Shown here: piece after piece, positions 1 to 64,000 of the stretch | How the letters are laid out: each line of letters begins with the position of its first letter | Position numbering within the stretch: the stretch's first letter is position 1 | Assembly: GCF_000213655.1 (NCBI RefSeq) | Contig: NC_015554.1 | Span: 2,232,001-2,296,000 of the forward strand | Direction of reading: 5' to 3' | Length of the DNA stretch: 64,000 nucleotides | Origin: Alteromonas naphthalenivorans | GTDB lineage: Bacteria; Pseudomonadota; Gammaproteobacteria; Enterobacterales; Alteromonadaceae | Made by a program: the position numbers and the translations under genes | Notes under the pieces: generated by a model | Told to the model about the DNA's origin: nothing | The model's input: the letters and a program-made list of their open reading frames with translations, nothing else | The model's database searches: none

Positions 1-278
1 TCCTTACTAGCAATTTAGACACTATTACTCGGGCTGAAGAAACCTGTGTGTATTTTCGTAGCCATAAAGAAGCACAACTACGTGCTTACGTTGAAGCCGA
101 AATGCCACTTGATTGTGCGGGGAGTTTCAAATGTGAAGGCATGGGGGCCTTATTGTTTGAACGTATTACCAGCCGCGACCCGAATACGTTAATAGGGCTT
201 CCCGTTATGCTGCTACATAATATGCTAGACAAACATTTTAATATCGATTTGCTAGACCTAGCTACTGCCAAGGCCTAG
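1..278 (+). CDS. yceF: Maf/YceF-type nucleotide pyrophosphatase, 3' part only
   Basis: This is the C-terminal part of a Maf-family protein, cut by the left edge of the window; the frame is open from base 3. Maf proteins hydrolyse nucleoside triphosphates, and the YceF subgroup prefers 7-methyl-GTP, acting in the cytoplasm as a house-cleaning enzyme. The visible part has the family's C-terminal pattern: VYFR, then a Y.....PLDCAGSF segment, a GMGALLFERI strand and the IGLPV.LL helix that ends the fold. It lies beyond the HAD gene and rluC and faces away from them; yceF and rluC are also close neighbours in E. coli, which favours the YceF subgroup over Maf/YhdE. The N-terminal catalytic residues are outside the window, so the substrate subgroup is an inference from context. 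Confidence 0.75.
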   Translation, partial: LTSNLDTITRAEETCVYFRSHKEAQLRAYVEAEMPLDCAGSFKCEGMGALLFERITSRDPNTLIGLPVMLLHNMLDKHFNIDLLDLATAKA

Positions 279-312
279 CGGATGAAGATTTGCTTTGCTA
301 TTGAACGCCAAA

Positions 313-960
313 CTAGCGGAGCAAAAACTGCTGAAGTTCGCCAATGGAATGCACAATGGTTTCAGGCGCCAACGCTTCAAGGTGAACTTGTGCATGCACC
401 CCGTAAGAAACCCCTATTCTGCGCATACCAATAGATTTTGCCATTTGCATATCGTAAGTGGTGTCGCCAATCATGACGGCATCATTCGCACTAATATTTA
501 GCTCGTCTAAAATTTGCAGTAGCATGTCAGGTGACGGTTTAGACTGCGCGTCATCAGCGCATCGTGACGCACTAAAAAAGTGGCCAGTCTCGGTTTGCGA
601 CCAGGCCCTATCAAGACCTCTTCGCGCTTTCCCTGTTGCTACAGCAAGGGTAGCTCCCTTTGCCTTTAGTGCTGATAACAAATCTTCTACACCATTAAAC
701 AACGGGCACGGCGTAGCATCATGGCTTACAAAGGCTTCTTTATAAGCCAGTACTAAGCGCTCAGCAAGGGCATCATCGTTAATACCAAATAACTGCTTAA
801 TAGCAGGTTTTAAGCTAATACCTATAATGTGACTTACCGCATCAGCACTTGGAACCGGCATGTCACAGTGTTTTGCTGCTATCTGCATACAGTTGATAAT
901 TTTATCGGCAGAGTCCATTAAGGTGCCGTCCCAATCAAAAATAACCAACTTATAGCGCAT
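313..960 (-). CDS. HAD-IA family hydrolase (phosphoglycolate-phosphatase-like)
   Basis: A 215-residue cytoplasmic haloacid-dehalogenase-superfamily phosphatase. Motif I is FDWDGTLMDS near residues 8-17, with the nucleophile Asp and the general acid Asp two residues later; motif II is the Thr in AVATGK; motif III is the Lys in SKPSPDML; motif IV is MIGDTTYDM, whose acidic residues bind Mg2+. A helical cap lies between motif I and about residue 80, as in the Gph/PGP class. It sits directly downstream of rluC on the same strand, 86 bp away, an arrangement familiar from other gammaproteobacteria where it is annotated only as a HAD hydrolase. The start has an AAGGAA-like site upstream. The natural substrate cannot be told from the sequence; a small phosphorylated metabolite is likely. 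Confidence 0.85.
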   Translation of the reverse strand: MRYKLVIFDWDGTLMDSADKIINCMQIAAKHCDMPVPSADAVSHIIGISLKPAIKQLFGINDDALAERLVLAYKEAFVSHDATPCPLFNGVEDLLSALKAKGATLAVATGKARRGLDRAWSQTETGHFFSASRCADDAQSKPSPDMLLQILDELNISANDAVMIGDTTYDMQMAKSIGMRRIGVSYGVHAQVHLEALAPETIVHSIGELQQFLLR

Positions 961-1046
961 AGTTACAGCGTTCCTTCTATATAAAGAATCTATATAAATA
1001 AATAGTACTTAATTAATAAGTAAACTTACCGAATACCCTAAAAGCT

Positions 1047-2015
1047 TTATGACAAGGCTTTAAGGGTATTGGTTAACGTGGCATCTAACGGTGCGGTAAA
1101 TTTAACCCGCTCTTCTGTGCCAGGGTGAATTAGCGAAATGCTATGTGCGTGCAAAAATAGGCGATTTAAGCCTTTTTGACGCATAGACTCATCGAACTCG
1201 GCATCACCGTATTTAGGGTCGCAAGCAATAGGATGCTCAGCGTGTAAACAGTGCACTCGGATTTGATGGGTTCTACCTGTAATAGGTGAAGCCTCTACCA
1301 AAGTAGCGGTGTCGAACTTTTGCAATATGCGATAGCGGGTTTCAGATGGCTTGCCATCTTCACTTACGCTCACCATGCGTTCACCCGATTGCAACACATT
1401 CTTACGAAGAGGCGCTTTTACTTTAAAGCGATTGTCAGGCCACTGCCCCGCCACGAGGGCTTGGTAGCGTTTATCCATTTTACCGGTACGCAACTGCTCA
1501 TGCATATGACGAAGCGCCGAGCGTTTCTTAGCAATAAGAATACAGCCAGAAGTGTCTCTGTCTAAACGGTGTACCAATTCCATAAAATTGGCATCGGGAC
1601 GCAGTGCCCGTAAACCTTCAATAAGACCAAAGCTCAAACCACTACCACCATGAACGGCAATACCTGAAGGCTTGTTAATCACTATAATGCGCTCGTCTTC
1701 AAATAATATTTGAGATTCAAGCGCTGCAATTTTATCGAGTTTCGGCGATGGCCCAGGTGTTCCTTCAGAAACTCGCACAGGCGGGATACGCACCACATCA
1801 TCGGCAACGAGTTTATATTCGGGTTTTACCCTGCCCTTATTTACGCGCACTTCACCTTTACGCAAAATGCGATAAATCATGCTTTTGGGCACACCCTTTA
1901 ATTGGGTGCGCAAAAAATTGTCTACACGTTGCCCTGCTAAATCGGGTTCAACGGTAACGAAACGGACTGATTGTTGGGTTTGTTCTTTCATAAACTCCAT
2001 TATAACGCATTGCAA
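1047..2015 (-). CDS. rluC: 23S rRNA pseudouridine(955/2504/2580) synthase RluC
   Basis: RluC isomerises three uridines of 23S rRNA to pseudouridine during ribosome assembly. The protein has an N-terminal S4 RNA-binding domain (about residues 27-85: AGQRVDNFL, KSMIYRILRKG, a very RluC-like block), then the RluA-type catalytic domain with the HRLDRDTSG motif, whose catalytic Asp is residue 152 counted from the upstream start. The later TGRTHQIRVH block is also typical. Length is 322 aa, close to E. coli RluC (319). The start is uncertain: three in-frame ATGs lie in the first nine codons (bases 2015, 2000, 1991), and none has a well-spaced Shine-Dalgarno sequence. The gene is divergent from rne, the same arrangement as in E. 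coli, where their promoters share the intergenic region. Confidence 0.95.
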   Translation of the reverse strand: MQCVIMEFMKEQTQQSVRFVTVEPDLAGQRVDNFLRTQLKGVPKSMIYRILRKGEVRVNKGRVKPEYKLVADDVVRIPPVRVSEGTPGPSPKLDKIAALESQILFEDERIIVINKPSGIAVHGGSGLSFGLIEGLRALRPDANFMELVHRLDRDTSGCILIAKKRSALRHMHEQLRTGKMDKRYQALVAGQWPDNRFKVKAPLRKNVLQSGERMVSVSEDGKPSETRYRILQKFDTATLVEASPITGRTHQIRVHCLHAEHPIACDPKYGDAEFDESMRQKGLNRLFLHAHSISLIHPGTEERVKFTAPLDATLTNTLKALS

Positions 2016-2490
2016 AAGCAGACCGATACAGAAACTTTGATGTGCCTTAAAAATAAAACCCTTTGACTACTTTTGATACTAAACGAGCATTTAGCACAGA
2101 AAAACCGCATTATCTGGGCTTATTTACCCCTCACACCTTGCTTAAATTGAACCTTTGATGCCATAATAAAAACTGTATTTTACGCGGCCAAATCATGCCG
2201 GTGAAACACAACATTTAACATAGTGAGCATTTAGAGCAGGTTAATTCGTTACCCGTTTATTTCGCCACTTTTGTTATCCATAAGAACAGCGTCACGTTCC
2301 AATTGCATTATTCAATGAACACGCAATTTTATATCTGGAACGAGAATTATAGAGGCAACGACTACACTGCCGTTAGATAATTCAGATGCTGTTTGCGAAC
2401 ATAAAATAAGTTCGCCGTTTAGCTAACAGAATTGAATTGACAAACAAGCGCCAGCCTAAGAGCGGTGTTTGTTAAAAAGATAGATAGAGA

Positions 2491-2687
2491 TAAGGGTATG
2501 TCGCTCCCGACATCCTTAAGAACAATATAAAACGCGGAACGAAAAACGTTACATGCCGCGTAAGTTCAAGGATAATGCGGCGTTACAACAAGGTCCCCGT
2601 ACAATCGTGAGGTTGCGCGGTGAGGGTTTGTACATGTCACTTTAATTTTGTATCTGGACGGCTGTATTAAAAACAGAGTTAGATACA
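2491..2687 (+). promoter_or_regulatory. Structured 5' leader of rne (candidate rne5 autoregulatory element)
   Basis: The 672 bp between rluC and rne hold no gene. Three hairpins lie near rne: 2491-2518 (ATGTCG/CGACAT with a flanking TAAGG/CCTTA arm and a 2-nt bulge), 2599-2633 (GTACAA/TTGTAC around a G-rich loop) and 2649-2687 (TGTATCT/AGATACA), the last ending at the base before the ATG. In E. coli the long rne leader folds into hp1-hp3, and RNase E binds it to limit its own mRNA. The position and the GTACAA stem agree with that element, so autoregulation is likely here. The homology call is inference; a covariance-model search (Rfam rne5) would settle it. Upstream of 2491 nothing was recognised apart from the presumed divergent promoters. 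Confidence 0.6.
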
Positions 2688-5600
2688 ATGAAAAGAATGT
2701 TAATTAATGCAACTCAATTAGAAGAGTTGCGTGTTGCCCTTGTTGATGGGCAGCGGTTATACGATTTGGACATCGAAAGTCCTGGGCACGAACAGAAAAA
2801 AGCAAACATTTACAAAGGTAAAATAACCCGCGTTGAGCCAAGCCTCGAAGCGGCATTCGTAGACTACGGCGCAGATCGCCACGGTTTCCTACCTCTTAAA
2901 GAAATCGCTCGCACTTACTTCCCTAAAGGCTACCGTTTCGAAGGCCGTCCAAACATCAAAGATGTTATTAAGGAAGGCCAAGAAGTTATCATTCAAATTG
3001 ATAAAGAAGAACGTGGCCAAAAAGGCGCAGCGCTTACTACTTTCTTATCGCTGGCTGGTAGCTACTTAGTATTAATGCCAAACAACCCTCGTGCTGGCGG
3101 TATTTCTCGTCGTATCGAAGGTGATGAGCGTACAGAACTTAAAGAATCTTTGAACAAACTAGACCTGCCTGATGGCATGGGCTTAATCGTTCGTACCGCT
3201 GGCGTAGGCAAATCTTACGAAGAATTAGAGTGGGATTTAAAAGTACTACTTACCCATTGGGAAGCAATTTCTAAAGTGGCTGAAGAGCGTGAAGCGCCCT
3301 TCTTAATTCACCAAGAAAGTAACGTAATTGTACGTGCAATTCGTGACTATCTACGTCGCGATATTGGTGAAATTTTAATTGATAAAACCAGCATCTACGA
3401 ACAAGCGCTGCAGCACATCCAACTAGTGCGCCCTGACTTCGCTAGCCGCGTTAAGCTTTATCGTGGCGAAGTACCTTTGTTCAGTCATTATCAAATTGAA
3501 AGCCAAATTGAGTCTGCCTTCCAACGTGAAGTTCGCTTACCTTCTGGTGGTTCAATTGTTATCGACCCTACTGAAGCGCTTACTTCTATTGATATTAACT
3601 CTGCCCGCGCAACAAAAGGTGGAGATATTGAAGAAACGGCATTAAATACAAACCTTGAAGCCGCTGACGAAATTGCCCGTCAACTTCGTTTACGCGACTT
3701 AGGTGGCTTGGTTGTTATCGATTTTATCGATATGACCCCAGTACGTCACCAACGTGAAGTTGAAAACCGCATGAAAGACGCAGTTCGCAGCGATCGAGCT
3801 CGCGTTCAACTAGGCCGTATTTCTCGCTTTGGCTTGCTTGAAATGTCACGTCAGCGTTTACGTCCATCATTGGGTGATTCAGCGCACCATGTGTGCCCTC
3901 GCTGTTCAGGTCACGGCACCATTCGTGGTACCGAGTCATTAGCGCTGTCTATTTTGCGTATTCTTGAAGAAGAAAGCATTAAAGAAAACACAGGCCAAAT
4001 TGAAGCACAGCTTCCTGTATCAGTAGCAACCTACTTGCTTAATGAAAAGCGTAAAGCAATTCAAAGCTTAGAAAAGCGTCATGGGGTTAACTTATTACTT
4101 ATCCCTAACGCCAACCTTGAAACACCTCACTACCAAGTCACTCGCCGCCGTCCAGATGATATTCTAGATGACGCAAGCTACGAAGTAGAGTTAATGCCAA
4201 CGGTTGAAACGGAAACTGAAACCACAACTTCAGTGCCGGTTAAGCGTGAAGAGCCAGCATTGAAAGGGCTAGTTGCGCCTACCGCGGCACCTGTTGTTGC
4301 GCCTAAAGCAGAAACACCTGAAGCTAAAGCTGAAAGCTCACCATCACTATTTGCCCGCATAGGTAAATGGTTAGGTGATGTGCTTGGTGGTGAAGACGAG
4401 AAAGCGAAAGCAGAAGCTGAAGCGAAAGAAAAAGAAAAGCAGAAGCAATCTGAAAGCCGCAATAATCGTGGTGGCAATCAGTCTCGCAATCGCAATGGTG
4501 ATGATCGTCGCCGTAAGCCAAGAAAGAACACACGTCGTAACCAGCCTCAAAACAAAGATGGCGAACAAGAACAGCGTACGCCACGTTCTGAGCAAGACGA
4601 CAAGCCACGCGCAAGTAACAATAAGCCTCGTAAGCCTCGTAAACCTCGTGACGAGACTCAGAAGCCTAAGCAAGACCAAAGCAGAGATAACGCGCAAGAC
4701 GAAGCACCTAAGACCCAAGACAGGAAGTCTCAAGATGCTAAGCCTCAAGAAGCGCAGAAGAAACAAGAAGTGGCTGAGCGCCGCAAACGCAGAGATACTC
4801 GTCGCAGCGTACGTGTGAAAAAAGATGACAATACACAGTCAAACGAAGCACCGGCTAGCAAACCAGTTAAATCTCTTGCAGTTGATAAGCCTAAACCTGC
4901 TAAAGCAGCCCCTGCTGAAACTGAAGAGGTTAATACTTCACCAGTTCAGTCAACTGATGCACCAGCAGCTTCTGAATCAGCAGCGCCTGTAACACAAGCC
5001 TCTCAGCCAGCTGACGTTAAGTCGACCACTGAACAAGATGCTCAATCTTCTTCAGAGCAATCGAACAACGACACTGATGAAAATGGTCAAAAACGTGAAA
5101 GCCGTGGCCGTTCACGTCGCTCTCCTCGTCATGTTCGTGCTGCTGGTCAGCGCCGCAAGAAGGAAGCGCAGCAGTCTAATGATGACAACAGCGCCCCGGT
5201 AGGTGAACAGTCAACAACAAACGTTGAAACTACACCGTCACAAGAAGTACCAGCTTCAACGGCTCCTGCCGCCGACGTTAGTGAATCAGCACCTCGTGCA
5301 GAAGATACACAAGCAGCAATGCCTGGTAAACTTGAGGCAGACACTGCGCATACTCAAAATGAGAATGCCCAGCCTGCTGCTATTGATGCAAGTGCCGATA
5401 ATGCTGAAGCGCCTACTGCGACTAAAGCAGAAGACACTCAAGCCACTAAGCCTAGTGTACTAGCGCCGTCGGAAGAAAAAGCAGAACCTGCAACAACAGA
5501 AACCGCATCAGCTAAGCCAGAAGCGCCAGCAGCTGAAGTAGTTCAAGACGAAATGCAGTTCGAGCTAGCTTCGCCTAAAAGTGAAGCAGACGCACCTAAG

Positions 5601-5990
5601 CCAGCTAAAGCTGATGTTACTCCTGCTCCTGTCGCTGAAGCTGCACCTAAACAGGTTGAAATTAACCTAGGTGAAGATTCTGCTAAAGCAGCAAGTGAAC
5701 CTAAGGCTAAACCTGCGCCAAAAGCGAACCTTAAGAAAGCCAAAGCAGCGGTATCTAAGCCTATTACTACAGGTGTAGCAGCTAGCAGCCGTGGTCGTAT
5801 TAATGCATCTGCGCCAATGGCAGCGCCAGCATCGGTTGATGACACGTTCAATGACGTAGCGCTTACCGCTAAGTCTGACGATAGCCGCCCAGCCATTGTA
5901 GTATCGGGTAGAAGCGCAGCTATTGCGAAGGCAAGTGCCGCCGCATCAGCACCAACAACACTGCCATCCAGTGTTGATGAAAACGCCTAA
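2688..5990 (+). CDS. rne: Ribonuclease E
   Basis: The essential endoribonuclease that starts mRNA decay and matures rRNA and tRNA, and the scaffold of the RNA degradosome on the inner membrane. The catalytic half holds an S1 domain (about 36-120), the DNase I-like catalytic Asp residues at 302 (in SIDINSA) and 345 (in VVIDFIDM), and the Zn-link Cys403-Pro-Arg-Cys406, each one off E. coli numbering. After about residue 520 the protein is disordered, Glu/Ala/Lys rich, with Arg-rich RNA-binding stretches. Residues about 551-568 ([16 protein letters not shown]) form an amphipathic helix in the place of the membrane-targeting segment. Near the end, [13 protein letters not shown] resembles the short C-terminal motif linked to PNPase binding in relatives. 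Length 1100 aa, usual for the type I enzyme. ATG at 2688 sits right after the leader hairpin. Confidence 0.97.
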
Positions 5991-6078
5991 GCGTGACTAG
6001 CAACCCTAGTTAGTGATAGCGCTAGCCATCCTTGACTAGCGTTGTTACTAGGAACTAAGGTTGTTTACACACGATAAG

Positions 6079-6102
6079 AAGCCGCTTAATCGCGGCTTTT
6101 TT
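6079..6102 (+). terminator. Rho-independent terminator of rne
   Basis: A GCCGC/GCGGC stem with flanking AA/TT pairs and a 6-nt loop is followed by six T residues. It lies 89 bp after the rne stop and just before the next gene, so it should end the rne transcript. Confidence 0.85.
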
Positions 6103-6140
6103 AATGGTCATTCATATTGCTGAACAGTGGGAGTAAAACG

Positions 6141-7139
6141 TTGGATAAAGTTAAACCCAGCTTGATTGATTGGTTAGAAAGAACCACCCAAAAAGAAGTG
6201 CGCTCCCCAGTGCTTATTCAGTCACTATGGAGTGGTTATGGCGCATGCTTTCGTGCAACCCTGTTTGATAACGCTAAGAACACTTCAATGCCTGTGGTGG
6301 CCAAGTGCGTTCAACCCTCTTCACAAATTAGCCACCCAAAAGGATGGCAATCCAATACCAGTCACCTTAGAAAATGCCGATCATTTCAGGTAGAGCACTA
6401 CTTTTACACCCGTTTGCAACCTAGCACTAACGCAGACTGCTTAACCCCTATGTGCTTAGCAGCCGCTAGCGGTGAAAACGATAGCAATGCACATATCTTA
6501 GTAATGGACGATCTAGATAACGCGGGATTGACAACACGTGCCACTTCGCTAAGTGTAAAACAAGCGCAATCGGTATTGCGTTGGCTGGCAGCATTTCATG
6601 CTCGCTTCATGGGTATTGTTGACACGAATGTTTGGCCCGAAGGCACTTACTGGCATTTGAGTACACGACAAGATGAATGGCAAGCCATGGTAGATGGGCC
6701 TTTAAAACGGGAAGCTAGCAGATTGTCGACCCAACTTTCATCAGCACGCTTCCAAACCTTATTACACGGTGATGCCAAGGTTGCCAACTTTTGCTTTACC
6801 CCCGACTTTACCCGATGCGGTGGTGTGGATTTTCAATACACTGGATTAGGTGTAGGAATAAAAGACGTTGCTTATTTTATTGGCAGCGCATTAAGTGAAA
6901 GCAATCAACGAACCCACACTACTCAATGCTTGGATTACTATTTCGAGTGCCTAAGCAGCCAACTAATAGGCACAAAATACCAATCACAACATCAAGAAAT
7001 AGAACGGGAGTGGCGAGCGCTATATCCTGTTGCCTGCGCTGATTTTAATCGATTTTTAGCCGGTTGGAGCCCTGACCACTGGAAGATTAACGGTGAACTG
7101 ACTAGGCAAACCGATATCGCCTTAGCGACGTTAATTTAG
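6141..7139 (+). CDS. Phosphotransferase of the choline/ecdysteroid-kinase-like (APH) fold
   Basis: A cytoplasmic small-molecule kinase-like protein. The C-terminal lobe has the catalytic-loop motif LLHGDAKVANF (catalytic Asp) and, about 20 residues later, GVDFQYTGLGVGIKDVAYF, the metal-binding segment; the N-lobe has VVAKCVQP (ATP-binding Lys) and a MDDLD hinge. This combination is typical of the EcKL/CHK and DUF1679 families and of aminoglycoside-phosphotransferase relatives. The start is probably TTG at 6141, because a GGGAG site lies 7 bases before it; the frame is open a little further upstream (TTG at 6117) but without a ribosome site. The stop overlaps that of the convergent TetR gene by 4 bases. 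The substrate is unknown; bacterial members are often linked to lipid or xenobiotic alcohols, but nothing here decides it. Confidence 0.75.
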   Translation: MDKVKPSLIDWLERTTQKEVRSPVLIQSLWSGYGACFRATLFDNAKNTSMPVVAKCVQPSSQISHPKGWQSNTSHLRKCRSFQVEHYFYTRLQPSTNADCLTPMCLAAASGENDSNAHILVMDDLDNAGLTTRATSLSVKQAQSVLRWLAAFHARFMGIVDTNVWPEGTYWHLSTRQDEWQAMVDGPLKREASRLSTQLSSARFQTLLHGDAKVANFCFTPDFTRCGGVDFQYTGLGVGIKDVAYFIGSALSESNQRTHTTQCLDYYFECLSSQLIGTKYQSQHQEIEREWRALYPVACADFNRFLAGWSPDHWKINGELTRQTDIALATLI

Positions 7140-7702
7140 TGCTTTGTCCAAGGCAACCAGTGTAAAGACAGCCTGAGGCTTTCAAGCACATCGGCCTCGT
7201 TTGGTTGCTGATATCCGTAAACCCGAATACCGAAAACAGCCATCATGACCGACGTGGCATACACCTCACTCAGCGCTTCACCGTATTCGCTGGCAATCGC
7301 CAGTTTGTACTGCGCTTTAGTACGGCTTAAATAGTCTCCAGCAAGCTTAGCGAGCTTAGGCTCCGTACTGGTAAGTTCTAGTTGGGTTTTAATGATAAAG
7401 CAGCTTGCGTAGTCTTTCTTCCCTCTTGCTGCCACCATGTCGGTCAGCAGCATAACAATGCCCTCACCTGTGCCATATGACATCGCAAGCTTCATTTTGT
7501 CAGCGCTACGCTGTGCGTAACGTTCCAAACTGGCAATAAACAGCTGCTCTTTATTGCCAAAACTGTTGTACAAGCTGCCCGGCTTTAACCCTGTGGTAGC
7601 GGTAACGTCTTGCATCGATGTTCCATGGTAGCCTTGCTGCCAAAACAGCATAATCGTTTTATCCAATATACTGTTTTTATCAAATTGTGCTTTAGCCATC
7701 AC
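7136..7702 (-). CDS. TetR/AcrR-family transcriptional regulator
   Basis: A 188-residue one-component regulator. The N-terminal helix-turn-helix is clear: ILDKTIMLFWQQGYHGTSM, then DVTATTGLKPGSLYNSFGNKEQLF, ending near residue 55. The rest is the ligand-binding and dimer domain, too variable to name an inducer; it resembles the AcuR/NemR-like class that answers reactive electrophiles, which is a weak inference. It is divergent from the exported HAD hydrolase gene (207 bp between starts), and two copies of one palindrome lie between them, so it probably represses both that gene and itself. Confidence 0.88.
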   Translation of the reverse strand: MMAKAQFDKNSILDKTIMLFWQQGYHGTSMQDVTATTGLKPGSLYNSFGNKEQLFIASLERYAQRSADKMKLAMSYGTGEGIVMLLTDMVAARGKKDYASCFIIKTQLELTSTEPKLAKLAGDYLSRTKAQYKLAIASEYGEALSEVYATSVMMAVFGIRVYGYQQPNEADVLESLRLSLHWLPWTKH

Positions 7703-7753
7703 AGGTACCTTTCGTTCGCTTATTTCCTATTTTTTCTATTTACATCATAGCAA

Positions 7754-7773
7754 TTTTGAACAAACACTCAAAA
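7754..7773. promoter_or_regulatory. Palindromic operator 1, probable TetR site
   Basis: TTTTGA-N8-TCAAAA, an exact 6-bp inverted repeat. The same palindrome with a closely matching centre (RCAAWCAY) recurs at 7807-7826, with 53 bp between centres, about five helical turns. It lies 52 bp upstream of the TetR gene start. Confidence 0.6.
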
Positions 7774-7806
7774 AGTTATTGAACCCTACTGCAATCTCCT
7801 TTATCG

Positions 7807-7826
7807 TTTTGAGCAATCATTCAAAA
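7807..7826. promoter_or_regulatory. Palindromic operator 2, probable TetR site
   Basis: Second TTTTGA-N8-TCAAAA palindrome, 84 bp before the start of the exported HAD hydrolase gene. Its spacing from operator 1 places both sites on the same face of the DNA, so cooperative or looping repression of the two divergent genes is plausible. Confidence 0.6.
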
Positions 7827-7909
7827 TATGAACGTCTATTTTTATATCATTGGTAAAACCCACTCTTATTATTCGCTCACTTACCTTGCTCATTAGAAGA
7901 GGACACCTT

Positions 7910-8683
7910 ATGAAACGATTTATTACTGCGGTACTACTCACACTACCGTTATTTTCAAGCTATGCTCAACAACCTGCAGACAGCAACATGGAAACGGGTA
8001 AGCCATCAGCCCCAAAAGTTATATTCTTCGATGTGAACGAACCCCTGCTAGATCTGACTGCAATGCGAAGCTCAGTGGGAGAAGCATTAGGCGGGCGTAA
8101 TGAACTACTCCCTTTGTGGTTTTCAACCATGTTGCATCACTCATTGGTAGACTCTACCACCCAACGTTTTCACACTTTCGGTGAAATTGGTGTGGCGTCA
8201 TTGCTAATGGTGGCTGAGATAGAAGGCATCTCGCTTACTCAAGAACAAGCGAAAACGGCCATTGTTACCCCACTTCGTAGTTTGCCACCACACCCAGATG
8301 TGCGTAGTGGTTTACAAGCGTTAAAAGACAAAGGCTATACACTGGTAAGCTTGACCAACTCTTCAAACAAAGGCGTGTATACCCAGTTTAAAAACGCTGA
8401 CTTACTGGATTTTTTTGAACACCGCTTAAGTGTTGAAGATATCAACCTATACAAACCTGATCTTCGCACTTATGCATGGGCCGCTGAAAAAATGGGGGTT
8501 AAACCCGAAGATGCGATGCTAGTTGCTGCACATGGTTGGGATATTGCTGGCGCTAAACAAGCCGGTTGGCAAGCCGCCTTTATTGCCCGCCCAGGCAAGG
8601 TATTGTATCCACTGGCTATTGCACCCGATTACAAAGTAAATGACCTTAACGAATTGGTAGACATGCTACCTAAGCAACAATAA
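7910..8683 (+). CDS. Exported HAD hydrolase, L-2-haloacid-dehalogenase-like
   Basis: The mature part follows the type II haloacid dehalogenase pattern: FFDVNEPLLDL with the nucleophile Asp, then FHTFGEIG, LTNSSNKGV (motif II), YKPDLRTYAWA (motif III Lys) and MLVAAHGWDIAGAKQAGW (motif IV), ending with a short C-terminal helix. Cytoplasmic relatives use water and an aspartyl ester to remove halide from 2-haloacids. Unusually, the first 20 residues (MKRFITAVLLTLPLFSSYAQ) form a signal peptide, so this one should act in the periplasm. ATG at 7910 is chosen because AGAGGA lies just upstream and the signal peptide begins there; the frame is open 20 codons further up. Regulation by the divergent TetR gene is likely. 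Whether it removes halide or phosphate is not decided by the sequence. Confidence 0.8.
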   Translation: MKRFITAVLLTLPLFSSYAQQPADSNMETGKPSAPKVIFFDVNEPLLDLTAMRSSVGEALGGRNELLPLWFSTMLHHSLVDSTTQRFHTFGEIGVASLLMVAEIEGISLTQEQAKTAIVTPLRSLPPHPDVRSGLQALKDKGYTLVSLTNSSNKGVYTQFKNADLLDFFEHRLSVEDINLYKPDLRTYAWAAEKMGVKPEDAMLVAAHGWDIAGAKQAGWQAAFIARPGKVLYPLAIAPDYKVNDLNELVDMLPKQQ

Positions 8684-8696
8684 TTACCGTTTTTTT

Positions 8697-8720
8697 TAGG
8701 GCGGGCGTTTACCCGCCCTA
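8697..8720. terminator. Terminator-like hairpin
   Basis: A perfect 9-bp stem TAGGGCGGG/CCCGCCCTA with a 6-nt loop between two convergent genes. A run of eight T lies before it but the bases after it are only AT-rich, so it may work weakly in either direction. Confidence 0.5.
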
Positions 8721-8775
8721 ATTAACTACCAGCCCTAATTATCTCCCCCCCCTAAATACCCAGGCGATACTTGAA

Positions 8776-9234
8776 TCAAACTACGGCTTTACGCTTCATG
8801 TCCACATGAGGTATATCATCTTCCAGATACATTTGTGATGTTTGCACAAAACCAAACTTACGATAAAACGCTAACAAATATTCTTGTGCACCAATTTCAA
8901 TATCTTTATTCGGCCACAGGTTTTCACACTGTTTTATCGCCTCAGTTAACAAGCTTATACCCGCACCATTGCCTCTGAAGTCAGCATGGGTAGCCACTCT
9001 GCCAATACTTACCCCAGGATAACTCACCCCCGCAGGGATCAAACGGGCATAAGCGACTAATTTGTCGTTAGTAAAGCCCAATAAATGCCGCGTATCGCTA
9101 TGTCTGTCTTTTTCATCAAGCTCAGGGTATGGGCATGTTTGTTCTACCACAAATACATCAACTCGCAGCTTCATAAGCTCGAACAACTGATGGGTATTGA
9201 GCTGAGTAAATGTTAATACTTTCCAAGAAATCAT
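8776..9234 (-). CDS. elaA: GNAT acetyltransferase, ElaA type
   Basis: A 152-residue GCN5-related N-acetyltransferase that transfers acetyl from acetyl-CoA to an unknown amine. It follows E. coli ElaA closely: the LMKLRVDVFVVEQTCPYPELD opening, RHLLGF, LVAYARLIP, then the acetyl-CoA motif A IGRVATHADFRGNGAG with its pyrophosphate loop, IEIGAQEYLLAFYRKFGF and the EDDIPHVDM ending. Cytoplasmic. It stands alone, convergent with the HAD gene. The acceptor substrate of ElaA is not established, so none is assigned. Confidence 0.88.
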   Translation of the reverse strand: MISWKVLTFTQLNTHQLFELMKLRVDVFVVEQTCPYPELDEKDRHSDTRHLLGFTNDKLVAYARLIPAGVSYPGVSIGRVATHADFRGNGAGISLLTEAIKQCENLWPNKDIEIGAQEYLLAFYRKFGFVQTSQMYLEDDIPHVDMKRKAVV

Positions 9235-9399
9235 AAGACTGGTTATTTACTCTTTATTTATGGGGCTATTTTTATCAAACCTGCATGAAGATAGCACTAA
9301 AAAATGCACGGGTGAATCAATGAACCAAATGGAATTTGAACCGTCATAACAAATACCTGTTAGCCACGAGTGTGGCAGTTCTCTTCTCAAAGGTAATTT

Positions 9400-9633
9400 A
9401 TGTTTAATCGCAAACTCGCATCCCTCGCGGTAGTGGCAACGGTATCGCCGTTTTTATTCGCTTGCACGTCGCAAGATTTGTACGAAGCTACGCAAGAGAA
9501 CCGTCTTCAAGAGTGCCGTAAACTTTATGGCGCACAACAAGAAGAGTGCGAAGCTCAGTATCAAAAAAGCTATGACACCTACGAACGAGAAAGAAACGAA
9601 GTCATTAATGAGGGTATTAACCAGGGTAAGTAG
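9400..9633 (+). CDS. Small lipoprotein
   Basis: A 77-residue predicted lipoprotein. The signal peptide runs to about residue 21 and ends in the lipobox LFAC-T, so Cys22 should be lipidated; the residue after it is Thr, not Asp, which favours transfer to the outer membrane. The mature part is a short, highly charged helix with two further Cys (ECRKLYGAQQEEC) that could form a disulfide. AAGG lies before the ATG. Similar short proteins are common in Alteromonadales, but I cannot assign a function. Confidence 0.7.
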   Translation: MFNRKLASLAVVATVSPFLFACTSQDLYEATQENRLQECRKLYGAQQEECEAQYQKSYDTYERERNEVINEGINQGK

Positions 9634-9768
9634 AAGTAACGTATCAATCGCAATTCAACGTTTAAGTACAGCGCTTTTAAAAAGGGTTGTGCCGAGCTCT
9701 TATGAACAGCTCGAATGAACAACTTGTTAAACGGATTGTTTATCAGCTTGTTGAATATTAGCGTGAGA

Positions 9769-10671
9769 TTAAGAATTCAAGTACACATCTTTTGCTAAGG
9801 CACTTTTGACATATTCTACGAATTTCTTCACTTTTTCTAGGTTATGACGCCCTTCAAGACTGACTACTTGTATAGGTAACTTTTCATCGTTAAATTCATC
9901 TAACACACTCACTAGTTCCCCCTTCTCTATTGCATCCGCTACTTGATAAGACATCAAGCGCGTGATGCCTAGCCCAGATTTTGCGGCGCTAATTGTCGAA
10001 CGATTTTGATTGCATTCAAATCTAGGCTGTAAACGGATGGCTACCGTTTTACCATTACGTTTGAAATTCCACACCGGCGGCTCCTTGAAGTCACTCGGGT
10101 ACAGCAAAGTATGATGTTTTAAATCTTCCGGTGTTTTTAGGTTTGGTGCATTAGCTAAATAGTCTGGCGATGCTACCGTTACCTTTCTTACGTACCCCAC
10201 AGTAGTGGCATATAAACCAGAGTCTTTCGGCTTACTAATTCTTATTGCCACATCAATTTTTGTGTCGAGTAGATCAACAATGTTGTCGTACATATAGCCA
10301 TGCACATTTACTTCAGGAAAGTCTCGTAAAAACTGAGCAATGATAGGTGTAATGTAAAGCTCACCAAATAACACGGGCGCCGTTACACTCAGCGTACCCT
10401 TTGGCAATAACTGAACACCCGCAATTGCAGCTTCACTTTGTGCTATGTCTGCCAATATTCTCTGTACGTCATTAAGGTATTGTATGCCCGCTTCGGTTAA
10501 TCGAATACGACGAGTTGTACGATGGAACAATCGCGTGTTCAACTGTGCTTCTAAAGTAGCGATAGCCCGCGTTACCGCCGGAGCCGACATCGACAATTGC
10601 TCGGCAGCGCTCACAAAACTGCCAAGCTTAGCTGCTTCCGCAAACACTGACATTGCTTGTATTCTATCCAT
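9769..10671 (-). CDS. LysR-family transcriptional regulator
   Basis: A 300-residue LysR-type regulator. The N-terminal winged helix covers about residues 1-60 (MSVFAEAAKLGSFVSAAEQL, then SAPAVTRAIATLEAQL, LFHRTTRR); the effector domain begins near residue 90 and has the two-lobe pattern of the DmlR/CrgA-like group. It is divergent from a three-gene operon (DUF1348, GST, PNPOx-like) with 153 bp between starts, and an inverted repeat lies in that gap, so it very probably controls the operon. The inducer is unknown; genes of the operon suggest an electrophilic or oxidised compound. Confidence 0.9.
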   Translation of the reverse strand: MDRIQAMSVFAEAAKLGSFVSAAEQLSMSAPAVTRAIATLEAQLNTRLFHRTTRRIRLTEAGIQYLNDVQRILADIAQSEAAIAGVQLLPKGTLSVTAPVLFGELYITPIIAQFLRDFPEVNVHGYMYDNIVDLLDTKIDVAIRISKPKDSGLYATTVGYVRKVTVASPDYLANAPNLKTPEDLKHHTLLYPSDFKEPPVWNFKRNGKTVAIRLQPRFECNQNRSTISAAKSGLGITRLMSYQVADAIEKGELVSVLDEFNDEKLPIQVVSLEGRHNLEKVKKFVEYVKSALAKDVYLNS

Positions 10672-10727
10672 ACCGAGTCGCTTTACTCATTCCTAATGGG
10701 GTTTACCAACTATTCTACACTTTTATT

Positions 10728-10744
10728 ATTTCAAATAATGAAAT
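10728..10744. promoter_or_regulatory. Inverted repeat, probable LysR-type operator
   Basis: ATTTCA-N5-TGAAAT, a perfect 17-bp dyad with the T-N11-A core seen in LysR boxes, in the gap between the LysR gene and the divergent operon. A further ATTTCAAAATT half-match lies about 20 bp downstream. Confidence 0.45.
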
Positions 10745-10824
10745 TATAAATTTCAAAATTGAGTAATTATTTATTTTTAGCAAGCAATCATACTCACTGC
10801 AATATAAATAAACAGGATGAGCTT

Positions 10825-11286
10825 ATGAGACCTCCACTTCCCCCTTTTACCAAAGAAACTGCTATTGAAAAAATTCGCCTGGCTGAAGATGCTTGGAATA
10901 GTCGTTCTCCTGTGCGAGTAGCTGCAGCGTACACGGCTGATTGTCAGTGGCGAAATCGTGCTGAGTTTATTACCGGAACGGCTCAAATCGAGGCTTTTTT
11001 AACACGAAAATGGGCCAGAGAACTTAACTATAAATTGGTAAAAGCGCTGTGGGCGCATACTGATAATCGTATTGCTGTTCGCTTTGCTTATGAATATCAA
11101 GATGCCTCAGCACAATGGTTTAGGGCTTATGGCAACGAAAACTGGGAGTTCAACCCAGAAGGCTTAATGCAGCGCCGCATTGCCAGTATTAATGACCACC
11201 CTATTAGTGACAATGAACGAAAACTGACTTGGGAAGGCGATAGCCGTCCCGATGACTTTCCAAGCCTTACAGAACTTGATTTATAA
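10825..11286 (+). CDS. DUF1348 protein, NTF2-like fold
   Basis: A 153-residue protein of the nuclear-transport-factor-2 superfamily, DUF1348 branch. Recognisable blocks are [18 protein letters not shown] near the start, [10 protein letters not shown], a [14 protein letters not shown] helix and the strand [11 protein letters not shown]. Members are small cone-shaped dimers with a central pocket, and most have no known reaction. ATG at 10825 is preferred: AGGATGAG lies just upstream, and the residues coded before it are not conserved-looking. First gene of the LysR-linked operon; the next start is 12 bases after the stop. Confidence 0.82.
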
Positions 11287-11297
11287 GGAGAATGTTG

Positions 11298-11969
11298 ATG
11301 ACTTCATTACCGAAAAATGCCCCAAATAGCACAATGAAAGACGCACCTATTATTCATTATCGAAACCCAAAATCTGGGCATTGTCATAAAGTGGAATTGT
11401 TTATGTCGCTGCTCGGTATTAGCTACATTAATCACGAACTTGATATGGTTAACGGCGCACACAAATCGACAGACTTTATTACCAAGAACCCTTTCGGGCA
11501 GGTACCAGTGATTGTTGATGGTGAACACACAGTGTCAGACTCCAACGCCATTATTGTCTATTTAGCAGATACTTACGGCAGTATTTATCCTTGGATGGGG
11601 GCGACACCTATTGAAAAGGCCCGTGTACAACGCTGGCTTTCAGTGGCTTCAGGTGAACTTGCCAAAGGCCCAGCAGCACTTCGTCTTGAGTATGTATTTG
11701 GTGCCAATATTGATGTAGCCAGCGCATTAGCAATAACTGAAAACTTGCTAAAAGTGATGGAAGATACTTTAACCGACACCAAATCATACTTGGCTACCGA
11801 CTCGCTGACGCTTGGGGATATTGCCATGTACAGTTACATAGCCCATGCACCTGAAGGGGGTGTTTCGTTGCAACCCTACCCCGCTATTCGCGCTTGGGTT
11901 AACCGCATTGAATCGCTCGCTAATTTCATTCCTATGGCCAGTTCTCCCATAGTGGAATGTAGGCTGTAG
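11298..11969 (+). CDS. Glutathione S-transferase
   Basis: A 223-residue cytosolic GST. The thioredoxin-like N-domain shows the GSH-site pattern YRNPKSGHCHKV (likely catalytic Ser in the SGHC segment), NPFGQVPVI with the cis-Pro, and DSNAIIVYLA; the helical C-domain has LTLGDIAMYSYI, the N-capping box that folds the domain. It probably conjugates glutathione to an electrophile or acts as a peroxidase. AAGGAG ends 7 bases before ATG 11298, which is preferred over ATG 11292. Second gene of the operon, tightly spaced with both neighbours, so co-expression under the divergent LysR regulator is likely. Confidence 0.88.
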   Translation: MTSLPKNAPNSTMKDAPIIHYRNPKSGHCHKVELFMSLLGISYINHELDMVNGAHKSTDFITKNPFGQVPVIVDGEHTVSDSNAIIVYLADTYGSIYPWMGATPIEKARVQRWLSVASGELAKGPAALRLEYVFGANIDVASALAITENLLKVMEDTLTDTKSYLATDSLTLGDIAMYSYIAHAPEGGVSLQPYPAIRAWVNRIESLANFIPMASSPIVECRL

Positions 11970-11977
11970 GATCTGTT

Positions 11978-12988
11978 ATGAGCAGCGTTAATTCAAGTAA
12001 TGCGAGTGTCTTTCATACTGAGGAATATCGCATTCAGCAACGTTTAGGCGTTGCTGAGCGTATGGATGAGCAGATGAAAGGCTTCATACGCCCTTTTATG
12101 CCAGCGCAGCACCGCGCTTTTTTTTGCAATAGCCCATTCATGATGGCTGGCCTTGTGGATAGTCAGGGGCATCCCTGGGCTATACCACTTTGGGGTGACC
12201 ATACCACTGTTGACGACCACCACTATATTCAGTCGCCATCACCCACTCAGCTTTCACTTGCCTTAGACGATAATGTAACTTGGTTAATTAATGATGTCGC
12301 ATTGTTAGATGGTAATACTGGCAGTAAAATTGCGCTACTTGGGTTGCAACTCAGCACTCGCCGCCGTAATAGGCTCAACGGACTAATAATGCACAATCGG
12401 GGTGGTGTTATACGCGTGCAAGTAGAGCAAAGTTATGGAAACTGCCCTCAGTATATTCACCCTCGAGGTACCTTGCACCGTGATGTGGCACCTACACTGG
12501 AAGCCAGCTTAAGCACAAATTCAAATACTCAATATGCACGTTCCAGTGCGCTAACCAGTAAAGATGCTTTGCTAATCGCTCGGGCGGATACATTTTACAT
12601 TGCCTCAAGGCACCATGACTTTACCGACGACCCTCGCCACGGACTCGATGTATCGCATCGAGGCGGCAAGCCTGGCTTCATTGACGTAGATGAAAGTAGC
12701 TTGTTGTTTCCTGACTTTAGTGGGAATAAGTTTTTTAATACCCTTGGTAACATCGAATCAGATGGACGTGTTGGTTTATGCTTTGTTGATGATAGCAATG
12801 GGGATATCTTGTTCGTTAATGGCAAAGCATCCATCTTGTGGTCTCACCCAAAACTGGAAGGGTTTGCTGGCGCGGAGCGGTTTGTACAAGTATCCATTCA
12901 AGACGTTACCCGGGTTTTTAGTATTTACCCCTTCAAGCACCCTATCATTGAAAGGTCAATTCACACTGAGCATACCGGCGTGTGGTGA
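11978..12988 (+). CDS. PNPOx-fold (pyridoxamine-phosphate-oxidase-like) flavin-binding protein
   Basis: A 336-residue protein of the FMN-binding split-barrel superfamily. Telling segments are FIRPFMPAQHRAFFCNSPFMMAG, DSQGHPWAIPLWG, and in the second half DTFYIASRH, GLDVSHRGGKPGFI and NKFFNTLGNIESDGRVGLCFVD, the last being the usual dimer strand. Two related barrels seem to be joined, as in the larger PNPOx-like proteins often found next to GSTs. Such proteins bind FMN, F420 or haem, and a redox role with glutathione is possible, but the substrate is unknown. It starts 9 bases after the GST stop and closes the operon. Confidence 0.8.
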   Translation: MSSVNSSNASVFHTEEYRIQQRLGVAERMDEQMKGFIRPFMPAQHRAFFCNSPFMMAGLVDSQGHPWAIPLWGDHTTVDDHHYIQSPSPTQLSLALDDNVTWLINDVALLDGNTGSKIALLGLQLSTRRRNRLNGLIMHNRGGVIRVQVEQSYGNCPQYIHPRGTLHRDVAPTLEASLSTNSNTQYARSSALTSKDALLIARADTFYIASRHHDFTDDPRHGLDVSHRGGKPGFIDVDESSLLFPDFSGNKFFNTLGNIESDGRVGLCFVDDSNGDILFVNGKASILWSHPKLEGFAGAERFVQVSIQDVTRVFSIYPFKHPIIERSIHTEHTGVW

Positions 12989-13141
12989 TACTTCCAGTGT
13001 CACCACACCTACACGACACCTAGTCAGCTAGATTAATTTTGGACGCTGAAACAACCCAATTATGCGCGATTTGAGGAAGGACAGTGTTTTTCTATTTTGT
13101 TTAAATAAGTGGATAACTAAAACATCATCAAGAACCACTTT

Positions 13142-14191
13142 ATGAAAAACAGCAGTATTTTTCGCAAAGCAATAGTAACTATCACAACCATTTTGATAGC
13201 GTCTTGTTCGTCGAACAATGCATCACAAATGAAAAATCTTTCATCACTTAGCGCAAAAACTCAATCTCAATATGCTAACGAAGAACTTCCTCATAAAGAG
13301 CTGCAAGTTATCTTTCAACTTACGAAGGATAAAATCGACGTTGTCGATATATCAGCTAAGAAAATAAGTCGGCAAGCACTAATAAAGCTACTAAAGCAAA
13401 ATGAAGGAAAAAATATAACGAATGGGGATACGTTTATTGATTGCGTAGTGCTAACACATACTAACCGTTCAAAACCTTGCTTTACCGATGCCAAAAAGAA
13501 CATACCTGAAAACTCGGTATTTCACGATTCAGAAGTCTCTGGCGGCATGGTGCTGATGACAGTGCTTGTTCCCTATATAGTTGTAGGGGCTGCTTCTGAC
13601 GGCGACTTTTATGTGAATAACAAAATTGATAGTGATTTGTTAAACCGCGTTGGCGCAACAATAAAAAGTGACATATTCACCACAAAGAATGAAATTCATG
13701 ACGTATTAACCAACAACGCCGTCACTACCTTTAGTAAAAACGTAAAGCCGTACATAAGCTTGATCGATCATGACATTTTGATAAAAGCAATAAACAACGC
13801 TCAAAGTATAGAAAAGCTTGAAAGCATAAAGCGATTGTTAAGCGAAGATAATTACTATGGGTTTGTAGTGAAATCACCTGTCGTCAACCAACGAAATAGA
13901 CCGTCTACTCGAGGAAAAATCATTAATAAGCACAATAAGGGGACGCTTATAATTTCCGAAAAAATAGAAGACGGATGGGTTTATAACGGCGAAGGTTGGA
14001 TTTACAAAAAGATACTGTTGTCGCGGCTTGCTGATGCACAAAAAGCTATTTCACATCGAGAAAATAACGTAAGGCTAAATCAGCGCTACGCTGGCCTAGT
14101 GTCAGGTTCATCCGTGACCTCAATTAATAAAGTTTTGAATAACAAAGAACATCTTGCTGGTATTCCCCAAGACAAAATAAACAAGCTGTAA
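13142..14191 (+). pseudogene. 5' half of an SH3-domain lipoprotein gene split by an IS66 element
   Basis: The N-terminal half of a lipoprotein. Residues 1-21 form a signal peptide ending in the lipobox LIAS-C (Cys22); residues about 235-297 look like a bacterial SH3 domain (VVNQRNRPSTRGKII, GTLIISEKIEDGWVYN, GEGWIYKKIL), a fold that often binds peptidoglycan. The frame runs into the IS66 element and stops two bases inside codon-aligned IS sequence (TAA at 14189-14191). Removing the element and one copy of its 8-bp duplication rejoins it, in frame, to the segment beginning at 16549: NKL-KAKRYALL. The restored gene has 696 codons including stop. The fragment could still yield a stable 349-residue lipoprotein. 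I know no named family for the whole protein. Confidence 0.8.
14180..14187 (+). repeat. IS66 target-site duplication, left copy
   Basis: AACAAGCT, repeated exactly at 16541-16548. Eight base pairs is the duplication length known for the IS66 family. Confidence 0.9.
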
Positions 14192-14208
14192 GCGTCCGAT
14201 AATTCCAC

Positions 14209-15709
14209 CTAGCGCTTAGCAAACTGCCATGGTAGCAGTTGCTCGATATTGACGTCGGGCTTGCTGAGTTCATCAAGGCAAGTCATCACATACTCGAATA
14301 CGTTCAGGTCGTTGGCTTTAGCCGTTTCGATGATGCTGTAGAGAACAGCGCTGGCGTTGGCGCCCGTGGCCGTTTGGCTAAACAGCCAGTTTTTTCTACC
14401 TATGACGAACGGCTTTATCCCGCGCTCAGCGCGATTATTATCGATACTCAATAACCCGCCGAGTGTATAGCGTTCCAGCTTTTTCCATTGGTTTAAGCAG
14501 TATTGTATCGCTTCGCCCAACTTGGTTTTGGGTAACACTTGTTGAGCCGATTTCATTAGCCACATATGAAGCTGGCTCAGTAACGGCACACTTTTTCTTG
14601 TCTTGTAATATATCGCACCTCTACCGTTTTATCTTTTAGCTGGGTTTCTAGGCGGTAGAGTTTTTGGATGTGATTGAGTGCCCAATCCGCTTTGCCACTG
14701 CCTTTCTTACCTGCGCCTTTTTTGGCTTCCATGAACTTACGGCGTGCATGTGCCCAGCAACCAATGAGTATGGCTTGCGTTTGCTCGTAGCCTTGATAGC
14801 CATCCACTTGTAAGTAGCCGCTGTAACCTTTAAGGAAGTCTACGGCGCATTGCCCAGCGCGACTATTGTGATAGTCGTACAGCACGATATTAGGTATCTC
14901 TGTCCCCGAGATATTACCGGTAGGTGAGTCAGCGCCACTGGCGTACAACCACATGTAGCTATTCACTTTCTCAGATTCAACGACCTTCAGCGTGGTTTCA
15001 TCCGCCGCGATAACCGGTTGTTTCAGGATATGTTGATGGAGCTGGTCATAAAGCGGTTTAAATAGCTCAGCGCAGCGGATTATCCAGTCAGCCATGGTTT
15101 TACGACTTAATTCGATACCATGCTGTTTGAACATAGACTCTTGTCGATACAGCGGTAACCCATACTGATATTTGCTGGTAATGATTTGGCTTAATAAACT
15201 TGGGGTCGCATAACCTTTAGGGATAACGCTGTGAGGTACAGGCGCTTGTTTTACTGTGTTGCTAATACCGTCTTTCTCACAGGTACGACACGCATATTTA
15301 GGGCGAACATGCTCAATCACTTTGACCTGAGCAGGAATAAACTGAAGCTTTTCTGACTTATCTTCACCAATGCGATGTAGCTCACCTGCACAACAGCCAC
15401 AGACTTTTTCTTCGTCGCTAATATCGTGAACGATAACCTCACGAGGTAGGCCTTTGGGTAACGGTTTACGTGTGGGCTTTTTACGCGTGTAGCTTATGGC
15501 TTCTTCTTGCGTATCTGATTCAACAGCAAGCGCTTCCGCTTCATTAAACAACTCACCTTGCCCAGGATGACCTTCGGCGCTTTGACCGAACTGTTTATGC
15601 TGGGAAATACGAAACTGCTCCTCAAGATATTGATAGCGAGACATCACCTGCGACAACACCTTTTCAATGTTGCTGGGTCATCAGGTAAGCTTTCGATATC
15701 AATATTCAT
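14209..15709 (-). pseudogene. tnpC: IS66 transposase TnpC, two frameshifts
   Basis: The DDE transposase of the element. From the ATG at 15709 the reading begins MNIDIESLPDDPATLK, then shifts at the A run at 15661-15664; the main frame (14577-15659) holds the Zn-binding-like CGCCAGEL block, the DDE domain opening IAADETTLKV and the GCWAHARRKF segment; a second shift at the five-A run at 14592-14596 moves it to the last frame, which has the conserved SIDNNRAERGIKPFVIGRKNWLF block with the catalytic Glu. Both breaks are cured by one extra A each, giving about 500 aa, the family's usual length. Neither site is a canonical -1 slippery heptamer, so mutation or an assembly error in homopolymers is more likely than programmed shifting. 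Confidence 0.85.
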
Positions 15710-15795
15710 GGTCTTATTATAATGTAATAATGCATTGATTTACCGACATTATTAAGACGATTTCGTGATCGTTAATCGCTACTTATGATCACAGG

Positions 15796-16146
15796 TTATA
15801 AGCCGGATGCATTGTAGTGCAACGGCTGATGGCCTATTACATCGTAGCCTGATAACAGCCACTGTAACTGCTGTTCACTTACATTCAGATGCTGTAAGTT
15901 AGCATCGACAGGCCACTTGAACCGATGCTTCTCGAGACGTTTGTACCAAAGCGCAAAGCCCGTTTTATCCCAATAGAGTATTTTGAGCTTATCGCGCTTT
16001 TTATTGCAAAACACAAACAGCGCATCACGAAAGGCATTGAGCTCCATGTTCTGTTCGACCACTACAATCAAGCCATTAATCGATTTACGAAAGTCGACGA
16101 TATCCATGTATAAATAAACGTCGGCAGGCTCAACAAACATCTTCAT
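15796..16146 (-). CDS. tnpB: IS66 accessory protein TnpB
   Basis: A 116-residue IS66 Orf2 protein, required with TnpA and TnpC for transposition by family members, role not fully known. The hallmark is VYLYMDIVDFRKSINGL near the start, followed by ALFVFCNKKRDKLKILYWDKTGFALWYKRLE, an extremely conserved block. The length is standard and the frame intact. Its ATG overlaps the tnpA stop by 4 bases (ATGA), pointing to translational coupling. Confidence 0.95.
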   Translation of the reverse strand: MKMFVEPADVYLYMDIVDFRKSINGLIVVVEQNMELNAFRDALFVFCNKKRDKLKILYWDKTGFALWYKRLEKHRFKWPVDANLQHLNVSEQQLQWLLSGYDVIGHQPLHYNASGL

Positions 16147-16463
16147 TCAGCTAGTGCCTTCATCACGGTAGCAAGCCAGTGAGGGCTAACATTCGTTGGC
16201 ACGCTAAGATGAGCGCTCCCAAGTTGCAGAAGAAGTTCGCCACCGGTCTCATCGGTGTGTGACTCAACCTTTGTTACTTCACGTTTGACGTGAACGAACT
16301 TGCTGTGAGTACGCTGAAGACGAATATCACGTCGCCTGGTGTAGTAGGTTTGGACATTAATCTGTTGCTGGCGGCAAAACGCCACCGCTGTGAGTCCACT
16401 TTGTTTTTGTTGCTCAAATAAATTGAGCCAGTCTTCTACTTCTCTTCGTTGATGATGCGCCAT
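16143..16463 (-). CDS. tnpA: IS66 accessory protein TnpA (HTH)
   Basis: The first gene of the element: a small helix-turn-helix protein of the transposase-8-like group, likely DNA-binding. The pattern is WLNLFEQQKQSGLTAVAFCRQQQINVQTYYTRRRDIR (helices about residues 10-45), then a variable, charged tail. ATG at 16463 is preferred because AAGGAG lies 7 bases before it; the frame is open to 16493. The tail of about 60 residues is less conserved, as usual. Confidence 0.9.
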   Translation of the reverse strand: MAHHQRREVEDWLNLFEQQKQSGLTAVAFCRQQQINVQTYYTRRRDIRLQRTHSKFVHVKREVTKVESHTDETGGELLLQLGSAHLSVPTNVSPHWLATVMKALAE

Positions 16464-16540
16464 GGTCATTCTCCTTAACAAAGAGAGCACCATGACGTAG
16501 AAAACCTATGAATTGAATGTGGGGATTACCGGACGGACAC

Positions 16541-16548
16541 AACAAGCT
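16541..16548 (+). repeat. IS66 target-site duplication, right copy
   Basis: Exact second copy of AACAAGCT, directly after the outer end of the element. Confidence 0.9.
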
Positions 16549-17590
16549 TAAGGCAAAACGATATGCTCTGCTTGATGAGGCTGACTTCAAAGCGGCTAAA
16601 CAGAAAAATACTGTAGCAGGATTCGATCGCTACCTCGCACAACATAAAAAGGGGGCGTACCGAAACGAGGCAGTACTCGCCAAAAAAGCAATTTTTGTCA
16701 GCCAAGCGTCATTTGATGGATATATGAATGCATTTGCACTAACAAAAAAACGCAGCTTTCTAGCGTTAGCGAAAAACGCAATTGTGAATTCTAATGAAAG
16801 TGTGCATGTAAATCGACAACTTCTAGATACGTATTTCGAAGCGCAAATCAAACATAAAAATTCTATATCTGAGTTTGCTGGCCTACTTGATAAAATAAAC
16901 GATGTAAGCATAAACGACTACTCAAAAAAATTGTTGAAATTATCGGGGATTAACACAAGCTTCAGAACCGATAACTATTTAGAATCAATAGAATATCAAT
17001 ACATTTTGCAATACTTCACACCTCAATTAAACGTTAACTACCATCACAAGTATCTGAACTTGGACTTAACTTATCCTGACATTAATATCAGGATAAAAGA
17101 AGATGCTAATTGCGATTTTAAAGAAACCAAAAATGGCGTACGAAATAGAGGTTTCTTGGAATCGTTAGTGACCTTAAATGGTGACGATAAAGTGGCTTAC
17201 ACCTATGACGTTTTCAATTGTAAACTTGGTCGAAATGAACTTACATCGGTCAAAAAGCTATTACATGACCTACCTTACTATGCTGATTTTAGCGCTTCGA
17301 CTTTATCAAAAAGCTGGGAAGCAACAGAAACAACAAGCAGTTACACTTACTCAACCGAAACCAAAAGCACTTCTTTTTCGTCGCAATTAGCTGATTGGAA
17401 GTATACGATTACATGTTCTGGTAGGCCCATATTTGGCCCGCCATCGCGCACGCATAGTGGTCTTATAAAAAATAGCACTCACTCTGATGCTTATCTAATG
17501 GCGCAAAAAGCAGCCGATGAACTTTCTTGTGTAGAACTGCACGGCCCAGAGTATTTTAAAACGGGCTATGTTGATATAGAAATACAATAG
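16549..17590 (+). pseudogene. 3' half of the SH3-domain lipoprotein gene split by IS66
   Basis: The continuation of the gene that begins at 13142. The frame is open from 16517 inside the element (ATG there), but the host part begins KAKRYALLDEADFKAAKQ after the duplication. Residues about 1-60 are helical and Lys/Ala rich (DRYLAQHKKGAYRNEAVLAKK), a pattern like short repeats of bacterial cell-envelope proteins; the last 200 residues are beta-rich with paired Cys (CDFKET, VFNCKLG, TITCSGRP, ELSCVELH) that fit disulfides in an exported protein. No signal peptide can serve this half alone, so it is presumably non-functional. The base composition is a little AT-richer than in neighbours, which may reflect acquisition. 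I do not recognise the family. Confidence 0.75.
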
Positions 17591-17604
17591 CGAATTTCAC
17601 AAGA

Positions 17605-17630
17605 GAAGGTCTGCTTTGTCGCAGGCCTTC
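17605..17630 (+). terminator. Hairpin after the split lipoprotein gene
   Basis: A 10-bp stem GAAGGTCTGC/GCAGGCCTTC with one G-T wobble and a 6-nt loop, 14 bp after the stop codon. The T tract is short. It fits a terminator of modest strength. Confidence 0.6.
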
Positions 17631-17991
17631 TTGCATAATTGCAAATGAAAACCTTGCACTAACTCGATGCACCTGCCACTTATTGTCGCGTGACGCCATT
17701 AACGTTAGTGCCCTTCGCACCACTTCAGGCACATGTTTACTCATCATTGGCCACTAACCACTTAGTCATGAATTCAAACTAAAATCGTCATTTATCTTTT
17801 ACTATTAATAACTTAAGCTAATCAATAGATTATAATACTTTTTAACTAAGGCTTGTTTTTTGCATCGTTTGGCTTTGCTTTTTATGTGAATTTACACATA
17901 AACCTAGATGACACAGCGTCTTAAACTAGCTGTATTTCAGCCTTAATGCGTCGTTTTGTGCGCGTTTTTCTAAAAATAACACAGAGGCCAC
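17631..17991. other. Intergenic region before the deaminase gene
   Basis: No gene with a recognisable product. A 63-codon frame on the minus strand (17556-17747) overlaps the terminator hairpin and lacks a ribosome site, so it is not called. The last 200 bp are AT-rich and presumably carry the promoter of the deaminase gene; AGAGG lies close before its ATG. Confidence 0.5.
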
Positions 17992-18999
17992 ATGCAAGAA
18001 TTCATACAAAAAATGCCAAAAGCCGAACTCCATGTTCATATTGAAGGCACATTAGAGCCTGAGCTAAGCTTTGCATTAGCACAGAAGAATGGCGTAAGCC
18101 TGAGTGCAGAAACCCCAGAGCAAATGATAGCCGCTTATAACTTTCATGATCTACCCTCTTTTTTAGATATTTATTACGCAGGGATGAGTGTATTAATTGA
18201 AGAAGAAGACTTTTACGCGCTTACCATGGCTTATTTTGAAAAAGCGGCGGCGCAGCACATTGTGTATGTGGAACTCTTTTTCGACCCACAAGCTCATACG
18301 TCCCGAGGCGTAGCATTCGATACTGTAATTGAAGGTATCTATCGCGCACAACAGGATGCTAATACCAAGCTAGGTGTACAAAGCAATCTTATACTGTGTT
18401 TCCTTCGTGATATGTCGGCCGACTCGGCTATGAAACACTTACTCATGGCTGAACCTCATTTGAGTAAACTTATTGGTGTGGGATTAGATTCAGATGAACA
18501 CAATAACCCACCATCTAAATTTGCAGAGGTGTTTGCTAAAGCCCGTGAGTGGGGATTAAAACTCACTATGCATTGCGATGTTAACCAACACAATACCCTA
18601 GAGCACATTCGCCAAGTATTAGAAGATATCGATGTAGACAGAATAGATCACGGCGTAAATATTTTAGCATCAGACGCATTATGCGACTTAGTGAAACAAA
18701 AAAATATTGGCTTAACCATTTGCCCAGTGTCGAATCAATTCGTGGTGCAATCACTAACCTCAACCGAAATAAAAACCATGCTTGAACGTGGATTAATGCC
18801 AACGATTAATTCAGACGATCCTTCCTATTTTCGTGCATATTTAAATAAAAACCTTATTGCGCTGCAGCAAGAGGGTGGATTTAGTCAAGAGGAACTAAGT
18901 ACGTTAGTGGCAAACAGCTTTAAAGCAAGCTGGCTAACATCTACCGAAAAAGATCAATATTTAGCTGGGCTTAATGATTATTTAGCTAAGTGCGCTTAA
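17992..18999 (+). CDS. Adenosine/adenine-deaminase-family amidohydrolase with altered HAGE motif
   Basis: A 335-residue TIM-barrel purine deaminase of the ADA group. Metal ligands are visible: His14-x-His16 (ELHVHIEGTLEPEL), His194, the RIDHGVN His and Asp275-Asp276 (NSDDPSY). The ADA hallmark HAGE, whose Glu protonates N1 of adenine, is replaced here by His194-Cys-Asp-Val-Asn-Gln. Canonical Add enzymes convert adenosine to inosine; the altered motif, and TLEPEL instead of the usual opening, point to a divergent subgroup that may act on another 6-aminopurine. It would still do hydrolytic deamination in the cytoplasm for purine salvage. The gene stands alone, ends 133 bp before a strong bidirectional hairpin, and would be named add by simple homology. 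Confidence 0.8.
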   Translation: MQEFIQKMPKAELHVHIEGTLEPELSFALAQKNGVSLSAETPEQMIAAYNFHDLPSFLDIYYAGMSVLIEEEDFYALTMAYFEKAAAQHIVYVELFFDPQAHTSRGVAFDTVIEGIYRAQQDANTKLGVQSNLILCFLRDMSADSAMKHLLMAEPHLSKLIGVGLDSDEHNNPPSKFAEVFAKAREWGLKLTMHCDVNQHNTLEHIRQVLEDIDVDRIDHGVNILASDALCDLVKQKNIGLTICPVSNQFVVQSLTSTEIKTMLERGLMPTINSDDPSYFRAYLNKNLIALQQEGGFSQEELSTLVANSFKASWLTSTEKDQYLAGLNDYLAKCA

Positions 19000-19132
19000 T
19001 TCAATAGATTGTTAACCGTGCAGGTAAAGCGCAAGCACCGATGTAACAATCAGCCCCGAGAATACCGCCATGACAAACTAACGGCGAAAACAGTGAAATA
19101 AAAATTGAAGGGGAATGTGAGAAGGAAAAAGA

Positions 19133-19165
19133 AAAATGACGTGAAAAAGAATTTCACGTCATTTT
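19133..19165. terminator. Bidirectional terminator between the deaminase gene and yaiL
   Basis: A perfect 14-bp stem (AAAATGACGTGAAA and its complement) with a 5-nt loop; A and T runs on its two sides make it usable from both strands, which suits two convergent genes. Confidence 0.88.
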
Positions 19166-19190
19166 ATTTGGATACAAGGCAAGGATTTCG

Positions 19191-19742
19191 TTACCAGGTC
19201 AGATCATCTGGAATGTCGTAGTCGGCATACCAATCATCTTGTGCTTCTTCTTTACCGTCATTGTCGCTGGTGTCTAAGTCGGCACGGTAAATAATAAAGC
19301 TATCGTCACGCTGCGCAATTTTATCCGCTACAGGCGTAGGCACTAGCTCATAAGCATCACCTAAAATCACCACGGTTAAGCGGCCTTTAGTCACTTGCTT
19401 GTGCATTTCAGCGCTCACGTACATACGCTTCACTACATTGTCATGCGTGAAATTCAGTACGGTATCGCCTTTTCGCGGCTGTTTATTCACATCAATGAGT
19501 TGCTTCACCTGTGCAATGACAGAGCGCTTCTCACGCTCTTGCTGTTGCAACTGATTCAACTCACGTGAACGGGCTTTCTTTTCTTCAGCGGCTTTCTGAG
19601 CAGCAATAGTTGCTTCGTCCACCACACCCTGGTTGTTCTTTGTCTTTTGCTTATTCTTTTTGCGCTTTTCAGCACGCGCCTGCTTAGCAGAACCTTTGTC
19701 TGCTATGCCGGCTTTTAATAACTGTTCCTGTAACGAGGCCAT
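19191..19742 (-). CDS. yaiL: DUF2058 protein (YaiL-like)
   Basis: A 183-residue cytoplasmic protein of DUF2058. The first 85 residues are a long, highly charged helix (SLQEQLLKAGI, then RAEKRKKNKQK and an AAEEKKARSRELNQLQQQE coiled-coil stretch); the C-terminal part is a compact domain with NFTHDNVVKRMYVSAEMHKQVTKGRL and VVILGDAYELVP. Such proteins have been called nucleoprotein or polynucleotide-associated enzymes, but the activity is not established. It starts 12 bases after the topA stop on the same strand, so the two are probably cotranscribed. The acidic end (DDWYADYDIPDDLTW) is typical. Confidence 0.88.
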   Translation of the reverse strand: MASLQEQLLKAGIADKGSAKQARAEKRKKNKQKTKNNQGVVDEATIAAQKAAEEKKARSRELNQLQQQEREKRSVIAQVKQLIDVNKQPRKGDTVLNFTHDNVVKRMYVSAEMHKQVTKGRLTVVILGDAYELVPTPVADKIAQRDDSFIIYRADLDTSDNDGKEEAQDDWYADYDIPDDLTW

Positions 19743-19754
19743 ATACTAAATCTC

Positions 19755-22421
19755 TTATTTCTTTTTGGCTTTCGCTTTGGTTTTAGCAGCAGGTTTACTG
19801 GCGGCTTGTGTTTCCCACTTACCGTCGTTATACCATGCAGACCAACCCGTAGCTTTACCCGCTTCATTTTCCGACATCACATATTGCTGCTTGGTCTTAC
19901 GACTGTAGCGAACGATAGCAAGGTTACCTTCCGGATCTTTTTGCGGTGCATCGGCCAGATAATAGAATTTTTCAGAAATTCTATCTCTAAAGCGCGCCAG
20001 CTCTTCCACTTTTGGTGCACGCGTTTCCCGAGATTTAGGGAAGTTATGCGCCGCCATGAAAATACCCGAAGCACCATCACGTAATACAAAGTGCGCATCC
20101 GATTTTTCACAAGGAAGTTCTGGTAAATCTACCGGATCTTCTTTAGGTGGCGCAGCCTCACCGTTACGTAACAACTTACGCGTATTCTTACATTCTTCAT
20201 TGGTACAACCGAAGTATTTACCAAAGCGACCGTTTTTCAGCTCCATGTCACTGCCACACTTATCACATTCGATAATGGGACCATCGTAACCTTTGATCTT
20301 GAACGTACCGGTTTCCACTAAGGTACCTTCGCAGGTTGGTGTATTACCACACACATGCAACTTACGGGTTTCGTCCACTAAGTAGCTGTCCATAGCAGTA
20401 CTGCATATAGGACAACGCTTCTTAGCACGTAACGCTTCGGTTTCTAACTCTTCTTCGTCATCTACTTTCACCACTTCATCACCTGGTGTCAGGTTCATGG
20501 TGTTAGTGCAGCGTTCTTTTGGCGGTAAGTTATAACCAGAGCATCCAAGGAATACACCGGTAGACGCCGTACGCACGTTCATTTCACGTCCGCATTTGTC
20601 ACACGTAATGCCAGCAGGAATAGCTTGATTAAGGCGCATTCCGCCTTCTTCAGGGGCTTTCTCGGCATTAAGCAACTTGCCATAAAAATCGCTGTAGAAA
20701 AGGTTAAGTACGTCTTTCCAATCTTTGTTACCTTCCGCTATATCATCAAGCTGTTGCTCCATGTTGGCGGTGAAGTCGAAACTCATTAGGTCATCAAAGT
20801 TTTCCATCAAACGGTCGTTAACGATTTCACCCATTTTTTCAGCATAAAAACGCTTATTTTCAAGGCGAACGTAACCGCGATCTTGAATGGTAGAAATGAT
20901 ACTTGCGTATGTAGAAGGTCGGCCAATGCCGCGTTTTTCTAATTCTTTTACCAAAGACGCTTCGTTAAAACGCGCCACTGGTTTGGTAAAGTGCTGCTTG
21001 GGATCAAGCGCATTTAAGTTTAATACATCACCTTTTTGAACATCAGGCAGCATTAACTCTTCTTCACCTTTTTTGCGAAGCTGTGGTTGAACACGTGTCC
21101 AGCCGTCAAACTTCAACACACGACCTTTCGCCGTTAACTCGTAATTACCTGCACCCACTCTAATAGTGGTGGCATCGTATTTAGCCGGCGTCATTTGACA
21201 CGCTACAAACTGGCGCCAAATAAGCTCGTAAAGGCGTTGAGCGTCACGCTCCATATCACCTAAATGCGCAGCATTTACCTTAACACTTGAAGGACGAATC
21301 GCTTCGTGCGCTTCTTGTGCGCCTTCTTTGCTACCATAACGATTAGGCGATTCTGGTAGGTATTGGCTACCAAAATTATCATCGATATAGGCGCGGCAAT
21401 TATCCAGTGCTTCTTGGCTCAAGTTTGTTGAGTCAGTACGCATATAAGTGATGTAACCCGCTTCATACAAGCGCTGCGCCATCATCATGGTTTTCTTAAC
21501 ACCAAAACCTAAACGGGTACTCGCGGCTTGCTGCAACGTTGAGGTAATAAACGGTGCTGAAGGTCGGCTAGACGTAGGCTTAGATTCACGGCTTTCAACT
21601 AAGTACTTAGCGCCATTTAAATCTTCTAATGCTTTGTCTGCTTGCGCTTTATTAACCGGTTTAAACGCTTTACCTTCATGCTTGGCTACCAACATACGCA
21701 GCGCCGCTTTTTGCTCACTGGTTAAGTCTGCATGAATATCCCAAAACTCTTCTGGAACAAACGCTTTAATCTCACGTTCACGGTCAACGACTAGACGTAC
21801 AGCTACCGATTGAACTCGGCCAGCAGATAAACCACGTGCTATCTTTTTCCAAAGTAGCGGCGATACCATGAAGCCCACAACGCGGTCGAGGAAACGTCTT
21901 GCTTGCTGTGCATTTACGCGAGCAACGTTCACTTCACCTGGGTCTGAGAAGGCTTCTTGAATGGCATTTTTAGTAATTTCGTTAAACACCACACGCTGAT
22001 AGGTTTTGCCTTTACTGCCCAGCAACTCTTGTAAGTGCCACGCAATAGCCTCCCCTTCTCTATCCAAATCCGTTGCGAGATAAATAGTGTCAGCGTCTTT
22101 GGCCAAGCGTTTAAGCTCGTTAACCACTTTTTCTTTACCCTGTAAAACCTGATAGTGGGCTTTCCAGTTTTGTTCTGGGTCTACACCCATGCGGTCAACA
22201 AGTTTTAAATATTCATGTCTGCGAAGATATTCTTGCTTGTCTTCTTCGCTATAAGTTTTGAGTTCTTTCGCTGGCTTTTTGGGCTCAACTTTGCCCAATG
22301 CCTTCGTAGGCAGATCGCGAACATGGCCGACAGAACTTTTTACGATAAAATCTTTACCAAGATATTTATTTATCGTTTTCGCTTTGGCTGGCGACTCGAC
22401 TATGACTAGAGATTTTGCCAT
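19755..22421 (-). CDS. topA: DNA topoisomerase I
   Basis: The type IA topoisomerase that relaxes negative supercoils behind RNA polymerase. The Toprim domain opens with [13 protein letters not shown] and holds the acidic [14 protein letters not shown] cluster; the nicking Tyr is residue 326 in [19 protein letters not shown] and the LxRY-like [10 protein letters not shown] block fit the core. The C-terminal third has several CxxC zinc ribbons ([36 protein letters not shown]) and a Lys/Ala-rich tail for DNA and RNA polymerase contact. Length 888 aa, near E. coli (865). The initiating ATG at 22421 begins [10 protein letters not shown]. It is divergent from astB across 398 bp. Confidence 0.97.
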
Positions 22422-22819
22422 ATAATTGAATTAAACCTATTGATTCTAAAGGACTATTTTAGTCATTCTCAAAGATAAAGGGCCCGTAGACTGTGCCATT
22501 GCGGTGCCCGTGCTTTTTTAACATATATCGACAAAGTGAATGGAAAACAAGATCTTCTTAATAGTTATTCTTCCCATTGCTTCAATCGCGTGCAATTCCT
22601 GTTTACTTTTCAACCACCTTGATTGGCAAGGCGCATAAAAACCGTATAATGCCAGCCATTATGCCTTTGCGCCTAGTAATTAACAGGCATTTATTATGCT
22701 TATTAATTCGCGGCTAACAAAAAAAGAGACGTTAGCTTCACTGTAAATACTCCCCAAATCATGGGTTATGCATTTATAGGGTAGCGGTCAAACGCTCAAA
22801 CACCAAATAGAGGGAAAGT
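22422..22819. other. Divergent promoter region of topA and astB
   Basis: 398 bp without a gene, carrying the presumed promoters of both flanking genes. It is AT-rich from 22640 on. AGAGGGA precedes the astB ATG by 7 bases. A 14-bp stretch at 22697-22710 only loosely resembles an ArgR half-palindrome and is not called. Confidence 0.5.
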
Positions 22820-24160
22820 ATGAAGCAATTTGAAGTTAACTTTGATGGGCTTGTTGGCCCAACCCACAACTACGCCGGACTCTCGTTTGGTAATGTTGCT
22901 TCTCTGAACAATGCCAATGCAGTTAGCAGCCCTAAGCAAGCAGCTAAACAAGGTTTACTAAAAATGAAAGCCTTGTCTGACATGGGCATGATGCAAGGTG
23001 TACTTGCCCCTCAAGAACGCCCAGACATAGCAGCATTACGTCGACTCGGCTTTTCTGGTTCAGATGCCAGAGTGCTAGAAAGCGCTGCAAAGCAATCTAG
23101 AGAGATTTTCTTAGCATGTTGCTCTGCATCAAGCATGTGGACAGCAAACGCCGCCACAGTCTCTCCAAGCGCTGATACGGCCGATGGTCGCGTGCATTTT
23201 ACACCTGCAAACTTAACAAACAAGTTTCATCGTTCGTTAGAGCCGCAAGTGACGGGTAATATTTTAAAAGCAACCTTCGCAAACGAAAAGCACTTTGCCC
23301 ACCACTTACATTTACCAGATAACGAACATTTCGGTGACGAAGGCGCAGCAAATCATACTCGCTTGTGTTCCGATTACAGCCACGCTGGAGTAGAGCTTTT
23401 TGTATATGGCCGTCACGCTTTCGACCCCAGTAAACCCGCCCCCACTAAATTCCCTGCCCGCCAAACACTAGAAGCATGCCAAGCTGTTGCTCGCTTGCAT
23501 GGGTTAAGCGAAGAAGGCGTGGTGTACATGCAGCAAAACCCTGATGTTATCGACCAAGGGGTTTTCCATAACGATGTGATTGCCGTGGGCAACCAAAACG
23601 TACTGTTCTACCACGACCAAGCCTTTTATAAAAAAGACGCCGGGCTAAAAGAACTACAAACCAAGTTTGGTGATTCCCCCCTTCATCTTATTGAAGTGCC
23701 TACTGATGAAGTGTCAGTACAAGATGCAATTAAAACGTATCTTTTCAATACCCAAATCATCACCCTACCTAGCGGTGACATGACGATTATTGCGCCAACA
23801 GACTGTGAAGAAAACGATGCGGTTAAGCGTTATTTAGACAAACTAGTTACTTTGGGCACGCCGATAAAATCGGTGAACTATTTTGATGTAAAGCAAAGTA
23901 TGCGAAATGGTGGCGGCCCTGCGTGCTTGCGTTTACGTGTAGCCATGAACGACCAAGAGCTTGATGCGGTAAATCCATCGACTTTAATTAACGACATGCA
24001 ATTTGCGCGTCTTAACAAATGGGTAGATAAACACTACCGTGATGTACTCGCTGAAGATGATTTACGCGATCCGCAGTTACTGATTGAATCACGTACTGCA
24101 CTGGATGAACTTACTCAGCTATTAAAGCTTGGTTCTGTATATCCATTTCAACAAGATTAG
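22820..24160 (+). CDS. astB: N-succinylarginine dihydrolase
   Basis: Second enzyme of the arginine succinyltransferase (AST) pathway: it turns N2-succinylarginine into N2-succinylornithine, releasing two NH3 and CO2, so the cell can use arginine as nitrogen and carbon source. The protein follows AstB from end to end: [16 protein letters not shown] at the start, [21 protein letters not shown] with the catalytic His, and [11 protein letters not shown] with the nucleophile Cys369. Length 446 aa against 447 in E. coli. In enterobacteria astB sits within astCADBE, but here it is alone, so the other ast genes must be elsewhere, which is common in Alteromonadales. A strong terminator follows it. Confidence 0.97.
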
Positions 24161-24178
24161 TTATTGTTTTACATATAG

Positions 24179-24205
24179 AAAAGCCGGCTTGCGCCGGCTT
24201 TTTTG
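24179..24205 (+). terminator. Rho-independent terminator of astB
   Basis: AAAGCCGGC/GCCGGCTTT stem with a TTGC loop and a run of six T, 19 bp after the astB stop. It could also serve the convergent Ig-repeat gene. Confidence 0.92.
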
Positions 24206-24220
24206 TTAGTTGAAATGGTA

Positions 24221-26758
24221 TTAATTAATAGTACTGCAATTAGCTTCAGATCCAAATGGGTTCGCAGGTAGACCTGCCCCTTCATTGGTTAAGTCGTCTG
24301 AAGAAACGCCTAATCGATAATAATGATCTTGGCTAGCCTCACTCCCTGTCGATTGACCGAAAATCGTAATAACTATATCGTACCAAAAACCGTAATTTGC
24401 CGGATAACGATACTCTAGCTCAGCTTGTCCATTTTCATCCGTTATATTCGTCTCTGCAAACGACAATGTTCCAACTATACCTGGTGTTAAGAATTCATCA
24501 TCATTTGTATCTTCTCCAACATCAAGAATACCATTGCCATTGATGTCTTCATTATCACATTCGATTGTTACGTCAGGCTTATAAATAGACTCGTCTTCAT
24601 CCCAATACCAGTACCCTTTTAAATATGTTCCTCCTAAAACACGCTTAACAGGCGTACCTGAAGCTGTTAACTCAACGCCACTAACAGGCTGGCCGGCTGA
24701 ATCAGACACAAACACAGCAAAGCGTTTTAGGTAAGTGGTTGAGTCAGGCTCTTCAATTTCATTGCCAGTACCAATTGAGATATCAAATGCTCTATCCCCT
24801 ACGGTCATATACACTTCGTCAGTAATCGTTTCATCGCTTGCTACAGAAGCGCGAATAATCACAGCATCTTCACTTGAAGGCGCACCTGAGGTAAATACCG
24901 TAGACGCTATACCGCTGCTGTCGGTAGTAGATTGAGAAGGTGAAATAGAACCAGTAGATACATCATCAACGTTGAAGTTAACCACGGTATTTTTAACTAG
25001 GTTACCTGAAGGGTCTCTAACCACTGCGGTAATAGTACTGGTTTGCCCATCAGGGCCAATCAGGTCAGGTGTAGCATCAGCTATCAAGGTAAACGGTTCA
25101 ACCGCAATAAACTCTACTTGCGCAACCGCATTCACCGTAGACTCATTACCAGACTCAGTACCTGTGGCAGTAATGGAAGCAAAACCGGCGTTGTCAGACT
25201 CTATTGAGATAGAGGCAATACCTTCAGCATCGGTGGTGACAAGCGCTGCGCCAATAATCGCTCCGCGAGAAGCACTAAATATCACGTTATTACCCACAGC
25301 AGGGCTGCCATCTTGTAGCCATTGAACACTGATGGTGGCCGCTTCATTCAATGATATTTCTTCATCTGGCAGTACCACAAAACTAAATTCGTCTTGTTGA
25401 ACCTCTAATTCAAATTCTACAGAGGCATTAAGTGACGAAGCAGTGATCGTATCTTCACCCGAAGTAGTTGCTGTGTAAGTAATAGTCGCTTGACCATCAG
25501 CCCCCGTATTAACCGAGGTTTCACTTAAAGAGCCATTCGCTGCTTCTAATAGGATAGTTTGATTAACAATGGCTACCCCATCAGAATCTTGAACACGCAA
25601 CGTATATTCGGCGGTGTCATTCAATATGACTGAATTTGCACCATTAATAGTCACTTCGGTGCCGGTGATCAAAATATCAACGGTTTCAACTAATGCGCCG
25701 GTTTGAGCCGTTAGCGTTACCGTACGATTCGACGCATCATTCTGAGTAGACACTAACGCTCTGGCAGTACCATCGGCGGTGGTGGTAGATTGGGTTAATT
25801 GCAATTCGACACCGGCTTCATTGCTAGCAGAAAAGTTAACCTCAACACCTTCCATCAACACGCTTTGTTCGTTTTTAATTAATGCGATAAGTTCGATATC
25901 GTCAGAGCCACTAGAGGCCAACTGAACCGCACTTGCATATAATTGTAGAGATGCGGGGTCTTCGCTAACGGTAACACTTCCAGTAGAACTGAAGGTAGTC
26001 GTGTCACTTTCAAGGGTTGAAAGTGTCGCTGTTAATTCCCCATCTCCCGATGCAGTGCCAACTGCTAAGCTGATACTCGCAATACCGCTCTCGTTAGTAC
26101 GGGCAGTCCCTGTATCATTTCCAAAAACAGCTAATTCGTCATTGCTTAGTGTGAAGGTAACAATTAAGTCTTCTTGTGGCTCACCTTCACTGTTCAATAC
26201 CGTAGCAACTGCGGTTAAGCTATTTTCTGAAGACAAGTCACTGTCTGATTCACCTGCGGCATTTTGCAATGCCAACGATACCGTGGTTGCTGGGTCAACC
26301 GTTGCGCTACCTACTGCCGAAAAAGTAGTAGAGCCAGTTTCACCGCTGCTCAAGCTACCTGTTATCTCACCATCACCTGAGGCAGTGCTGGCATTAATGG
26401 TAATTCTTGCTACCCCGCTCACGTCAGTTCGCGCTGTACCGGTGTCGTTTCCGAACACCGCAAGGTCGGTATTACTTAATGCAAACGTGACAAGTTGGTC
26501 GGCTTGGGCGACGCCCTCGGTATCGGTAACAGTGGCAATAACGGTAAGAGAATTGTCGGCGGTTAGGTTGCGGTCGGTTTCGCCGCTGGCGTTTTGAACG
26601 GTTAATACAACATTAACAGTAGCGGAGGAATCACCACCATCATCGGAGCCATCGCTATCATCTCTAGAGACTGAATCGCCTCCGCCACATGCTGCTAGTA
26701 TGAAAATTGTACTAAATAGCCAGAGTGTCTTAGACAAGACGCGCGTAATTTGTCGCAT
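24221..26758 (-). CDS. Ig-like repeat (Big_1/invasin-type) lipoprotein
   Basis: An 845-residue surface lipoprotein. The signal peptide ends in the lipobox LAAC-GGG, followed by an acidic Ser/Asp/Gly linker. Then come about six bacterial Ig-like domains of 95-115 residues with the typical strand GVA.ITI and NSLTV.ATV patterns. The first two are near copies of each other, both containing VFGNDTGTART. The last 200 residues differ, with Cys pairs and a Ca-binding-like acidic loop (DEDESIYKP, ECDNEDINGNGILDVGEDTNDDEF, an EF-type spacing). ATG at 26758 is preferred: AGGAACG lies just before it and the signal peptide begins there. Such proteins often act in adhesion or as stalks; that is inference. 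It stands alone. Confidence 0.82.
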   Translation of the reverse strand: MRQITRVLSKTLWLFSTIFILAACGGGDSVSRDDSDGSDDGGDSSATVNVVLTVQNASGETDRNLTADNSLTVIATVTDTEGVAQADQLVTFALSNTDLAVFGNDTGTARTDVSGVARITINASTASGDGEITGSLSSGETGSTTFSAVGSATVDPATTVSLALQNAAGESDSDLSSENSLTAVATVLNSEGEPQEDLIVTFTLSNDELAVFGNDTGTARTNESGIASISLAVGTASGDGELTATLSTLESDTTTFSSTGSVTVSEDPASLQLYASAVQLASSGSDDIELIALIKNEQSVLMEGVEVNFSASNEAGVELQLTQSTTTADGTARALVSTQNDASNRTVTLTAQTGALVETVDILITGTEVTINGANSVILNDTAEYTLRVQDSDGVAIVNQTILLEAANGSLSETSVNTGADGQATITYTATTSGEDTITASSLNASVEFELEVQQDEFSFVVLPDEEISLNEAATISVQWLQDGSPAVGNNVIFSASRGAIIGAALVTTDAEGIASISIESDNAGFASITATGTESGNESTVNAVAQVEFIAVEPFTLIADATPDLIGPDGQTSTITAVVRDPSGNLVKNTVVNFNVDDVSTGSISPSQSTTDSSGIASTVFTSGAPSSEDAVIIRASVASDETITDEVYMTVGDRAFDISIGTGNEIEEPDSTTYLKRFAVFVSDSAGQPVSGVELTASGTPVKRVLGGTYLKGYWYWDEDESIYKPDVTIECDNEDINGNGILDVGEDTNDDEFLTPGIVGTLSFAETNITDENGQAELEYRYPANYGFWYDIVITIFGQSTGSEASQDHYYRLGVSSDDLTNEGAGLPANPFGSEANCSTIN

Positions 26759-26866
26759 AATTCGTTCCTGAACCTTTATAAATGACAATTGGGTCGTTTT
26801 TTATGTTTTAAAATCAATAGAATCTGTCACACTAAATAAAAATATAAAAATGTACAGGGAATTTTA

Positions 26867-28213
26867 ATGTCTCAATCTGCACATAAATTTAGTTTAACCA
26901 CCAGAATCTTTATCGGCATGATTGCCGGTATCGTGATAGGTGTGCTTCTTCAACTATTGTTCGATGATAGCGGAGATTTCACGTTTTCGGTATTTGGTTT
27001 CCAGTTCTCTGCGTATAGCATTTTTGTAGATGGTATATTTTCTACCCTTGGGCAGATTTTTATCGCTAGTTTAAAGATGTTGGTGGTACCACTAGTATTT
27101 GTTTCGCTTATATGCGGTACCAGTACCCTGTCCGACCCTAGTAAATTAGGTCGGTTAGGCGCTAAGTCTGTTGGTCTTTATGTTGTCACGACTGCAATAG
27201 CAATCACACTGGCTATGAGTATGGCTTTACTTATTTCGCCAGGAGAAGGGTTAAATCTAACCACTGAAACGTCATTTGAAGCGAAAACTGCACCAAGTTT
27301 GGGTGACGTTATCGTTAATATGTTTCCAAGTAACCCTATTAACTCGATGGCGCAAGGCAACATGCTTCAAATCATCGTGTTTGCAGTGTTATTCGGTATT
27401 TCTATGGCGATGACTGGCGAAGCAGGCAAACGCGTCAGTGCGTTTTTTGAAGACATCAACACGGTTATCATGCGCCTTGTCACCATCATCATGAATCTTG
27501 CGCCTTACGGCGTGTTTGTATTGATGGCTAAACTGTTCTCTACCATTGGTGGCGACACTATCTTTAGCTTGGCCAAATACTTCTTCTTAGTATTTGGCGT
27601 GCTTATCATCCATGGTTTAGTGACCTATTCAATATTGCTTAAACTTTTAAGCGGCTTGAGCCCCGTTGTTCTACTAAAGAAAATGCGCGATGCAGCTTTA
27701 TTTGCATTTAGTACTTCAAGCAGTAGCGCTACGCTGCCAGTCACCATGGAAACGGCGCGAAATAAATTGGGTATTAACAATTCAGTCGCGTCTTTTACCC
27801 TTCCTTTAGGTGCAACCATCAATATGGATGGCACCGCTATTATGCAGGGTGTGGCTACCGTATTTATCGCTCAAGTTTATGGTGTTGATTTGAGTTTGGG
27901 CGACTACATGATGGTGGTGTTAACCGCTACCCTAGCTTCTATCGGTACGGCGGGTGTGCCAGGTGTGGGCTTAATCATGCTAGCCATGGTACTACAGCAA
28001 GTTAACCTGCCAGTTGAAGGTATCGCCCTGATTATTGGTGTCGACCGCTTACTTGATATGACCCGTACTGCAGTTAACATTACAGGTGACTGTATGGTGT
28101 CGTGTGTTGTTGCGAAAAGCGAAGGTGGGCTTGATGAAGATATTTATTACAATGAACATGCTGGTGAAAAAGAAGAAGATGTGAATTTTAGCGAGTTTGA
28201 CAAGAACGCTTAA
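26867..28213 (+). CDS. Dicarboxylate/amino acid:cation symporter (DAACS family)
   Basis: A 448-residue inner-membrane transporter of the GltP/DctA/SodiT group, importing glutamate, aspartate or C4-dicarboxylates with Na+ or H+. About eight membrane helices and two re-entrant hairpins are visible; the hairpin signatures are FAFSTSSSSATLPVT (HP1) and, in helix 7 and HP2, TINMDGTAIMQGVATVF and the SIGTAGVPGVG loop. The helix 8 motif DRLLDMTRTAVNITGDC binds substrate; the Arg in TRTA favours acidic substrates. The C-terminal tail is acidic. The sequence resembles the Na+-dependent branch. It starts 79 bp from the Ig-repeat gene, divergent from it, and ends in a strong terminator. Confidence 0.93.
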   Translation: MSQSAHKFSLTTRIFIGMIAGIVIGVLLQLLFDDSGDFTFSVFGFQFSAYSIFVDGIFSTLGQIFIASLKMLVVPLVFVSLICGTSTLSDPSKLGRLGAKSVGLYVVTTAIAITLAMSMALLISPGEGLNLTTETSFEAKTAPSLGDVIVNMFPSNPINSMAQGNMLQIIVFAVLFGISMAMTGEAGKRVSAFFEDINTVIMRLVTIIMNLAPYGVFVLMAKLFSTIGGDTIFSLAKYFFLVFGVLIIHGLVTYSILLKLLSGLSPVVLLKKMRDAALFAFSTSSSSATLPVTMETARNKLGINNSVASFTLPLGATINMDGTAIMQGVATVFIAQVYGVDLSLGDYMMVVLTATLASIGTAGVPGVGLIMLAMVLQQVNLPVEGIALIIGVDRLLDMTRTAVNITGDCMVSCVVAKSEGGLDEDIYYNEHAGEKEEDVNFSEFDKNA

Positions 28214-28238
28214 TTCCTTCACTACTTTCGAACTACAC

Positions 28239-28267
28239 AAAAGGGTTAGCATCGCTAACCCTTTTTT
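28239..28267 (+). terminator. Rho-independent terminator of the symporter gene
   Basis: A 12-bp stem AAAAGGGTTAGC/GCTAACCCTTTT with a 3-nt loop and six T, 25 bp after the stop. The following 240 bp up to lolE hold nothing recognised. Confidence 0.93.
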
Positions 28268-28509
28268 ATTCCTTATAGGTCTTGCCATCACCCAGTGCAA
28301 ATACGCTTTTGAATTTCAATATACTGACAATCTCAATACATATTGGTAAGTGAATGACCAAGTATATTGGTGCTGTAATACGCTCAATCAAAAGCTTCAG
28401 TGTGCGTCTAGCTATGGTTATCATCTACAATTTTTAATAGCTAAGATTATTGCTAGCTAGTCATACAAGCGATGACAATCCCTCTTCCTATATATAAACC
28501 CCAACACCG

Positions 28510-29736
28510 TTAATGAAGGGATTGAGAAGGAGACACTTTTGTCGCTTTATGGGCTGGGTACCAGGTTGCTAGTACGGACATGATGATGGCGACCACACAG
28601 GTGACTACCACGTCTTGCCACATAAGTGCGGAAGGTAAAAAGTCGATAAAATAAATATCGCCTGACAACACTTCAACCCCAAAAACACCTTCTAAAAACT
28701 TCACAATAGTAGAAAGATTAGGGGCAATAATAATTGCAAGGGTTACCCCTACCACTATGCCAATGAGTCCATTCAGCACACCTTGAAACATAAACGTGCG
28801 CCGGATTAGTGTATCGGTTGCGCCCATGGTTTTTAAGATAGCAATGGCAGGTTGTTTTTCTCGTACCGCCATTACTAATGAAGACACAATATTAAAACAG
28901 GCCACGGCAATCACCAGCACCAACGCAATATACACAACAGTGCGAACGAGCTGAATGTCGTTGTACAAATGACCTTGGGTTCGCGTCCAGTCAGACATAT
29001 AGACTGCTTGAGGGTAGCTATAACCTATATCTCGCATGGTGATATAGGCCGAAAACGGATCGTGTAATGTAAAGCGCATTCCCAATGCTTGGCCCTCTAT
29101 GCCAGCGGCCGCGGTAGCTTTCGCAAGGTGCATCAGCCCCAATTGGTTATCAAGCTCCCCACCAACATGCATAAAGCCTGCAACGGTTAAGGTTATTGAT
29201 GTGGGTGCGCTAAAGCGTAAATCTTTCGTGGTAACGGGAATAAGTGCCTGTACGGTATCGTCCACCTCAATATCAAGCTTGTTGGCAATCCCTTGACCTA
29301 TCAGCACACTGTCGCTGTTTAACGCGAAGTTTTGCCAATGTTCGTCCGTTACTTGTCGGCTAAACGTGTTTTGTGCGTCTGCCGCAATGCCCGTCAATGA
29401 AATCGCCTTTAACTCACCTTTGAATTGCAACATGCCGGTAAGTGGGGTGTAAGGTTCAACCTTGGCAATTCTGGGGTCTTGGTTCAGGCGGTAAAGCTGC
29501 GCATCTAAGTTCTCAATACCGGTCTTGTCGGTGCTATATAACTCGCCGTGAGGAATAACGGTTAAAATTCGCTGCGTTAGCTCTCGCTCAAAACCATTCA
29601 TTACACTTAACAAGGTAATTAACACGAAACAACCAAGGCCTATACCTACGGTAGACGACATCGAAATAAATGAGATAAAGCGATTTTGAACTTTGGCTCG
29701 ACGAAATCGTTTAGCAAGTTGCCATGCCAACGCCAC
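28510..29736 (-). CDS. lolE: Lipoprotein-releasing ABC transporter permease LolE
   Basis: The membrane subunit that hands outer-membrane lipoproteins from the inner membrane to LolA. Its 408 residues fit MacB/FtsX topology: TM1 near residues 22-45, a large periplasmic domain (about 46-265), then three helices. It is nearer LolE than LolC: STVGIGLGCFVLIT, MNGFERELTQRIL, PHGE, and at the end SGDIYFIDFLPS.L, all as in E. coli LolE. The start is GTG at 29736, sharing one base with the lolD stop (TAGTG), so translation is coupled. The E. coli operon is lolC-D-E; lolC is not here, its place being taken by an EAL gene. Confidence 0.9.
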   Translation of the reverse strand: MALAWQLAKRFRRAKVQNRFISFISMSSTVGIGLGCFVLITLLSVMNGFERELTQRILTVIPHGELYSTDKTGIENLDAQLYRLNQDPRIAKVEPYTPLTGMLQFKGELKAISLTGIAADAQNTFSRQVTDEHWQNFALNSDSVLIGQGIANKLDIEVDDTVQALIPVTTKDLRFSAPTSITLTVAGFMHVGGELDNQLGLMHLAKATAAAGIEGQALGMRFTLHDPFSAYITMRDIGYSYPQAVYMSDWTRTQGHLYNDIQLVRTVVYIALVLVIAVACFNIVSSLVMAVREKQPAIAILKTMGATDTLIRRTFMFQGVLNGLIGIVVGVTLAIIIAPNLSTIVKFLEGVFGVEVLSGDIYFIDFLPSALMWQDVVVTCVVAIIMSVLATWYPAHKATKVSPSQSLH

Positions 29737-30431
29737 TAGCGTTGCTCCTCTGTTGCTGCGTTAAGCAGTTCACCATCTTTAATGCGAAGCACTCTGTCCA
29801 TACGGTTAGCAAGGGTAATATCGTGGGTTACTACCACAAAGGCAGTTTGTTTTTGCTCGCTTAAACGTTTTAACAGCTGATAAATCTGCTCACCTGTGGT
29901 GGCATCTAAATTACCGGTTGGTTCATCGGCAAGCACAACTGACGGTGATGCGACTAATGCTCGAGCGATGGCGACCCGTTGGCGTTCGCCGCCTGAGAGC
30001 GCGCTAGGCAAGTGATCTGCACGATGAGAAAGCCCTACATCGTTAAGTAAAGCGTTTGCTTTCGCATTAGCGGTACTCGCACTCTCGCCGCCAATGCGAA
30101 GGGGCATGGCAACGTTTTCAAGTGCAGTAAATTCACCTAGCAAATGATGGAATTGGTAAATAAAGCCCATTTCTTTGTTTCGCAAGGCGGCAAGTTGTTT
30201 AGCATTTAGTTGTGTAAGCGACTCGCCTTTAAACCACACCTCACCGCTTGTGGGTGTGTCTAACCCGCCAAGCAAATGCAGCAAGGTACTTTTTCCTGAC
30301 CCAGAGCTACCTAAAATGGCAACATGCTCACCTGCATTGATAGAAAGTGAAATGTTATTTAAAACAGGCGTACTGTTGTCGCCTTCTTGATAAATTTTAC
30401 AGATTTTGCGGCAATGTAATACGTCCTGCAT
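29736..30431 (-). CDS. lolD: Lipoprotein-releasing ABC transporter ATPase LolD
   Basis: The 231-residue ATP-binding subunit driving LolCDE. It shows Walker [10 protein letters not shown], the Q-loop in [18 protein letters not shown] (a Lol/MacB-type feature), the signature [15 protein letters not shown], Walker [13 protein letters not shown] and the H-loop His in VVVTHD. Length and motifs match LolD closely; its gene overlaps lolE and so it is not a generic MacB-like ATPase. It begins 65 bp after the EAL gene stop on the same strand, and no terminator is visible between them. Confidence 0.93.
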
Positions 30432-30496
30432 GCAGCCGTTCTTCGTCTTTTAACAATAACTGCATGGTATCGCGGAACGACAGACACGCCAACCGA

Positions 30497-32077
30497 TTAA
30501 TGGGTTTGGAAAGACAGGTCAATCGTATTTGCTAAATTCTCAACCGTTTGCGGTTTACCAAATAACCACCCTTGCCCGTACTCAACATTCATGTTCACAA
30601 GTTCCTGACACTGCTCGGTGTTTTCAACACCTTCGGCAATTAATGTTACTCTTAATTCATCGGCGATACTGACAATATGAGGAATTAGAGAGGAACGAAT
30701 ACTGTGATCCTCCATATCCATCACAAAACTACGATCTATTTTCAAAAATTCACATTTAAGAGATTTAAGTTGGCTAAGGTTTGAATAGCCTACCCCAAAA
30801 TCGTCGATGGCCATCCAGAAACCTCTGCTTTTGAGTGCCTTTATATGCTTGACCGCACTAGCTGTGGCTAGCTGCTCATCTTCGGTTATCTCCAGAACCA
30901 ACTTAAATTTTTTGTCGTTCATATCGAGCACCCAATCTAAGTCGAGTAGCTCATCTTGCATAAAGTCTGACGGAAACAGATTAAATGATACTTTAAAGCA
31001 TTCTGGAATATCCTTGTTTTCGTTGAGGGCAGTCATTGCCGATTCAATCATCACAGTAGTGAATTCCCACGTTTTCCCTAACTCTTTAACTTGAGGTATA
31101 AATTCATCGGGGTAAATCGGGCCAAATTCATCTTCAAATCGGCTCAACACTTCACAGCCAACAACTTCGCCAGACTTTAATATTACGAACGGCTGATATA
31201 GACAATAAAACTTACCCGTCTTAAGCCCTCGACTAATACGCGACTCTAGTGAACGCCTGCGTCTTAAGTAATTAAACATAAGCATGTGGGTCAACGCTGC
31301 AGTCATTAACATTACACAAACGAACAAAACCAATTTGCCTTTATGAATGTTAAAAATTCGTCCTTTATCCGATACTACGCTCAAACAAGTGGCAGAATAA
31401 TATTCATCGCACTTGATCAAATGTAAAGAGAAGTAGCTAGTATCAAGGCTGGCAACACCTGCTCTCTGGGGCATTAAATTGGCGTTCCCAGCCATGTGAA
31501 ATAACCTATCCCCTTTGTAAAATAGCGCCCAATCTTGACTAAAGTTTAGGCCAATAACCGCATCCATATCTAATACAGCATTGTAACGGCCACGCTTTGC
31601 AATAGTGCCTTTTGATTGGTTGTCAAAAAGTTCTAACGGGGTATTTATCCAAAATGCATCCCCCAAAGAAGTCTCAAAGTCTGGGATAGCTTCGTCTATG
31701 GGTTGCTTTAAAATCCCCAGGTAAGTACTGCACAATAATTTTCCATCACCAAAGAAACCAATCTCCTTCACGAAACGAGAGCGAAACAACGTGCGTCGCA
31801 TTTCGTTTAGATTTTCTTCGCTACAAGCGAGGTAGGACTTGCTGTTCAGATGATCTAAGGCGGCCTCGGCGTCTTTAAACACCATGTGCACGTTTAATAA
31901 GATATCTGCTGCACGATCATCCTCATGCTCTTTAATGACTGAGAACATCAGTAGGCCAAGCACAGCGCTCACAAGTACAACTGACAGAAAAGATACGGCT
32001 ATAGCTTTAAGGTTGTCAGCGAGTAAAAATTTTTTATGCTCATTATAAGTCATTCGTACCACATGAAATTTAGACAC
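30497..32077 (-). CDS. EAL-domain cyclic-di-GMP phosphodiesterase with periplasmic CSS-like sensor domain
   Basis: A 526-residue inner-membrane enzyme that hydrolyses c-di-GMP to pGpG. TM1 spans about residues 24-46 and TM2 about 245-267; between them is a periplasmic domain with Cys residues in LACSEENL and LLCSTYLG, like the redox-sensing CSS-motif domains of E. coli PdeB/PdeC-type proteins. The EAL domain follows: GCEVLSRF in place of EALLR (catalytic Glu kept), FNLFPSDF, LEITED, DDFGVGYSNLSQL and LIAEGVE; these ligands suggest an active enzyme. The first codon would be GTG at 32077, with an ATG at 32053 as alternative. Directly upstream of lolD on the same strand. Confidence 0.88.
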   Translation of the reverse strand: MSKFHVVRMTYNEHKKFLLADNLKAIAVSFLSVVLVSAVLGLLMFSVIKEHEDDRAADILLNVHMVFKDAEAALDHLNSKSYLACSEENLNEMRRTLFRSRFVKEIGFFGDGKLLCSTYLGILKQPIDEAIPDFETSLGDAFWINTPLELFDNQSKGTIAKRGRYNAVLDMDAVIGLNFSQDWALFYKGDRLFHMAGNANLMPQRAGVASLDTSYFSLHLIKCDEYYSATCLSVVSDKGRIFNIHKGKLVLFVCVMLMTAALTHMLMFNYLRRRRSLESRISRGLKTGKFYCLYQPFVILKSGEVVGCEVLSRFEDEFGPIYPDEFIPQVKELGKTWEFTTVMIESAMTALNENKDIPECFKVSFNLFPSDFMQDELLDLDWVLDMNDKKFKLVLEITEDEQLATASAVKHIKALKSRGFWMAIDDFGVGYSNLSQLKSLKCEFLKIDRSFVMDMEDHSIRSSLIPHIVSIADELRVTLIAEGVENTEQCQELVNMNVEYGQGWLFGKPQTVENLANTIDLSFQTH

Positions 32078-32523
32078 ATTGTTGTATATACATGAAAGTA
32101 GTCGAAAAATTGACTATTAAAATAATACTTTAGATGAATTTAAGCATTGCAGAAGATTAAGTTAAGTCAATGAAGTGAAGAGAATAAAGTTATCTAACGT
32201 CCAGATGACACGCAGCCACCGCAATATTAAATAAAGCGTGTAGTTTGCTGCTCTGACTAATTATTCAATTGCCTAACAGTAAGGCGCCATCAAGGGATAT
32301 TAATACTTAGTATGGAGAAAGGTTTATATGTGGTAAAGACAAACTACAGGAGCAAGAACTATAGATTGTAGTACTGCAAGAAAAACAAGGGAAAACTAAG
32401 TGAAGGAAAAGTAGAAGAAATAATAGATGAAACGCAAACAGATTGTCTGCAACAGTATGAAGTTGATAAAGAAGTTTTAACAGTGAGCAGTAGAACCTGC
32501 CAGAGTAAATGCTTTCCCGAAAA
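32078..32523. other. Intergenic region between the EAL gene and the tRNA cluster
   Basis: 446 bp, AT-rich, without a supported gene. A minus-strand frame reading into the first tRNA (32307-32585) is a shadow of the tRNA sequence. I found no clear hairpin terminator for the tRNA transcript, which points to the minus strand. Confidence 0.5.
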
Positions 32524-32600
32524 TGGCGGAGCGGACGGGACTCGAACCCGCGACCCCCGGCGTGACAGGCCGGTATTCTAACCAACTGAACTACCGCTCC
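32524..32600 (-). tRNA. tRNA-Asp(GTC), copy 4 of the transcript
   Basis: 77 nt including an encoded CCA end. The acceptor stem GGAGCGG/CCGCTCC, D-loop, anticodon loop CTGTCAC (GTC) and the TTCGAGT T-loop are all as in E. coli tRNA-Asp, with only small differences in the anticodon stem (CCGGC/GCCGG). Confidence 0.97.
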
Positions 32601-32631
32601 GCATAATGGGAAAGTGTGCTATTTCGATAAG

Positions 32632-32708
32632 TGGCGGAGCGGACGGGACTCGAACCCGCGACCCCCGGCGTGACAGGCCGGTATTCTAACCAACTGAACT
32701 ACCGCTCC
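32632..32708 (-). tRNA. tRNA-Asp(GTC), copy 3 of the transcript
   Basis: Identical to its neighbours over all 77 nt, CCA encoded. Spaced 31 nt from the next copy downstream. Confidence 0.97.
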
Positions 32709-32741
32709 ACATCATCGAAGAGACACTTTGTTATAACTAAA

Positions 32742-32818
32742 TGGCGGAGCGGACGGGACTCGAACCCGCGACCCCCGGCGTGACAGGCCGGTATTCTAAC
32801 CAACTGAACTACCGCTCC
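32742..32818 (-). tRNA. tRNA-Asp(GTC), copy 2 of the transcript
   Basis: Identical 77-nt gene with encoded CCA; 33-nt spacer to copy 3, of unrelated sequence. Confidence 0.97.
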
Positions 32819-32845
32819 GTGGCCTTTTAGTTATAGCATTGAAAG

Positions 32846-32922
32846 TGGCGGAGCGGACGGGACTCGAACCCGCGACCCCCGGCGTGACAGGCCGGTATTC
32901 TAACCAACTGAACTACCGCTCC
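32846..32922 (-). tRNA. tRNA-Asp(GTC), copy 1 of the transcript
   Basis: Identical 77-nt gene with encoded CCA, nearest the promoter at 32988-33016. The 27-nt spacer to copy 2 differs from the other two spacers. Confidence 0.97.
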
Positions 32923-32987
32923 ACAATTTCAATGTTATCAGTGAGTTAGTTGAGTTGTTAAAACCCCTTGCCCTCACTGCGGCGCAG

Positions 32988-33016
32988 ATAATACGGTTTA
33001 GACCCTGCAGAGTCAA
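32988..33016 (-). promoter_or_regulatory. Sigma70 promoter of the tRNA-Asp cluster
   Basis: On the minus strand: TTGACT, a 17-bp spacer, TATTAT, then a GC-rich discriminator (CTGCGCCGC). This is a near-consensus stable-RNA promoter, and the GC-rich start region is typical of promoters under stringent (ppGpp) control. It lies about 65 bp before the first tRNA. The rest of 32923-33255 holds nothing recognised. Confidence 0.75.
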
Positions 33017-33255
33017 TGCTTTTTATTAATAAAATTGTCATCTGGGCACTGTTTGCACGATAAATAAACACAATGTTGAAATATAATTCAATCAGGCGGG
33101 AATTCGTACACATAAAACTAGGACGCTCTTCCCACAGGCCACGCTCACCTTAGGATAGCTTACTTACACTTTTGTATTAATGAATAGCAAAAGAACTCCT
33201 GCTACGGCGATACAGCCCTATTTAAATGGCCTATTTATTTGCCCCACTCTTTACC

Positions 33256-34749
33256 CTACTCTGCCGGTTTCGACTTCTTAAACCTTGCCAGCAACTTTTT
33301 AAAGCCCTTAGGTTCATTATCAAGCGATAAGTCAGATTCAGACACCACTTTCTTCTTGGCCTTTTTATTTTCTTTTTTCGTGGCTGCTTTTGCAGATGCA
33401 GGACCACTGGCCTTTCGTCTTTTCAAGATAATAATAACCGCAGCAATAACACCTATTAAAATGATGGTCCCATTCACCGCTAAAATAATCAGGGTTAGCG
33501 TGCCTGAATCCATTTCATCATCTTCAGCCATCGACTGTGTATTGTCTTGATTGAGAGATGTTGAACTATCACCCATTGAAAGCGGATCTTCACTGCCATC
33601 AACAATAGGGTCTTCGCCGTCAATAAGCGGGTCTATCACTTCTGGCTCAGGCGCTTCAGCCACAAAAGTATATTCAGGAACATCCAGTATGAAGTCTCGG
33701 CCTTCTGATGTTGTGCCATAGGCGGTTAATTTAACGCGATAAACCCCCTCTTCGTACGCCACGATAAGATGCTCTCGCACACTATCGCCGCCTTCGGTTA
33801 ACGAAAAGTTTTGAATATCTGCGTTTGGAAATTTAATTTTACCGTCAATCAGGAGTGACTCAATATTAACTAGCTCGCGGTTCACATCAATGAGCAGCGT
33901 GTGATAACCGTCTCCCGTGCCATCGGTAGCGTCTAATTCAACATCCACATAAACAGGGTTGTTGTAAAGGATAATGGGTGCACCAATTTGTTCTCGCGTG
34001 AACATTGGCGTGTCTACTCGATAAACAGGCTGCCATTTACCTGCTGCAACCTTTAAATTGAATTGGCCAGTGAACACGCCATCCATTGGACGCTCATCCA
34101 TACCCCGACCGTTATCTTCAAACTTTGCAATTTCTGCATCGTTAGCACCAAAGTTGTCGTAATTAGGGTCATTTGCACTTTCGAACTCAATAGACAATTC
34201 CACAACATCACGGAACTGTTGGTTATCTATTTTTTCGCCGCCGTTGGTTAGGTAAGCCGTAGATTTTAATATTTCGCCCGAAAAGAGAATGCTGGGAAGC
34301 GATGTGGCGTGAAGCTTAATATCAGAAATGACCATAACCCGACTTGCTGGGTTAACCTGACCTACCGCCTGCCAAGGGCCAGGCATAGGGTTTTCAATAG
34401 TGATCATGTCGAAGGTGTCGGCATCGAACCACTTAACGTAGGTCTCGTCCACCCGACCTTGAAATAACTTTGAACCATCGGGGCGAACTAATACTACGGG
34501 GGCAGAGCCGTATTCGCGAAAGAAAATCATGGAGACCTCTTTCACGTTGTAATCAATACGAAAACGATTCTGTAATAACTTAATCGAGTTTTCGTATTCA
34601 TCCCCCAAGTCAGTAATAGGGGAAGGCGCAGTGTCGACTTGCGTGTCCTGTGATGACGGAGCTGGCAGCGAAGTATCTTGTGAAAATACCGTTGAAGTAC
34701 ATCCTAATAGGCACAACGCCAACACTAGTTTCATCACACCTACTCTCAC
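33256..34749 (-). CDS. TIGR03503-type exported membrane protein
   Basis: A 497-residue protein of the conserved family TIGR03503, found in Alteromonas, Shewanella and Vibrio and often near dnaQ/rnhA, as here. An N-terminal signal peptide ends near VFSQD; the long periplasmic part is beta-rich (YNVKEVSMIFFREYGSAPVVLVRPDG, ENPMPGPWQAVG, DGVFTGQFNL) and similar to carbohydrate- or von Willebrand-associated sandwich domains; one membrane helix (about residues 425-448, LTLIILAVNGTIILIGVIAA) is followed by a Lys-rich cytoplasmic tail. GTG at 34749 is the likely start: AAGGAG lies 9 bases upstream. The function is unknown. The gene is transcribed in the same direction as dnaQ, 90 bp downstream. Confidence 0.8.
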   Translation of the reverse strand: MRVGVMKLVLALCLLGCTSTVFSQDTSLPAPSSQDTQVDTAPSPITDLGDEYENSIKLLQNRFRIDYNVKEVSMIFFREYGSAPVVLVRPDGSKLFQGRVDETYVKWFDADTFDMITIENPMPGPWQAVGQVNPASRVMVISDIKLHATSLPSILFSGEILKSTAYLTNGGEKIDNQQFRDVVELSIEFESANDPNYDNFGANDAEIAKFEDNGRGMDERPMDGVFTGQFNLKVAAGKWQPVYRVDTPMFTREQIGAPIILYNNPVYVDVELDATDGTGDGYHTLLIDVNRELVNIESLLIDGKIKFPNADIQNFSLTEGGDSVREHLIVAYEEGVYRVKLTAYGTTSEGRDFILDVPEYTFVAEAPEPEVIDPLIDGEDPIVDGSEDPLSMGDSSTSLNQDNTQSMAEDDEMDSGTLTLIILAVNGTIILIGVIAAVIIILKRRKASGPASAKAATKKENKKAKKKVVSESDLSLDNEPKGFKKLLARFKKSKPAE

Positions 34750-34838
34750 TGTTGCCCGCTCCTTTGGAAATGTATTTTAAAAATGGTTAAGTACGTCTAG
34801 CAGCTAAAGCAACACACCATAACCTGCACCTGAATTAG

Positions 34839-35555
34839 CTATGCATCGTTTTGCTCTGGGCGCCACAAACATTTACCCCCTGCTTTTTCTACAATATCTA
34901 AACGGGATTCATGCTGTGCTAATTCATCGGCGCTAGCCTTGATAACCTTTAATTTATTTCCGTTTCTGTTCAACCGGCGAAGTGCATCTGATTGGTTTTC
35001 ACCGCTGCCCTTAGATGCCAAATTAAGCTTTGTCTGTCCACCGGTCATTAGCAGGTAAACGTCGGCGAGTATTTCAGCATCCAGTAATGCCCCGTGAAGC
35101 TCACGGTGGCTGTTGTCTATGCCATAACGTTTACACAACGCATCTAGGTTATTTTTCTGCCCTGGGTGCATTTTGCGCGCAACCGCCAAGGTATCAAGCA
35201 CACTACAAATATCTTTGGTGATAACGCCACGGGTTTTCGGTTCCATCCCAAATTCGTGATCCATAAAGCCCACATCGAAGGGCGCGTTATGAATAACTAA
35301 TTGAGCACCGCGAATAAAATTCACAAAATCTTCGGCTACATCTCTAAATGTAGGTTTGTCGGTTAAGAACTCATTAGTAATACCGTGAACATCTATCGCT
35401 TCTTGTTCAATTTGGCGGCCTGGATTAATGTATACATGAAAGTGATTGCCAGTAAGTTTACGGTTAACCAGCTCAACACACCCAATTTCAATCACTCGGT
35501 GACCTTCTTTAGGGTCGATACCTGTAGTTTCTGTATCTAGTACAATCTGACGCAT
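34839..35555 (-). CDS. dnaQ: DNA polymerase III epsilon subunit (3'-5' proofreading exonuclease)
   Basis: The proofreading exonuclease of the replicase. The DEDDh motifs are Exo I DTETTG at residues about 6-11, Exo II in VIHNAPFDVGFMD, and Exo III HGALLDAEILADVYLLM with its His. The C-terminal 40 residues bind the alpha subunit. Length 238 aa, close to E. coli DnaQ (243). I choose ATG 35555 (MRQIVLDTETTG), with AGAGGA upstream; the frame is open 18 codons further, through sequence that would overlap the rnhA promoter. It is divergent from rnhA, with 103 bp between starts, as in E. coli, where the two promoters overlap. Confidence 0.96.
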   Translation of the reverse strand: MRQIVLDTETTGIDPKEGHRVIEIGCVELVNRKLTGNHFHVYINPGRQIEQEAIDVHGITNEFLTDKPTFRDVAEDFVNFIRGAQLVIHNAPFDVGFMDHEFGMEPKTRGVITKDICSVLDTLAVARKMHPGQKNNLDALCKRYGIDNSHRELHGALLDAEILADVYLLMTGGQTKLNLASKGSGENQSDALRRLNRNGNKLKVIKASADELAQHESRLDIVEKAGGKCLWRPEQNDA

Positions 35556-35658
35556 GATTCCTCTAATCTTACCTTTTGTTTTTTGATAGTATATCAACCC
35601 CTTCGCCACAGGCTAAGGGAAAAGCGAAATATGAAAGTAAATAATTTAAGGACACCCA

Positions 35659-36126
35659 GTGGCTCAAAAAACCATTCACATTTTTACTGATGGCTCATGC
35701 CTTGGAAACCCAGGCCCTGGCGGTTATGGTGCTGTTTTAGTTTATAACAGTCACCGTAAAGAGCTAAGTGGCGGATTCGCGCATACTACCAACAATCGTA
35801 TGGAATTAATGGCGCCTATTGAAGCATTAAACAGCTTAACTGAGCCCTGCAACGTTGAATTGACGACAGATAGTCAGTATGTGAAAAACGGTATCAATCA
35901 ATGGATCCACAACTGGCGTAAGAACGGCTGGCGCACATCAGACAAAAAAGCGGTAAAAAATGCCGACCTTTGGAAACGCCTTGATGAAGCAGTGAGCAAG
36001 CATAAAATTAATTGGCACTGGGTAAAAGGCCATTCGGGTCACCCTGAAAATGAACGCTGCGATGATTTAGCTCGGGGTGCGGCAGAAGCCAAACCTACAA
36101 CACCAGACAGTGGCTTTACAGGCTAA
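35659..36126 (+). CDS. rnhA: Ribonuclease HI
   Basis: Degrades the RNA strand of RNA-DNA hybrids, removing R-loops and primers. All four catalytic acids are visible: Asp in [11 protein letters not shown], Glu in [13 protein letters not shown], Asp in TDSQYV and Asp in ERCDDLAR; the basic handle [20 protein letters not shown] also matches E. coli RNase HI. Length 155 aa, identical to E. coli. The start is GTG at 35659 with AAGGA nine bases before it. Divergent from dnaQ. Confidence 0.97.
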
Positions 36127-36211
36127 TTGCGTTAAGGATTAATAGCTTACAAGGCCAATGGATTTGCAAGCAGATACCTCTATAGGTATAGGTAAAGGTT
36201 AGTGATTATGC

Positions 36212-36244
36212 AAAAAAGAAAAGGCAGCATTGCCTTTTCTTTTA
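36212..36244. terminator. Terminator between rnhA and the oxidoreductase gene
   Basis: A 13-bp stem (AAAAGAAAAGGCA and complement) with a GCAT loop, flanked by A and T tracts, so usable by both convergent genes. Confidence 0.88.
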
Positions 36245-36277
36245 TTACGCTAAATTGTTTTTATGTTTCACTTCTCA

Positions 36278-37255
36278 CTACCACTCTACAACTATCTTTC
36301 CTTGCGTGTCGTTACTTTCTAAACGTGCGTGAGATTTTGCGACATCATTTATTGCGTATACCGTATCTATGTTTACGCTAAGCTCGCCCGAAGTGAATGC
36401 AGGTAAACAGGTTGTCGAGAAGTCACTGATAAGCGCGCTTTTGTATTCATCCGTTCTATTGCGCAGCGTAGTACCTTGTATTCTGGCTCGTTTACCCAGC
36501 ATTAATGCCATATCAAGGTTATCGGCATAACGCCCAGCCAACATGGCGAGGTAAACCACAATGCCATCGCGCTTTAGAATGTGAAGGTTCCGATTTAGAT
36601 AATCGCCCCCCACCATATCAAGCACCATATTAACGCCTTCAGGCCAATTAGCTTTTATCTCTTCAGCAAAGTTTTTATCTTTATAGTTTATCAGCAGGTT
36701 AGCGCCGTTTTGCTGGCAGTGTGCTAGCTTTTCTTGGGATGACGCGGTAACGGCGCTTTCTACTCCCCAATAATGACAAAGCTGAGTAGCAGCTAATCCC
36801 ACACCACTAGCACCACCGTGAATGAGTACTCGCTCTGCTGGTTTTACATTCGCAATAAGGCGCAAGCATTGAAATGCAGTAAGAAACACCTCGGCAAGCC
36901 CTGCTGCCGAGCTATACGGCATGTTCTCGGGAATAGGCATTAGATGTAGTGGATTGACGGCAACTTGTTGTGCATAGCCGCCGCCTGCCACTAATCCAAA
37001 GACCTTATCCCCCACTTTCCACTCACTGACTGTAGTGCCAACCTCTATGACCTCACCGGCAACCTCAAGCCCTAAAATTTCACTTTCACCAGGGGGCGGT
37101 GGATAGTGCCCTTGTCGTTGCAGTGTATCGGCACGGTTCACACCAAAGGCGTGTACTTGCACTAGCACTTTGTCGTCGGTGAGTACGGGTGCATCAACCT
37201 CTGCTATTGTTAGGCCTTCAGGTGCACAGCCTTTTTCGAAGTTTACAAATTGCAT
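36278..37255 (-). CDS. NAD(P)H:quinone oxidoreductase, PIG3/QorA-like MDR
   Basis: A 325-residue zinc-free medium-chain dehydrogenase/reductase. It has the GroES-like N-domain (VNRADTLQRQGHYPPPPGESEILGLEVAGEV; the absence of the catalytic Zn Cys marks the quinone-reductase branch), and the Rossmann domain with HGGASGVGLAATQL and MVLDMVGGDY. The PPPPG segment and the spacing are typical of the PIG3 subgroup, which reduces quinones with NADPH. The gene stands alone, convergent with rnhA. A physiological substrate cannot be given. Confidence 0.9.
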   Translation of the reverse strand: MQFVNFEKGCAPEGLTIAEVDAPVLTDDKVLVQVHAFGVNRADTLQRQGHYPPPPGESEILGLEVAGEVIEVGTTVSEWKVGDKVFGLVAGGGYAQQVAVNPLHLMPIPENMPYSSAAGLAEVFLTAFQCLRLIANVKPAERVLIHGGASGVGLAATQLCHYWGVESAVTASSQEKLAHCQQNGANLLINYKDKNFAEEIKANWPEGVNMVLDMVGGDYLNRNLHILKRDGIVVYLAMLAGRYADNLDMALMLGKRARIQGTTLRNRTDEYKSALISDFSTTCLPAFTSGELSVNIDTVYAINDVAKSHARLESNDTQGKIVVEW

Positions 37256-37654
37256 TAGTATCCTCTTTTTTGGAATTTCACTGGGGGTGCAGTATGTCTT
37301 TGCACGTTAGTGATAGCATGAATAAATACGTTAACCTATGACTACGTGGATGATAATTTTAAGTGCATAATTGAGTTTACAATTTTAGCCTCATATCACT
37401 AACACCTATCTTATTGTGCAAAATTAGACTTCAAATAATGTAACGTAATGCGATTAAAACAAAACTCATGATCACCAATAGTTTGCTATAACTTTATGTG
37501 TTTCCACTCGCCTGCGCGGCCTAAACAACTTTCTATCAAACTTAGTAAAATAGCTAACTTCTGGTCAGTAAACGGGGTAATCATTCGCATAGGCAACGCT
37601 TTATCGCTATACTTCGCCCCGCCGCTTACGTGTGGTTGCAAAGGCCGTTCATTT

Positions 37655-37711
37655 GCTAAAGGCTTTTTATTTGGCTAAAGGCTTCTTATAAGGCTAAAGG
37701 CTTTCAATGCA
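37655..37711 (+). repeat. Three 19-bp tandem repeats upstream of rlmI
   Basis: GCTAAAGGCTT occurs at 37655, 37674 and 37693, exactly 19 bp apart, the bases between them varying. They lie 42-98 bp before the rlmI start, within the 497-bp intergenic region 37256-37752, which otherwise holds no convincing gene. They may be an array of binding sites or a slippage product. Confidence 0.75.
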
Positions 37712-37752
37712 ATACCCACTTCCTAGCTAATTCAAGAAATAGAGTACGTTTC

Positions 37753-38946
37753 ATGTCATCACAAGTTATTTTGCACCCTAACAGAGATAAATCCCTTCGT
37801 CGTCGCCATCCTTGGGTGTTTGAAAGCGCCGTGGCAGAACTAAAAGGTAGAGGGCGCAGTGGTGACACTGTTGATGTGTTCGATTCAGAAGGTGATTGGT
37901 TAGGTCGCGGCGCTTACTCTCCTACTTCGCAAATTCGCGTGCGCATGTGGACATTTAGTAAAGAAGAAAGCATCGATAACGCGTTCTTTTTACGCCGTAT
38001 GGAAATTGCGCTTAATTTGAGAATGCGTTTATTTGACCCAGAAGTCACCAATGCATTTCGCTGGATTGCATCTGAGAGTGATGGCCTTCCAGGTGTTACC
38101 ATAGATTTGTACGACAACGTAGCCGTATTGCAACTATTAAGCGCTGGGGCCGAGAAGCACCGAGATAAAATTGTGTGGGCAATAAACAAGTTAAAGCCCG
38201 GCACCCACGTTTACGAGCGAAGCGATGTTGATGTACGTAAAAAGGAAGGTTTAGAGCCAGTTACAGGTGTGGTGAGCGGCGAGCCACCTATGCAAGTTAC
38301 CGTAAAAGAAAATGGGCTTTCTATCATTGTTGATATAGAGAACGGCCACAAAACAGGCTTTTATCTTGATCAACGAGATAGTCGTGCTGCCGCTGCACAT
38401 TATGCCAAAGACGCTGACGTGCTTAATTGCTTTAGCTATACCGGCACCTTTTCTTGTTACGCACTACAAGGCGGTGCAAAATCGGTTACTAATGTGGATG
38501 TTTCTCAACCTGCTCTTGACCTTGCTAAGCAGCATGTGGCGTTAAATGGTTTAGATGAAACCAAAAGTCATTACGTCAAAAAAGATGTTTTTAAGCAGTT
38601 GCGTGAATACCACGAACGTAAAGAACAATTTGATATGGTTATCCTCGATCCCCCAAAATTTATCGACAACAAAGCATCACTCACCCGCGCTGCCCGCGGC
38701 TATAAAGATATAAACCTGTACGGAATTCATGCGGTGAGAAATGGTGGATTACTGCTTACTTTTAGCTGCTCTGGCTTAATGCCAGCCGATTTGTTTCAAA
38801 AAATTGTGGCTGATGCCGCATTGGATGCAGGAAGAACCATCAAAATTATTGCGCGACTTAACCAAGCCACCGATCACCCTGTGATAGGCAGTTATCCTGA
38901 AGGGTATTACTTGAAAGGTTTAGTTTGTGAAGTCACTGATCTGTAA
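37753..38946 (+). CDS. rlmI: 23S rRNA m5C1962 methyltransferase
   Basis: RlmI methylates C5 of cytosine 1962 in 23S rRNA, using SAM. The N-terminal PUA domain (about 1-75: RDKSLRRRHPWVFESAV) is followed by an EEHEE domain and a Rossmann methyltransferase domain: LNCFSYTGTFSCYALQGGA (motif I), NVDVS, DMVILDPPKF (motif IV) and LLTFSCSGLM, where the Cys is the motif VI nucleophile. Length 397 aa, one more than E. coli. This distinguishes it from RlmKL and RlmN-type enzymes. A single gene with its own promoter, behind the 19-bp repeats. Confidence 0.95.
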   Translation: MSSQVILHPNRDKSLRRRHPWVFESAVAELKGRGRSGDTVDVFDSEGDWLGRGAYSPTSQIRVRMWTFSKEESIDNAFFLRRMEIALNLRMRLFDPEVTNAFRWIASESDGLPGVTIDLYDNVAVLQLLSAGAEKHRDKIVWAINKLKPGTHVYERSDVDVRKKEGLEPVTGVVSGEPPMQVTVKENGLSIIVDIENGHKTGFYLDQRDSRAAAAHYAKDADVLNCFSYTGTFSCYALQGGAKSVTNVDVSQPALDLAKQHVALNGLDETKSHYVKKDVFKQLREYHERKEQFDMVILDPPKFIDNKASLTRAARGYKDINLYGIHAVRNGGLLLTFSCSGLMPADLFQKIVADAALDAGRTIKIIARLNQATDHPVIGSYPEGYYLKGLVCEVTDL

Positions 38947-39039
38947 TTTCTGGCGTACTTTTACATCCAACGAAATACACGCCACAGACGAATAAAAGCG
39001 AATTAATACAGGGTTACTGTTTAATTCATTAAGCATAAA

Positions 39040-39101
39040 AAACGTGGCGCTAAGGTTTTATTAAGTGTTATTGAACTTAACTCACCTTTAGTGCCACGTT
39101 C
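39040..39101 (-). terminator. Long hairpin terminator of the DUF2061 gene
   Basis: A stem of about 16 bp (AACGTGGCGCTAAGGT and its near complement) carries a second inner stem TTAAGT/ACTTAA. On the minus strand it is followed by six T. It lies between the convergent rlmI and DUF2061 genes. Confidence 0.78.
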
Positions 39102-39138
39102 TTCGAAAATTCAAATAAGAGGCAAACTTAGCAAACGC

Positions 39139-39393
39139 TTATGATGCCAATGCCATCTCATTTGAAGCAAAAGCCTGCTCGGGACCACTACGTAGTTGCT
39201 GATCGCTAGCTTGGTCTTTAGGCTGGTTCTCAAACTTCTTCCAGACTCGCTCGTGAAAATAAAATACCACCGTATTCACAGCTGGCTCAACTAAGGCTAC
39301 TGCCCCACCCACTACTGCACTGCCTGTTAATAAATATGCCACTGTAAAAGCGACGGTGAAGTGCATACACGCAAAAGTGATTGTCTTTTTCAT
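39139..39393 (-). CDS. DUF2061 membrane protein
   Basis: An 84-residue inner-membrane protein of DUF2061 with one or two helices: TITFACMHFTVAFTVAYLLTG and GGAVALVEPAVNTVVFYFHERVWKKF, the latter block being the hallmark of the family. The C-terminal 27 residues are polar. Some members are found fused to APS-kinase-like modules, others stand alone like this one, and no activity is known. A Fur-type box overlaps its promoter (39425-39443), suggesting repression by iron. AGG precedes the ATG by nine bases. Confidence 0.85.
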   Translation of the reverse strand: MKKTITFACMHFTVAFTVAYLLTGSAVVGGAVALVEPAVNTVVFYFHERVWKKFENQPKDQASDQQLRSGPEQAFASNEMALAS

Positions 39394-39424
39394 AATGATT
39401 GACCTAATAAGTTTGTCTCGAATC

Positions 39425-39464
39425 GTTAATGAGAATTATTATCGATTAGATACATTAAAGACAA
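39425..39464 (-). promoter_or_regulatory. Promoter with overlapping Fur box, for the DUF2061 gene
   Basis: Bases 39425-39443 match the 19-bp Fur consensus at 16 positions. On the minus strand a promoter TTGTCT-17 bp-TAATAA (39464 to 39436) places its -10 inside the box, so bound Fur would block RNA polymerase. The rest of 39445-39796 contains no recognised gene; a short plus-strand frame there runs through the box and is not called. Confidence 0.65.
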
Positions 39465-39731
39465 TTGATTTTTACGAAGGGCGCCATCGACTTATTCGAT
39501 TTCAAACTTATGAAGGGCGTTGCTTAGCGGGTTTAAAACAAGTCATATACGCGCAGTCATAATGTGAAGAGATAAGCCAACGAGATAAATCAGCGGCCAT
39601 TAAAGCCCGTGAAACATACCGCCGGGGAAGTCGGCAAAATGATTGCCAATAATTTATCGATGACTAAATGTAATTAGCTATGGGTAGCGGTGAGAAAAAA
39701 GGCTAGTCTGACTCAAGAGAAACTCAAGAGA

Positions 39732-39755
39732 GACTCACGAGAGACGTCGTGAGTC
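39732..39755. terminator. Hairpin after the PilZ gene
   Basis: A perfect 9-bp stem GACTCACGA/TCGTGAGTC with a 6-nt loop, without a proper T tract. Three imperfect 11-bp repeats containing ACTCA.GAG lie beside it. It may end the PilZ transcript weakly. Confidence 0.4.
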
Positions 39756-39796
39756 ATTGTAATGAATATACTTAGGCTTGCGAAAACACTATCAGC

Positions 39797-40099
39797 CTAT
39801 TTCATTTCTGTGATTTCAACCCCAATCAAACAGCTAGATTCCGTGTCTGGCTCACAGCGAACCACAGTAGCAATGGCTGCTAGTGAAGGTACTTGAGAGC
39901 TTGGAGAATCTATGGCAACGCTAACTTGCGTACCAATTTCTATCGAAGGTTCATCAACTTCTAAAGACATGCCTGTTGCACTTATATCTTTACACATTGC
40001 TTGCATAGTGCGGCTCGATTCATCATCAGTAACCTGTAACTGACAAGGCGAATTAACCATCATCCTGAAAAAATTTCGCTTATCGTCGTATCCCAACAT
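39797..40099 (-). CDS. PilZ-domain protein
   Basis: A 100-residue protein that is one PilZ domain, a receptor for c-di-GMP. The binding motif is present: RNFFR (the RxxxR switch, about residues 8-12) and DISATGMSLE (DxSxxG) about 35 residues later, with barrel strands ending in GVEITEM. It may therefore relay signals of the EAL and GGDEF proteins coded in this window to motility or surface functions, which is inference. It stands alone, 158 bp downstream of hrpA on the same strand. Confidence 0.9.
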   Translation of the reverse strand: MLGYDDKRNFFRMMVNSPCQLQVTDDESSRTMQAMCKDISATGMSLEVDEPSIEIGTQVSVAIDSPSSQVPSLAAIATVVRCEPDTESSCLIGVEITEMK

Positions 40100-40257
40100 T
40101 TCTACATCTCCACTACGTATTCAAACCACATGTTGCTCTACCTGTTATAGGGCGAGCTTGGCTGCTTGTCAATCAGCCTGATCAATAATTGTCCATTTAT
40201 ATTTAGAAAATTAGATTCTGTCATTTGGGAAATTAAACAAGCCGCTTAATTTCCCAG

Positions 40258-43200
40258 CTAGAAGTCAGCTAAAAACAGTGAGATACGCTTTGCCGATATG
40301 GGGTAAGCCGTACCTAATGCTTGGGCAAATAAAGACACCCTTAATTCTTCAATCATCCAACGTGTATCTAATAATGCTTCTGGTACTTTGCCTTTAGGGT
40401 ATTTACCACACGCTTTTTCCCATTCACTTAGGGCTTTTTCAACGGTGAGTTGATGCATTCTGTCTTTATTCGGATCAATCGGTAGTTTTTCTAAACGACG
40501 AGACAAGCCTTTTATATATCGGTTCCAATCGTTAAGCCGTGCTTCACCTATATCCGAAACAAACCCTGGGAATACCAAGCTAGAAAGATGCCCTTTGCAA
40601 TCGCCCAATGCGTTTATCATGTTAAGGGGCACATTGCCTTTCATTTGCTTTTGGCATTGATGTGCGAGCGTTAAGCCCTGCTCTACCTGCTTGGCTATTT
40701 CTAATACTTTGTCGTTTATTTCAGCGCGCACTATATCTACGCAGGCATCGAAATCCGCTTTGCTACGAATATCTGTGTTGTGCTTTTCACAATATTCGCC
40801 CACCAGCGCATCTATACCGGCAAAAATACAATCATCAATAAGCGCTTTAATTTGCCCAAACGGATTAAAGTAAAGACCCAGCTTCGCTTTATTGGGTAAC
40901 TTACTTTGCAAGTAATTTAGCGGGGACGGCATGGCGTTTTTAATTAACACGTTCACACCTTTTCGGTGCATTGATTGCGCTTTTTCTGGCTCGTCTATAA
41001 GCGCGATATCTACCTTGTCGCCCTTTTCTACTAAAGCGGGGAAAGCTTGTACTTCAAAGCCACCCATTTTTTGCGCAAAAGTAGTAGGCAGTGTGTCGAA
41101 ATCCCAACTTTCAATACCACTACGCTCAAGCTCAGGCGTAGCCGCCTTTTCAAAGGTTTCTTTTACTTGCCCAGCACATTGCTGTTTAAGAGCGTGTAAA
41201 TCGTCTGAGCGCGCAATGGTTTCGCCTTTATCGTTTACTACCGTAAAGTGCATGATCAGGTGTCTATCTAGCTGCGACAGATTCCATTCATCTTCTTCTA
41301 CGGTAATACCGGTCATTTTACGAAGCTTGGCGGTAACCGCCTCTACAAGGCTTATGGGGCGGCCATTTTTATCCGTCTCGCTTATATCTGCAATGCAGGC
41401 ATCCGCAAAGTTAGGCGCAGGCACAAAGTTGCGGCGTAAGCGCTTTGGCAAGGTTCTGATCATCGACACTATGCGTTCATGTCGTAGCCCTGCCACTTGC
41501 CAATCAAAGCCAATATTTTCCACTTGGTTGAGTACCGGCAAAGGAATAATCACGCTAACACCATCGTCATCCGCATTCGGCTCAAAATGATAACGAAGCC
41601 CCATGGTGATGTTGCCCTGTCGCCATGCATCCGGAAAGGCGTTCTCTATGGCTTGTCCAGGCTGTTGGCGATACACGTCATCCTCGGTAAAGGTAAGCAC
41701 GTCGCTTATCTTTTCGGTACCAGACTTTTCGCCGCCCGCTTGCTTAACTAACGCTTCTTGGTTTTTATACCATTTCTTAAACGCGGCTTCGTTGTTCGCT
41801 TCTACCGGAATACGCGAGGCATAAAAACGGACTAATTCGTCGTCATCAACCAAAAGATCTCGGCGTCGGGTCTTTTGTTCAAACTCATCGGCTTGTTCTA
41901 ATAAAGCTTGGTTCTCTTTCAAGAAACCAAAATTAAGCCGCGTATTACCTTCAACTAAGCCTTCCCGAATAAAGAGTTCGTGACATACCGGCGGGTCAAT
42001 TAGGCTATACACTTTGGCTCGTTTCATCACTATAGGTAAACCAAACAAGGTCACTTTTTCAAACGCGATAACTGCACCGCGTTTTTTCGACCAATGGGGC
42101 TCAGAATAACTATGCTGACTAACATGCCCAGCTAAAGACTCTATCCACACGGGGTCTATTTTTGCCACCATTCGGGCGAATAGCTTAGAGGTTTCAACGA
42201 GTTCAGCCGCCATTACCCATTTAGGTTGCGATTTAGAAAGCCCAGAACCTGGGAAAATCATAAAGCGGGTGTTGCGCGAGCCTAAGTATTCTCTGTCTTT
42301 ATCTTTAAAGCCAATATGCGACAGTAACCCACTGGCAATGGCTTCGTGAATAGCTTGATAATCTGGCTCGTTTTTCACAATGCCAAAGCCCAGTTCGGCC
42401 ACCGACTTTTTAAGTTGGCTAACAATATCTTGCCATTCGCGCATACGCAGATAATTAATAAATTGGCTCTTACACCATTTACGAAGGTGGTTCTGGCTTA
42501 ATTCATTTTGCTGCGCTTTAAACGCGTCCCACAAGTTATACAAACTAATAAAGTCTGAATCTTTATCGGTATATTCGCTGTGCTTTTCATCCGCCTGTTG
42601 GCGTTTATCTTGTGGGCGCTCACGAGGGTCTTGAATAGATAGCCCCGCGGCAATTACCATGACTTCCATTAACGCATTGGTACGCTGCGCTTCAACCACC
42701 ATACGGGCGTAGCGAGGATCGATAGGTAAACGGGCAATCTGTCTACCCATTTTGGTAAGCTGCATACGGCCTTTTTGTTTCACTATGGCCTGAATTTCTT
42801 CTAGCAACCTAAAACCGTCGTTGATGTTGCGGTTATCTGGCGGTTGAACAAACGGAAAATCGGCAATATCCCCCAAACCCAACGCAAGCATTTGCAAAAT
42901 AACTGAGGCCAAATTAGTACGCAGTATTTCTGGGTCGGTAAATTCAGGGCGGCCAAGGTAATCATCTTCGCTGTATAAACGAATACAGATACCATCGGAA
43001 ACACGTCCACATCGCCCTGCCCGCTGATTCGCAGACGCTTGCGATATAGCTTCTATAGGCAACCGCTGTACTTTACTGCGAGCACTGTAGCGTGAAATAC
43101 GCGCCACACCTGGGTCGATAACAAACTTAATGCCCGGCACAGTTAACGAGGTTTCTGCCACGTTGGTAGACAACACAATGCGCCTACCGGTGTGAGATTG

Positions 43201-44286
43201 GAAAATACGGTTTTGTTCTGCGGCGGAAAGCCTAGCATACAAAGGCACTATTTCAGTATTGCGGTATTGCCTGCGCATGAGCGCATCTTGGGTGTCGCGA
43301 ATTTCACGCTCCCCACTTAAGAACACTAAAATATCGCCCGGTTTCTCGGTTAATAGTTCATCAACCGCCCCCACAATGGCGTCGGTTTGATCGGTATCGT
43401 TCTCATTGTCTTCAGGGCTGTGATAACGAATTTCAACTGGATACGTACGTCCGCTCACTTCAATAATAGGCGCATTATTAAAGTGCTTCGAGAAACGTTC
43501 GGGGTCGATAGTAGCCGAGGTAATAATGAGTTTAAGTTCAGGGCGCTTGTCTAATAGCTGCCTTAAATAGCCCAGCAAGAAGTCGATGTTTAAGCTACGT
43601 TCGTGGGCTTCATCAATAATAATGGTGTCGTATTGATTCAAGAAACGGTCGTTTTGCATTTCTGCCAGCAACATACCGTCTGTCATCAGTTTTACGTAGC
43701 TTCGCTCGCTAACCTGATCGCTAAAACGAATCTTAAAGCCTACCTTTTCACCAAGCGGCGTGTTGAGCTCTTCAGCAATACGAGTTGCCACACTGCGAGC
43801 AGCCAATCGACGTGGCTGGGTATGCGCTATCATGCCGCTGACACCACGGCCAAGCTCTAAACATATTTTCGGCAACTGGGTAGTCTTACCCGAGCCGGTT
43901 TCACCCGCTACAATCACCACCTGATTTGCTGCAATGGCTGCTTTAATATCGTCTTTTTTATCACTCACCGGCAGTGGCGGATACGTCACTTCTGGCAAAT
44001 TCTTTAGCCTGAACGCACGCTTATCTTTTGATGCTTGAATATCGTTAACAAGCTTTTCGTATCGAGTGGCTAGTTTGCTTTGCGGGCTATCTGTAGAAGC
44101 ATCTGTTTGGTTACTATCCTTTACCTTTTCATCCTTTACCTTTTCACCGCTATTTAGCTGCTTCGTGAACTGCTGAATACGCCGTTTTAACGGGAATTTA
44201 TCCGCCGACAGACAATCATCGAGTTGTGCATAAAGCGGTTTAATTTGAAAAGCGACAGGCGACGAAGGCGCGTTAGGTGAAGACAA
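40258..44286 (-). CDS. hrpA: ATP-dependent RNA helicase HrpA
   Basis: A DEAH-box helicase of 1342 residues (E. coli HrpA has 1300), implicated in rescuing stalled ribosomes and in mRNA processing. Walker A VAGETGSGKTTQ lies near residue 127-135; IIDEAHERSLNID near 223; SAT; then STNVAETSLTVPG and QRAGRCGRV, the motif V and VI of the second RecA domain. A helicase-associated domain, an OB fold and the C-terminal DUF3418 domain follow. The N-terminal 90 residues form a charged extension with a VKDEKVKD duplication. No neighbour appears cotranscribed except possibly the PilZ gene downstream. Confidence 0.96.
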   Translation of the reverse strand: MSSPNAPSSPVAFQIKPLYAQLDDCLSADKFPLKRRIQQFTKQLNSGEKVKDEKVKDSNQTDASTDSPQSKLATRYEKLVNDIQASKDKRAFRLKNLPEVTYPPLPVSDKKDDIKAAIAANQVVIVAGETGSGKTTQLPKICLELGRGVSGMIAHTQPRRLAARSVATRIAEELNTPLGEKVGFKIRFSDQVSERSYVKLMTDGMLLAEMQNDRFLNQYDTIIIDEAHERSLNIDFLLGYLRQLLDKRPELKLIITSATIDPERFSKHFNNAPIIEVSGRTYPVEIRYHSPEDNENDTDQTDAIVGAVDELLTEKPGDILVFLSGEREIRDTQDALMRRQYRNTEIVPLYARLSAAEQNRIFQSHTGRRIVLSTNVAETSLTVPGIKFVIDPGVARISRYSARSKVQRLPIEAISQASANQRAGRCGRVSDGICIRLYSEDDYLGRPEFTDPEILRTNLASVILQMLALGLGDIADFPFVQPPDNRNINDGFRLLEEIQAIVKQKGRMQLTKMGRQIARLPIDPRYARMVVEAQRTNALMEVMVIAAGLSIQDPRERPQDKRQQADEKHSEYTDKDSDFISLYNLWDAFKAQQNELSQNHLRKWCKSQFINYLRMREWQDIVSQLKKSVAELGFGIVKNEPDYQAIHEAIASGLLSHIGFKDKDREYLGSRNTRFMIFPGSGLSKSQPKWVMAAELVETSKLFARMVAKIDPVWIESLAGHVSQHSYSEPHWSKKRGAVIAFEKVTLFGLPIVMKRAKVYSLIDPPVCHELFIREGLVEGNTRLNFGFLKENQALLEQADEFEQKTRRRDLLVDDDELVRFYASRIPVEANNEAAFKKWYKNQEALVKQAGGEKSGTEKISDVLTFTEDDVYRQQPGQAIENAFPDAWRQGNITMGLRYHFEPNADDDGVSVIIPLPVLNQVENIGFDWQVAGLRHERIVSMIRTLPKRLRRNFVPAPNFADACIADISETDKNGRPISLVEAVTAKLRKMTGITVEEDEWNLSQLDRHLIMHFTVVNDKGETIARSDDLHALKQQCAGQVKETFEKAATPELERSGIESWDFDTLPTTFAQKMGGFEVQAFPALVEKGDKVDIALIDEPEKAQSMHRKGVNVLIKNAMPSPLNYLQSKLPNKAKLGLYFNPFGQIKALIDDCIFAGIDALVGEYCEKHNTDIRSKADFDACVDIVRAEINDKVLEIAKQVEQGLTLAHQCQKQMKGNVPLNMINALGDCKGHLSSLVFPGFVSDIGEARLNDWNRYIKGLSRRLEKLPIDPNKDRMHQLTVEKALSEWEKACGKYPKGKVPEALLDTRWMIEELRVSLFAQALGTAYPISAKRISLFLADF

Positions 44287-44328
44287 TTTACCATCCTACT
44301 TTTTAATACGAACTGGGTGATGCGAACT

Positions 44329-44373
44329 GTACTATTTGTATAATCTGTATAATTTGTACTATCTGTACTTGCG
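44329..44373 (+). repeat. Five 9-bp tandem repeats upstream of hrpA
   Basis: Units of the form GTAnnATnT (GTACTATTT, GTATAATCT, GTATAATTT, GTACTATCT, GTACTTGCG) follow one another without gaps, starting 43 bp before the hrpA start. The 294-bp region between hrpA and the antiporter gene otherwise holds no gene; promoters of hrpA must lie here. Confidence 0.75.
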
Positions 44374-44580
44374 GTCTGTACTTACGAATTATAGCTGCGG
44401 TGCTTAATAGCAAAACGTGCTGTAAACCAATGTTGTAAAAACAACCTAAGCCGCAACTATACCAACCTATACGGCTAAACAGCGGAGAACGATCCTAGAA
44501 GAAGTGGCGCTAAATTTCCACCGTTAATCACGCTAGTTTGTTGCCTAGCTATTTTTGAGTTAGCGCGACTTCACAACAGC

Positions 44581-45921
44581 CTATGCTTCTGTTAACTCAT
44601 CGTCATTTTTTTGTTCAAAGGTGGGAAAGTTGAACCAGATAGCCAACAAGCCAAACACGAAGATAAGCATGGGGTACCAGCAGTAAGGTGTAATGGCAAG
44701 CGGCGATATACCGACTACCGCAGCAGCACTTAATAACTGCGCCCCGTAAGGCACCAGCCCTTGAAAGCTACAAGAAAAAATATCGAGTAGTGATGCAGTA
44801 CGGCGAGGATCTACTCCATACTTTTCATTTAAATCGCTCGCGATAGGACCAGCAGTGACAATCGCAATGGTATTGTTGGCGGTAGTTATATCTAAAAAGC
44901 TGACTAGTCCAGCAATACTAAACTCTGCGCCCTTTTTGCTAGTGACACGTTTAGTTAGCCGGTTAATAAGCCAGGTAATTCCACCGTTCGCATGCATCAA
45001 GGCCACAATCCCGCCAATGGTAATGGCTATCATGGCTAAGTCTTGCATCCAGCCCATGCCTTTTTGAATGCTGTGCATCATGGTAAGCACGGTAAAGCTG
45101 CCTTGCAGCAAGCCAACCACGCAAGCACTTGCAATACCCACTGCCAAAACAGTGATAACGTTAAAGCCTGTTAGTGCAAAACCAATAATGAATAAATACG
45201 GCAATATGCGCCATACATCGTAATCTTTAGTTTCAATAAGCTCTGAGGTATCTACATCAACAAAGATTAACAGCAGTACCATGGTGGCCAAACAAGCTGG
45301 TAAAGCTACCATCAAGTTTGCACGAAATTTGTCTTTAAGCTGTACACCTTGGGTTCGAGTGGCCGCAATAGTGGTGTCTGATACAAATGACAAATTATCA
45401 CCAAACATAGCGCCGCCTACTACCACGCCAAGGGCAAGCTCAACCGGTAAGCCTAAGCTGTTTGCCAGCCCCGCCCCAATGGGTGAAAGTGCAGTAATGG
45501 TGCCCATAGAGGTACCCATGGCAAACGAAATAAAGCAGCAAATCAAAAATAACCCGGGCAATATCATGGCAGTAGGTACAAATTGTAGTGCCATATTTAC
45601 CGTAGCGTCGCGCGCACCAATATCGATGGTGACCGCGTAGAAGGCGCCAGCAAGAAGAAATATCAGCACCAGTAGAATAATGTTTTTATCGCCGCCGCCT
45701 TTGCAGAACGTTTGTACTTTTTCTGAGAAACTTACCTTTTCGCCTTTAGGGTTTAGGCATAGCCCATAACCTGCACTAATAAAAAACGCCACCAAAATAG
45801 GCATAGCGGTAATATCGTTAGTAATAAGGCCTGTAGCTACCACCAAAATGACAAATAATAAAATGGGCGTTAAACCCATTGGATTGGGTTTAGGTTGGCT
45901 ACTTGAAATTGATTGCTGCAC
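44581..45921 (-). CDS. NhaC-family Na+/H+ antiporter
   Basis: A 446-residue inner-membrane protein with about 11-12 helices. NhaC features are the TGxxTN opening, FLLAGAFYAV, the FAMGTSMGTITALSPIG helix and AMFGDNLSFVSDTTIAATRTQG, the most conserved segment of the family. Members exchange Na+ for H+ or malate/lactate, and some carry lysine or tyrosine. The marine setting suits Na+ extrusion, but the substrate is not settled by sequence. I saw no lysine riboswitch in the upstream 190 bp. Confidence 0.85.
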   Translation of the reverse strand: MQQSISSSQPKPNPMGLTPILLFVILVVATGLITNDITAMPILVAFFISAGYGLCLNPKGEKVSFSEKVQTFCKGGGDKNIILLVLIFLLAGAFYAVTIDIGARDATVNMALQFVPTAMILPGLFLICCFISFAMGTSMGTITALSPIGAGLANSLGLPVELALGVVVGGAMFGDNLSFVSDTTIAATRTQGVQLKDKFRANLMVALPACLATMVLLLIFVDVDTSELIETKDYDVWRILPYLFIIGFALTGFNVITVLAVGIASACVVGLLQGSFTVLTMMHSIQKGMGWMQDLAMIAITIGGIVALMHANGGITWLINRLTKRVTSKKGAEFSIAGLVSFLDITTANNTIAIVTAGPIASDLNEKYGVDPRRTASLLDIFSCSFQGLVPYGAQLLSAAAVVGISPLAITPYCWYPMLIFVFGLLAIWFNFPTFEQKNDDELTEA

Positions 45922-46113
45922 AGAAAACTCTACTTCTTTAAATCTGAATGGGCACGGCGTAAGGCCGACGATTATTGTATCTATAAGGCGCTTTACGTCT
46001 AAATAACTATAAACAAACGGGTTTAGATTAGCGCGCTTACATTGGTAGACATTTAAACAATAATGTAAAAACGAGTGAAAGGATAAAAGGTTTTGTACCT
46101 AATGCAAAGCAAA

Positions 46114-47250
46114 TTAACGGGCGCGCAGCTCACTTGGGGTCAAACCGGTTAATCGTTTTATCGTACGGCGAAAGTTAGGCAGGTCGGAAAAGGCCATTTG
46201 CGAGGCGCTTTGTTCGTTGTTTAGCTTTTTAAGCGCCAGCAATACGATGGCTTGTTGCCGCCGTGCTTCTTCGCTTAGCCCGCGGTACGTGTAGTTATGG
46301 TCGCTAAGCTTTCGTTTTAACGTTGCGGTACTGCACCCTAAATTTCTCGCTAAATCCGCTAAGCCTTTTTGAGGCTCTTGTAATGTCTGAATTCTTATAT
46401 AATCGAGTAAGCTCAAATTTGGTGTGTGTTGAGGTGAAGCCGGGGTTTGCTGATATGCCAAACTACGCTGTGCCTCGCCTTGGATATCACCCTGAACATC
46501 ACCTTGAATATCGCCTTGAACATTGCCTGCTTTCTCATCGGCAAACGGGAAAGCGGAAGTCATACAAGATTTGGGGAGGGTTATAGACATCAGGGGCGAA
46601 TGAAAAGCAACCCGAAGTCCTAGGTAAGTTTCGAAATCTTGAACGTTGCGTGGTCTTTCTGAATCTATTGTAAAACTCAAAGGTAAACGGGTGCCAGTCC
46701 ACTGCTTAAGTAAGGCAACCAGCATGGATAAATACAACTCGGCAATAAAGGGCCAAAGCTTATGAGCACCTCTTTTTTCACACCCCATAGTGTCTTGTAA
46801 CACCCAAATATATTTATCTTGTAGCGAAAAGCGCTTAAACGATACCAAGGGAATACTCCCCCACCGAATTGCTGTAAGCGCTTCAATGGCCTGCTCAAGG
46901 TTTTGGCTTCGTTTAATATTGGCTATATCTTCACGTAGCCATACCCCACCTAAACTTTTACCTATCAAAAAGCTAACGTCGTTACCCTTGCACTGCCCTC
47001 TTACATTTGAAAATAAGGCTATACATTGTTTGGCACTAATACGCGTATTTACCGTAAGGCTATCGTCAAAAATGCCCGTACCACGAAGTATTCTGTCTTT
47101 ACTTGCGCCGCGGGGAATGGCCACGTCCAGCACTGCATTTACAAGGTGATACGCTGGTATCACTTTGTCTGACTGAGTCACTGGTACTGGCGAAAGTGTT
47201 TTCACAGGCCTTTGAGTTTCCCCTGAAGTCACCACTGAGCTAGCTATCAC
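46114..47250 (-). CDS. AraC-family transcriptional regulator
   Basis: A 378-residue regulator. The N-terminal half (about 30-230) resembles the Arabinose_bd-type domain of the OruR/VirF-like AraC group (RILRGTGIFDDSL, SLGGVWLREDIANIKR, AIEALTAIRWGSIP); the C-terminal HTH (about 300-378) is clear: LADLARNLGCSTATLKRKLSDHNYTYRGL and SASQMAFSDLPNFRRTIKRLTGLTPSELR. The linker contains four copies of a QGD(I/V)-type tetrapeptide. The start is GTG, sharing one base with the stop of the GGDEF gene (TAGTG), so the two are translationally coupled. The target genes are unknown. Confidence 0.88.
   Translation of the reverse strand: MIASSVVTSGETQRPVKTLSPVPVTQSDKVIPAYHLVNAVLDVAIPRGASKDRILRGTGIFDDSLTVNTRISAKQCIALFSNVRGQCKGNDVSFLIGKSLGGVWLREDIANIKRSQNLEQAIEALTAIRWGSIPLVSFKRFSLQDKYIWVLQDTMGCEKRGAHKLWPFIAELYLSMLVALLKQWTGTRLPLSFTIDSERPRNVQDFETYLGLRVAFHSPLMSITLPKSCMTSAFPFADEKAGNVQGDIQGDVQGDIQGEAQRSLAYQQTPASPQHTPNLSLLDYIRIQTLQEPQKGLADLARNLGCSTATLKRKLSDHNYTYRGLSEEARRQQAIVLLALKKLNNEQSASQMAFSDLPNFRRTIKRLTGLTPSELRAR
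46476..46523 (-). repeat. Four 12-bp tandem repeats in the AraC-family gene
   Basis: Units of CRCCYTGRAYAT, in frame, coding on the minus strand for repeats of four residues (NVQGDIQGDVQGDIQGEAQ) between the ligand-binding and HTH domains. Gain or loss of a unit would change the linker length without breaking the frame. Confidence 0.85.
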
Positions 47251-48188
47251 TATGCAGCGTTCCTGCTGCCGTTTTTATTGTTTTGGGCGCTGTTGCTGTC
47301 TTCAAGCTGAAGCAGCAAATGCTGCAAAGTATCGGTGAGCGATCCTTGTTGAGTAAGTGGCGCAACCACTGCGCGCGCACTGGTATAAATGGCGGCCGTG
47401 TCTTCTTTATAGCGAAACGCTACATGGCTAATACTGGCTCTAACTTCTTTTACAATATCTTGGGCTTCGGCTTCATTCACATTAGGCAGCAATAGCGCAA
47501 ATCTATCGCCGGCATATCGACAAGCTAAATCTTGCTGTCTTAGGTTCATCACCACCAGTTGCGCGACTTCGTGCAAGTAGCGGTCGCCTTCGGCCTGCCC
47601 ATAGCGCTGATTAAAATAATAAAATTCATTAATATCAATAATGGCCACGTAGCCATCATTTCCCGATGCTTGCAATGCGGTAACCCGTGATTGCCAGTAA
47701 TCGCCTCGATACAACTGGGTAATAGGATCTATTTCTCGGTGGTCTCGGTAGTCCCATTCTCGGCGCCGAAGCTGTAAATTGATTGCACGCTGTTCTAAAT
47801 GCCATAGGTAAAGCGCCGCTGTCATGATAATCATGCCAATAGCGGCGGGTATCGACTCAATCATGCTGAGCCACAACGCGGAATCAGGGTAACGTAAAAA
47901 CTCATCAAGTAAGTCGAGTGTCATTGAGAATAAGAAAAATACTAAGCCCACAATTAACAGGCTAGTGACCTTACCTGGCGGCCGACTGGCCAATACGGCA
48001 ACAATCCATCCCAGAGTCAACAGTACTACACTGCCCTCACCCACGATGTCTAGGCCAGATATAATGGCGAGAGGCTTGCCGTTGCCAAAGGTCAGGCTCA
48101 AGGAGCTCGCCAGTGCAACAGTAGCAAAAGTAAAGAATAGCCAACCTTTGTGGTGACTAAACTGTGTGGCATTTCGTAAGGTAAACAT
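47250..48188 (-). CDS. Membrane GGDEF-domain protein with degenerate active site
   Basis: A 312-residue inner-membrane protein: about four N-terminal helices (residues 14-135), a short linker, and a GGDEF domain opening with DPITQLYRGDYWQSRV. The signature is Ala226-Gly-Asp228-Arg-Phe230 instead of GGDEF; the catalytic Glu is Arg, so GTP cyclisation is unlikely. The inhibitory site RxxD (RQQD) is intact at its normal distance, so the domain may bind c-di-GMP as a receptor. AIIDINEFYYFNQRYG keeps the first metal-binding Asp. The gene is coupled to the AraC gene, which suggests that the pair forms a signalling unit. Confidence 0.85.
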   Translation of the reverse strand: MFTLRNATQFSHHKGWLFFTFATVALASSLSLTFGNGKPLAIISGLDIVGEGSVVLLTLGWIVAVLASRPPGKVTSLLIVGLVFFLFSMTLDLLDEFLRYPDSALWLSMIESIPAAIGMIIMTAALYLWHLEQRAINLQLRRREWDYRDHREIDPITQLYRGDYWQSRVTALQASGNDGYVAIIDINEFYYFNQRYGQAEGDRYLHEVAQLVVMNLRQQDLACRYAGDRFALLLPNVNEAEAQDIVKEVRASISHVAFRYKEDTAAIYTSARAVVAPLTQQGSLTDTLQHLLLQLEDSNSAQNNKNGSRNAA

Positions 48189-48472
48189 GATGTCGCACTC
48201 TTATGGGTAGCAAACTGTGCTTTTCCCGCCATTACCAAGGAAGCAATCGGGAACAAGCAGTAGAACAAGACTCAGGAAATATCCCATTTTTAACCTGATT
48301 GTCGAGGGTCAGTTTGGCTCATCAATGTGACAAATTGGTGGCAAGGCACCTTTGAATTTAAAAAAAGTATCAAAATACCTAAACTTATTAGCATGTTACT
48401 GGCAGGTCAATTTAGCTCACCTTTCTTTCATTCTGATCATATTCGCTATTTCTGCCGGTGTTGATAGCGTTC
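48189..48472. other. Intergenic region upstream of the phytate locus
   Basis: With the PhoB box and leader (to 48577) this makes 389 bp without a gene, between the GGDEF gene start and the divergent receptor gene. No ORF with a ribosome site was found. Promoters for both directions must lie here. Confidence 0.5.
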
Positions 48473-48490
48473 CCGTCATGTAATTGTCAT
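48473..48490 (+). promoter_or_regulatory. PhoB box of the phytate locus
   Basis: Two direct heptamers, CCGTCAT and TTGTCAT, separated by GTAA; each differs from CTGTCAT by one base. This is the 7-4-7 arrangement of PhoB sites. Ten bases further, at 48501, TACCGT stands at the usual -10 distance for Pho promoters, whose box replaces the -35. The receptor ATG follows 88 bp after the box. Confidence 0.72.
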
Positions 48491-48577
48491 ATCCACTTTT
48501 TACCGTATTCGGCATCGAACATGGCTCATACACATTGATCACCACACTACTTTGCACACTTTACTCACGGATTAAGA

Positions 48578-51283
48578 ATGAAAATTAAAACCCGCTATTC
48601 TACATTACGCATTGCCTGTATTGCCGCCCTTGGCCTTTCACTGTCTCATCAAGCCTTAGCCGCTAATGGCGCAATTACGGGCACGCTTAACGACGCCGCA
48701 GAAGCGCGAGTGTACGTAGGCGCTAAAGTGAAACTTGTAGAGCTAAACTTAACCACAGAATCTCGACGCGACGGTAGCTTTCGCTTCTCGGGTGTACCTG
48801 CGGGTACCTATACCTTAGAAGTTTCTTATTTAGGTGAAGAAACGGTCACGCAGAAAGTCACAGTAAGCGATGATGACACGGTACGCCCGACTATTGAGCT
48901 GGGTGAAGGCGATGAACTTGAAGAATTACTCGTACTAGGGCAACGTAGTAGCCAAGCTAGCGCGATTAACCAACAGCGAGTATCTAACCGTATATCTAAT
49001 GTGGTATCTGCCGATGCCATTGGGCAATTCCCCGACCAAAATGCCGCAGAATCGTTGCAACGTTTACCAGGCTTGTCGATAGAGCGCGACCAAGGCGAAG
49101 GCCGCTTTGTGGGCATTCGTGGTATCGATCCAAATTTAAACAACGTGACCATTAATGGTTTAAACATTCCTTCACCAGAATCTGGTGTACGTTCGGTGGC
49201 ACTAGATGTTATCCCTTCAGAGCTAATTCAAACCCTTGAAGTGTCGAAGTCGGTTACCCCTGATATGGACGCCGACGCCATCGGCGGCTCAGTTGAAGTG
49301 ACCAGTGTTAGCGCGTTCGACAAACAACAAGATACGGCGAGCATTACCGTACAAGGTAGCCAAAATGACTTGCGTGACGAAGTCAGCCCTAAAGTATCTG
49401 GCACCATTACAAAAAAATTAACGCCTGATTGGGGTATTGCTGCTGCCTTGTCGTACTTTGACCGTGATTTCGGCTCTGATAACGTTGAAAGTAATGGCGA
49501 TGATGAGGTAGAACAACGCCAGTACACCATTACCCGCGAGCGTTTGGGTGGGGCAGTAAACCTTGACTACCGTCCAGACTTTAACAACCAGTATTATCTT
49601 CGCACTCTGTACAGTGAGTTTTCAGACGAAGAATACCGCTTAAGTAATACCTTCACCCTAGATGGTGAAGATTCAGAAATTGAGCGCGGCAGTAAAGACA
49701 GAAAAGAAACCCAAAGTATTTTTACGGTAGCCCTTGGGGGTGAACACCAGCTTCAAACATGGAAAGCTGACTGGCAACTTGGTTATGCTAAATCTGATGA
49801 AGATGAGCCAGACGCGCTTTACTATAATTTTGTGACTGAAAACGACAGCATCGATGCAAACCTAAGTACCATTCGCCCTGCTATTACACAAAACGCCGAC
49901 GCAATGGACTTATCAACGTACGAGCTTGATGAAATTTCGTTTGAAGATAACTATACCAAAGACACCGAAACCAGTTTTAAACTCGATTTGGCTCGCCCTG
50001 TAAATTTTGGCAGCTATTTGGGTGAATTAAAATTAGGCACAAAATACCGTAGCCGCGAAAAAGACCGCGACAGCAGCATATTCATTTACGATGGCGATTT
50101 TGACGGCATTAACCCTGCTGATTTCGGTGATGACTCACCAGAATATTCACTAGGTGATTTTGGTCCAGGCTTGTCTCGTTCTGGTATGCGTGATTATTTC
50201 AACACTAATCGTGCTGCACTAGAATTGGCCGAACTTGATTCAGAAATTGAATCTAATGGTGCTACCTACGTTAACGAAGAAGATATCTTTGCTGCTTACA
50301 TTATGGGTAGTGTTGATATTGATAAGCTTCATATTGTGGCTGGTGTACGCTACGAGCGCACTGATTTCAGTACCTCAGGCATGCGTGTTGAACTTATTGA
50401 AAATGAAGAAACTGATGTAGAAGACGTGGTAAACACGGTATGGGAAGCCGAGCGAGATTATGATCACTGGTTACCCAGCATCAACGCACGCTACGCGTTT
50501 TCAGATAAACTTCAACTTCGCGCCGCATATACGCAAACCATTTCGCGTCCTAAATTTGAAGATGTAGCAGCGTTTCAAATTATCGAAAGCAAAACCGAAG
50601 AAGATGACGGCGTTTTTGTTACCGAGCGTGAAGCAGAAGTTGGCAACCCAGAGCTTCAACCTTACGAAGCACAAAACCTTGATGTGTCTTTAGAGTATTA
50701 CCCTGGTGATATTGGCGTACTGTCAGCCGGTTATTTCTATAAAGATATTGATAACTTTGTAGTGTATGCCGATGTAGCAGGCACCGAAGGTTGGGAAGAC
50801 TACGATGAAGCCATTCAAGCCATTAACGGTGAAAGTGCCAGTTTACACGGGCTAGAATTGTCGTGGGTTAAAGCATTTAACAACGGCTTTATTATGTCGA
50901 CCAATGCCACCTTCACCGATTCAGACGCCACCACATTCTTAGACGGTGAAAAGTTTGAAACTCAACTGCCTAACCAGTCAGACACCATTGGAAACCTAAC
51001 CTTTGGTTACGAAGCCAACGACTTTAGCTTGCGCTTAGCCATGACCTATAAGAGTGAAAACTTTGAAGAAATTGACGGTGACATGCTGCGTTACGAAGAT
51101 GAACATGCCCAGCTAGATTTCACTGCAAAGTATTTCATTAACGATGATATGCAGGTGTATTTCAACGCAATCAATATCAATAACGAGCCATTTTATAACT
51201 ACTTCGATTCGCGCACGAATAATGCACAATTTGAAGAATATGGCCGTACGTTTGAGCTAGGTTTTACATGGCAAATGCGCTAA
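48578..51283 (+). CDS. TonB-dependent outer-membrane receptor
   Basis: A 901-residue receptor. Residues 1-29 are a signal peptide (cleavage after ALAA); about 30-110 a carboxypeptidase-regulatory-like (CarboxypepD_reg) domain (AITGTLNDA, GAKVKL, GSFRFSGVPAGTYTLEVSYLG); about 120-240 the plug (AINQQRVSNRISNVVSADAIGQFPD, ESLQRLPGLSIERDQGEGRFVGIRGIDPNLNNVTING); the rest a 22-strand barrel, rich in acidic residues. It is the FecA/CirA-like type common in Alteromonadaceae. The first gene of a probable operon with phosphatase and phytase, so its substrate is probably an inositol phosphate or its metal complex, by inference. Strongly acidic loops might prefer metal-bound ligand. Confidence 0.93.
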   Translation: MKIKTRYSTLRIACIAALGLSLSHQALAANGAITGTLNDAAEARVYVGAKVKLVELNLTTESRRDGSFRFSGVPAGTYTLEVSYLGEETVTQKVTVSDDDTVRPTIELGEGDELEELLVLGQRSSQASAINQQRVSNRISNVVSADAIGQFPDQNAAESLQRLPGLSIERDQGEGRFVGIRGIDPNLNNVTINGLNIPSPESGVRSVALDVIPSELIQTLEVSKSVTPDMDADAIGGSVEVTSVSAFDKQQDTASITVQGSQNDLRDEVSPKVSGTITKKLTPDWGIAAALSYFDRDFGSDNVESNGDDEVEQRQYTITRERLGGAVNLDYRPDFNNQYYLRTLYSEFSDEEYRLSNTFTLDGEDSEIERGSKDRKETQSIFTVALGGEHQLQTWKADWQLGYAKSDEDEPDALYYNFVTENDSIDANLSTIRPAITQNADAMDLSTYELDEISFEDNYTKDTETSFKLDLARPVNFGSYLGELKLGTKYRSREKDRDSSIFIYDGDFDGINPADFGDDSPEYSLGDFGPGLSRSGMRDYFNTNRAALELAELDSEIESNGATYVNEEDIFAAYIMGSVDIDKLHIVAGVRYERTDFSTSGMRVELIENEETDVEDVVNTVWEAERDYDHWLPSINARYAFSDKLQLRAAYTQTISRPKFEDVAAFQIIESKTEEDDGVFVTEREAEVGNPELQPYEAQNLDVSLEYYPGDIGVLSAGYFYKDIDNFVVYADVAGTEGWEDYDEAIQAINGESASLHGLELSWVKAFNNGFIMSTNATFTDSDATTFLDGEKFETQLPNQSDTIGNLTFGYEANDFSLRLAMTYKSENFEEIDGDMLRYEDEHAQLDFTAKYFINDDMQVYFNAININNEPFYNYFDSRTNNAQFEEYGRTFELGFTWQMR

Positions 51284-51376
51284 TTAAGCGCATTATTTAC
51301 CCCATATTTGTAAAACAAGATCTTACGTTTAAATATACGTCAAACCCTAAACGTCATACACAGGCGTTTAAAAAAT

Positions 51377-51397
51377 GGGCGCGCTACAAGCGCGCCC
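51377..51397 (+). terminator. Strong hairpin between the receptor and phosphatase genes
   Basis: A perfect 9-bp GC-rich stem GGGCGCGCT/AGCGCGCCC with a 3-nt ACA loop, 94 bp after the receptor stop and 18 bp before the phosphatase start. The T tract is poor (TTATTA), so it is more probably an attenuator or an mRNA-stabilising element that sets the receptor:enzyme ratio. Confidence 0.55.
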
Positions 51398-51414
51398 TTA
51401 TTAGAGATAAATTC

Positions 51415-52401
51415 ATGCGCGTACTACTGCTTCTTTTTGCCTTTTTGTCACTGACGTGCCAAGGGCAAATCACATCACACAATTACTACCAACAACACCA
51501 CATTAATAATCTTGAAGGTCAAGATAATGCTTTTCACTTTTTAGTGGTGGGCGACTGGGGCCGCAATGGCCATTTTTATCAACGGGATGTCGCTAAATGG
51601 ATGGACATTGCCAGCTACCAGCTTGATGCTGAATTCATCGCCACTACCGGCGATAATTTTTATGATAACGGGGTGGCGTCGGTTGAAGACCCTTACTGGC
51701 GTACTTCATTTGAAGACATTTACCATCAGCCCCACTTATTTGTTGATTGGCACCCCGTGCTGGGCAACCATGATTATCGCGGCAATTGGCAAGCCCAAAT
51801 TGACTACAGTAAAGTGAGTCGACGCTGGGATATGCCCGCGCAGTATTATAGTAAAACGGTACAATTAGAAGATGATACCACTGCGCTTATTCTATTTATC
51901 GACACTAACCCGCTAAACCCAGATTACGCCACTGAAGCGAAATACCAAGAAGCCTATTCTCAAGGCTCAAAAAAGCAATTAGTGTGGATAAACACCATGC
52001 TTTCAAACAGCAATGCTAAATGGAACATTGTGATTGGCCATCACCCACTGTATTCAAGTGGAAAACGTTATGGCACTACCAGCGCTATTAAAAATGTACT
52101 CGAGCCTATACTGCATCAGCACGGCGTAGACGCCTACATTGCTGGCCACGAACATGACTTGCAACATAACCAGTTACCCAATGACTCGCTGGTACATATT
52201 GTATCTGGTGGTGGTTCAGAAGTGCGCCCAGTAGGACATTACGACTTTACCCGTTTTGCTGAATCGACGGGGGGCTTTGTGGCGGTAAGTATGACTAATA
52301 ACGAACTTGGATTTACCTTTATTAACCACAAAGGGGCCGTGATTTATCGCCATAAAGTACAAAAGCTTAGCGCTGGAACAAAAGGAACTGGCAATGAATA
52401 A
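51415..52401 (+). CDS. Exported metallophosphatase, purple-acid-phosphatase type
   Basis: A 328-residue secreted phosphomonoesterase. The five metal-binding blocks of purple acid phosphatases are all present: VVGDWGRNG, ATTGDNFYDNG, LGNHDYRG, IGHHPLYS and AGHEHDLQ, giving an Fe/Zn or Fe/Mn di-metal centre. The order and spacing fit the ACP5-like low-molecular-weight class. ATG at 51415 begins a signal peptide (MRVLLLLFAFLSLTCQGQ), so this start is preferred over 51268, which would overlap the receptor gene. It probably removes phosphates from lower inositol phosphates left by the phytase. The stop overlaps the phytase ATG by 8 bases, so translation is coupled. Confidence 0.92.
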   Translation: MRVLLLLFAFLSLTCQGQITSHNYYQQHHINNLEGQDNAFHFLVVGDWGRNGHFYQRDVAKWMDIASYQLDAEFIATTGDNFYDNGVASVEDPYWRTSFEDIYHQPHLFVDWHPVLGNHDYRGNWQAQIDYSKVSRRWDMPAQYYSKTVQLEDDTTALILFIDTNPLNPDYATEAKYQEAYSQGSKKQLVWINTMLSNSNAKWNIVIGHHPLYSSGKRYGTTSAIKNVLEPILHQHGVDAYIAGHEHDLQHNQLPNDSLVHIVSGGGSEVRPVGHYDFTRFAESTGGFVAVSMTNNELGFTFINHKGAVIYRHKVQKLSAGTKGTGNE

Positions 52402-54667
52402 AGTAAAGAACAGCCTTACAACATTTGCCATAAAAACAACTCAATTCGCTTTTTGTTTGGCCGTTATGACAAGTACGAATGCAGTTGCATCAAGCGTAGC
52501 CGACCTAACGCTAACCAAAACTGGTTCTAGTGTTTCTACTGACTTTGAAACAACATACAAATTAAACGGTAAGACGATAAGCGTAACCATTAGTGAAACC
52601 AATGGTTTGACTGTTTCTGATGATAAAAATATGCTCGCGTCGCAAAAAGGCCACTTTGTTGCAGCTGGAAGTTACTTAGTTACTGATGAGTTAGAGCATA
52701 CTAACGGCACCTATATTCAAACCTTAGTGTTTGATATTAACAGCCAACAAGTACGTAGCTACACAGTAGGTACTGAAAATACGCCAAACCATACTATTCG
52801 CATTACCCAAACATCAGCAACTGAAGTAAAAGACTCGGAAGCCTTGTGTAGTGCTAATATCGACGGCAAATTACAGTTCGTTAATATCGATGCCTTAGGC
52901 ATGCTCACCCAGTACGTGGCGATACCCGATAAAAGCGATAGCACACTCACCGTTCATAATTTACGAACTCTGGCTATTGGCCCAGGCATAAAAAGTTGTG
53001 CGCTTGGGGTTAACTACAACGCTTCTGACATTTACGTTTCTGACTCAAAGTTTAATCGTTCAGCGGCACGTCACGCGGAACTTACCCTATATTTAGCCGA
53101 CGAGTACGCTGGCGTATGGGCCATGCCTGCAGATGAAGAAGCAGAGGTCGAGCGCACGCTTACCTTCAACCAAGCCGATATACCGGTTGAAGGTGTTGCT
53201 ACGCTTAATGGATTGGAGGCACGTAACTTGTTTTCCTCCAGCTCAGATACAGACAGCACAGTTACAAACAGCCCAGATACACAAAGCTCGCTTGCCGCGT
53301 GGGTAAGCCCAGAACACAACGGGCTTTGGCTGCACAATACCTGCGCCACAACCTACTTTGGTTTTGATAAAGACATAGCCCCAGAAGATATCGCGCTGTC
53401 GGTAAAAAGCGATACGGTTTTCGCCAACATCTACGATGACAACTCAGGCAGTACCTTCACCACCGACATCACCCACGCCATAAAAGCGCTGTACGCTTGC
53501 AAAACAAACCAAGCCTCTCTTAACAAGACACCCACACTTAGCGATACGCTTAACAAGACACCCATAGTAAAAAAAGAAAACCTCACTAGAGAGACACCCA
53601 TCACAAACGATGACGTCCCCACTAACAAGACACCCATGTTTTCTGCTATAGAACTGCAGCCTGTTTATGAAACCGATGTGGTGGAAAATTATGGTGATGC
53701 AGCCGATGATCCTGCTATTTGGGTAAACAAAAACAACCCATCTAAAAGTTTGGTGATTGGCACTAACAAAAAAGGCAGCCTAAATACCTACAACTTACAA
53801 GGTGAGTTAGTTGCCTCACACAAGGTAGGACGAGTAAACAACGTGGGCGTGGCATACAACTGGGCACCACAACACGATATCGCAGTGGCAAGTAACCGAA
53901 GCAGTAACAGCATGTCAGTCTTTTTCATCGATAAGAAAACTGGCGAGCTAACCTTCAACACTAACATCCCTACCCCGCTAACCGATATTTATGGGCTGTG
54001 TGCATTTTCAAACAATAATCACACCCAAGTATTAGTAAATAGTACTGATGGCCGGTACTTGCACTATCAGTTGAATACCTTAGAAGATGCTTCACGCGTT
54101 TCTGCCACCCTAATTCACGACTTTGAATTGCCGTCTCAGCCGGAAGGTTGCGTTGTAGACACCGATACACAAATTGCCTACTTGGGAGAAGAAGGTGCAG
54201 GCATATGGGCGTTGGATGTTTCTGAAGCCGAAACAATGCCTTCATCAACCCTTAGCAAAACGTTTAACAAGACACCCATGCTTATTGTTCCTATAAAATC
54301 CCCGGTTACCGCTGACATCGAAGGTTTATCGTTATTCGATGTAGACGGTGTACGCTATTTAGTTGCTTCTAGCCAAGGTAATAATCAGTACGCTGTTTAT
54401 GAAAGCAAGGCACCTTATAGTTTGGTGGGTATGATTAGCATTGGTGCAAATTATGATAAAGGCATTGATGGGGTGTCGGAAACCGATGGTCTTGAAACCT
54501 CCAACGTCAATCTAGGCGGCCCCTTTAATGGTGGGCTATTGGTGGTACAAGATGGAAGAAATGTGATGCCTAGCCAACGGCAAAACTTTAAGTTTGTAGC
54601 TGGGGACGACTTAGCTGATGCTATTCGCACTCACGTAAGCACACACATAAGCACTCACTCTAGGTAA
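52394..54667 (+). CDS. Beta-propeller phytase (3-phytase), dual-domain
   Basis: A 757-residue exported phytase. The signal peptide ends near residue 32 (NAVASS). About residues 415-750 form the six-bladed phytase propeller: ENYGDAADDPAIWVNKNNP, SLVIGTNKKGSLNTYNL, RVNNVGV, VASNRS.NSMSVFFID, IYGLCAF, QPEGCVVD, YLGEEGAGIW and DIEGLSLF, containing the Ca2+-binding Asp/Glu residues. The N-terminal 380 residues look like an incomplete second propeller, as in known dual-domain phytases. It hydrolyses myo-inositol hexakisphosphate with Ca2+. The linker and one loop carry repeated NKTP units. The ATG overlaps the phosphatase stop, AAGGA lies before it. It is the last gene of the locus, followed by a hairpin. 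Confidence 0.92.
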   Translation: MNKVKNSLTTFAIKTTQFAFCLAVMTSTNAVASSVADLTLTKTGSSVSTDFETTYKLNGKTISVTISETNGLTVSDDKNMLASQKGHFVAAGSYLVTDELEHTNGTYIQTLVFDINSQQVRSYTVGTENTPNHTIRITQTSATEVKDSEALCSANIDGKLQFVNIDALGMLTQYVAIPDKSDSTLTVHNLRTLAIGPGIKSCALGVNYNASDIYVSDSKFNRSAARHAELTLYLADEYAGVWAMPADEEAEVERTLTFNQADIPVEGVATLNGLEARNLFSSSSDTDSTVTNSPDTQSSLAAWVSPEHNGLWLHNTCATTYFGFDKDIAPEDIALSVKSDTVFANIYDDNSGSTFTTDITHAIKALYACKTNQASLNKTPTLSDTLNKTPIVKKENLTRETPITNDDVPTNKTPMFSAIELQPVYETDVVENYGDAADDPAIWVNKNNPSKSLVIGTNKKGSLNTYNLQGELVASHKVGRVNNVGVAYNWAPQHDIAVASNRSSNSMSVFFIDKKTGELTFNTNIPTPLTDIYGLCAFSNNNHTQVLVNSTDGRYLHYQLNTLEDASRVSATLIHDFELPSQPEGCVVDTDTQIAYLGEEGAGIWALDVSEAETMPSSTLSKTFNKTPMLIVPIKSPVTADIEGLSLFDVDGVRYLVASSQGNNQYAVYESKAPYSLVGMISIGANYDKGIDGVSETDGLETSNVNLGGPFNGGLLVVQDGRNVMPSQRQNFKFVAGDDLADAIRTHVSTHISTHSR
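53522..54278 (+). repeat. Dispersed 13-bp in-frame repeats in the phytase gene
   Basis: AACAAGACACCCA occurs exactly at 53522, 53552, 53624 and 54266, with a degenerate copy near 53591. Each is in the same frame and encodes NKTP, mostly followed by Met or Ile. Three lie in the interdomain linker, one in a propeller loop about 630 bp away. I found no exact copy elsewhere in the window. Confidence 0.85.
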
Positions 54668-54772
54668 TTAACTGCTCTCAATCATTTTTCATAGCCGTTT
54701 TTATAGCCATATTCCATAATCAGGCGCCGATGAGCTGCTTGAGATAAACGATATGAGAACAATATGTTACTC

Positions 54773-54806
54773 AAAAAAAGGGTAAGCTGAATGGCTTACC
54801 CTTTAT
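54773..54806. terminator. Bidirectional terminator between phytase and CBS genes
   Basis: An 11-bp stem AAAGGGTAAGC/GCTTACCCTTT with a 6-nt loop. Seven A before it give a strong T tract on the minus strand (CBS gene); on the plus strand the tail is weaker. Confidence 0.85.
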
Positions 54807-54838
54807 ACTTTTGGAGTGCTTTTACAAAACGACCAATG

Positions 54839-55258
54839 CTAGCTAGCGCGCTGATAGCCCGATCGAAGTTGTACGTCTATTGCTCGAAGCACTGCCGTTC
54901 GGTTAATACTTCCAACCAATACCCCATCGTCGTCAACCACAGGGTAAACGCGAGGCTTATTTTTAATCAGTAATTGTGCAAGTTCTATTACCGACAGATA
55001 CGGTTTAATAACCACAACCGGCGCTTTCATTATTTCTGCCACTCGGCAAATCTGTTCTCGGTAGTAACTCGACGCTATCATTTGAGCAATGCAATCTTGT
55101 TCAGACAAAAAGCCAATTACCTTCCCTTTAATATCAATCACTGGGCCTCCACTTTGCCCGCAAGCCAATAAAGCCTCTACGGCTTCGGCCACCGTCATAT
55201 CCCCATTTAATTTCACGGGGTGAGTATTCATATAATCACTGACTAGCAACGATTCCAT
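54839..55258 (-). CDS. CBS-domain-pair protein
   Basis: A 139-residue protein made of two CBS domains (about 8-62 and 75-132), with VSDYMNTHPVKLNGDMTVAEAV, GGPVIDIKGKVIGFLSEQD and RVYPVVDDDGVLVGSINRTAVL. Such stand-alone Bateman modules bind adenine nucleotides (AMP, ATP, SAM) and act as energy sensors of partner proteins. No partner is evident nearby. Cytoplasmic. Confidence 0.9.
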   Translation of the reverse strand: MESLLVSDYMNTHPVKLNGDMTVAEAVEALLACGQSGGPVIDIKGKVIGFLSEQDCIAQMIASSYYREQICRVAEIMKAPVVVIKPYLSVIELAQLLIKNKPRVYPVVDDDGVLVGSINRTAVLRAIDVQLRSGYQRAS

Positions 55259-55510
55259 ATTTCTCTCCCGGCCGCGGCGTCTTTTATATTTTTATACAGC
55301 CTGAAGACGAGACGGCACTGCTTGTTATAGTAATGATGTAACGCAATGTTATCTTTTTGTAATCAAATTATTTTTGTTACGCTTTAAGCCTAGTAGACTA
55401 TGCTTATGACAGCTACTTTTTCTATTCGAATTTACCCACTAAAACATTATTTTAAGCGGCTTTTTAAACCAAATTGCGCACTTACCATAAATGTCACATA
55501 GCACACTAGC

Positions 55511-57664
55511 CTAGGCTGGTTTTAACTCATTTAAAAATACGGCTATCTCGTTAATGGCTTCTGGCAATACATTGTCTATTTCTAGTAATTGTTCATGCTT
55601 GGCTAGTCGCTCAATATCACTAAAGCGACTTTGTACACGCACTGCGCCAATATCCCCCGCCATACCCTTAATGGTATGAGACACCAGTTTGACTTTAGAG
55701 GCATCTTTATCGTTTACAGCAGCTTTCATTTCATCACATTTTCTAGGCACACTCTCAATAAACATTTCACATATTTTATCGAATAGAACTTGGTTATTCG
55801 CTAACCGCATTAAGGCGCGTGATTTTTCCCAAATAGGCGTATCGCTTCCCTCTGACGAAGAAGGTGTGGTAAATGAGATAGATGCTACAGGTGTTGTGGG
55901 CGATGCATGTGATGAGGGAGATAAAGGTGATGAAGGCTCAACAAAGCCAGATGTCGATGCCAAAAACGGTCTTTCATCTGCCACTTCATTGTGTACTACG
56001 CGAGTTTCGTCCATGACTGATTTACCTAGAAATTGGGGGCTGTAGGCAGACTGGATCCAATTAATAATTTTAGGCTCTACCATGCTCGCCACTATAGGCT
56101 TGGTAACGTAGTCGCTCATGCCGGCTGCAATGCACTTTTCCTTTTCCCCTAACATTGCATTTGCCGTCATAGCAATAATAGGAATTTGCTGATGTACTTG
56201 CCCTGCGTGGCCATCTCGGATAGCGCTAGTACAAGCATACCCGTCCATTATTGGCATTTGGCAATCCATCAAAATACAGTGAAGATAGTGCCCTTCTTTT
56301 TCGCACTCCCTTACAATATCTAGCGCCTGTTCACCGTTACTAGCAATTTTCACCGACACAGGCAAATTATCGAGCACGCCTCTGGCCACCTCTATATTAA
56401 TCGCGTTGTCATCCACTATTAATACATGAGCCCCCGCTATGCTCTCTTTTTCCATATCAGTTGCACTGGATTCGACTTGCTGGGCAGGTGGGCTATCGAT
56501 GAACTCAGAGGAAGAACTGTCAACGACTTTTAAGAACTCAGATTTTAACAAGGGCTTAGTTAAAATAGCCGGCGTAAAGTTGGCATAATACGTGGCTTGT
56601 TTTCCAATACTTTGCAACATACAGATATGAGGAATAGATATTTGCTTAAGCAAATTGTCCCAATTTTCGTCCACGACCGACAAGATAGGGTTGTTGTAAT
56701 CAGTAACAATTACATCAATGGTATCCCAAGAAACTTCCTCGAACAAAACGATGCCGGTGTAAGTTTCTACACTGCTACCAGCTTCACTCTTAATTAAGCC
56801 GTTAATATTTTCTGCAAGCGGTGGGTACTGAGCAAACACCGCTAAACGCAACCCGTCCATTTGATTAGATAATGCCAAGTTTTGCTGACTATCTGCCGAA
56901 GTAACATCATCCACTGAAATCCAAAACGAAAAGGAACTACCTTGGCCTTGCGTGGAAGAAAAGTTGATATCGCCACCCAACAATACACTAAGTTGTTTGC
57001 AGATAGATAAACCCAACCCTGTGCCCCCAAATCGGGTAGCAACAGAGGCATCTGCTTGTGTAAAGGCAGTGAAAAGCTTCGACTGGTGCTCTTTTGCTAT
57101 GCCGATCCCGGTGTCGGTTATCGTCACATTGAGCTGGGCGGTATCCTTGTCATTGCGTGTCAGCGATGCAGTGAGCGCCACATGACCTCGTTCGGTGAAT
57201 TTGATGGCATTATTTACTAGGTTACTGATAATTTGAGATACCCGATGGGGATCTGACACCAATGCTTCAGCTTTTAACTCTGTGGTATCTACAAGAAATT
57301 CCAAGTCTTTGTTGTGAGCTCGTACCGCCAATGATGAAGATAATGTTTCTATTAATTGCACAGGATTAAACGCTTGCACGTTCAAGTCTAATTTCCCGGC
57401 CTCAATTTTCGACATATCTAATATGTCATTAATTAAAACACTTAAGTTGTTACAACTCACATCCATCATAGACGCCAGTTGTTCCGCTTTAGAAGAAAGC
57501 GGTTGGCGTTTCAACAGGTTGAGCGACCCGACGATACCGTTCAATGGGGTTCGCATTTCATGACTAATACTAAGGCGTGTTGATCTTTCGTGATTGGTTT
57601 TTGAGCAGCATGGTAAAGAGTTATAATTTGCTTCGCCAAAAGTAAAAGAACAACTCACTACCAT
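55511..57664 (-). pseudogene. C-terminal part of a hybrid sensor histidine kinase, separated by an IS5-family insertion
   Basis: The kinase core and output part of a split hybrid kinase; host sequence ends at 57572. In order: DHp with H-box SISHEMRTPLNGI, HATPase (NLVNNAIKFTERG N-box, DTGIGI G1, FGGTGLGLSI G2), a degenerate receiver (about 260-370), a true receiver (LIVDDNAINIEVARG, phospho-acceptor Asp in LMDCQMPIMDG, TAN, KPI) and a C-terminal HPt domain (HTIKGMAGDIGA, phospho-His). It is the ArcB/BarA type of phosphorelay. The frame continues 92 bases into the insertion to an ATG at 57664, so a soluble fragment lacking sensor and membrane parts might still be made. Restored with the part at 58458-60030, it gives 1,210 residues. 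Confidence 0.88.
57571..57572 (+). repeat. IS5-family target duplication TA, left copy
   Basis: TA, repeated at 58458-58459. Keeping one copy restores the codons TCT AGT (Ser-Ser) in the kinase H-box region. Confidence 0.8.
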
Positions 57665-58022
57665 GCCGAGACTAATGCTAACTGATAAGCGGTGGCAAAA
57701 GCTACTTCAAGTAATGAAGAGTACAGGCCGCATTTACAATAAACCAGAACATAGAATGACGTTTGAAGGGATACTCTTCCGGCTGAGAACAGGAATTCCT
57801 TGGCGTGATTTACCAACAGAATTCGGCGGTTGGAGCGCCGTTTATCGCCGATTCAATTTATGGTCGAAGAAAGGTTTATTGAATATGTTATTCAATGAGT
57901 TAGCCAAACTGGCTGATTACGACTGGGTCTTTGCTGATGGTTCGATTGTCAAAGCTCATCAGCATAGTGCCGGAGCAGCTACTAAGGATAATGAGTGCAT
58001 TAGGAAAAAGCCGAGGTGGTAA
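57663..58022 (+). CDS. IS5-family transposase, N-terminal frame
   Basis: A 119-residue first half of the DDE transposase: an N-terminal DUF4096-like domain (LTDKRWQKLL, FEGILFRLRTGIPWRDLPTEFGGWSAVYRRFNLWSKKG) and the first catalytic Asp in WVFADGSIVKAHQHSAGA. The frame leaves the family pattern after DNECI and stops 9 codons later. The next frame takes over with GKSRGGN, so a +1 move (or removal of one A near 57997) is needed for a full protein. Confidence 0.9.
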   Translation: MPRLMLTDKRWQKLLQVMKSTGRIYNKPEHRMTFEGILFRLRTGIPWRDLPTEFGGWSAVYRRFNLWSKKGLLNMLFNELAKLADYDWVFADGSIVKAHQHSAGAATKDNECIRKKPRW

Positions 58023-58425
58023 CTCCACAAAAATTCATTTAGCCGTGGATAGTGGTGGGCTTCCAATTTATTTTGAACTATCAGAAGGCCAGAGAAATGA
58101 TATAGCTCGGGCTCAAAGTCTGGTTGACCATTTAAGGGAAGTAAACATTTTCGTAGGTGACAAAGGCTACGATAGTGACGCATTAAGAGAATATATTGAA
58201 GCCAAAGGAGGTATCTCCGTCATACCGAAACGGAACTATGGCCAAGATATAGACAAAGGCAGCGTTGATTGGTGCCTCTATAAATATCGCCACCTAGTTG
58301 AAAACGCCTTTGCTCGAATAAAGCATTATCGTTCAATATCAACGAGGTATGAAAAGTTAGCAAGGAATTATGCCAGCATGGTATCACTGGCATTTTCGAT
58401 GATGTGGCTACCCATGTACTGCTGA
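57931..58425 (+). CDS. IS5-family transposase, C-terminal frame
   Basis: The second half: GKSRGGNSTKIHLAVDSGG, the second catalytic Asp in VFVGDKGYDSDALRE-like VGDKGYDSD, and the Glu in YKYRHLVENAFARIKHYRSISTRYEK, the highly conserved end of the family. The first 30 or so residues of this frame overlap the first frame and are not part of the fold. Two-frame transposases are usual in the IS427 group, but I cannot show from sequence alone that this shift is programmed rather than a mutation. Confidence 0.88.
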   Translation: MLMVRLSKLISIVPEQLLRIMSALGKSRGGNSTKIHLAVDSGGLPIYFELSEGQRNDIARAQSLVDHLREVNIFVGDKGYDSDALREYIEAKGGISVIPKRNYGQDIDKGSVDWCLYKYRHLVENAFARIKHYRSISTRYEKLARNYASMVSLAFSMMWLPMYC

Positions 58426-58446
58426 GTGAAATATATGCAGCAAAGA

Positions 58447-60030
58447 TCAACAGGCCCTAGAGATAAACGCACTTTTTACCTGACTAGCTTCTTGGGCTTC
58501 ATCACGCGCTTCTGCAAGTTGCTTAGTGCGGCTTTGCACTTTCTCTTCAAGCTCTAAGTTATTTTTCTCGATAGCGCGTTGAGTATTACGTTCTTTGGTA
58601 ATGTCGCGTAAAACCACTGCCACGCCAGAATACTGCCCGTGATCTCCCCAAATGGGAGACACAGTAACCGCTAGGCAACTCTCAATACCTGATGTTTGTT
58701 TAAATAAAATTTCGTCCTGAAAATAGCCGGTTCGCGCTACCTCAGAATTTAGATATTTATCCCAAAATATAGAGCTTATCGACGCAAAGGCACTGTAGTG
58801 ATGACCTAAAATGGTAGAGCTTGGTAACCTAAAAAGTCGCTCTGCGGCCATGTTCCAGCTTTTCACTATTCCCTTGGTGTCGATACTCACTATGGCATCG
58901 CTAGACCCAGCGACTATCGCTGCCGACTCTCCCCTAGCCTCTGCCAGCTCAAAGCTCTTTTTGGCACTACGATGAAAAACCAGTAATACCGCGGCGAACA
59001 AGAGAGACATTGCAAAAAGAAAACCGTAAACCTCCAATCGTCTTTCATTCATTAAATTAGCAATAGTTTTTGCAGGTAGAGCAAGGTGCACGTATATAAA
59101 CATAGGGCGAGGTGAGCTACTTACAATGACTCTTCGACTTGCTATGTATATCTCACTTTTCTTCCCATCAGCGCGATTTATTAACAACCGAGCTCCTTCG
59201 TATAAGGGCGATGAAAATTCAGTGTGCCACGTTACTTCTGGCGACAGTTCTTTACTGAAACTAAAGCTTTTTTCTGGGTGGTAAATGAAATAGCCTTCAT
59301 CATCAGTAAGATAAAGTTGTTGGTTAGGAGATACAAACTGCTGCATACCGCGTAACGCTACAGCGGTGTTAACGTTCATAATTATAAAGCCAAATCTTTC
59401 GCCATTTTCTCTAAAAATAGGTAAGGATAGACGGTTAACAGGTTTATAAGGAAATTCAACTTTGCCGTACTCTTTATTGAGGCTGATGCCCGACATATAG
59501 AGCTGATTTCGAGATAACTTTGCACTTTCTTGGTAATAGTCTCTTTCGCTCTTCTTTTGAAGCTCAACGCTTTCTACTGCTGCAATCTTTATACCATCTC
59601 TCTCAACACGCACGAGTTCTTGACCATTGTCTTCAACGCTGATTACGCGAAGCTGATCAACTTCTTCATTATTTTCCAAAAATGCAATAAAAATGATTTC
59701 TAAGCGCTTTTTCCACAGTGCGAAGTCGTCTTTACCTTTAGGGTCAATGCCTCCCGCTTCAATAGCACGTGGTATACCCGATATTGGTGGCGTGGCATGC
59801 AAAAATTTCAAATTATCAGCATATTGAACCGCTTGGCGTTGTGTAAAGCCCTCTATCTCACTCGTTTGATGATTTAACTGGGACGACACATCATCTAAAA
59901 CGCTTTGCGAAAGATTGCTTTCGAATAGAAAAGCCACTAATACAGTGACTAGGATTGCCCCAACAACAGCGAAACCCAGCATTTTTTGGGAATACGTTGC
60001 TCCCAGTTTCTGTTTTATAACCGCTGCCAA
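58447..60030 (-). pseudogene. N-terminal part of the split hybrid sensor histidine kinase
   Basis: The sensor part of the same kinase; host sequence starts at 58458 and the last four codons come from the IS. TM1 spans about residues 18-37, then a periplasmic dCache-type double sensor domain of about 280 residues (LYMSGISLNKEYGKVEFPYKPVNRLSLPIF, YLTDDEGYFIYHP), TM2 about 326-350, and a PAS domain (AIVAGSSDAIVSIDTKGIVKSWNMAAERLF with a C-terminal PAC strand VVLRDITKERN), ending in a coiled coil ELEEKVQSRTKQLAEARDEAQEAS. It would continue SQVKSAFISSISHEMRTP without the insertion. As a fragment it has sensor and PAS domains but no kinase. Confidence 0.88.
58458..58459 (+). repeat. IS5-family target duplication TA, right copy
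   Basis: Matches the TA at 57571-57572. Confidence 0.8.
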
Positions 60031-60196
60031 GGTGAACTATATTCCAATTATCTGATATACATTAAAAACTAGTTTCCGATTTGCAGATTGGCAAGTTATG
60101 AATCAATTTCATTTTAAATAGCTAGGTTTGGTATTCAAACCCACGCAGTGTACACTGCCAGCATGATGACACTTATTCAAAAATGTAACCTAGAAC

Positions 60197-61630
60197 ATGC
60201 ACGAACCTAGCTTTCTTTGGTACGATTTCGAAACGTTCGGTACCAGTGGACAAAAAGATTTACCTTGTCAGTTTGCTGCCATTAGAACCGATCTGGACTT
60301 TAATATTATTGGTAAGCCCATTAATATTATGAGCGCCATTGCGAACGATTACTTGCCCCACCCTGAAGCCTGTTTGGTTACCGGTATTACGCCTCAGCAA
60401 ACCTTGCGAGATGGCTCGAACGAAGCTGATTTTGCCAAGCGTATTTATCAGGAAATGTCGACGCCCAACACCTGCAGTTTGGGTTTTAATAGCATACGCT
60501 TCGATGATGAAGTCGCTAGATTCTTGTTTTACCGAAATTTCTATGACCCTTACTCTAGAGAATGGCGAAACGGCAATAGCCGTTGGGATATTATAGACTT
60601 GGCTCGAGCATGCTACGCACTTCGCCCTGATGGCATAAACTGGCCCACTCGCGAAGATGGTACGCCTAGCTTCAAATTAGAGCACTTAACTAAAGAAAAC
60701 GACATAAGCCACGAAAACGCGCACGATGCATTAAGTGACGTTCATGCCACTATTGCCTTGGCAAAGCTAATCAAAGAAAAGCAGCCTAGGTTATTTGAAT
60801 ATGCTTATTCCCTTCGTAGTAAGCACAATGTGGCTAACCAGTTTGATTTAACTAAGCCTTCCGTACTGTTGCATATTTCAGCTAAGTTGCCTGCTAGCCA
60901 AGGGTGTTGTACCTGGATAATGCCTATTGCAAAACACCCGACCAACAGTAACGCGATTATTGCTGTAGATTTATCAAAGCCTATCGATAGCCTACTTAAC
61001 GATTCTCCCGAAGAAATAAAAGCCAAACTTTACGCGCGTTACGAGCCTGGCAGTGATGCCAATAGTTTGCGCCCCGGGTTGAAGCTCATTCATATTAACC
61101 GTTCCCCTTTTGTGACTACCGCAAAAGCGATGACTGAGGACAATGCGCATAGATTAGGGTTAGACAGAGATACCTGCCTTGAAAATTATCGCATTCTGGC
61201 ACAAGAACGTGACTTAGGCATGAAGCTGTCAAACGTGTATGAAAACGACACAGACGACAAAGAGCAAGATATTGATCACGCGCTTTATAGCGGTGGCTTT
61301 TTAAGTACTGAAGACCGCCATTGGTGCGACAAAGTGCTAGCATCAAGCCCAGAACAACTTGGCGCATTAGCTGAAGAGACTCAACATGTCGGCCTTAGGG
61401 CTTTATTGTTTAGATATAGAGCACGTAATTTCCCGTCTACACTTACTTATGATGAAACCTTGAAGTGGCAACGACATAGACAAGCGCGTTTAACTGATCC
61501 CACTTCGTCAGCATCTATTACGCTTGAACACTATATGAGTACGTTAGAACGCCTTGCTCATGAACATGTTGATAACCCCGAAAAACAAGCTATTTTAAGA
61601 GCATTATTTCAATATGCCGAAAACCTTTGA
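60197..61630 (+). CDS. sbcB: Exodeoxyribonuclease I
   Basis: A 477-residue 3'-5' single-strand DNA exonuclease used in recombination and mismatch repair. The DEDDh fold has DFETFG (Asp10, Glu12), ACLVTGITPQ, GFNSIRFDDEVARFLFYRNFYDPYSREW (an ExoI-only block), RWDIIDLARACYALRP and HDALSDVHATIALA (His/Asp). The SH3-like and helical C-terminal domains, which bind SSB, follow with ILAQERDLGMKL and LLFRYRARNFP. Length matches E. coli (475). It is divergent from the interrupted kinase gene across 166 bp. Confidence 0.96.
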   Translation: MHEPSFLWYDFETFGTSGQKDLPCQFAAIRTDLDFNIIGKPINIMSAIANDYLPHPEACLVTGITPQQTLRDGSNEADFAKRIYQEMSTPNTCSLGFNSIRFDDEVARFLFYRNFYDPYSREWRNGNSRWDIIDLARACYALRPDGINWPTREDGTPSFKLEHLTKENDISHENAHDALSDVHATIALAKLIKEKQPRLFEYAYSLRSKHNVANQFDLTKPSVLLHISAKLPASQGCCTWIMPIAKHPTNSNAIIAVDLSKPIDSLLNDSPEEIKAKLYARYEPGSDANSLRPGLKLIHINRSPFVTTAKAMTEDNAHRLGLDRDTCLENYRILAQERDLGMKLSNVYENDTDDKEQDIDHALYSGGFLSTEDRHWCDKVLASSPEQLGALAEETQHVGLRALLFRYRARNFPSTLTYDETLKWQRHRQARLTDPTSSASITLEHYMSTLERLAHEHVDNPEKQAILRALFQYAENL

Positions 61631-61767
61631 CGCGGCGCAATGAAACGCATTACATTAAACTTATGTCTAATGCGTTATCGTTCTCTGCAATAATGTAGAA
61701 ACACGCTTAAGTCTGCAGCGTTAAGGTCGATATTGACTATAGAAAAGTAAGCAAGACTGCTCAAAGG

Positions 61768-63435
61768 ATGAATGTAGTAATGAACGGCGTAACAATAAGC
61801 TTCGATAAAACAAGAACCTATATAAACCTGACGCTAAACCCTTCAGAGTTTTCTAAAGAAATAGACATACGCCAAGTAAAAACGGAGTTAGCAACCGGTG
61901 AAACTAAACGGTTATATGTTTCTGATGCGGCTTTAAAATCGGCTTGCGATACTGCTAATCATTACTTCAAAACCGGTGACAACACCGTGGTCCAAGAGCG
62001 CGTTGGTGAGAGACGGAACGCCGAAATAGAGTTTCGTATTCCTGAAGACGCAATGACAGCCAACCTTGTGATCACGTCACCCTACGGTGGAAAATCACCC
62101 ACGATAAATACCATTAAGTCTTTAGCCTTAAAAAACAATATTCATCGAGGCCTTGGCTCACGCGTTATCGAAGCCATGTTAGTGGAAGCACGAAAATCAC
62201 CTCCAGGCACCATCATCGAGCGTACAGTAGCAAAGGGCCTACCTGCTAGGAATGGCCGTTCATCGCGATTTATACCGTTAGTACCCAATGCGCTTGAACG
62301 TATTTTAAAACCGCAAACCAACGAAGGTGAGCGGGTTGATATGCGCAATCTGGGTGAGGTTATCTGTGTAAAAGTAGACACCCCTGTACTTCGCAGAACA
62401 GAGCCTACCTTAGGCAGAAGTGGTTTTGATGTGCGCGGTAGCAAGCTCCCTCCCATTCCTGGTGAGTGGGTAGAATTTCGCAAAGGTACCGGTACCGTTC
62501 AGGCTGATAACGATCAAAATTTATTAATGTCATCCATTGCGGGTATGCCGAAATACCAAGACCAAACCATGAATATCGACGATACCTATATTTGTAACGG
62601 GGTTAATGTGGGTACGGGTCACGTAAATTATGAAGGTGCAGTGCTGGTTAATGGCGACGTAACAGAAAAAATGCAAATAAAAGCAGAGGGTGACGTTACC
62701 ATAAATGGTTTCGTCGAGTCTGCTCACATTGAGTCTGGTGGCGATATTATTATCACCGAAGGTGCAATGGGGAAAGTCAATGACAGCGCAGGTGAATTCA
62801 ACTGCCACCTCATAGCGAAAGGCAGTATTCACGTTCAGCATGGTCAAGGTATCGAAATTCACTGTTCAGGCAACATTACCGTTGGCCGTCAATTAGCTTA
62901 TAGTAAGCTTCACTGTGGTGGCGCCGTTATTGTGGGCCAAATAGACAAACCAATGGGGAACTTGTTTGCTTGCGATATTGTAAGTCAAGATAGAATAGAG
63001 GCCGGCACCCTTGGTGCAGTATCTGGTAGCATGCTTAAAGTCGATTTTAGCCCTGGCTTTGCTCAACTACTTGAACGTAAAGATGCGTTAGACGAACTTG
63101 TGCGCCAACTACGTGAAAACAATAGCAAGCACAAAGAAAAAATTGATATTTTGAAAAGTAAAAAAGTGCCTAAAGAACTTAAAACAAAAGTGGCTGAGGC
63201 GCTTGAAATGTTTAACAACGAAAACGCATTGCTTGATTGGATTGAGTCGAAAGTGCTAGAAATCAGCGATGCAAAAGTTCAGTACCAACAAGATATTAAG
63301 CTTATTGCCAATAAGAAGCTGTACCCTGGTGTAACAGCTAAATTGAACAATCGTAATTGGCGCTCAGAGCGTGAGTATGAGCGAGCCCATATTCACTATG
63401 ACTCGCACCAATGGCATTACGAACCTATTATTTAA
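61768..63435 (+). CDS. DUF342 (FapA-like) protein
   Basis: A 555-residue cytoplasmic protein of DUF342, the family of FapA (flagellar assembly protein A domain). The central part is a right-handed beta-helix: GTGHVNYEGAVLVNGDVTEKMQIKAEGDVTINGFVESAHIESGGDIIITEGAMG and GNITVGRQLAYSKLHCGGAVIVGQI; next to it is a coiled coil (LDELVRQLRENNSKHKEKIDILKSKK) and a C-terminal helix. The N-terminal 170 residues form a mixed domain. Polymer-like and Vibrio homologues affect chemotaxis or polar landmark assembly; the function here is unknown. It lies 137 bp downstream of sbcB, probably with its own promoter. Confidence 0.85.
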   Translation: MNVVMNGVTISFDKTRTYINLTLNPSEFSKEIDIRQVKTELATGETKRLYVSDAALKSACDTANHYFKTGDNTVVQERVGERRNAEIEFRIPEDAMTANLVITSPYGGKSPTINTIKSLALKNNIHRGLGSRVIEAMLVEARKSPPGTIIERTVAKGLPARNGRSSRFIPLVPNALERILKPQTNEGERVDMRNLGEVICVKVDTPVLRRTEPTLGRSGFDVRGSKLPPIPGEWVEFRKGTGTVQADNDQNLLMSSIAGMPKYQDQTMNIDDTYICNGVNVGTGHVNYEGAVLVNGDVTEKMQIKAEGDVTINGFVESAHIESGGDIIITEGAMGKVNDSAGEFNCHLIAKGSIHVQHGQGIEIHCSGNITVGRQLAYSKLHCGGAVIVGQIDKPMGNLFACDIVSQDRIEAGTLGAVSGSMLKVDFSPGFAQLLERKDALDELVRQLRENNSKHKEKIDILKSKKVPKELKTKVAEALEMFNNENALLDWIESKVLEISDAKVQYQQDIKLIANKKLYPGVTAKLNNRNWRSEREYERAHIHYDSHQWHYEPII

Positions 63436-63524
63436 AGCGCTAGCAATTGCATCGCAAATCTAAACCGCCAAGCATGGTTTGAGAAAGGTTTACTGCAGCA
63501 GGCTAAGCGTCACTTTGTCCCACG

Positions 63525-64000
63525 CTAGTCTGCTATTGATACCTTCGCTATGCCCAATCTTTTTGAGTGATACAAGGCCTTCGTTGTGCGCTCAAACCAA
63601 TCGGTGAAGTTTTCACTCTCTTTTAGTTCAGCTAAGCCCGCACTGACTTGCATTTTAGTATTTTTGGTAAGTACGTCTTCGTCGATACATTCCACTAATC
63701 GATCAGCGAGAACCCGTCCTGCATCTAAGGCGGTTTGTGGGCATAAAATGATGAACTGCTCACCTGTGAAGCGTGACACAACATCGACTTCTCTTACGGT
63801 CGCAAGACATTGGGACGCAACCTGTTTTAAAATATTTTCTCTATCGAACTCGTTTAATTCGCCCCGGCAATCGCGCTTAACCTCAATCTCCACAATAATT
63901 AACGATGCAGTAGTATGAAAGCGGTGGAAGCGAGAGATTTCTTCTTCCGCTTTTTGAATCATATGATTGCGGTTGTATAGCCCAGTCAGAGTATCGTGGG
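63525..64000 (-). CDS. GGDEF-domain protein, 3' part only
   Basis: The C-terminal GGDEF domain of a protein cut by the right edge; the frame is open to base 64000, and the segment HDTLTGLYNRNHMI lies in the last 40 bases. The signature is Thr-Gly-Glu-Gln-Phe in place of GGDEF, so the catalytic Glu is Gln, and activity as a diguanylate cyclase is doubtful. AYHSKRLG-like ALYHSKRLG matches the usual AL.AK..G ending. What precedes it, sensor or EAL domain, is outside the window. Confidence 0.85.
   Translation of the reverse strand, partial: HDTLTGLYNRNHMIQKAEEEISRFHRFHTTASLIIVEIEVKRDCRGELNEFDRENILKQVASQCLATVREVDVVSRFTGEQFIILCPQTALDAGRVLADRLVECIDEDVLTKNTKMQVSAGLAELKESENFTDWFERTTKALYHSKRLGIAKVSIAD

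What the first reader, a model, noticed from the sequence alone, without database searches (positions are those of the whole stretch)
48473..54667. A probable PhoB-controlled phytate utilisation operon
A TonB receptor, a purple-acid-type phosphatase and a dual-domain beta-propeller phytase are in tandem; the two enzymes overlap by 8 bases. An 18-bp PhoB-like site (heptamer, 4 bp, heptamer) lies 88 bp before the receptor, with a -10-like TACCGT 10 bp after it. Seen: genes, overlaps, site. Known: phytases and receptors are neighbours in some marine bacteria. Inferred: the receptor imports an inositol phosphate, the phosphatase finishes dephosphorylation and the operon answers phosphate starvation.
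Basis: partly seen in the sequence, partly recalled or inferred. Interest (0 to 1): 0.72.

Follow-up and report, generated by a model that had tools for sequence, protein, structure and literature searches.

The report
Phosphate-starvation operon for eating phytate
A marine bacterium carries a three-gene set (an outer-membrane receptor and two enzymes) that probably switches on when phosphate runs out and strips phosphate from phytate; the switch site is conserved in nearly all the related loci examined, so it looks real, though similar receptor-phytase pairs were already known.

Summary
Observation confirmed: TonB receptor (48578-51283), purple acid phosphatase (PAP, start more likely 51415, to 52401) and dual-domain propeller phytase (52394-54667) lie in tandem; the enzymes overlap by 8 bases; a Pho-box-like site lies at 48473-48490, 10 nt before TACCGT. 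Alone the site is weak evidence. Comparison makes the case: box-N10-TANNNT precedes the receptor in 40 of 43 genus loci, window included, against 0 of 21,500 Markov controls (pattern fixed after a first look), and occurs five times in the genome against none for the reversed pattern. PhoB and PhoR are encoded. Receptor and phytase: both in 45, neither in 13, receptor alone 1, phytase alone 0 of 59 genomes. New here: the PAP seems old and repeatedly lost, with in-frame deletion scars that spare the phytase; a stem-loop, mostly without a U-tract, follows the receptor gene (38 of 44). Import of inositol phosphate and the PAP's role are inferred. Receptor-phytase pairs, one induced by phosphate depletion, are published: a new variant of a known kind.

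The parts
48473..48490 (+). Pho-box-like PhoB site CCGTCAT-GTAA-TTGTCAT
   Evidence: Seen in sequence; same layout in 40 of 43 genus loci, window included; 5 genome sites against 0 reversed control
48501..48506 (+). -10-like TACCGT, 10 nt after the box (TANNNT at this spacing in 40 of 43 loci)
48578..51283 (+). TonB-dependent outer-membrane receptor (TIGR01782 subfamily), 901 aa
   Evidence: ortholog in 46 of 59 genus genomes, co-occurring with the phytase
51377..51397 (+). Stem-loop GGGCGCGCTACAAGCGCGCCC between receptor and PAP genes, followed by TTATTAGAGA (no U-tract on this strand)
   Evidence: flags the same stem as terminator-like on the - strand
51415..52401 (+). Low-molecular-weight purple acid phosphatase (PAP) with a signal-like N terminus, 328 aa from the ATG at 51415
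   Evidence: GDWG, GDNFY, GNHD, VIGHH, GHEH present
52394..54667 (+). Dual-domain beta-propeller phytase, 757 aa: signal-like N terminus, degenerate N domain (strands 51-358), low-confidence linker (372-414), catalytic C domain (about 415-749)
53522..53636 (+). Linker stretch with four AGACACCCA repeats (NKTP/RETP peptides); a fifth copy lies in the C domain at about 54270

Best explanation
A PhoB-activated operon for scavenging inositol phosphates. When phosphate is low, PhoR phosphorylates PhoB, which binds the direct repeat at 48473-48490 and recruits RNA polymerase to a weak -10 (TACCGT). One transcript carries receptor, PAP and phytase; a stem-loop after the receptor gene lets the cell make more receptor than enzyme, by protecting the upstream mRNA or by partial termination. 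The phytase, whose start codon lies in the end of the PAP gene, removes phosphates from phytate down to about InsP3; the PAP removes further phosphates; the receptor takes phytate or a partly dephosphorylated, metal-bound product through the outer membrane. Shown here by computation: gene identities, catalytic motifs, conserved box and spacing, co-inheritance, stem-loop, gene overlap. Inferred: PhoB binding, induction, one transcript, function of the stem-loop, receptor substrate, cell location and order of the enzymes.
For: Box-N10-TANNNT in 40 of 43 genus loci, 0 of 21,500 Markov-1 sequences (box without the -10: 40 of 21,500), while flanks differ between clades and the distance to the start codon runs from 47 to 162 nt; six loci (L057, L058, L059, L062, L064, L074) add a third heptamer 11 bp upstream. 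Five genome sites against 0 control: this operon, a Na+/Pi cotransporter, a PAP2 phosphatase followed by a glycosyltransferase, two without an evident phosphorus gene. PhoB 365.8 bits against 296.2, PhoR beside it. Receptor and phytase: both 45, neither 13, receptor only 1, phytase only 0 of 59. Receptor immediately upstream, PAP between or not, in 44 of 45 phytase loci; in the 45th the contig ends. Phytase motifs YG, EGCVVD, DIEG, DG and PAP motifs GDWG, GNHD, VIGHH, GHEH present, as listed for proven phytases in PMC12406696 (introduction with Table 1 read), which also states that propeller phytases give Ins(2,4,6)P3. PMC8115612 Table 1 lists phytase Fjoh_1367 and receptor Fjoh_1368 as raised under Pi depletion (passages).
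Against: No expression, binding or growth data for this organism. The box alone is not special in the genome. The strict pattern was written after the first alignments, so 40 of 43 is not a blind test, and the loci are related, not independent. Three loci miss it (L071, L086, L098), with near variants at the same spacing. Outside the genus the strict layout is in only 5 of 18 loci; 8 of 14 receptor upstreams there hold a best site that at most 2 of 200 shuffles reach, 6 do not (in L119 the start I took lay upstream of its strict box). Two of the five genome sites have no evident phosphorus gene. The stem-loop could be a terminator splitting the operon. Nothing in the receptor sequence was shown to bind inositol phosphate.
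Confidence: 0.8

Rival explanations
1. The receptor serves metal acquisition: it takes up iron or calcium held by phytate, or another ligand, and the enzymes free the metal; phosphate is a by-product.
For: TonB receptors classically import ferric chelates (general knowledge); the only solved relatives found by sequence are two entries named colicin I receptor; PMC3400609 notes that phytic acid also chelates Fe (passage seen).
Against: The conserved upstream site is Pho-box-like in 40 of 43 loci; the two partner genes are phosphatases; a comparable receptor-phytase pair responds to Pi depletion (PMC8115612). No Fur site was searched for.
Confidence: 0.1
2. Two transcription units: the stem-loop after the receptor gene ends most transcripts, and PAP-phytase has its own promoter or only read-through.
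For: A stem stronger than at least 95 of 100 shuffles in 38 of 44 loci; gaps of roughly 40 to 144 nt between receptor and PAP (the larger values printed there for L066, L068, L077 and L088 are inflated, as their PAPs start earlier).
Against: Of the 38 stems 3 have 5 or more T in the next 8 bases (4 of all 44); the window's stem on the + strand is followed by TTATTAGA. The promoter-like count in the region is below its shuffles (10 against a mean of 12.5); no other promoter search for PAP-phytase was made. Gene order is kept in 44 of 45 loci.
Confidence: 0.15
3. The PAP is a hydrolase for other phosphomonoesters or nucleotides and is only parked in the operon.
For: TRAP-type PAPs act on many esters (general knowledge); PAP is missing in 15 and truncated in 2 of 44 genus rows that keep the receptor.
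Against: In the loci read it stays in the same slot next to the phytase, also in another genus of the family (L118); in the window it overlaps the phytase by 8 nt. PMC12406696 reports a marine PAP-type sequence active on phytate (section 20 read).
Confidence: 0.2

Closest known systems
Flavobacterium johnsoniae phytase Fjoh_1367 plus TonB receptor Fjoh_1368 (PMC8115612; passages seen)
   Same: PF02333 phytase beside a TonB receptor, both raised under phosphate depletion
   Different: Bacteroidota; no PAP and no Pho-box footprint in the passages seen
Citromicrobium bathyomarinum JL354 receptor-phytase pair (PMC3400609; passages seen)
   Same: TonB receptor adjacent to a phytase; authors propose phytic acid as substrate
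   Different: Regulation and PAP not treated in the passages seen
AQX clade of propeller phytases (AQX17444 of Pseudomonas sp. FB15, with AAN55555) in PMC12406696 Table 1
   Same: Same four motifs; in AQX17444 they start at residue 418, which suggests a dual-domain protein too (my inference)
   Different: Not compared residue by residue here; the window's protein has a repeat-built linker
Purple acid phytase XP clade in PMC12406696 Table 1 (GDWG, GNHD, VVGHH, GHDH)
   Same: The window's PAP reads GDWG, GNHD, VIGHH, GHEH, nearer to this clade than to the ACR clade (GDLG, GNHE, VAGWH, GHVH)
   Different: Sequences not compared directly; phytase activity of the window's PAP unknown

Membership tests
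Beta-propeller phytase (PF02333) | Profile match above cut-off | tested here: met
Beta-propeller phytase (PF02333) | Motifs YG, EGxxxD, DxEG, DG | tested here: met
   All four in the window's C domain; motif list from PMC12406696
Beta-propeller phytase (PF02333) | Phytate hydrolysis | not testable with these tools
   Needs an assay
Dual-domain propeller phytase | Second, incomplete phytase-like domain at the N terminus | tested here: met
   hhalign 99.5%, E 3.8e-23; strands 51-358 in the model
Purple acid phosphatase (TRAP type) | Metal-ligand motifs incl. the tyrosine of GDNxY | tested here: met
   GDWG, GDNFY, GNHD, VIGHH, GHEH; alignment to 1ute; the role of the tyrosine is recalled
Purple acid phytase | Activity on InsP6 | not testable with these tools
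   Only motifs agree with a listed phytase clade
TonB-dependent receptor TIGR01782 | Score above curated cut-off | tested here: met
   561.9 against 310
Inositol-phosphate receptor | Uptake of an inositol phosphate | not testable with these tools
   Only linkage and co-occurrence
PhoB regulon | Pho box with 11-bp repeat about 10 bp before a -10 | tested here: met
   the Pho-box consensus itself is recalled
PhoB regulon | PhoB and PhoR in the genome | tested here: met
PhoB regulon | phoB-dependent induction | not testable with these tools
   No expression data

The most novel reading that the evidence does not exclude
A two-phytase relay under one PhoB promoter: two unrelated phytases with complementary end points (propeller phytase stopping at InsP3, purple acid enzyme going on to InsP1 or inositol) are coupled by overlapping genes and fed or drained by a dedicated inositol-phosphate receptor. 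Lineages that deleted the PAP in frame would then be natural InsP3 leakers, and PAP keepers could exploit their waste.
Probability: 0.3. Interest if true: 0.6.

Novelty: new variant of a known kind. Interest (0 to 1): 0.42.

Why it matters
Inositol phosphates are called an overlooked phosphorus source in the sea (title of PMC12406696). This gives a genus-wide, testable regulatory and genetic unit for their use, with close relatives that have and lack the second enzyme, and a candidate receptor whose substrate can be tested directly.

Tried and rejected
Lone-motif statistics for the Pho box did not separate the site from background; rejected as evidence by itself. The ATG at 51268 for the phosphatase was rejected because it lies in the receptor gene and close homologues start at the counterpart of 51415. 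First stem scan used 110 nt, which cut off the window's own stem, and Watson-Crick pairs only: 23 of 44 beat all 60 shuffles; repeated with 150 nt and G-U pairs (38 of 44 beat at least 95 of 100). In one search the 150 nt can reach into the next gene: in L060, L061 and L065 the stem lies inside the PAP gene (gaps of 40-41 nt), and the shuffles keep single-base content only. PF01797 searched in the genome found nothing; of two transposase-like proteins one reached 20.9 bits, below the cut-off of 23, the other had no Pfam match, so a protein query was used.

Literature: searches (3 papers; 0; 20 of 39 listed; 5; 3; 0; 15 of 34 listed; 15 of 28 listed; 1) showed no title or abstract start that I recognised as describing a receptor-PAP-phytase operon or a Pho box before an Alteromonas phytase; the library holds open-licence PMC papers only, and four papers were opened (PMC6972757, PMC8115612, PMC12406696, PMC3400609), none of them whole. 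Lim et al. 2007 ISME J was seen only as a reference-list entry.

Rows dropped: from the box count L054 (no receptor on the contig), L069 (receptor 5' part unmatched) and L091 (start uncertain); from the tree and from the stem count L054, L069 and L099 (L099 is a sub-cut-off PF02333 hit with none of the genes). Of 18 non-genus genomes with PF02333, 17 were fetched (not G193, a 43-aa frame), giving 18 loci (two from G169).
Full report
What is there. The window lies at 2232001-2296000 of a 4,972,148-base single-contig genome. I recall that 4,972,148 is the genome length of Alteromonas naphthalenivorans SN2; no call says so.

The regulatory site. As a lone motif it is unremarkable: 16 places in the genome within one mismatch, and within two mismatches 146 against 128 for the reversed pattern. 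In relatives, 40 of 45 best matches to a recalled Pho-box matrix within 350 nt upstream of the receptor exceed the 99th percentile of single-base shuffles (11.7 bits); the five below are L063, L069, L090, L091, L098. Anchoring on the site shows a constant distance to a TANNNT -10 while flanks differ between clades. The strict layout NNGTCAY-N4-NNGTCAY-N10-TANNNT is in 40 of 43 loci, the window's included, and in 0 of 21,500 Markov-1 sequences; the box without the -10 arises in 40 of 21,500. The pattern was fixed after looking at the first alignment, so this is description, not a blind test, and the loci share ancestry. The three misses hold near variants at the same spacing: L071 and L086 (GTTTCAC-AGAA-CTGTCAT) and L098 (CGATCAT-CAAC-GTGTCAC), the last from the genome where the receptor but no phytase was found. 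In L057, L058, L059, L062, L064 and L074 a third heptamer precedes at 11-bp spacing. Genome-wide the layout occurs five times against none for the reversed pattern: before this operon, before a Na+/Pi cotransporter, before a PAP2 phosphatase followed by a glycosyltransferase, and at two places without an evident phosphorus gene (482767 and 3075801). PhoB (365.8 bits, cut-off 296.2) and PhoR are encoded side by side.

Distribution. Of 59 genus genomes, 45 hold PF02333 and 46 hold the receptor at E 1e-250 or better (a threshold I chose); both 45, neither 13, receptor only 1 (G021), phytase only 0. In 44 of 45 phytase loci the receptor lies immediately upstream, with or without PAP between; in the 45th (L054, G005) the contig ends, and that genome's receptor lies beside a PAP fragment on another contig. 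In the order, 21 of 197 genomes have PF02333, 3 of them in the genus; of 18 non-genus loci fetched, 14 have a receptor match upstream (one weak, L126), 1 has PAP (L118), and 5 show the strict box layout (L116, L117, L118, L119, L126; in L117, without a receptor match, it lies before the phytase). Of 14 receptor upstreams scored with the matrix, 8 have a best site reached by at most 2 of 200 shuffles. So the receptor-phytase link is wide; the strict box is seen mainly in this genus and less often outside it.

The PAP comes and goes. A PAP match is in 18 of 60 genomes, the window's own included; one of the 18 is a partial 35% match outside the genus (G057). On a quick receptor tree of 46 rows (27 PAP, 15 none, 2 truncated in the genus; L118 PAP and L116 none as outgroup) PAP state needs 6 changes against a shuffled mean of 15.3. 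PAP is in L118 and in all 12 rows of one of the two first branches of the genus, so loss is the simpler reading; the tree has SH-aLRT support only. Two losses in the window's own clade still show how: in L092 and L094 an in-frame deletion leaves 72 codons that keep the ATGAATAA junction with the phytase; in L096 the PAP start region and signal-like stretch run in frame into the phytase. Both spare the phytase's reading, as expected if PAP and phytase translation are linked. That is inference from three genomes.

The stem-loop. Within 150 nt after the receptor stop, 38 of 44 loci have a stem stronger than at least 95 of 100 shuffles. In L060, L061 and L065 it lies within the PAP gene rather than before it. 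Letters differ by clade (GGGCGCGC, AGGCGGGC, GGGTGCGC, CGCAAGC and others), so a stem rather than a sequence is kept. Of the 38, 3 have a T-rich tail. I read it as an mRNA-protecting or partly terminating element that favours receptor over enzymes; no test was possible.

Mechanism and literature. PMC12406696 (abstract, introduction with Table 1, and sections 17, 18 and 20 read) states that propeller phytases give Ins(2,4,6)P3 and acid phytases Ins(2)P, and that a marine sequence of the PAP XP clade is active on phytate; the window's PAP is nearer to that clade's motif pattern. PMC3400609 (passages) proposes phytic acid as substrate of a TonB receptor next to a phytase in Citromicrobium. PMC8115612 (passages) shows both members of such a pair raised under phosphate depletion in Flavobacterium. 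PMC6972757 (passages) mentions upregulation of a phytase gene of Alteromonas MIT1002 in co-culture with Prochlorococcus.

A side discovery. The phytase linker holds AGACACCCA repeats in frame. RGACACCCAY occurs 106 times in the genome against 31 for the reversed pattern; of the 100 places listed, 70 lie within 20 kb of one of five full-length related transposase-like genes (four of the five have such a cluster, the one at 2627 kb has none), and on 1-kb clusters random placement of five genes did as well in 0 of 20,000 trials. The phytase lies about 20 kb from one of them. A near-identical phytase (P0002, 96%) lacks most of the array. This looks like a REP-like element that spreads around its transposase and into a coding linker; it deserves its own study.

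Noticed in passing
window 53522-53636 and about 54270; genome clusters at 467-479 kb, 1185-1205 kb, 2285-2325 kb, 2856-2868 kb: A REP-like repeat (RGACACCCAY) counts 106 against 31 for the reversed pattern, forms arrays with about 33-bp spacing in places and in both directions, clusters around four of five related transposase-like genes (70 of 100 listed places within 20 kb), and sits in frame in the phytase linker and in a carboxylase-like ORF (the carboxylase name is my reading). Copy number in the phytase linker varies between near-identical proteins.
   Followed up: partly
L169:8619-9608 and L168:6168-7214: Transposase-like proteins with a PYYHCVSRCVR motif near these arrays; one touches PF01797 at 20.9 bits, below the cut-off of 23, the other has no Pfam match.
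   Followed up: partly
L096 (contig length and locus L033 point to Alteromonas sp. 1_MG-2023): The PAP's signal-like start now leads the phytase after loss of the PAP body: a signal-peptide exchange by deletion.
   Followed up: yes
phytases of L056, L062, L067, L069, L070, L071, L073, L075, L081, L083, L086, L087, L097: A lipobox-like pattern in the signal region by a simple regular expression (13 phytases), so in these genomes the phytase may be a lipoprotein, while the window's phytase was not flagged; cell location may differ between clades.
   Followed up: no
G000:C1:1705126 (L001): A zero-mismatch YTGTCATN4YTGTCAT site 48 nt before another TonB-receptor-like gene (Plug domain): a second candidate PhoB-controlled receptor.
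   Followed up: no
window 46114-48188 (-): A GGDEF-like membrane protein and an AraC-like regulator lie divergently upstream and are kept beside the operon in L031-L033 (names are my reading of the sequence).
   Followed up: no
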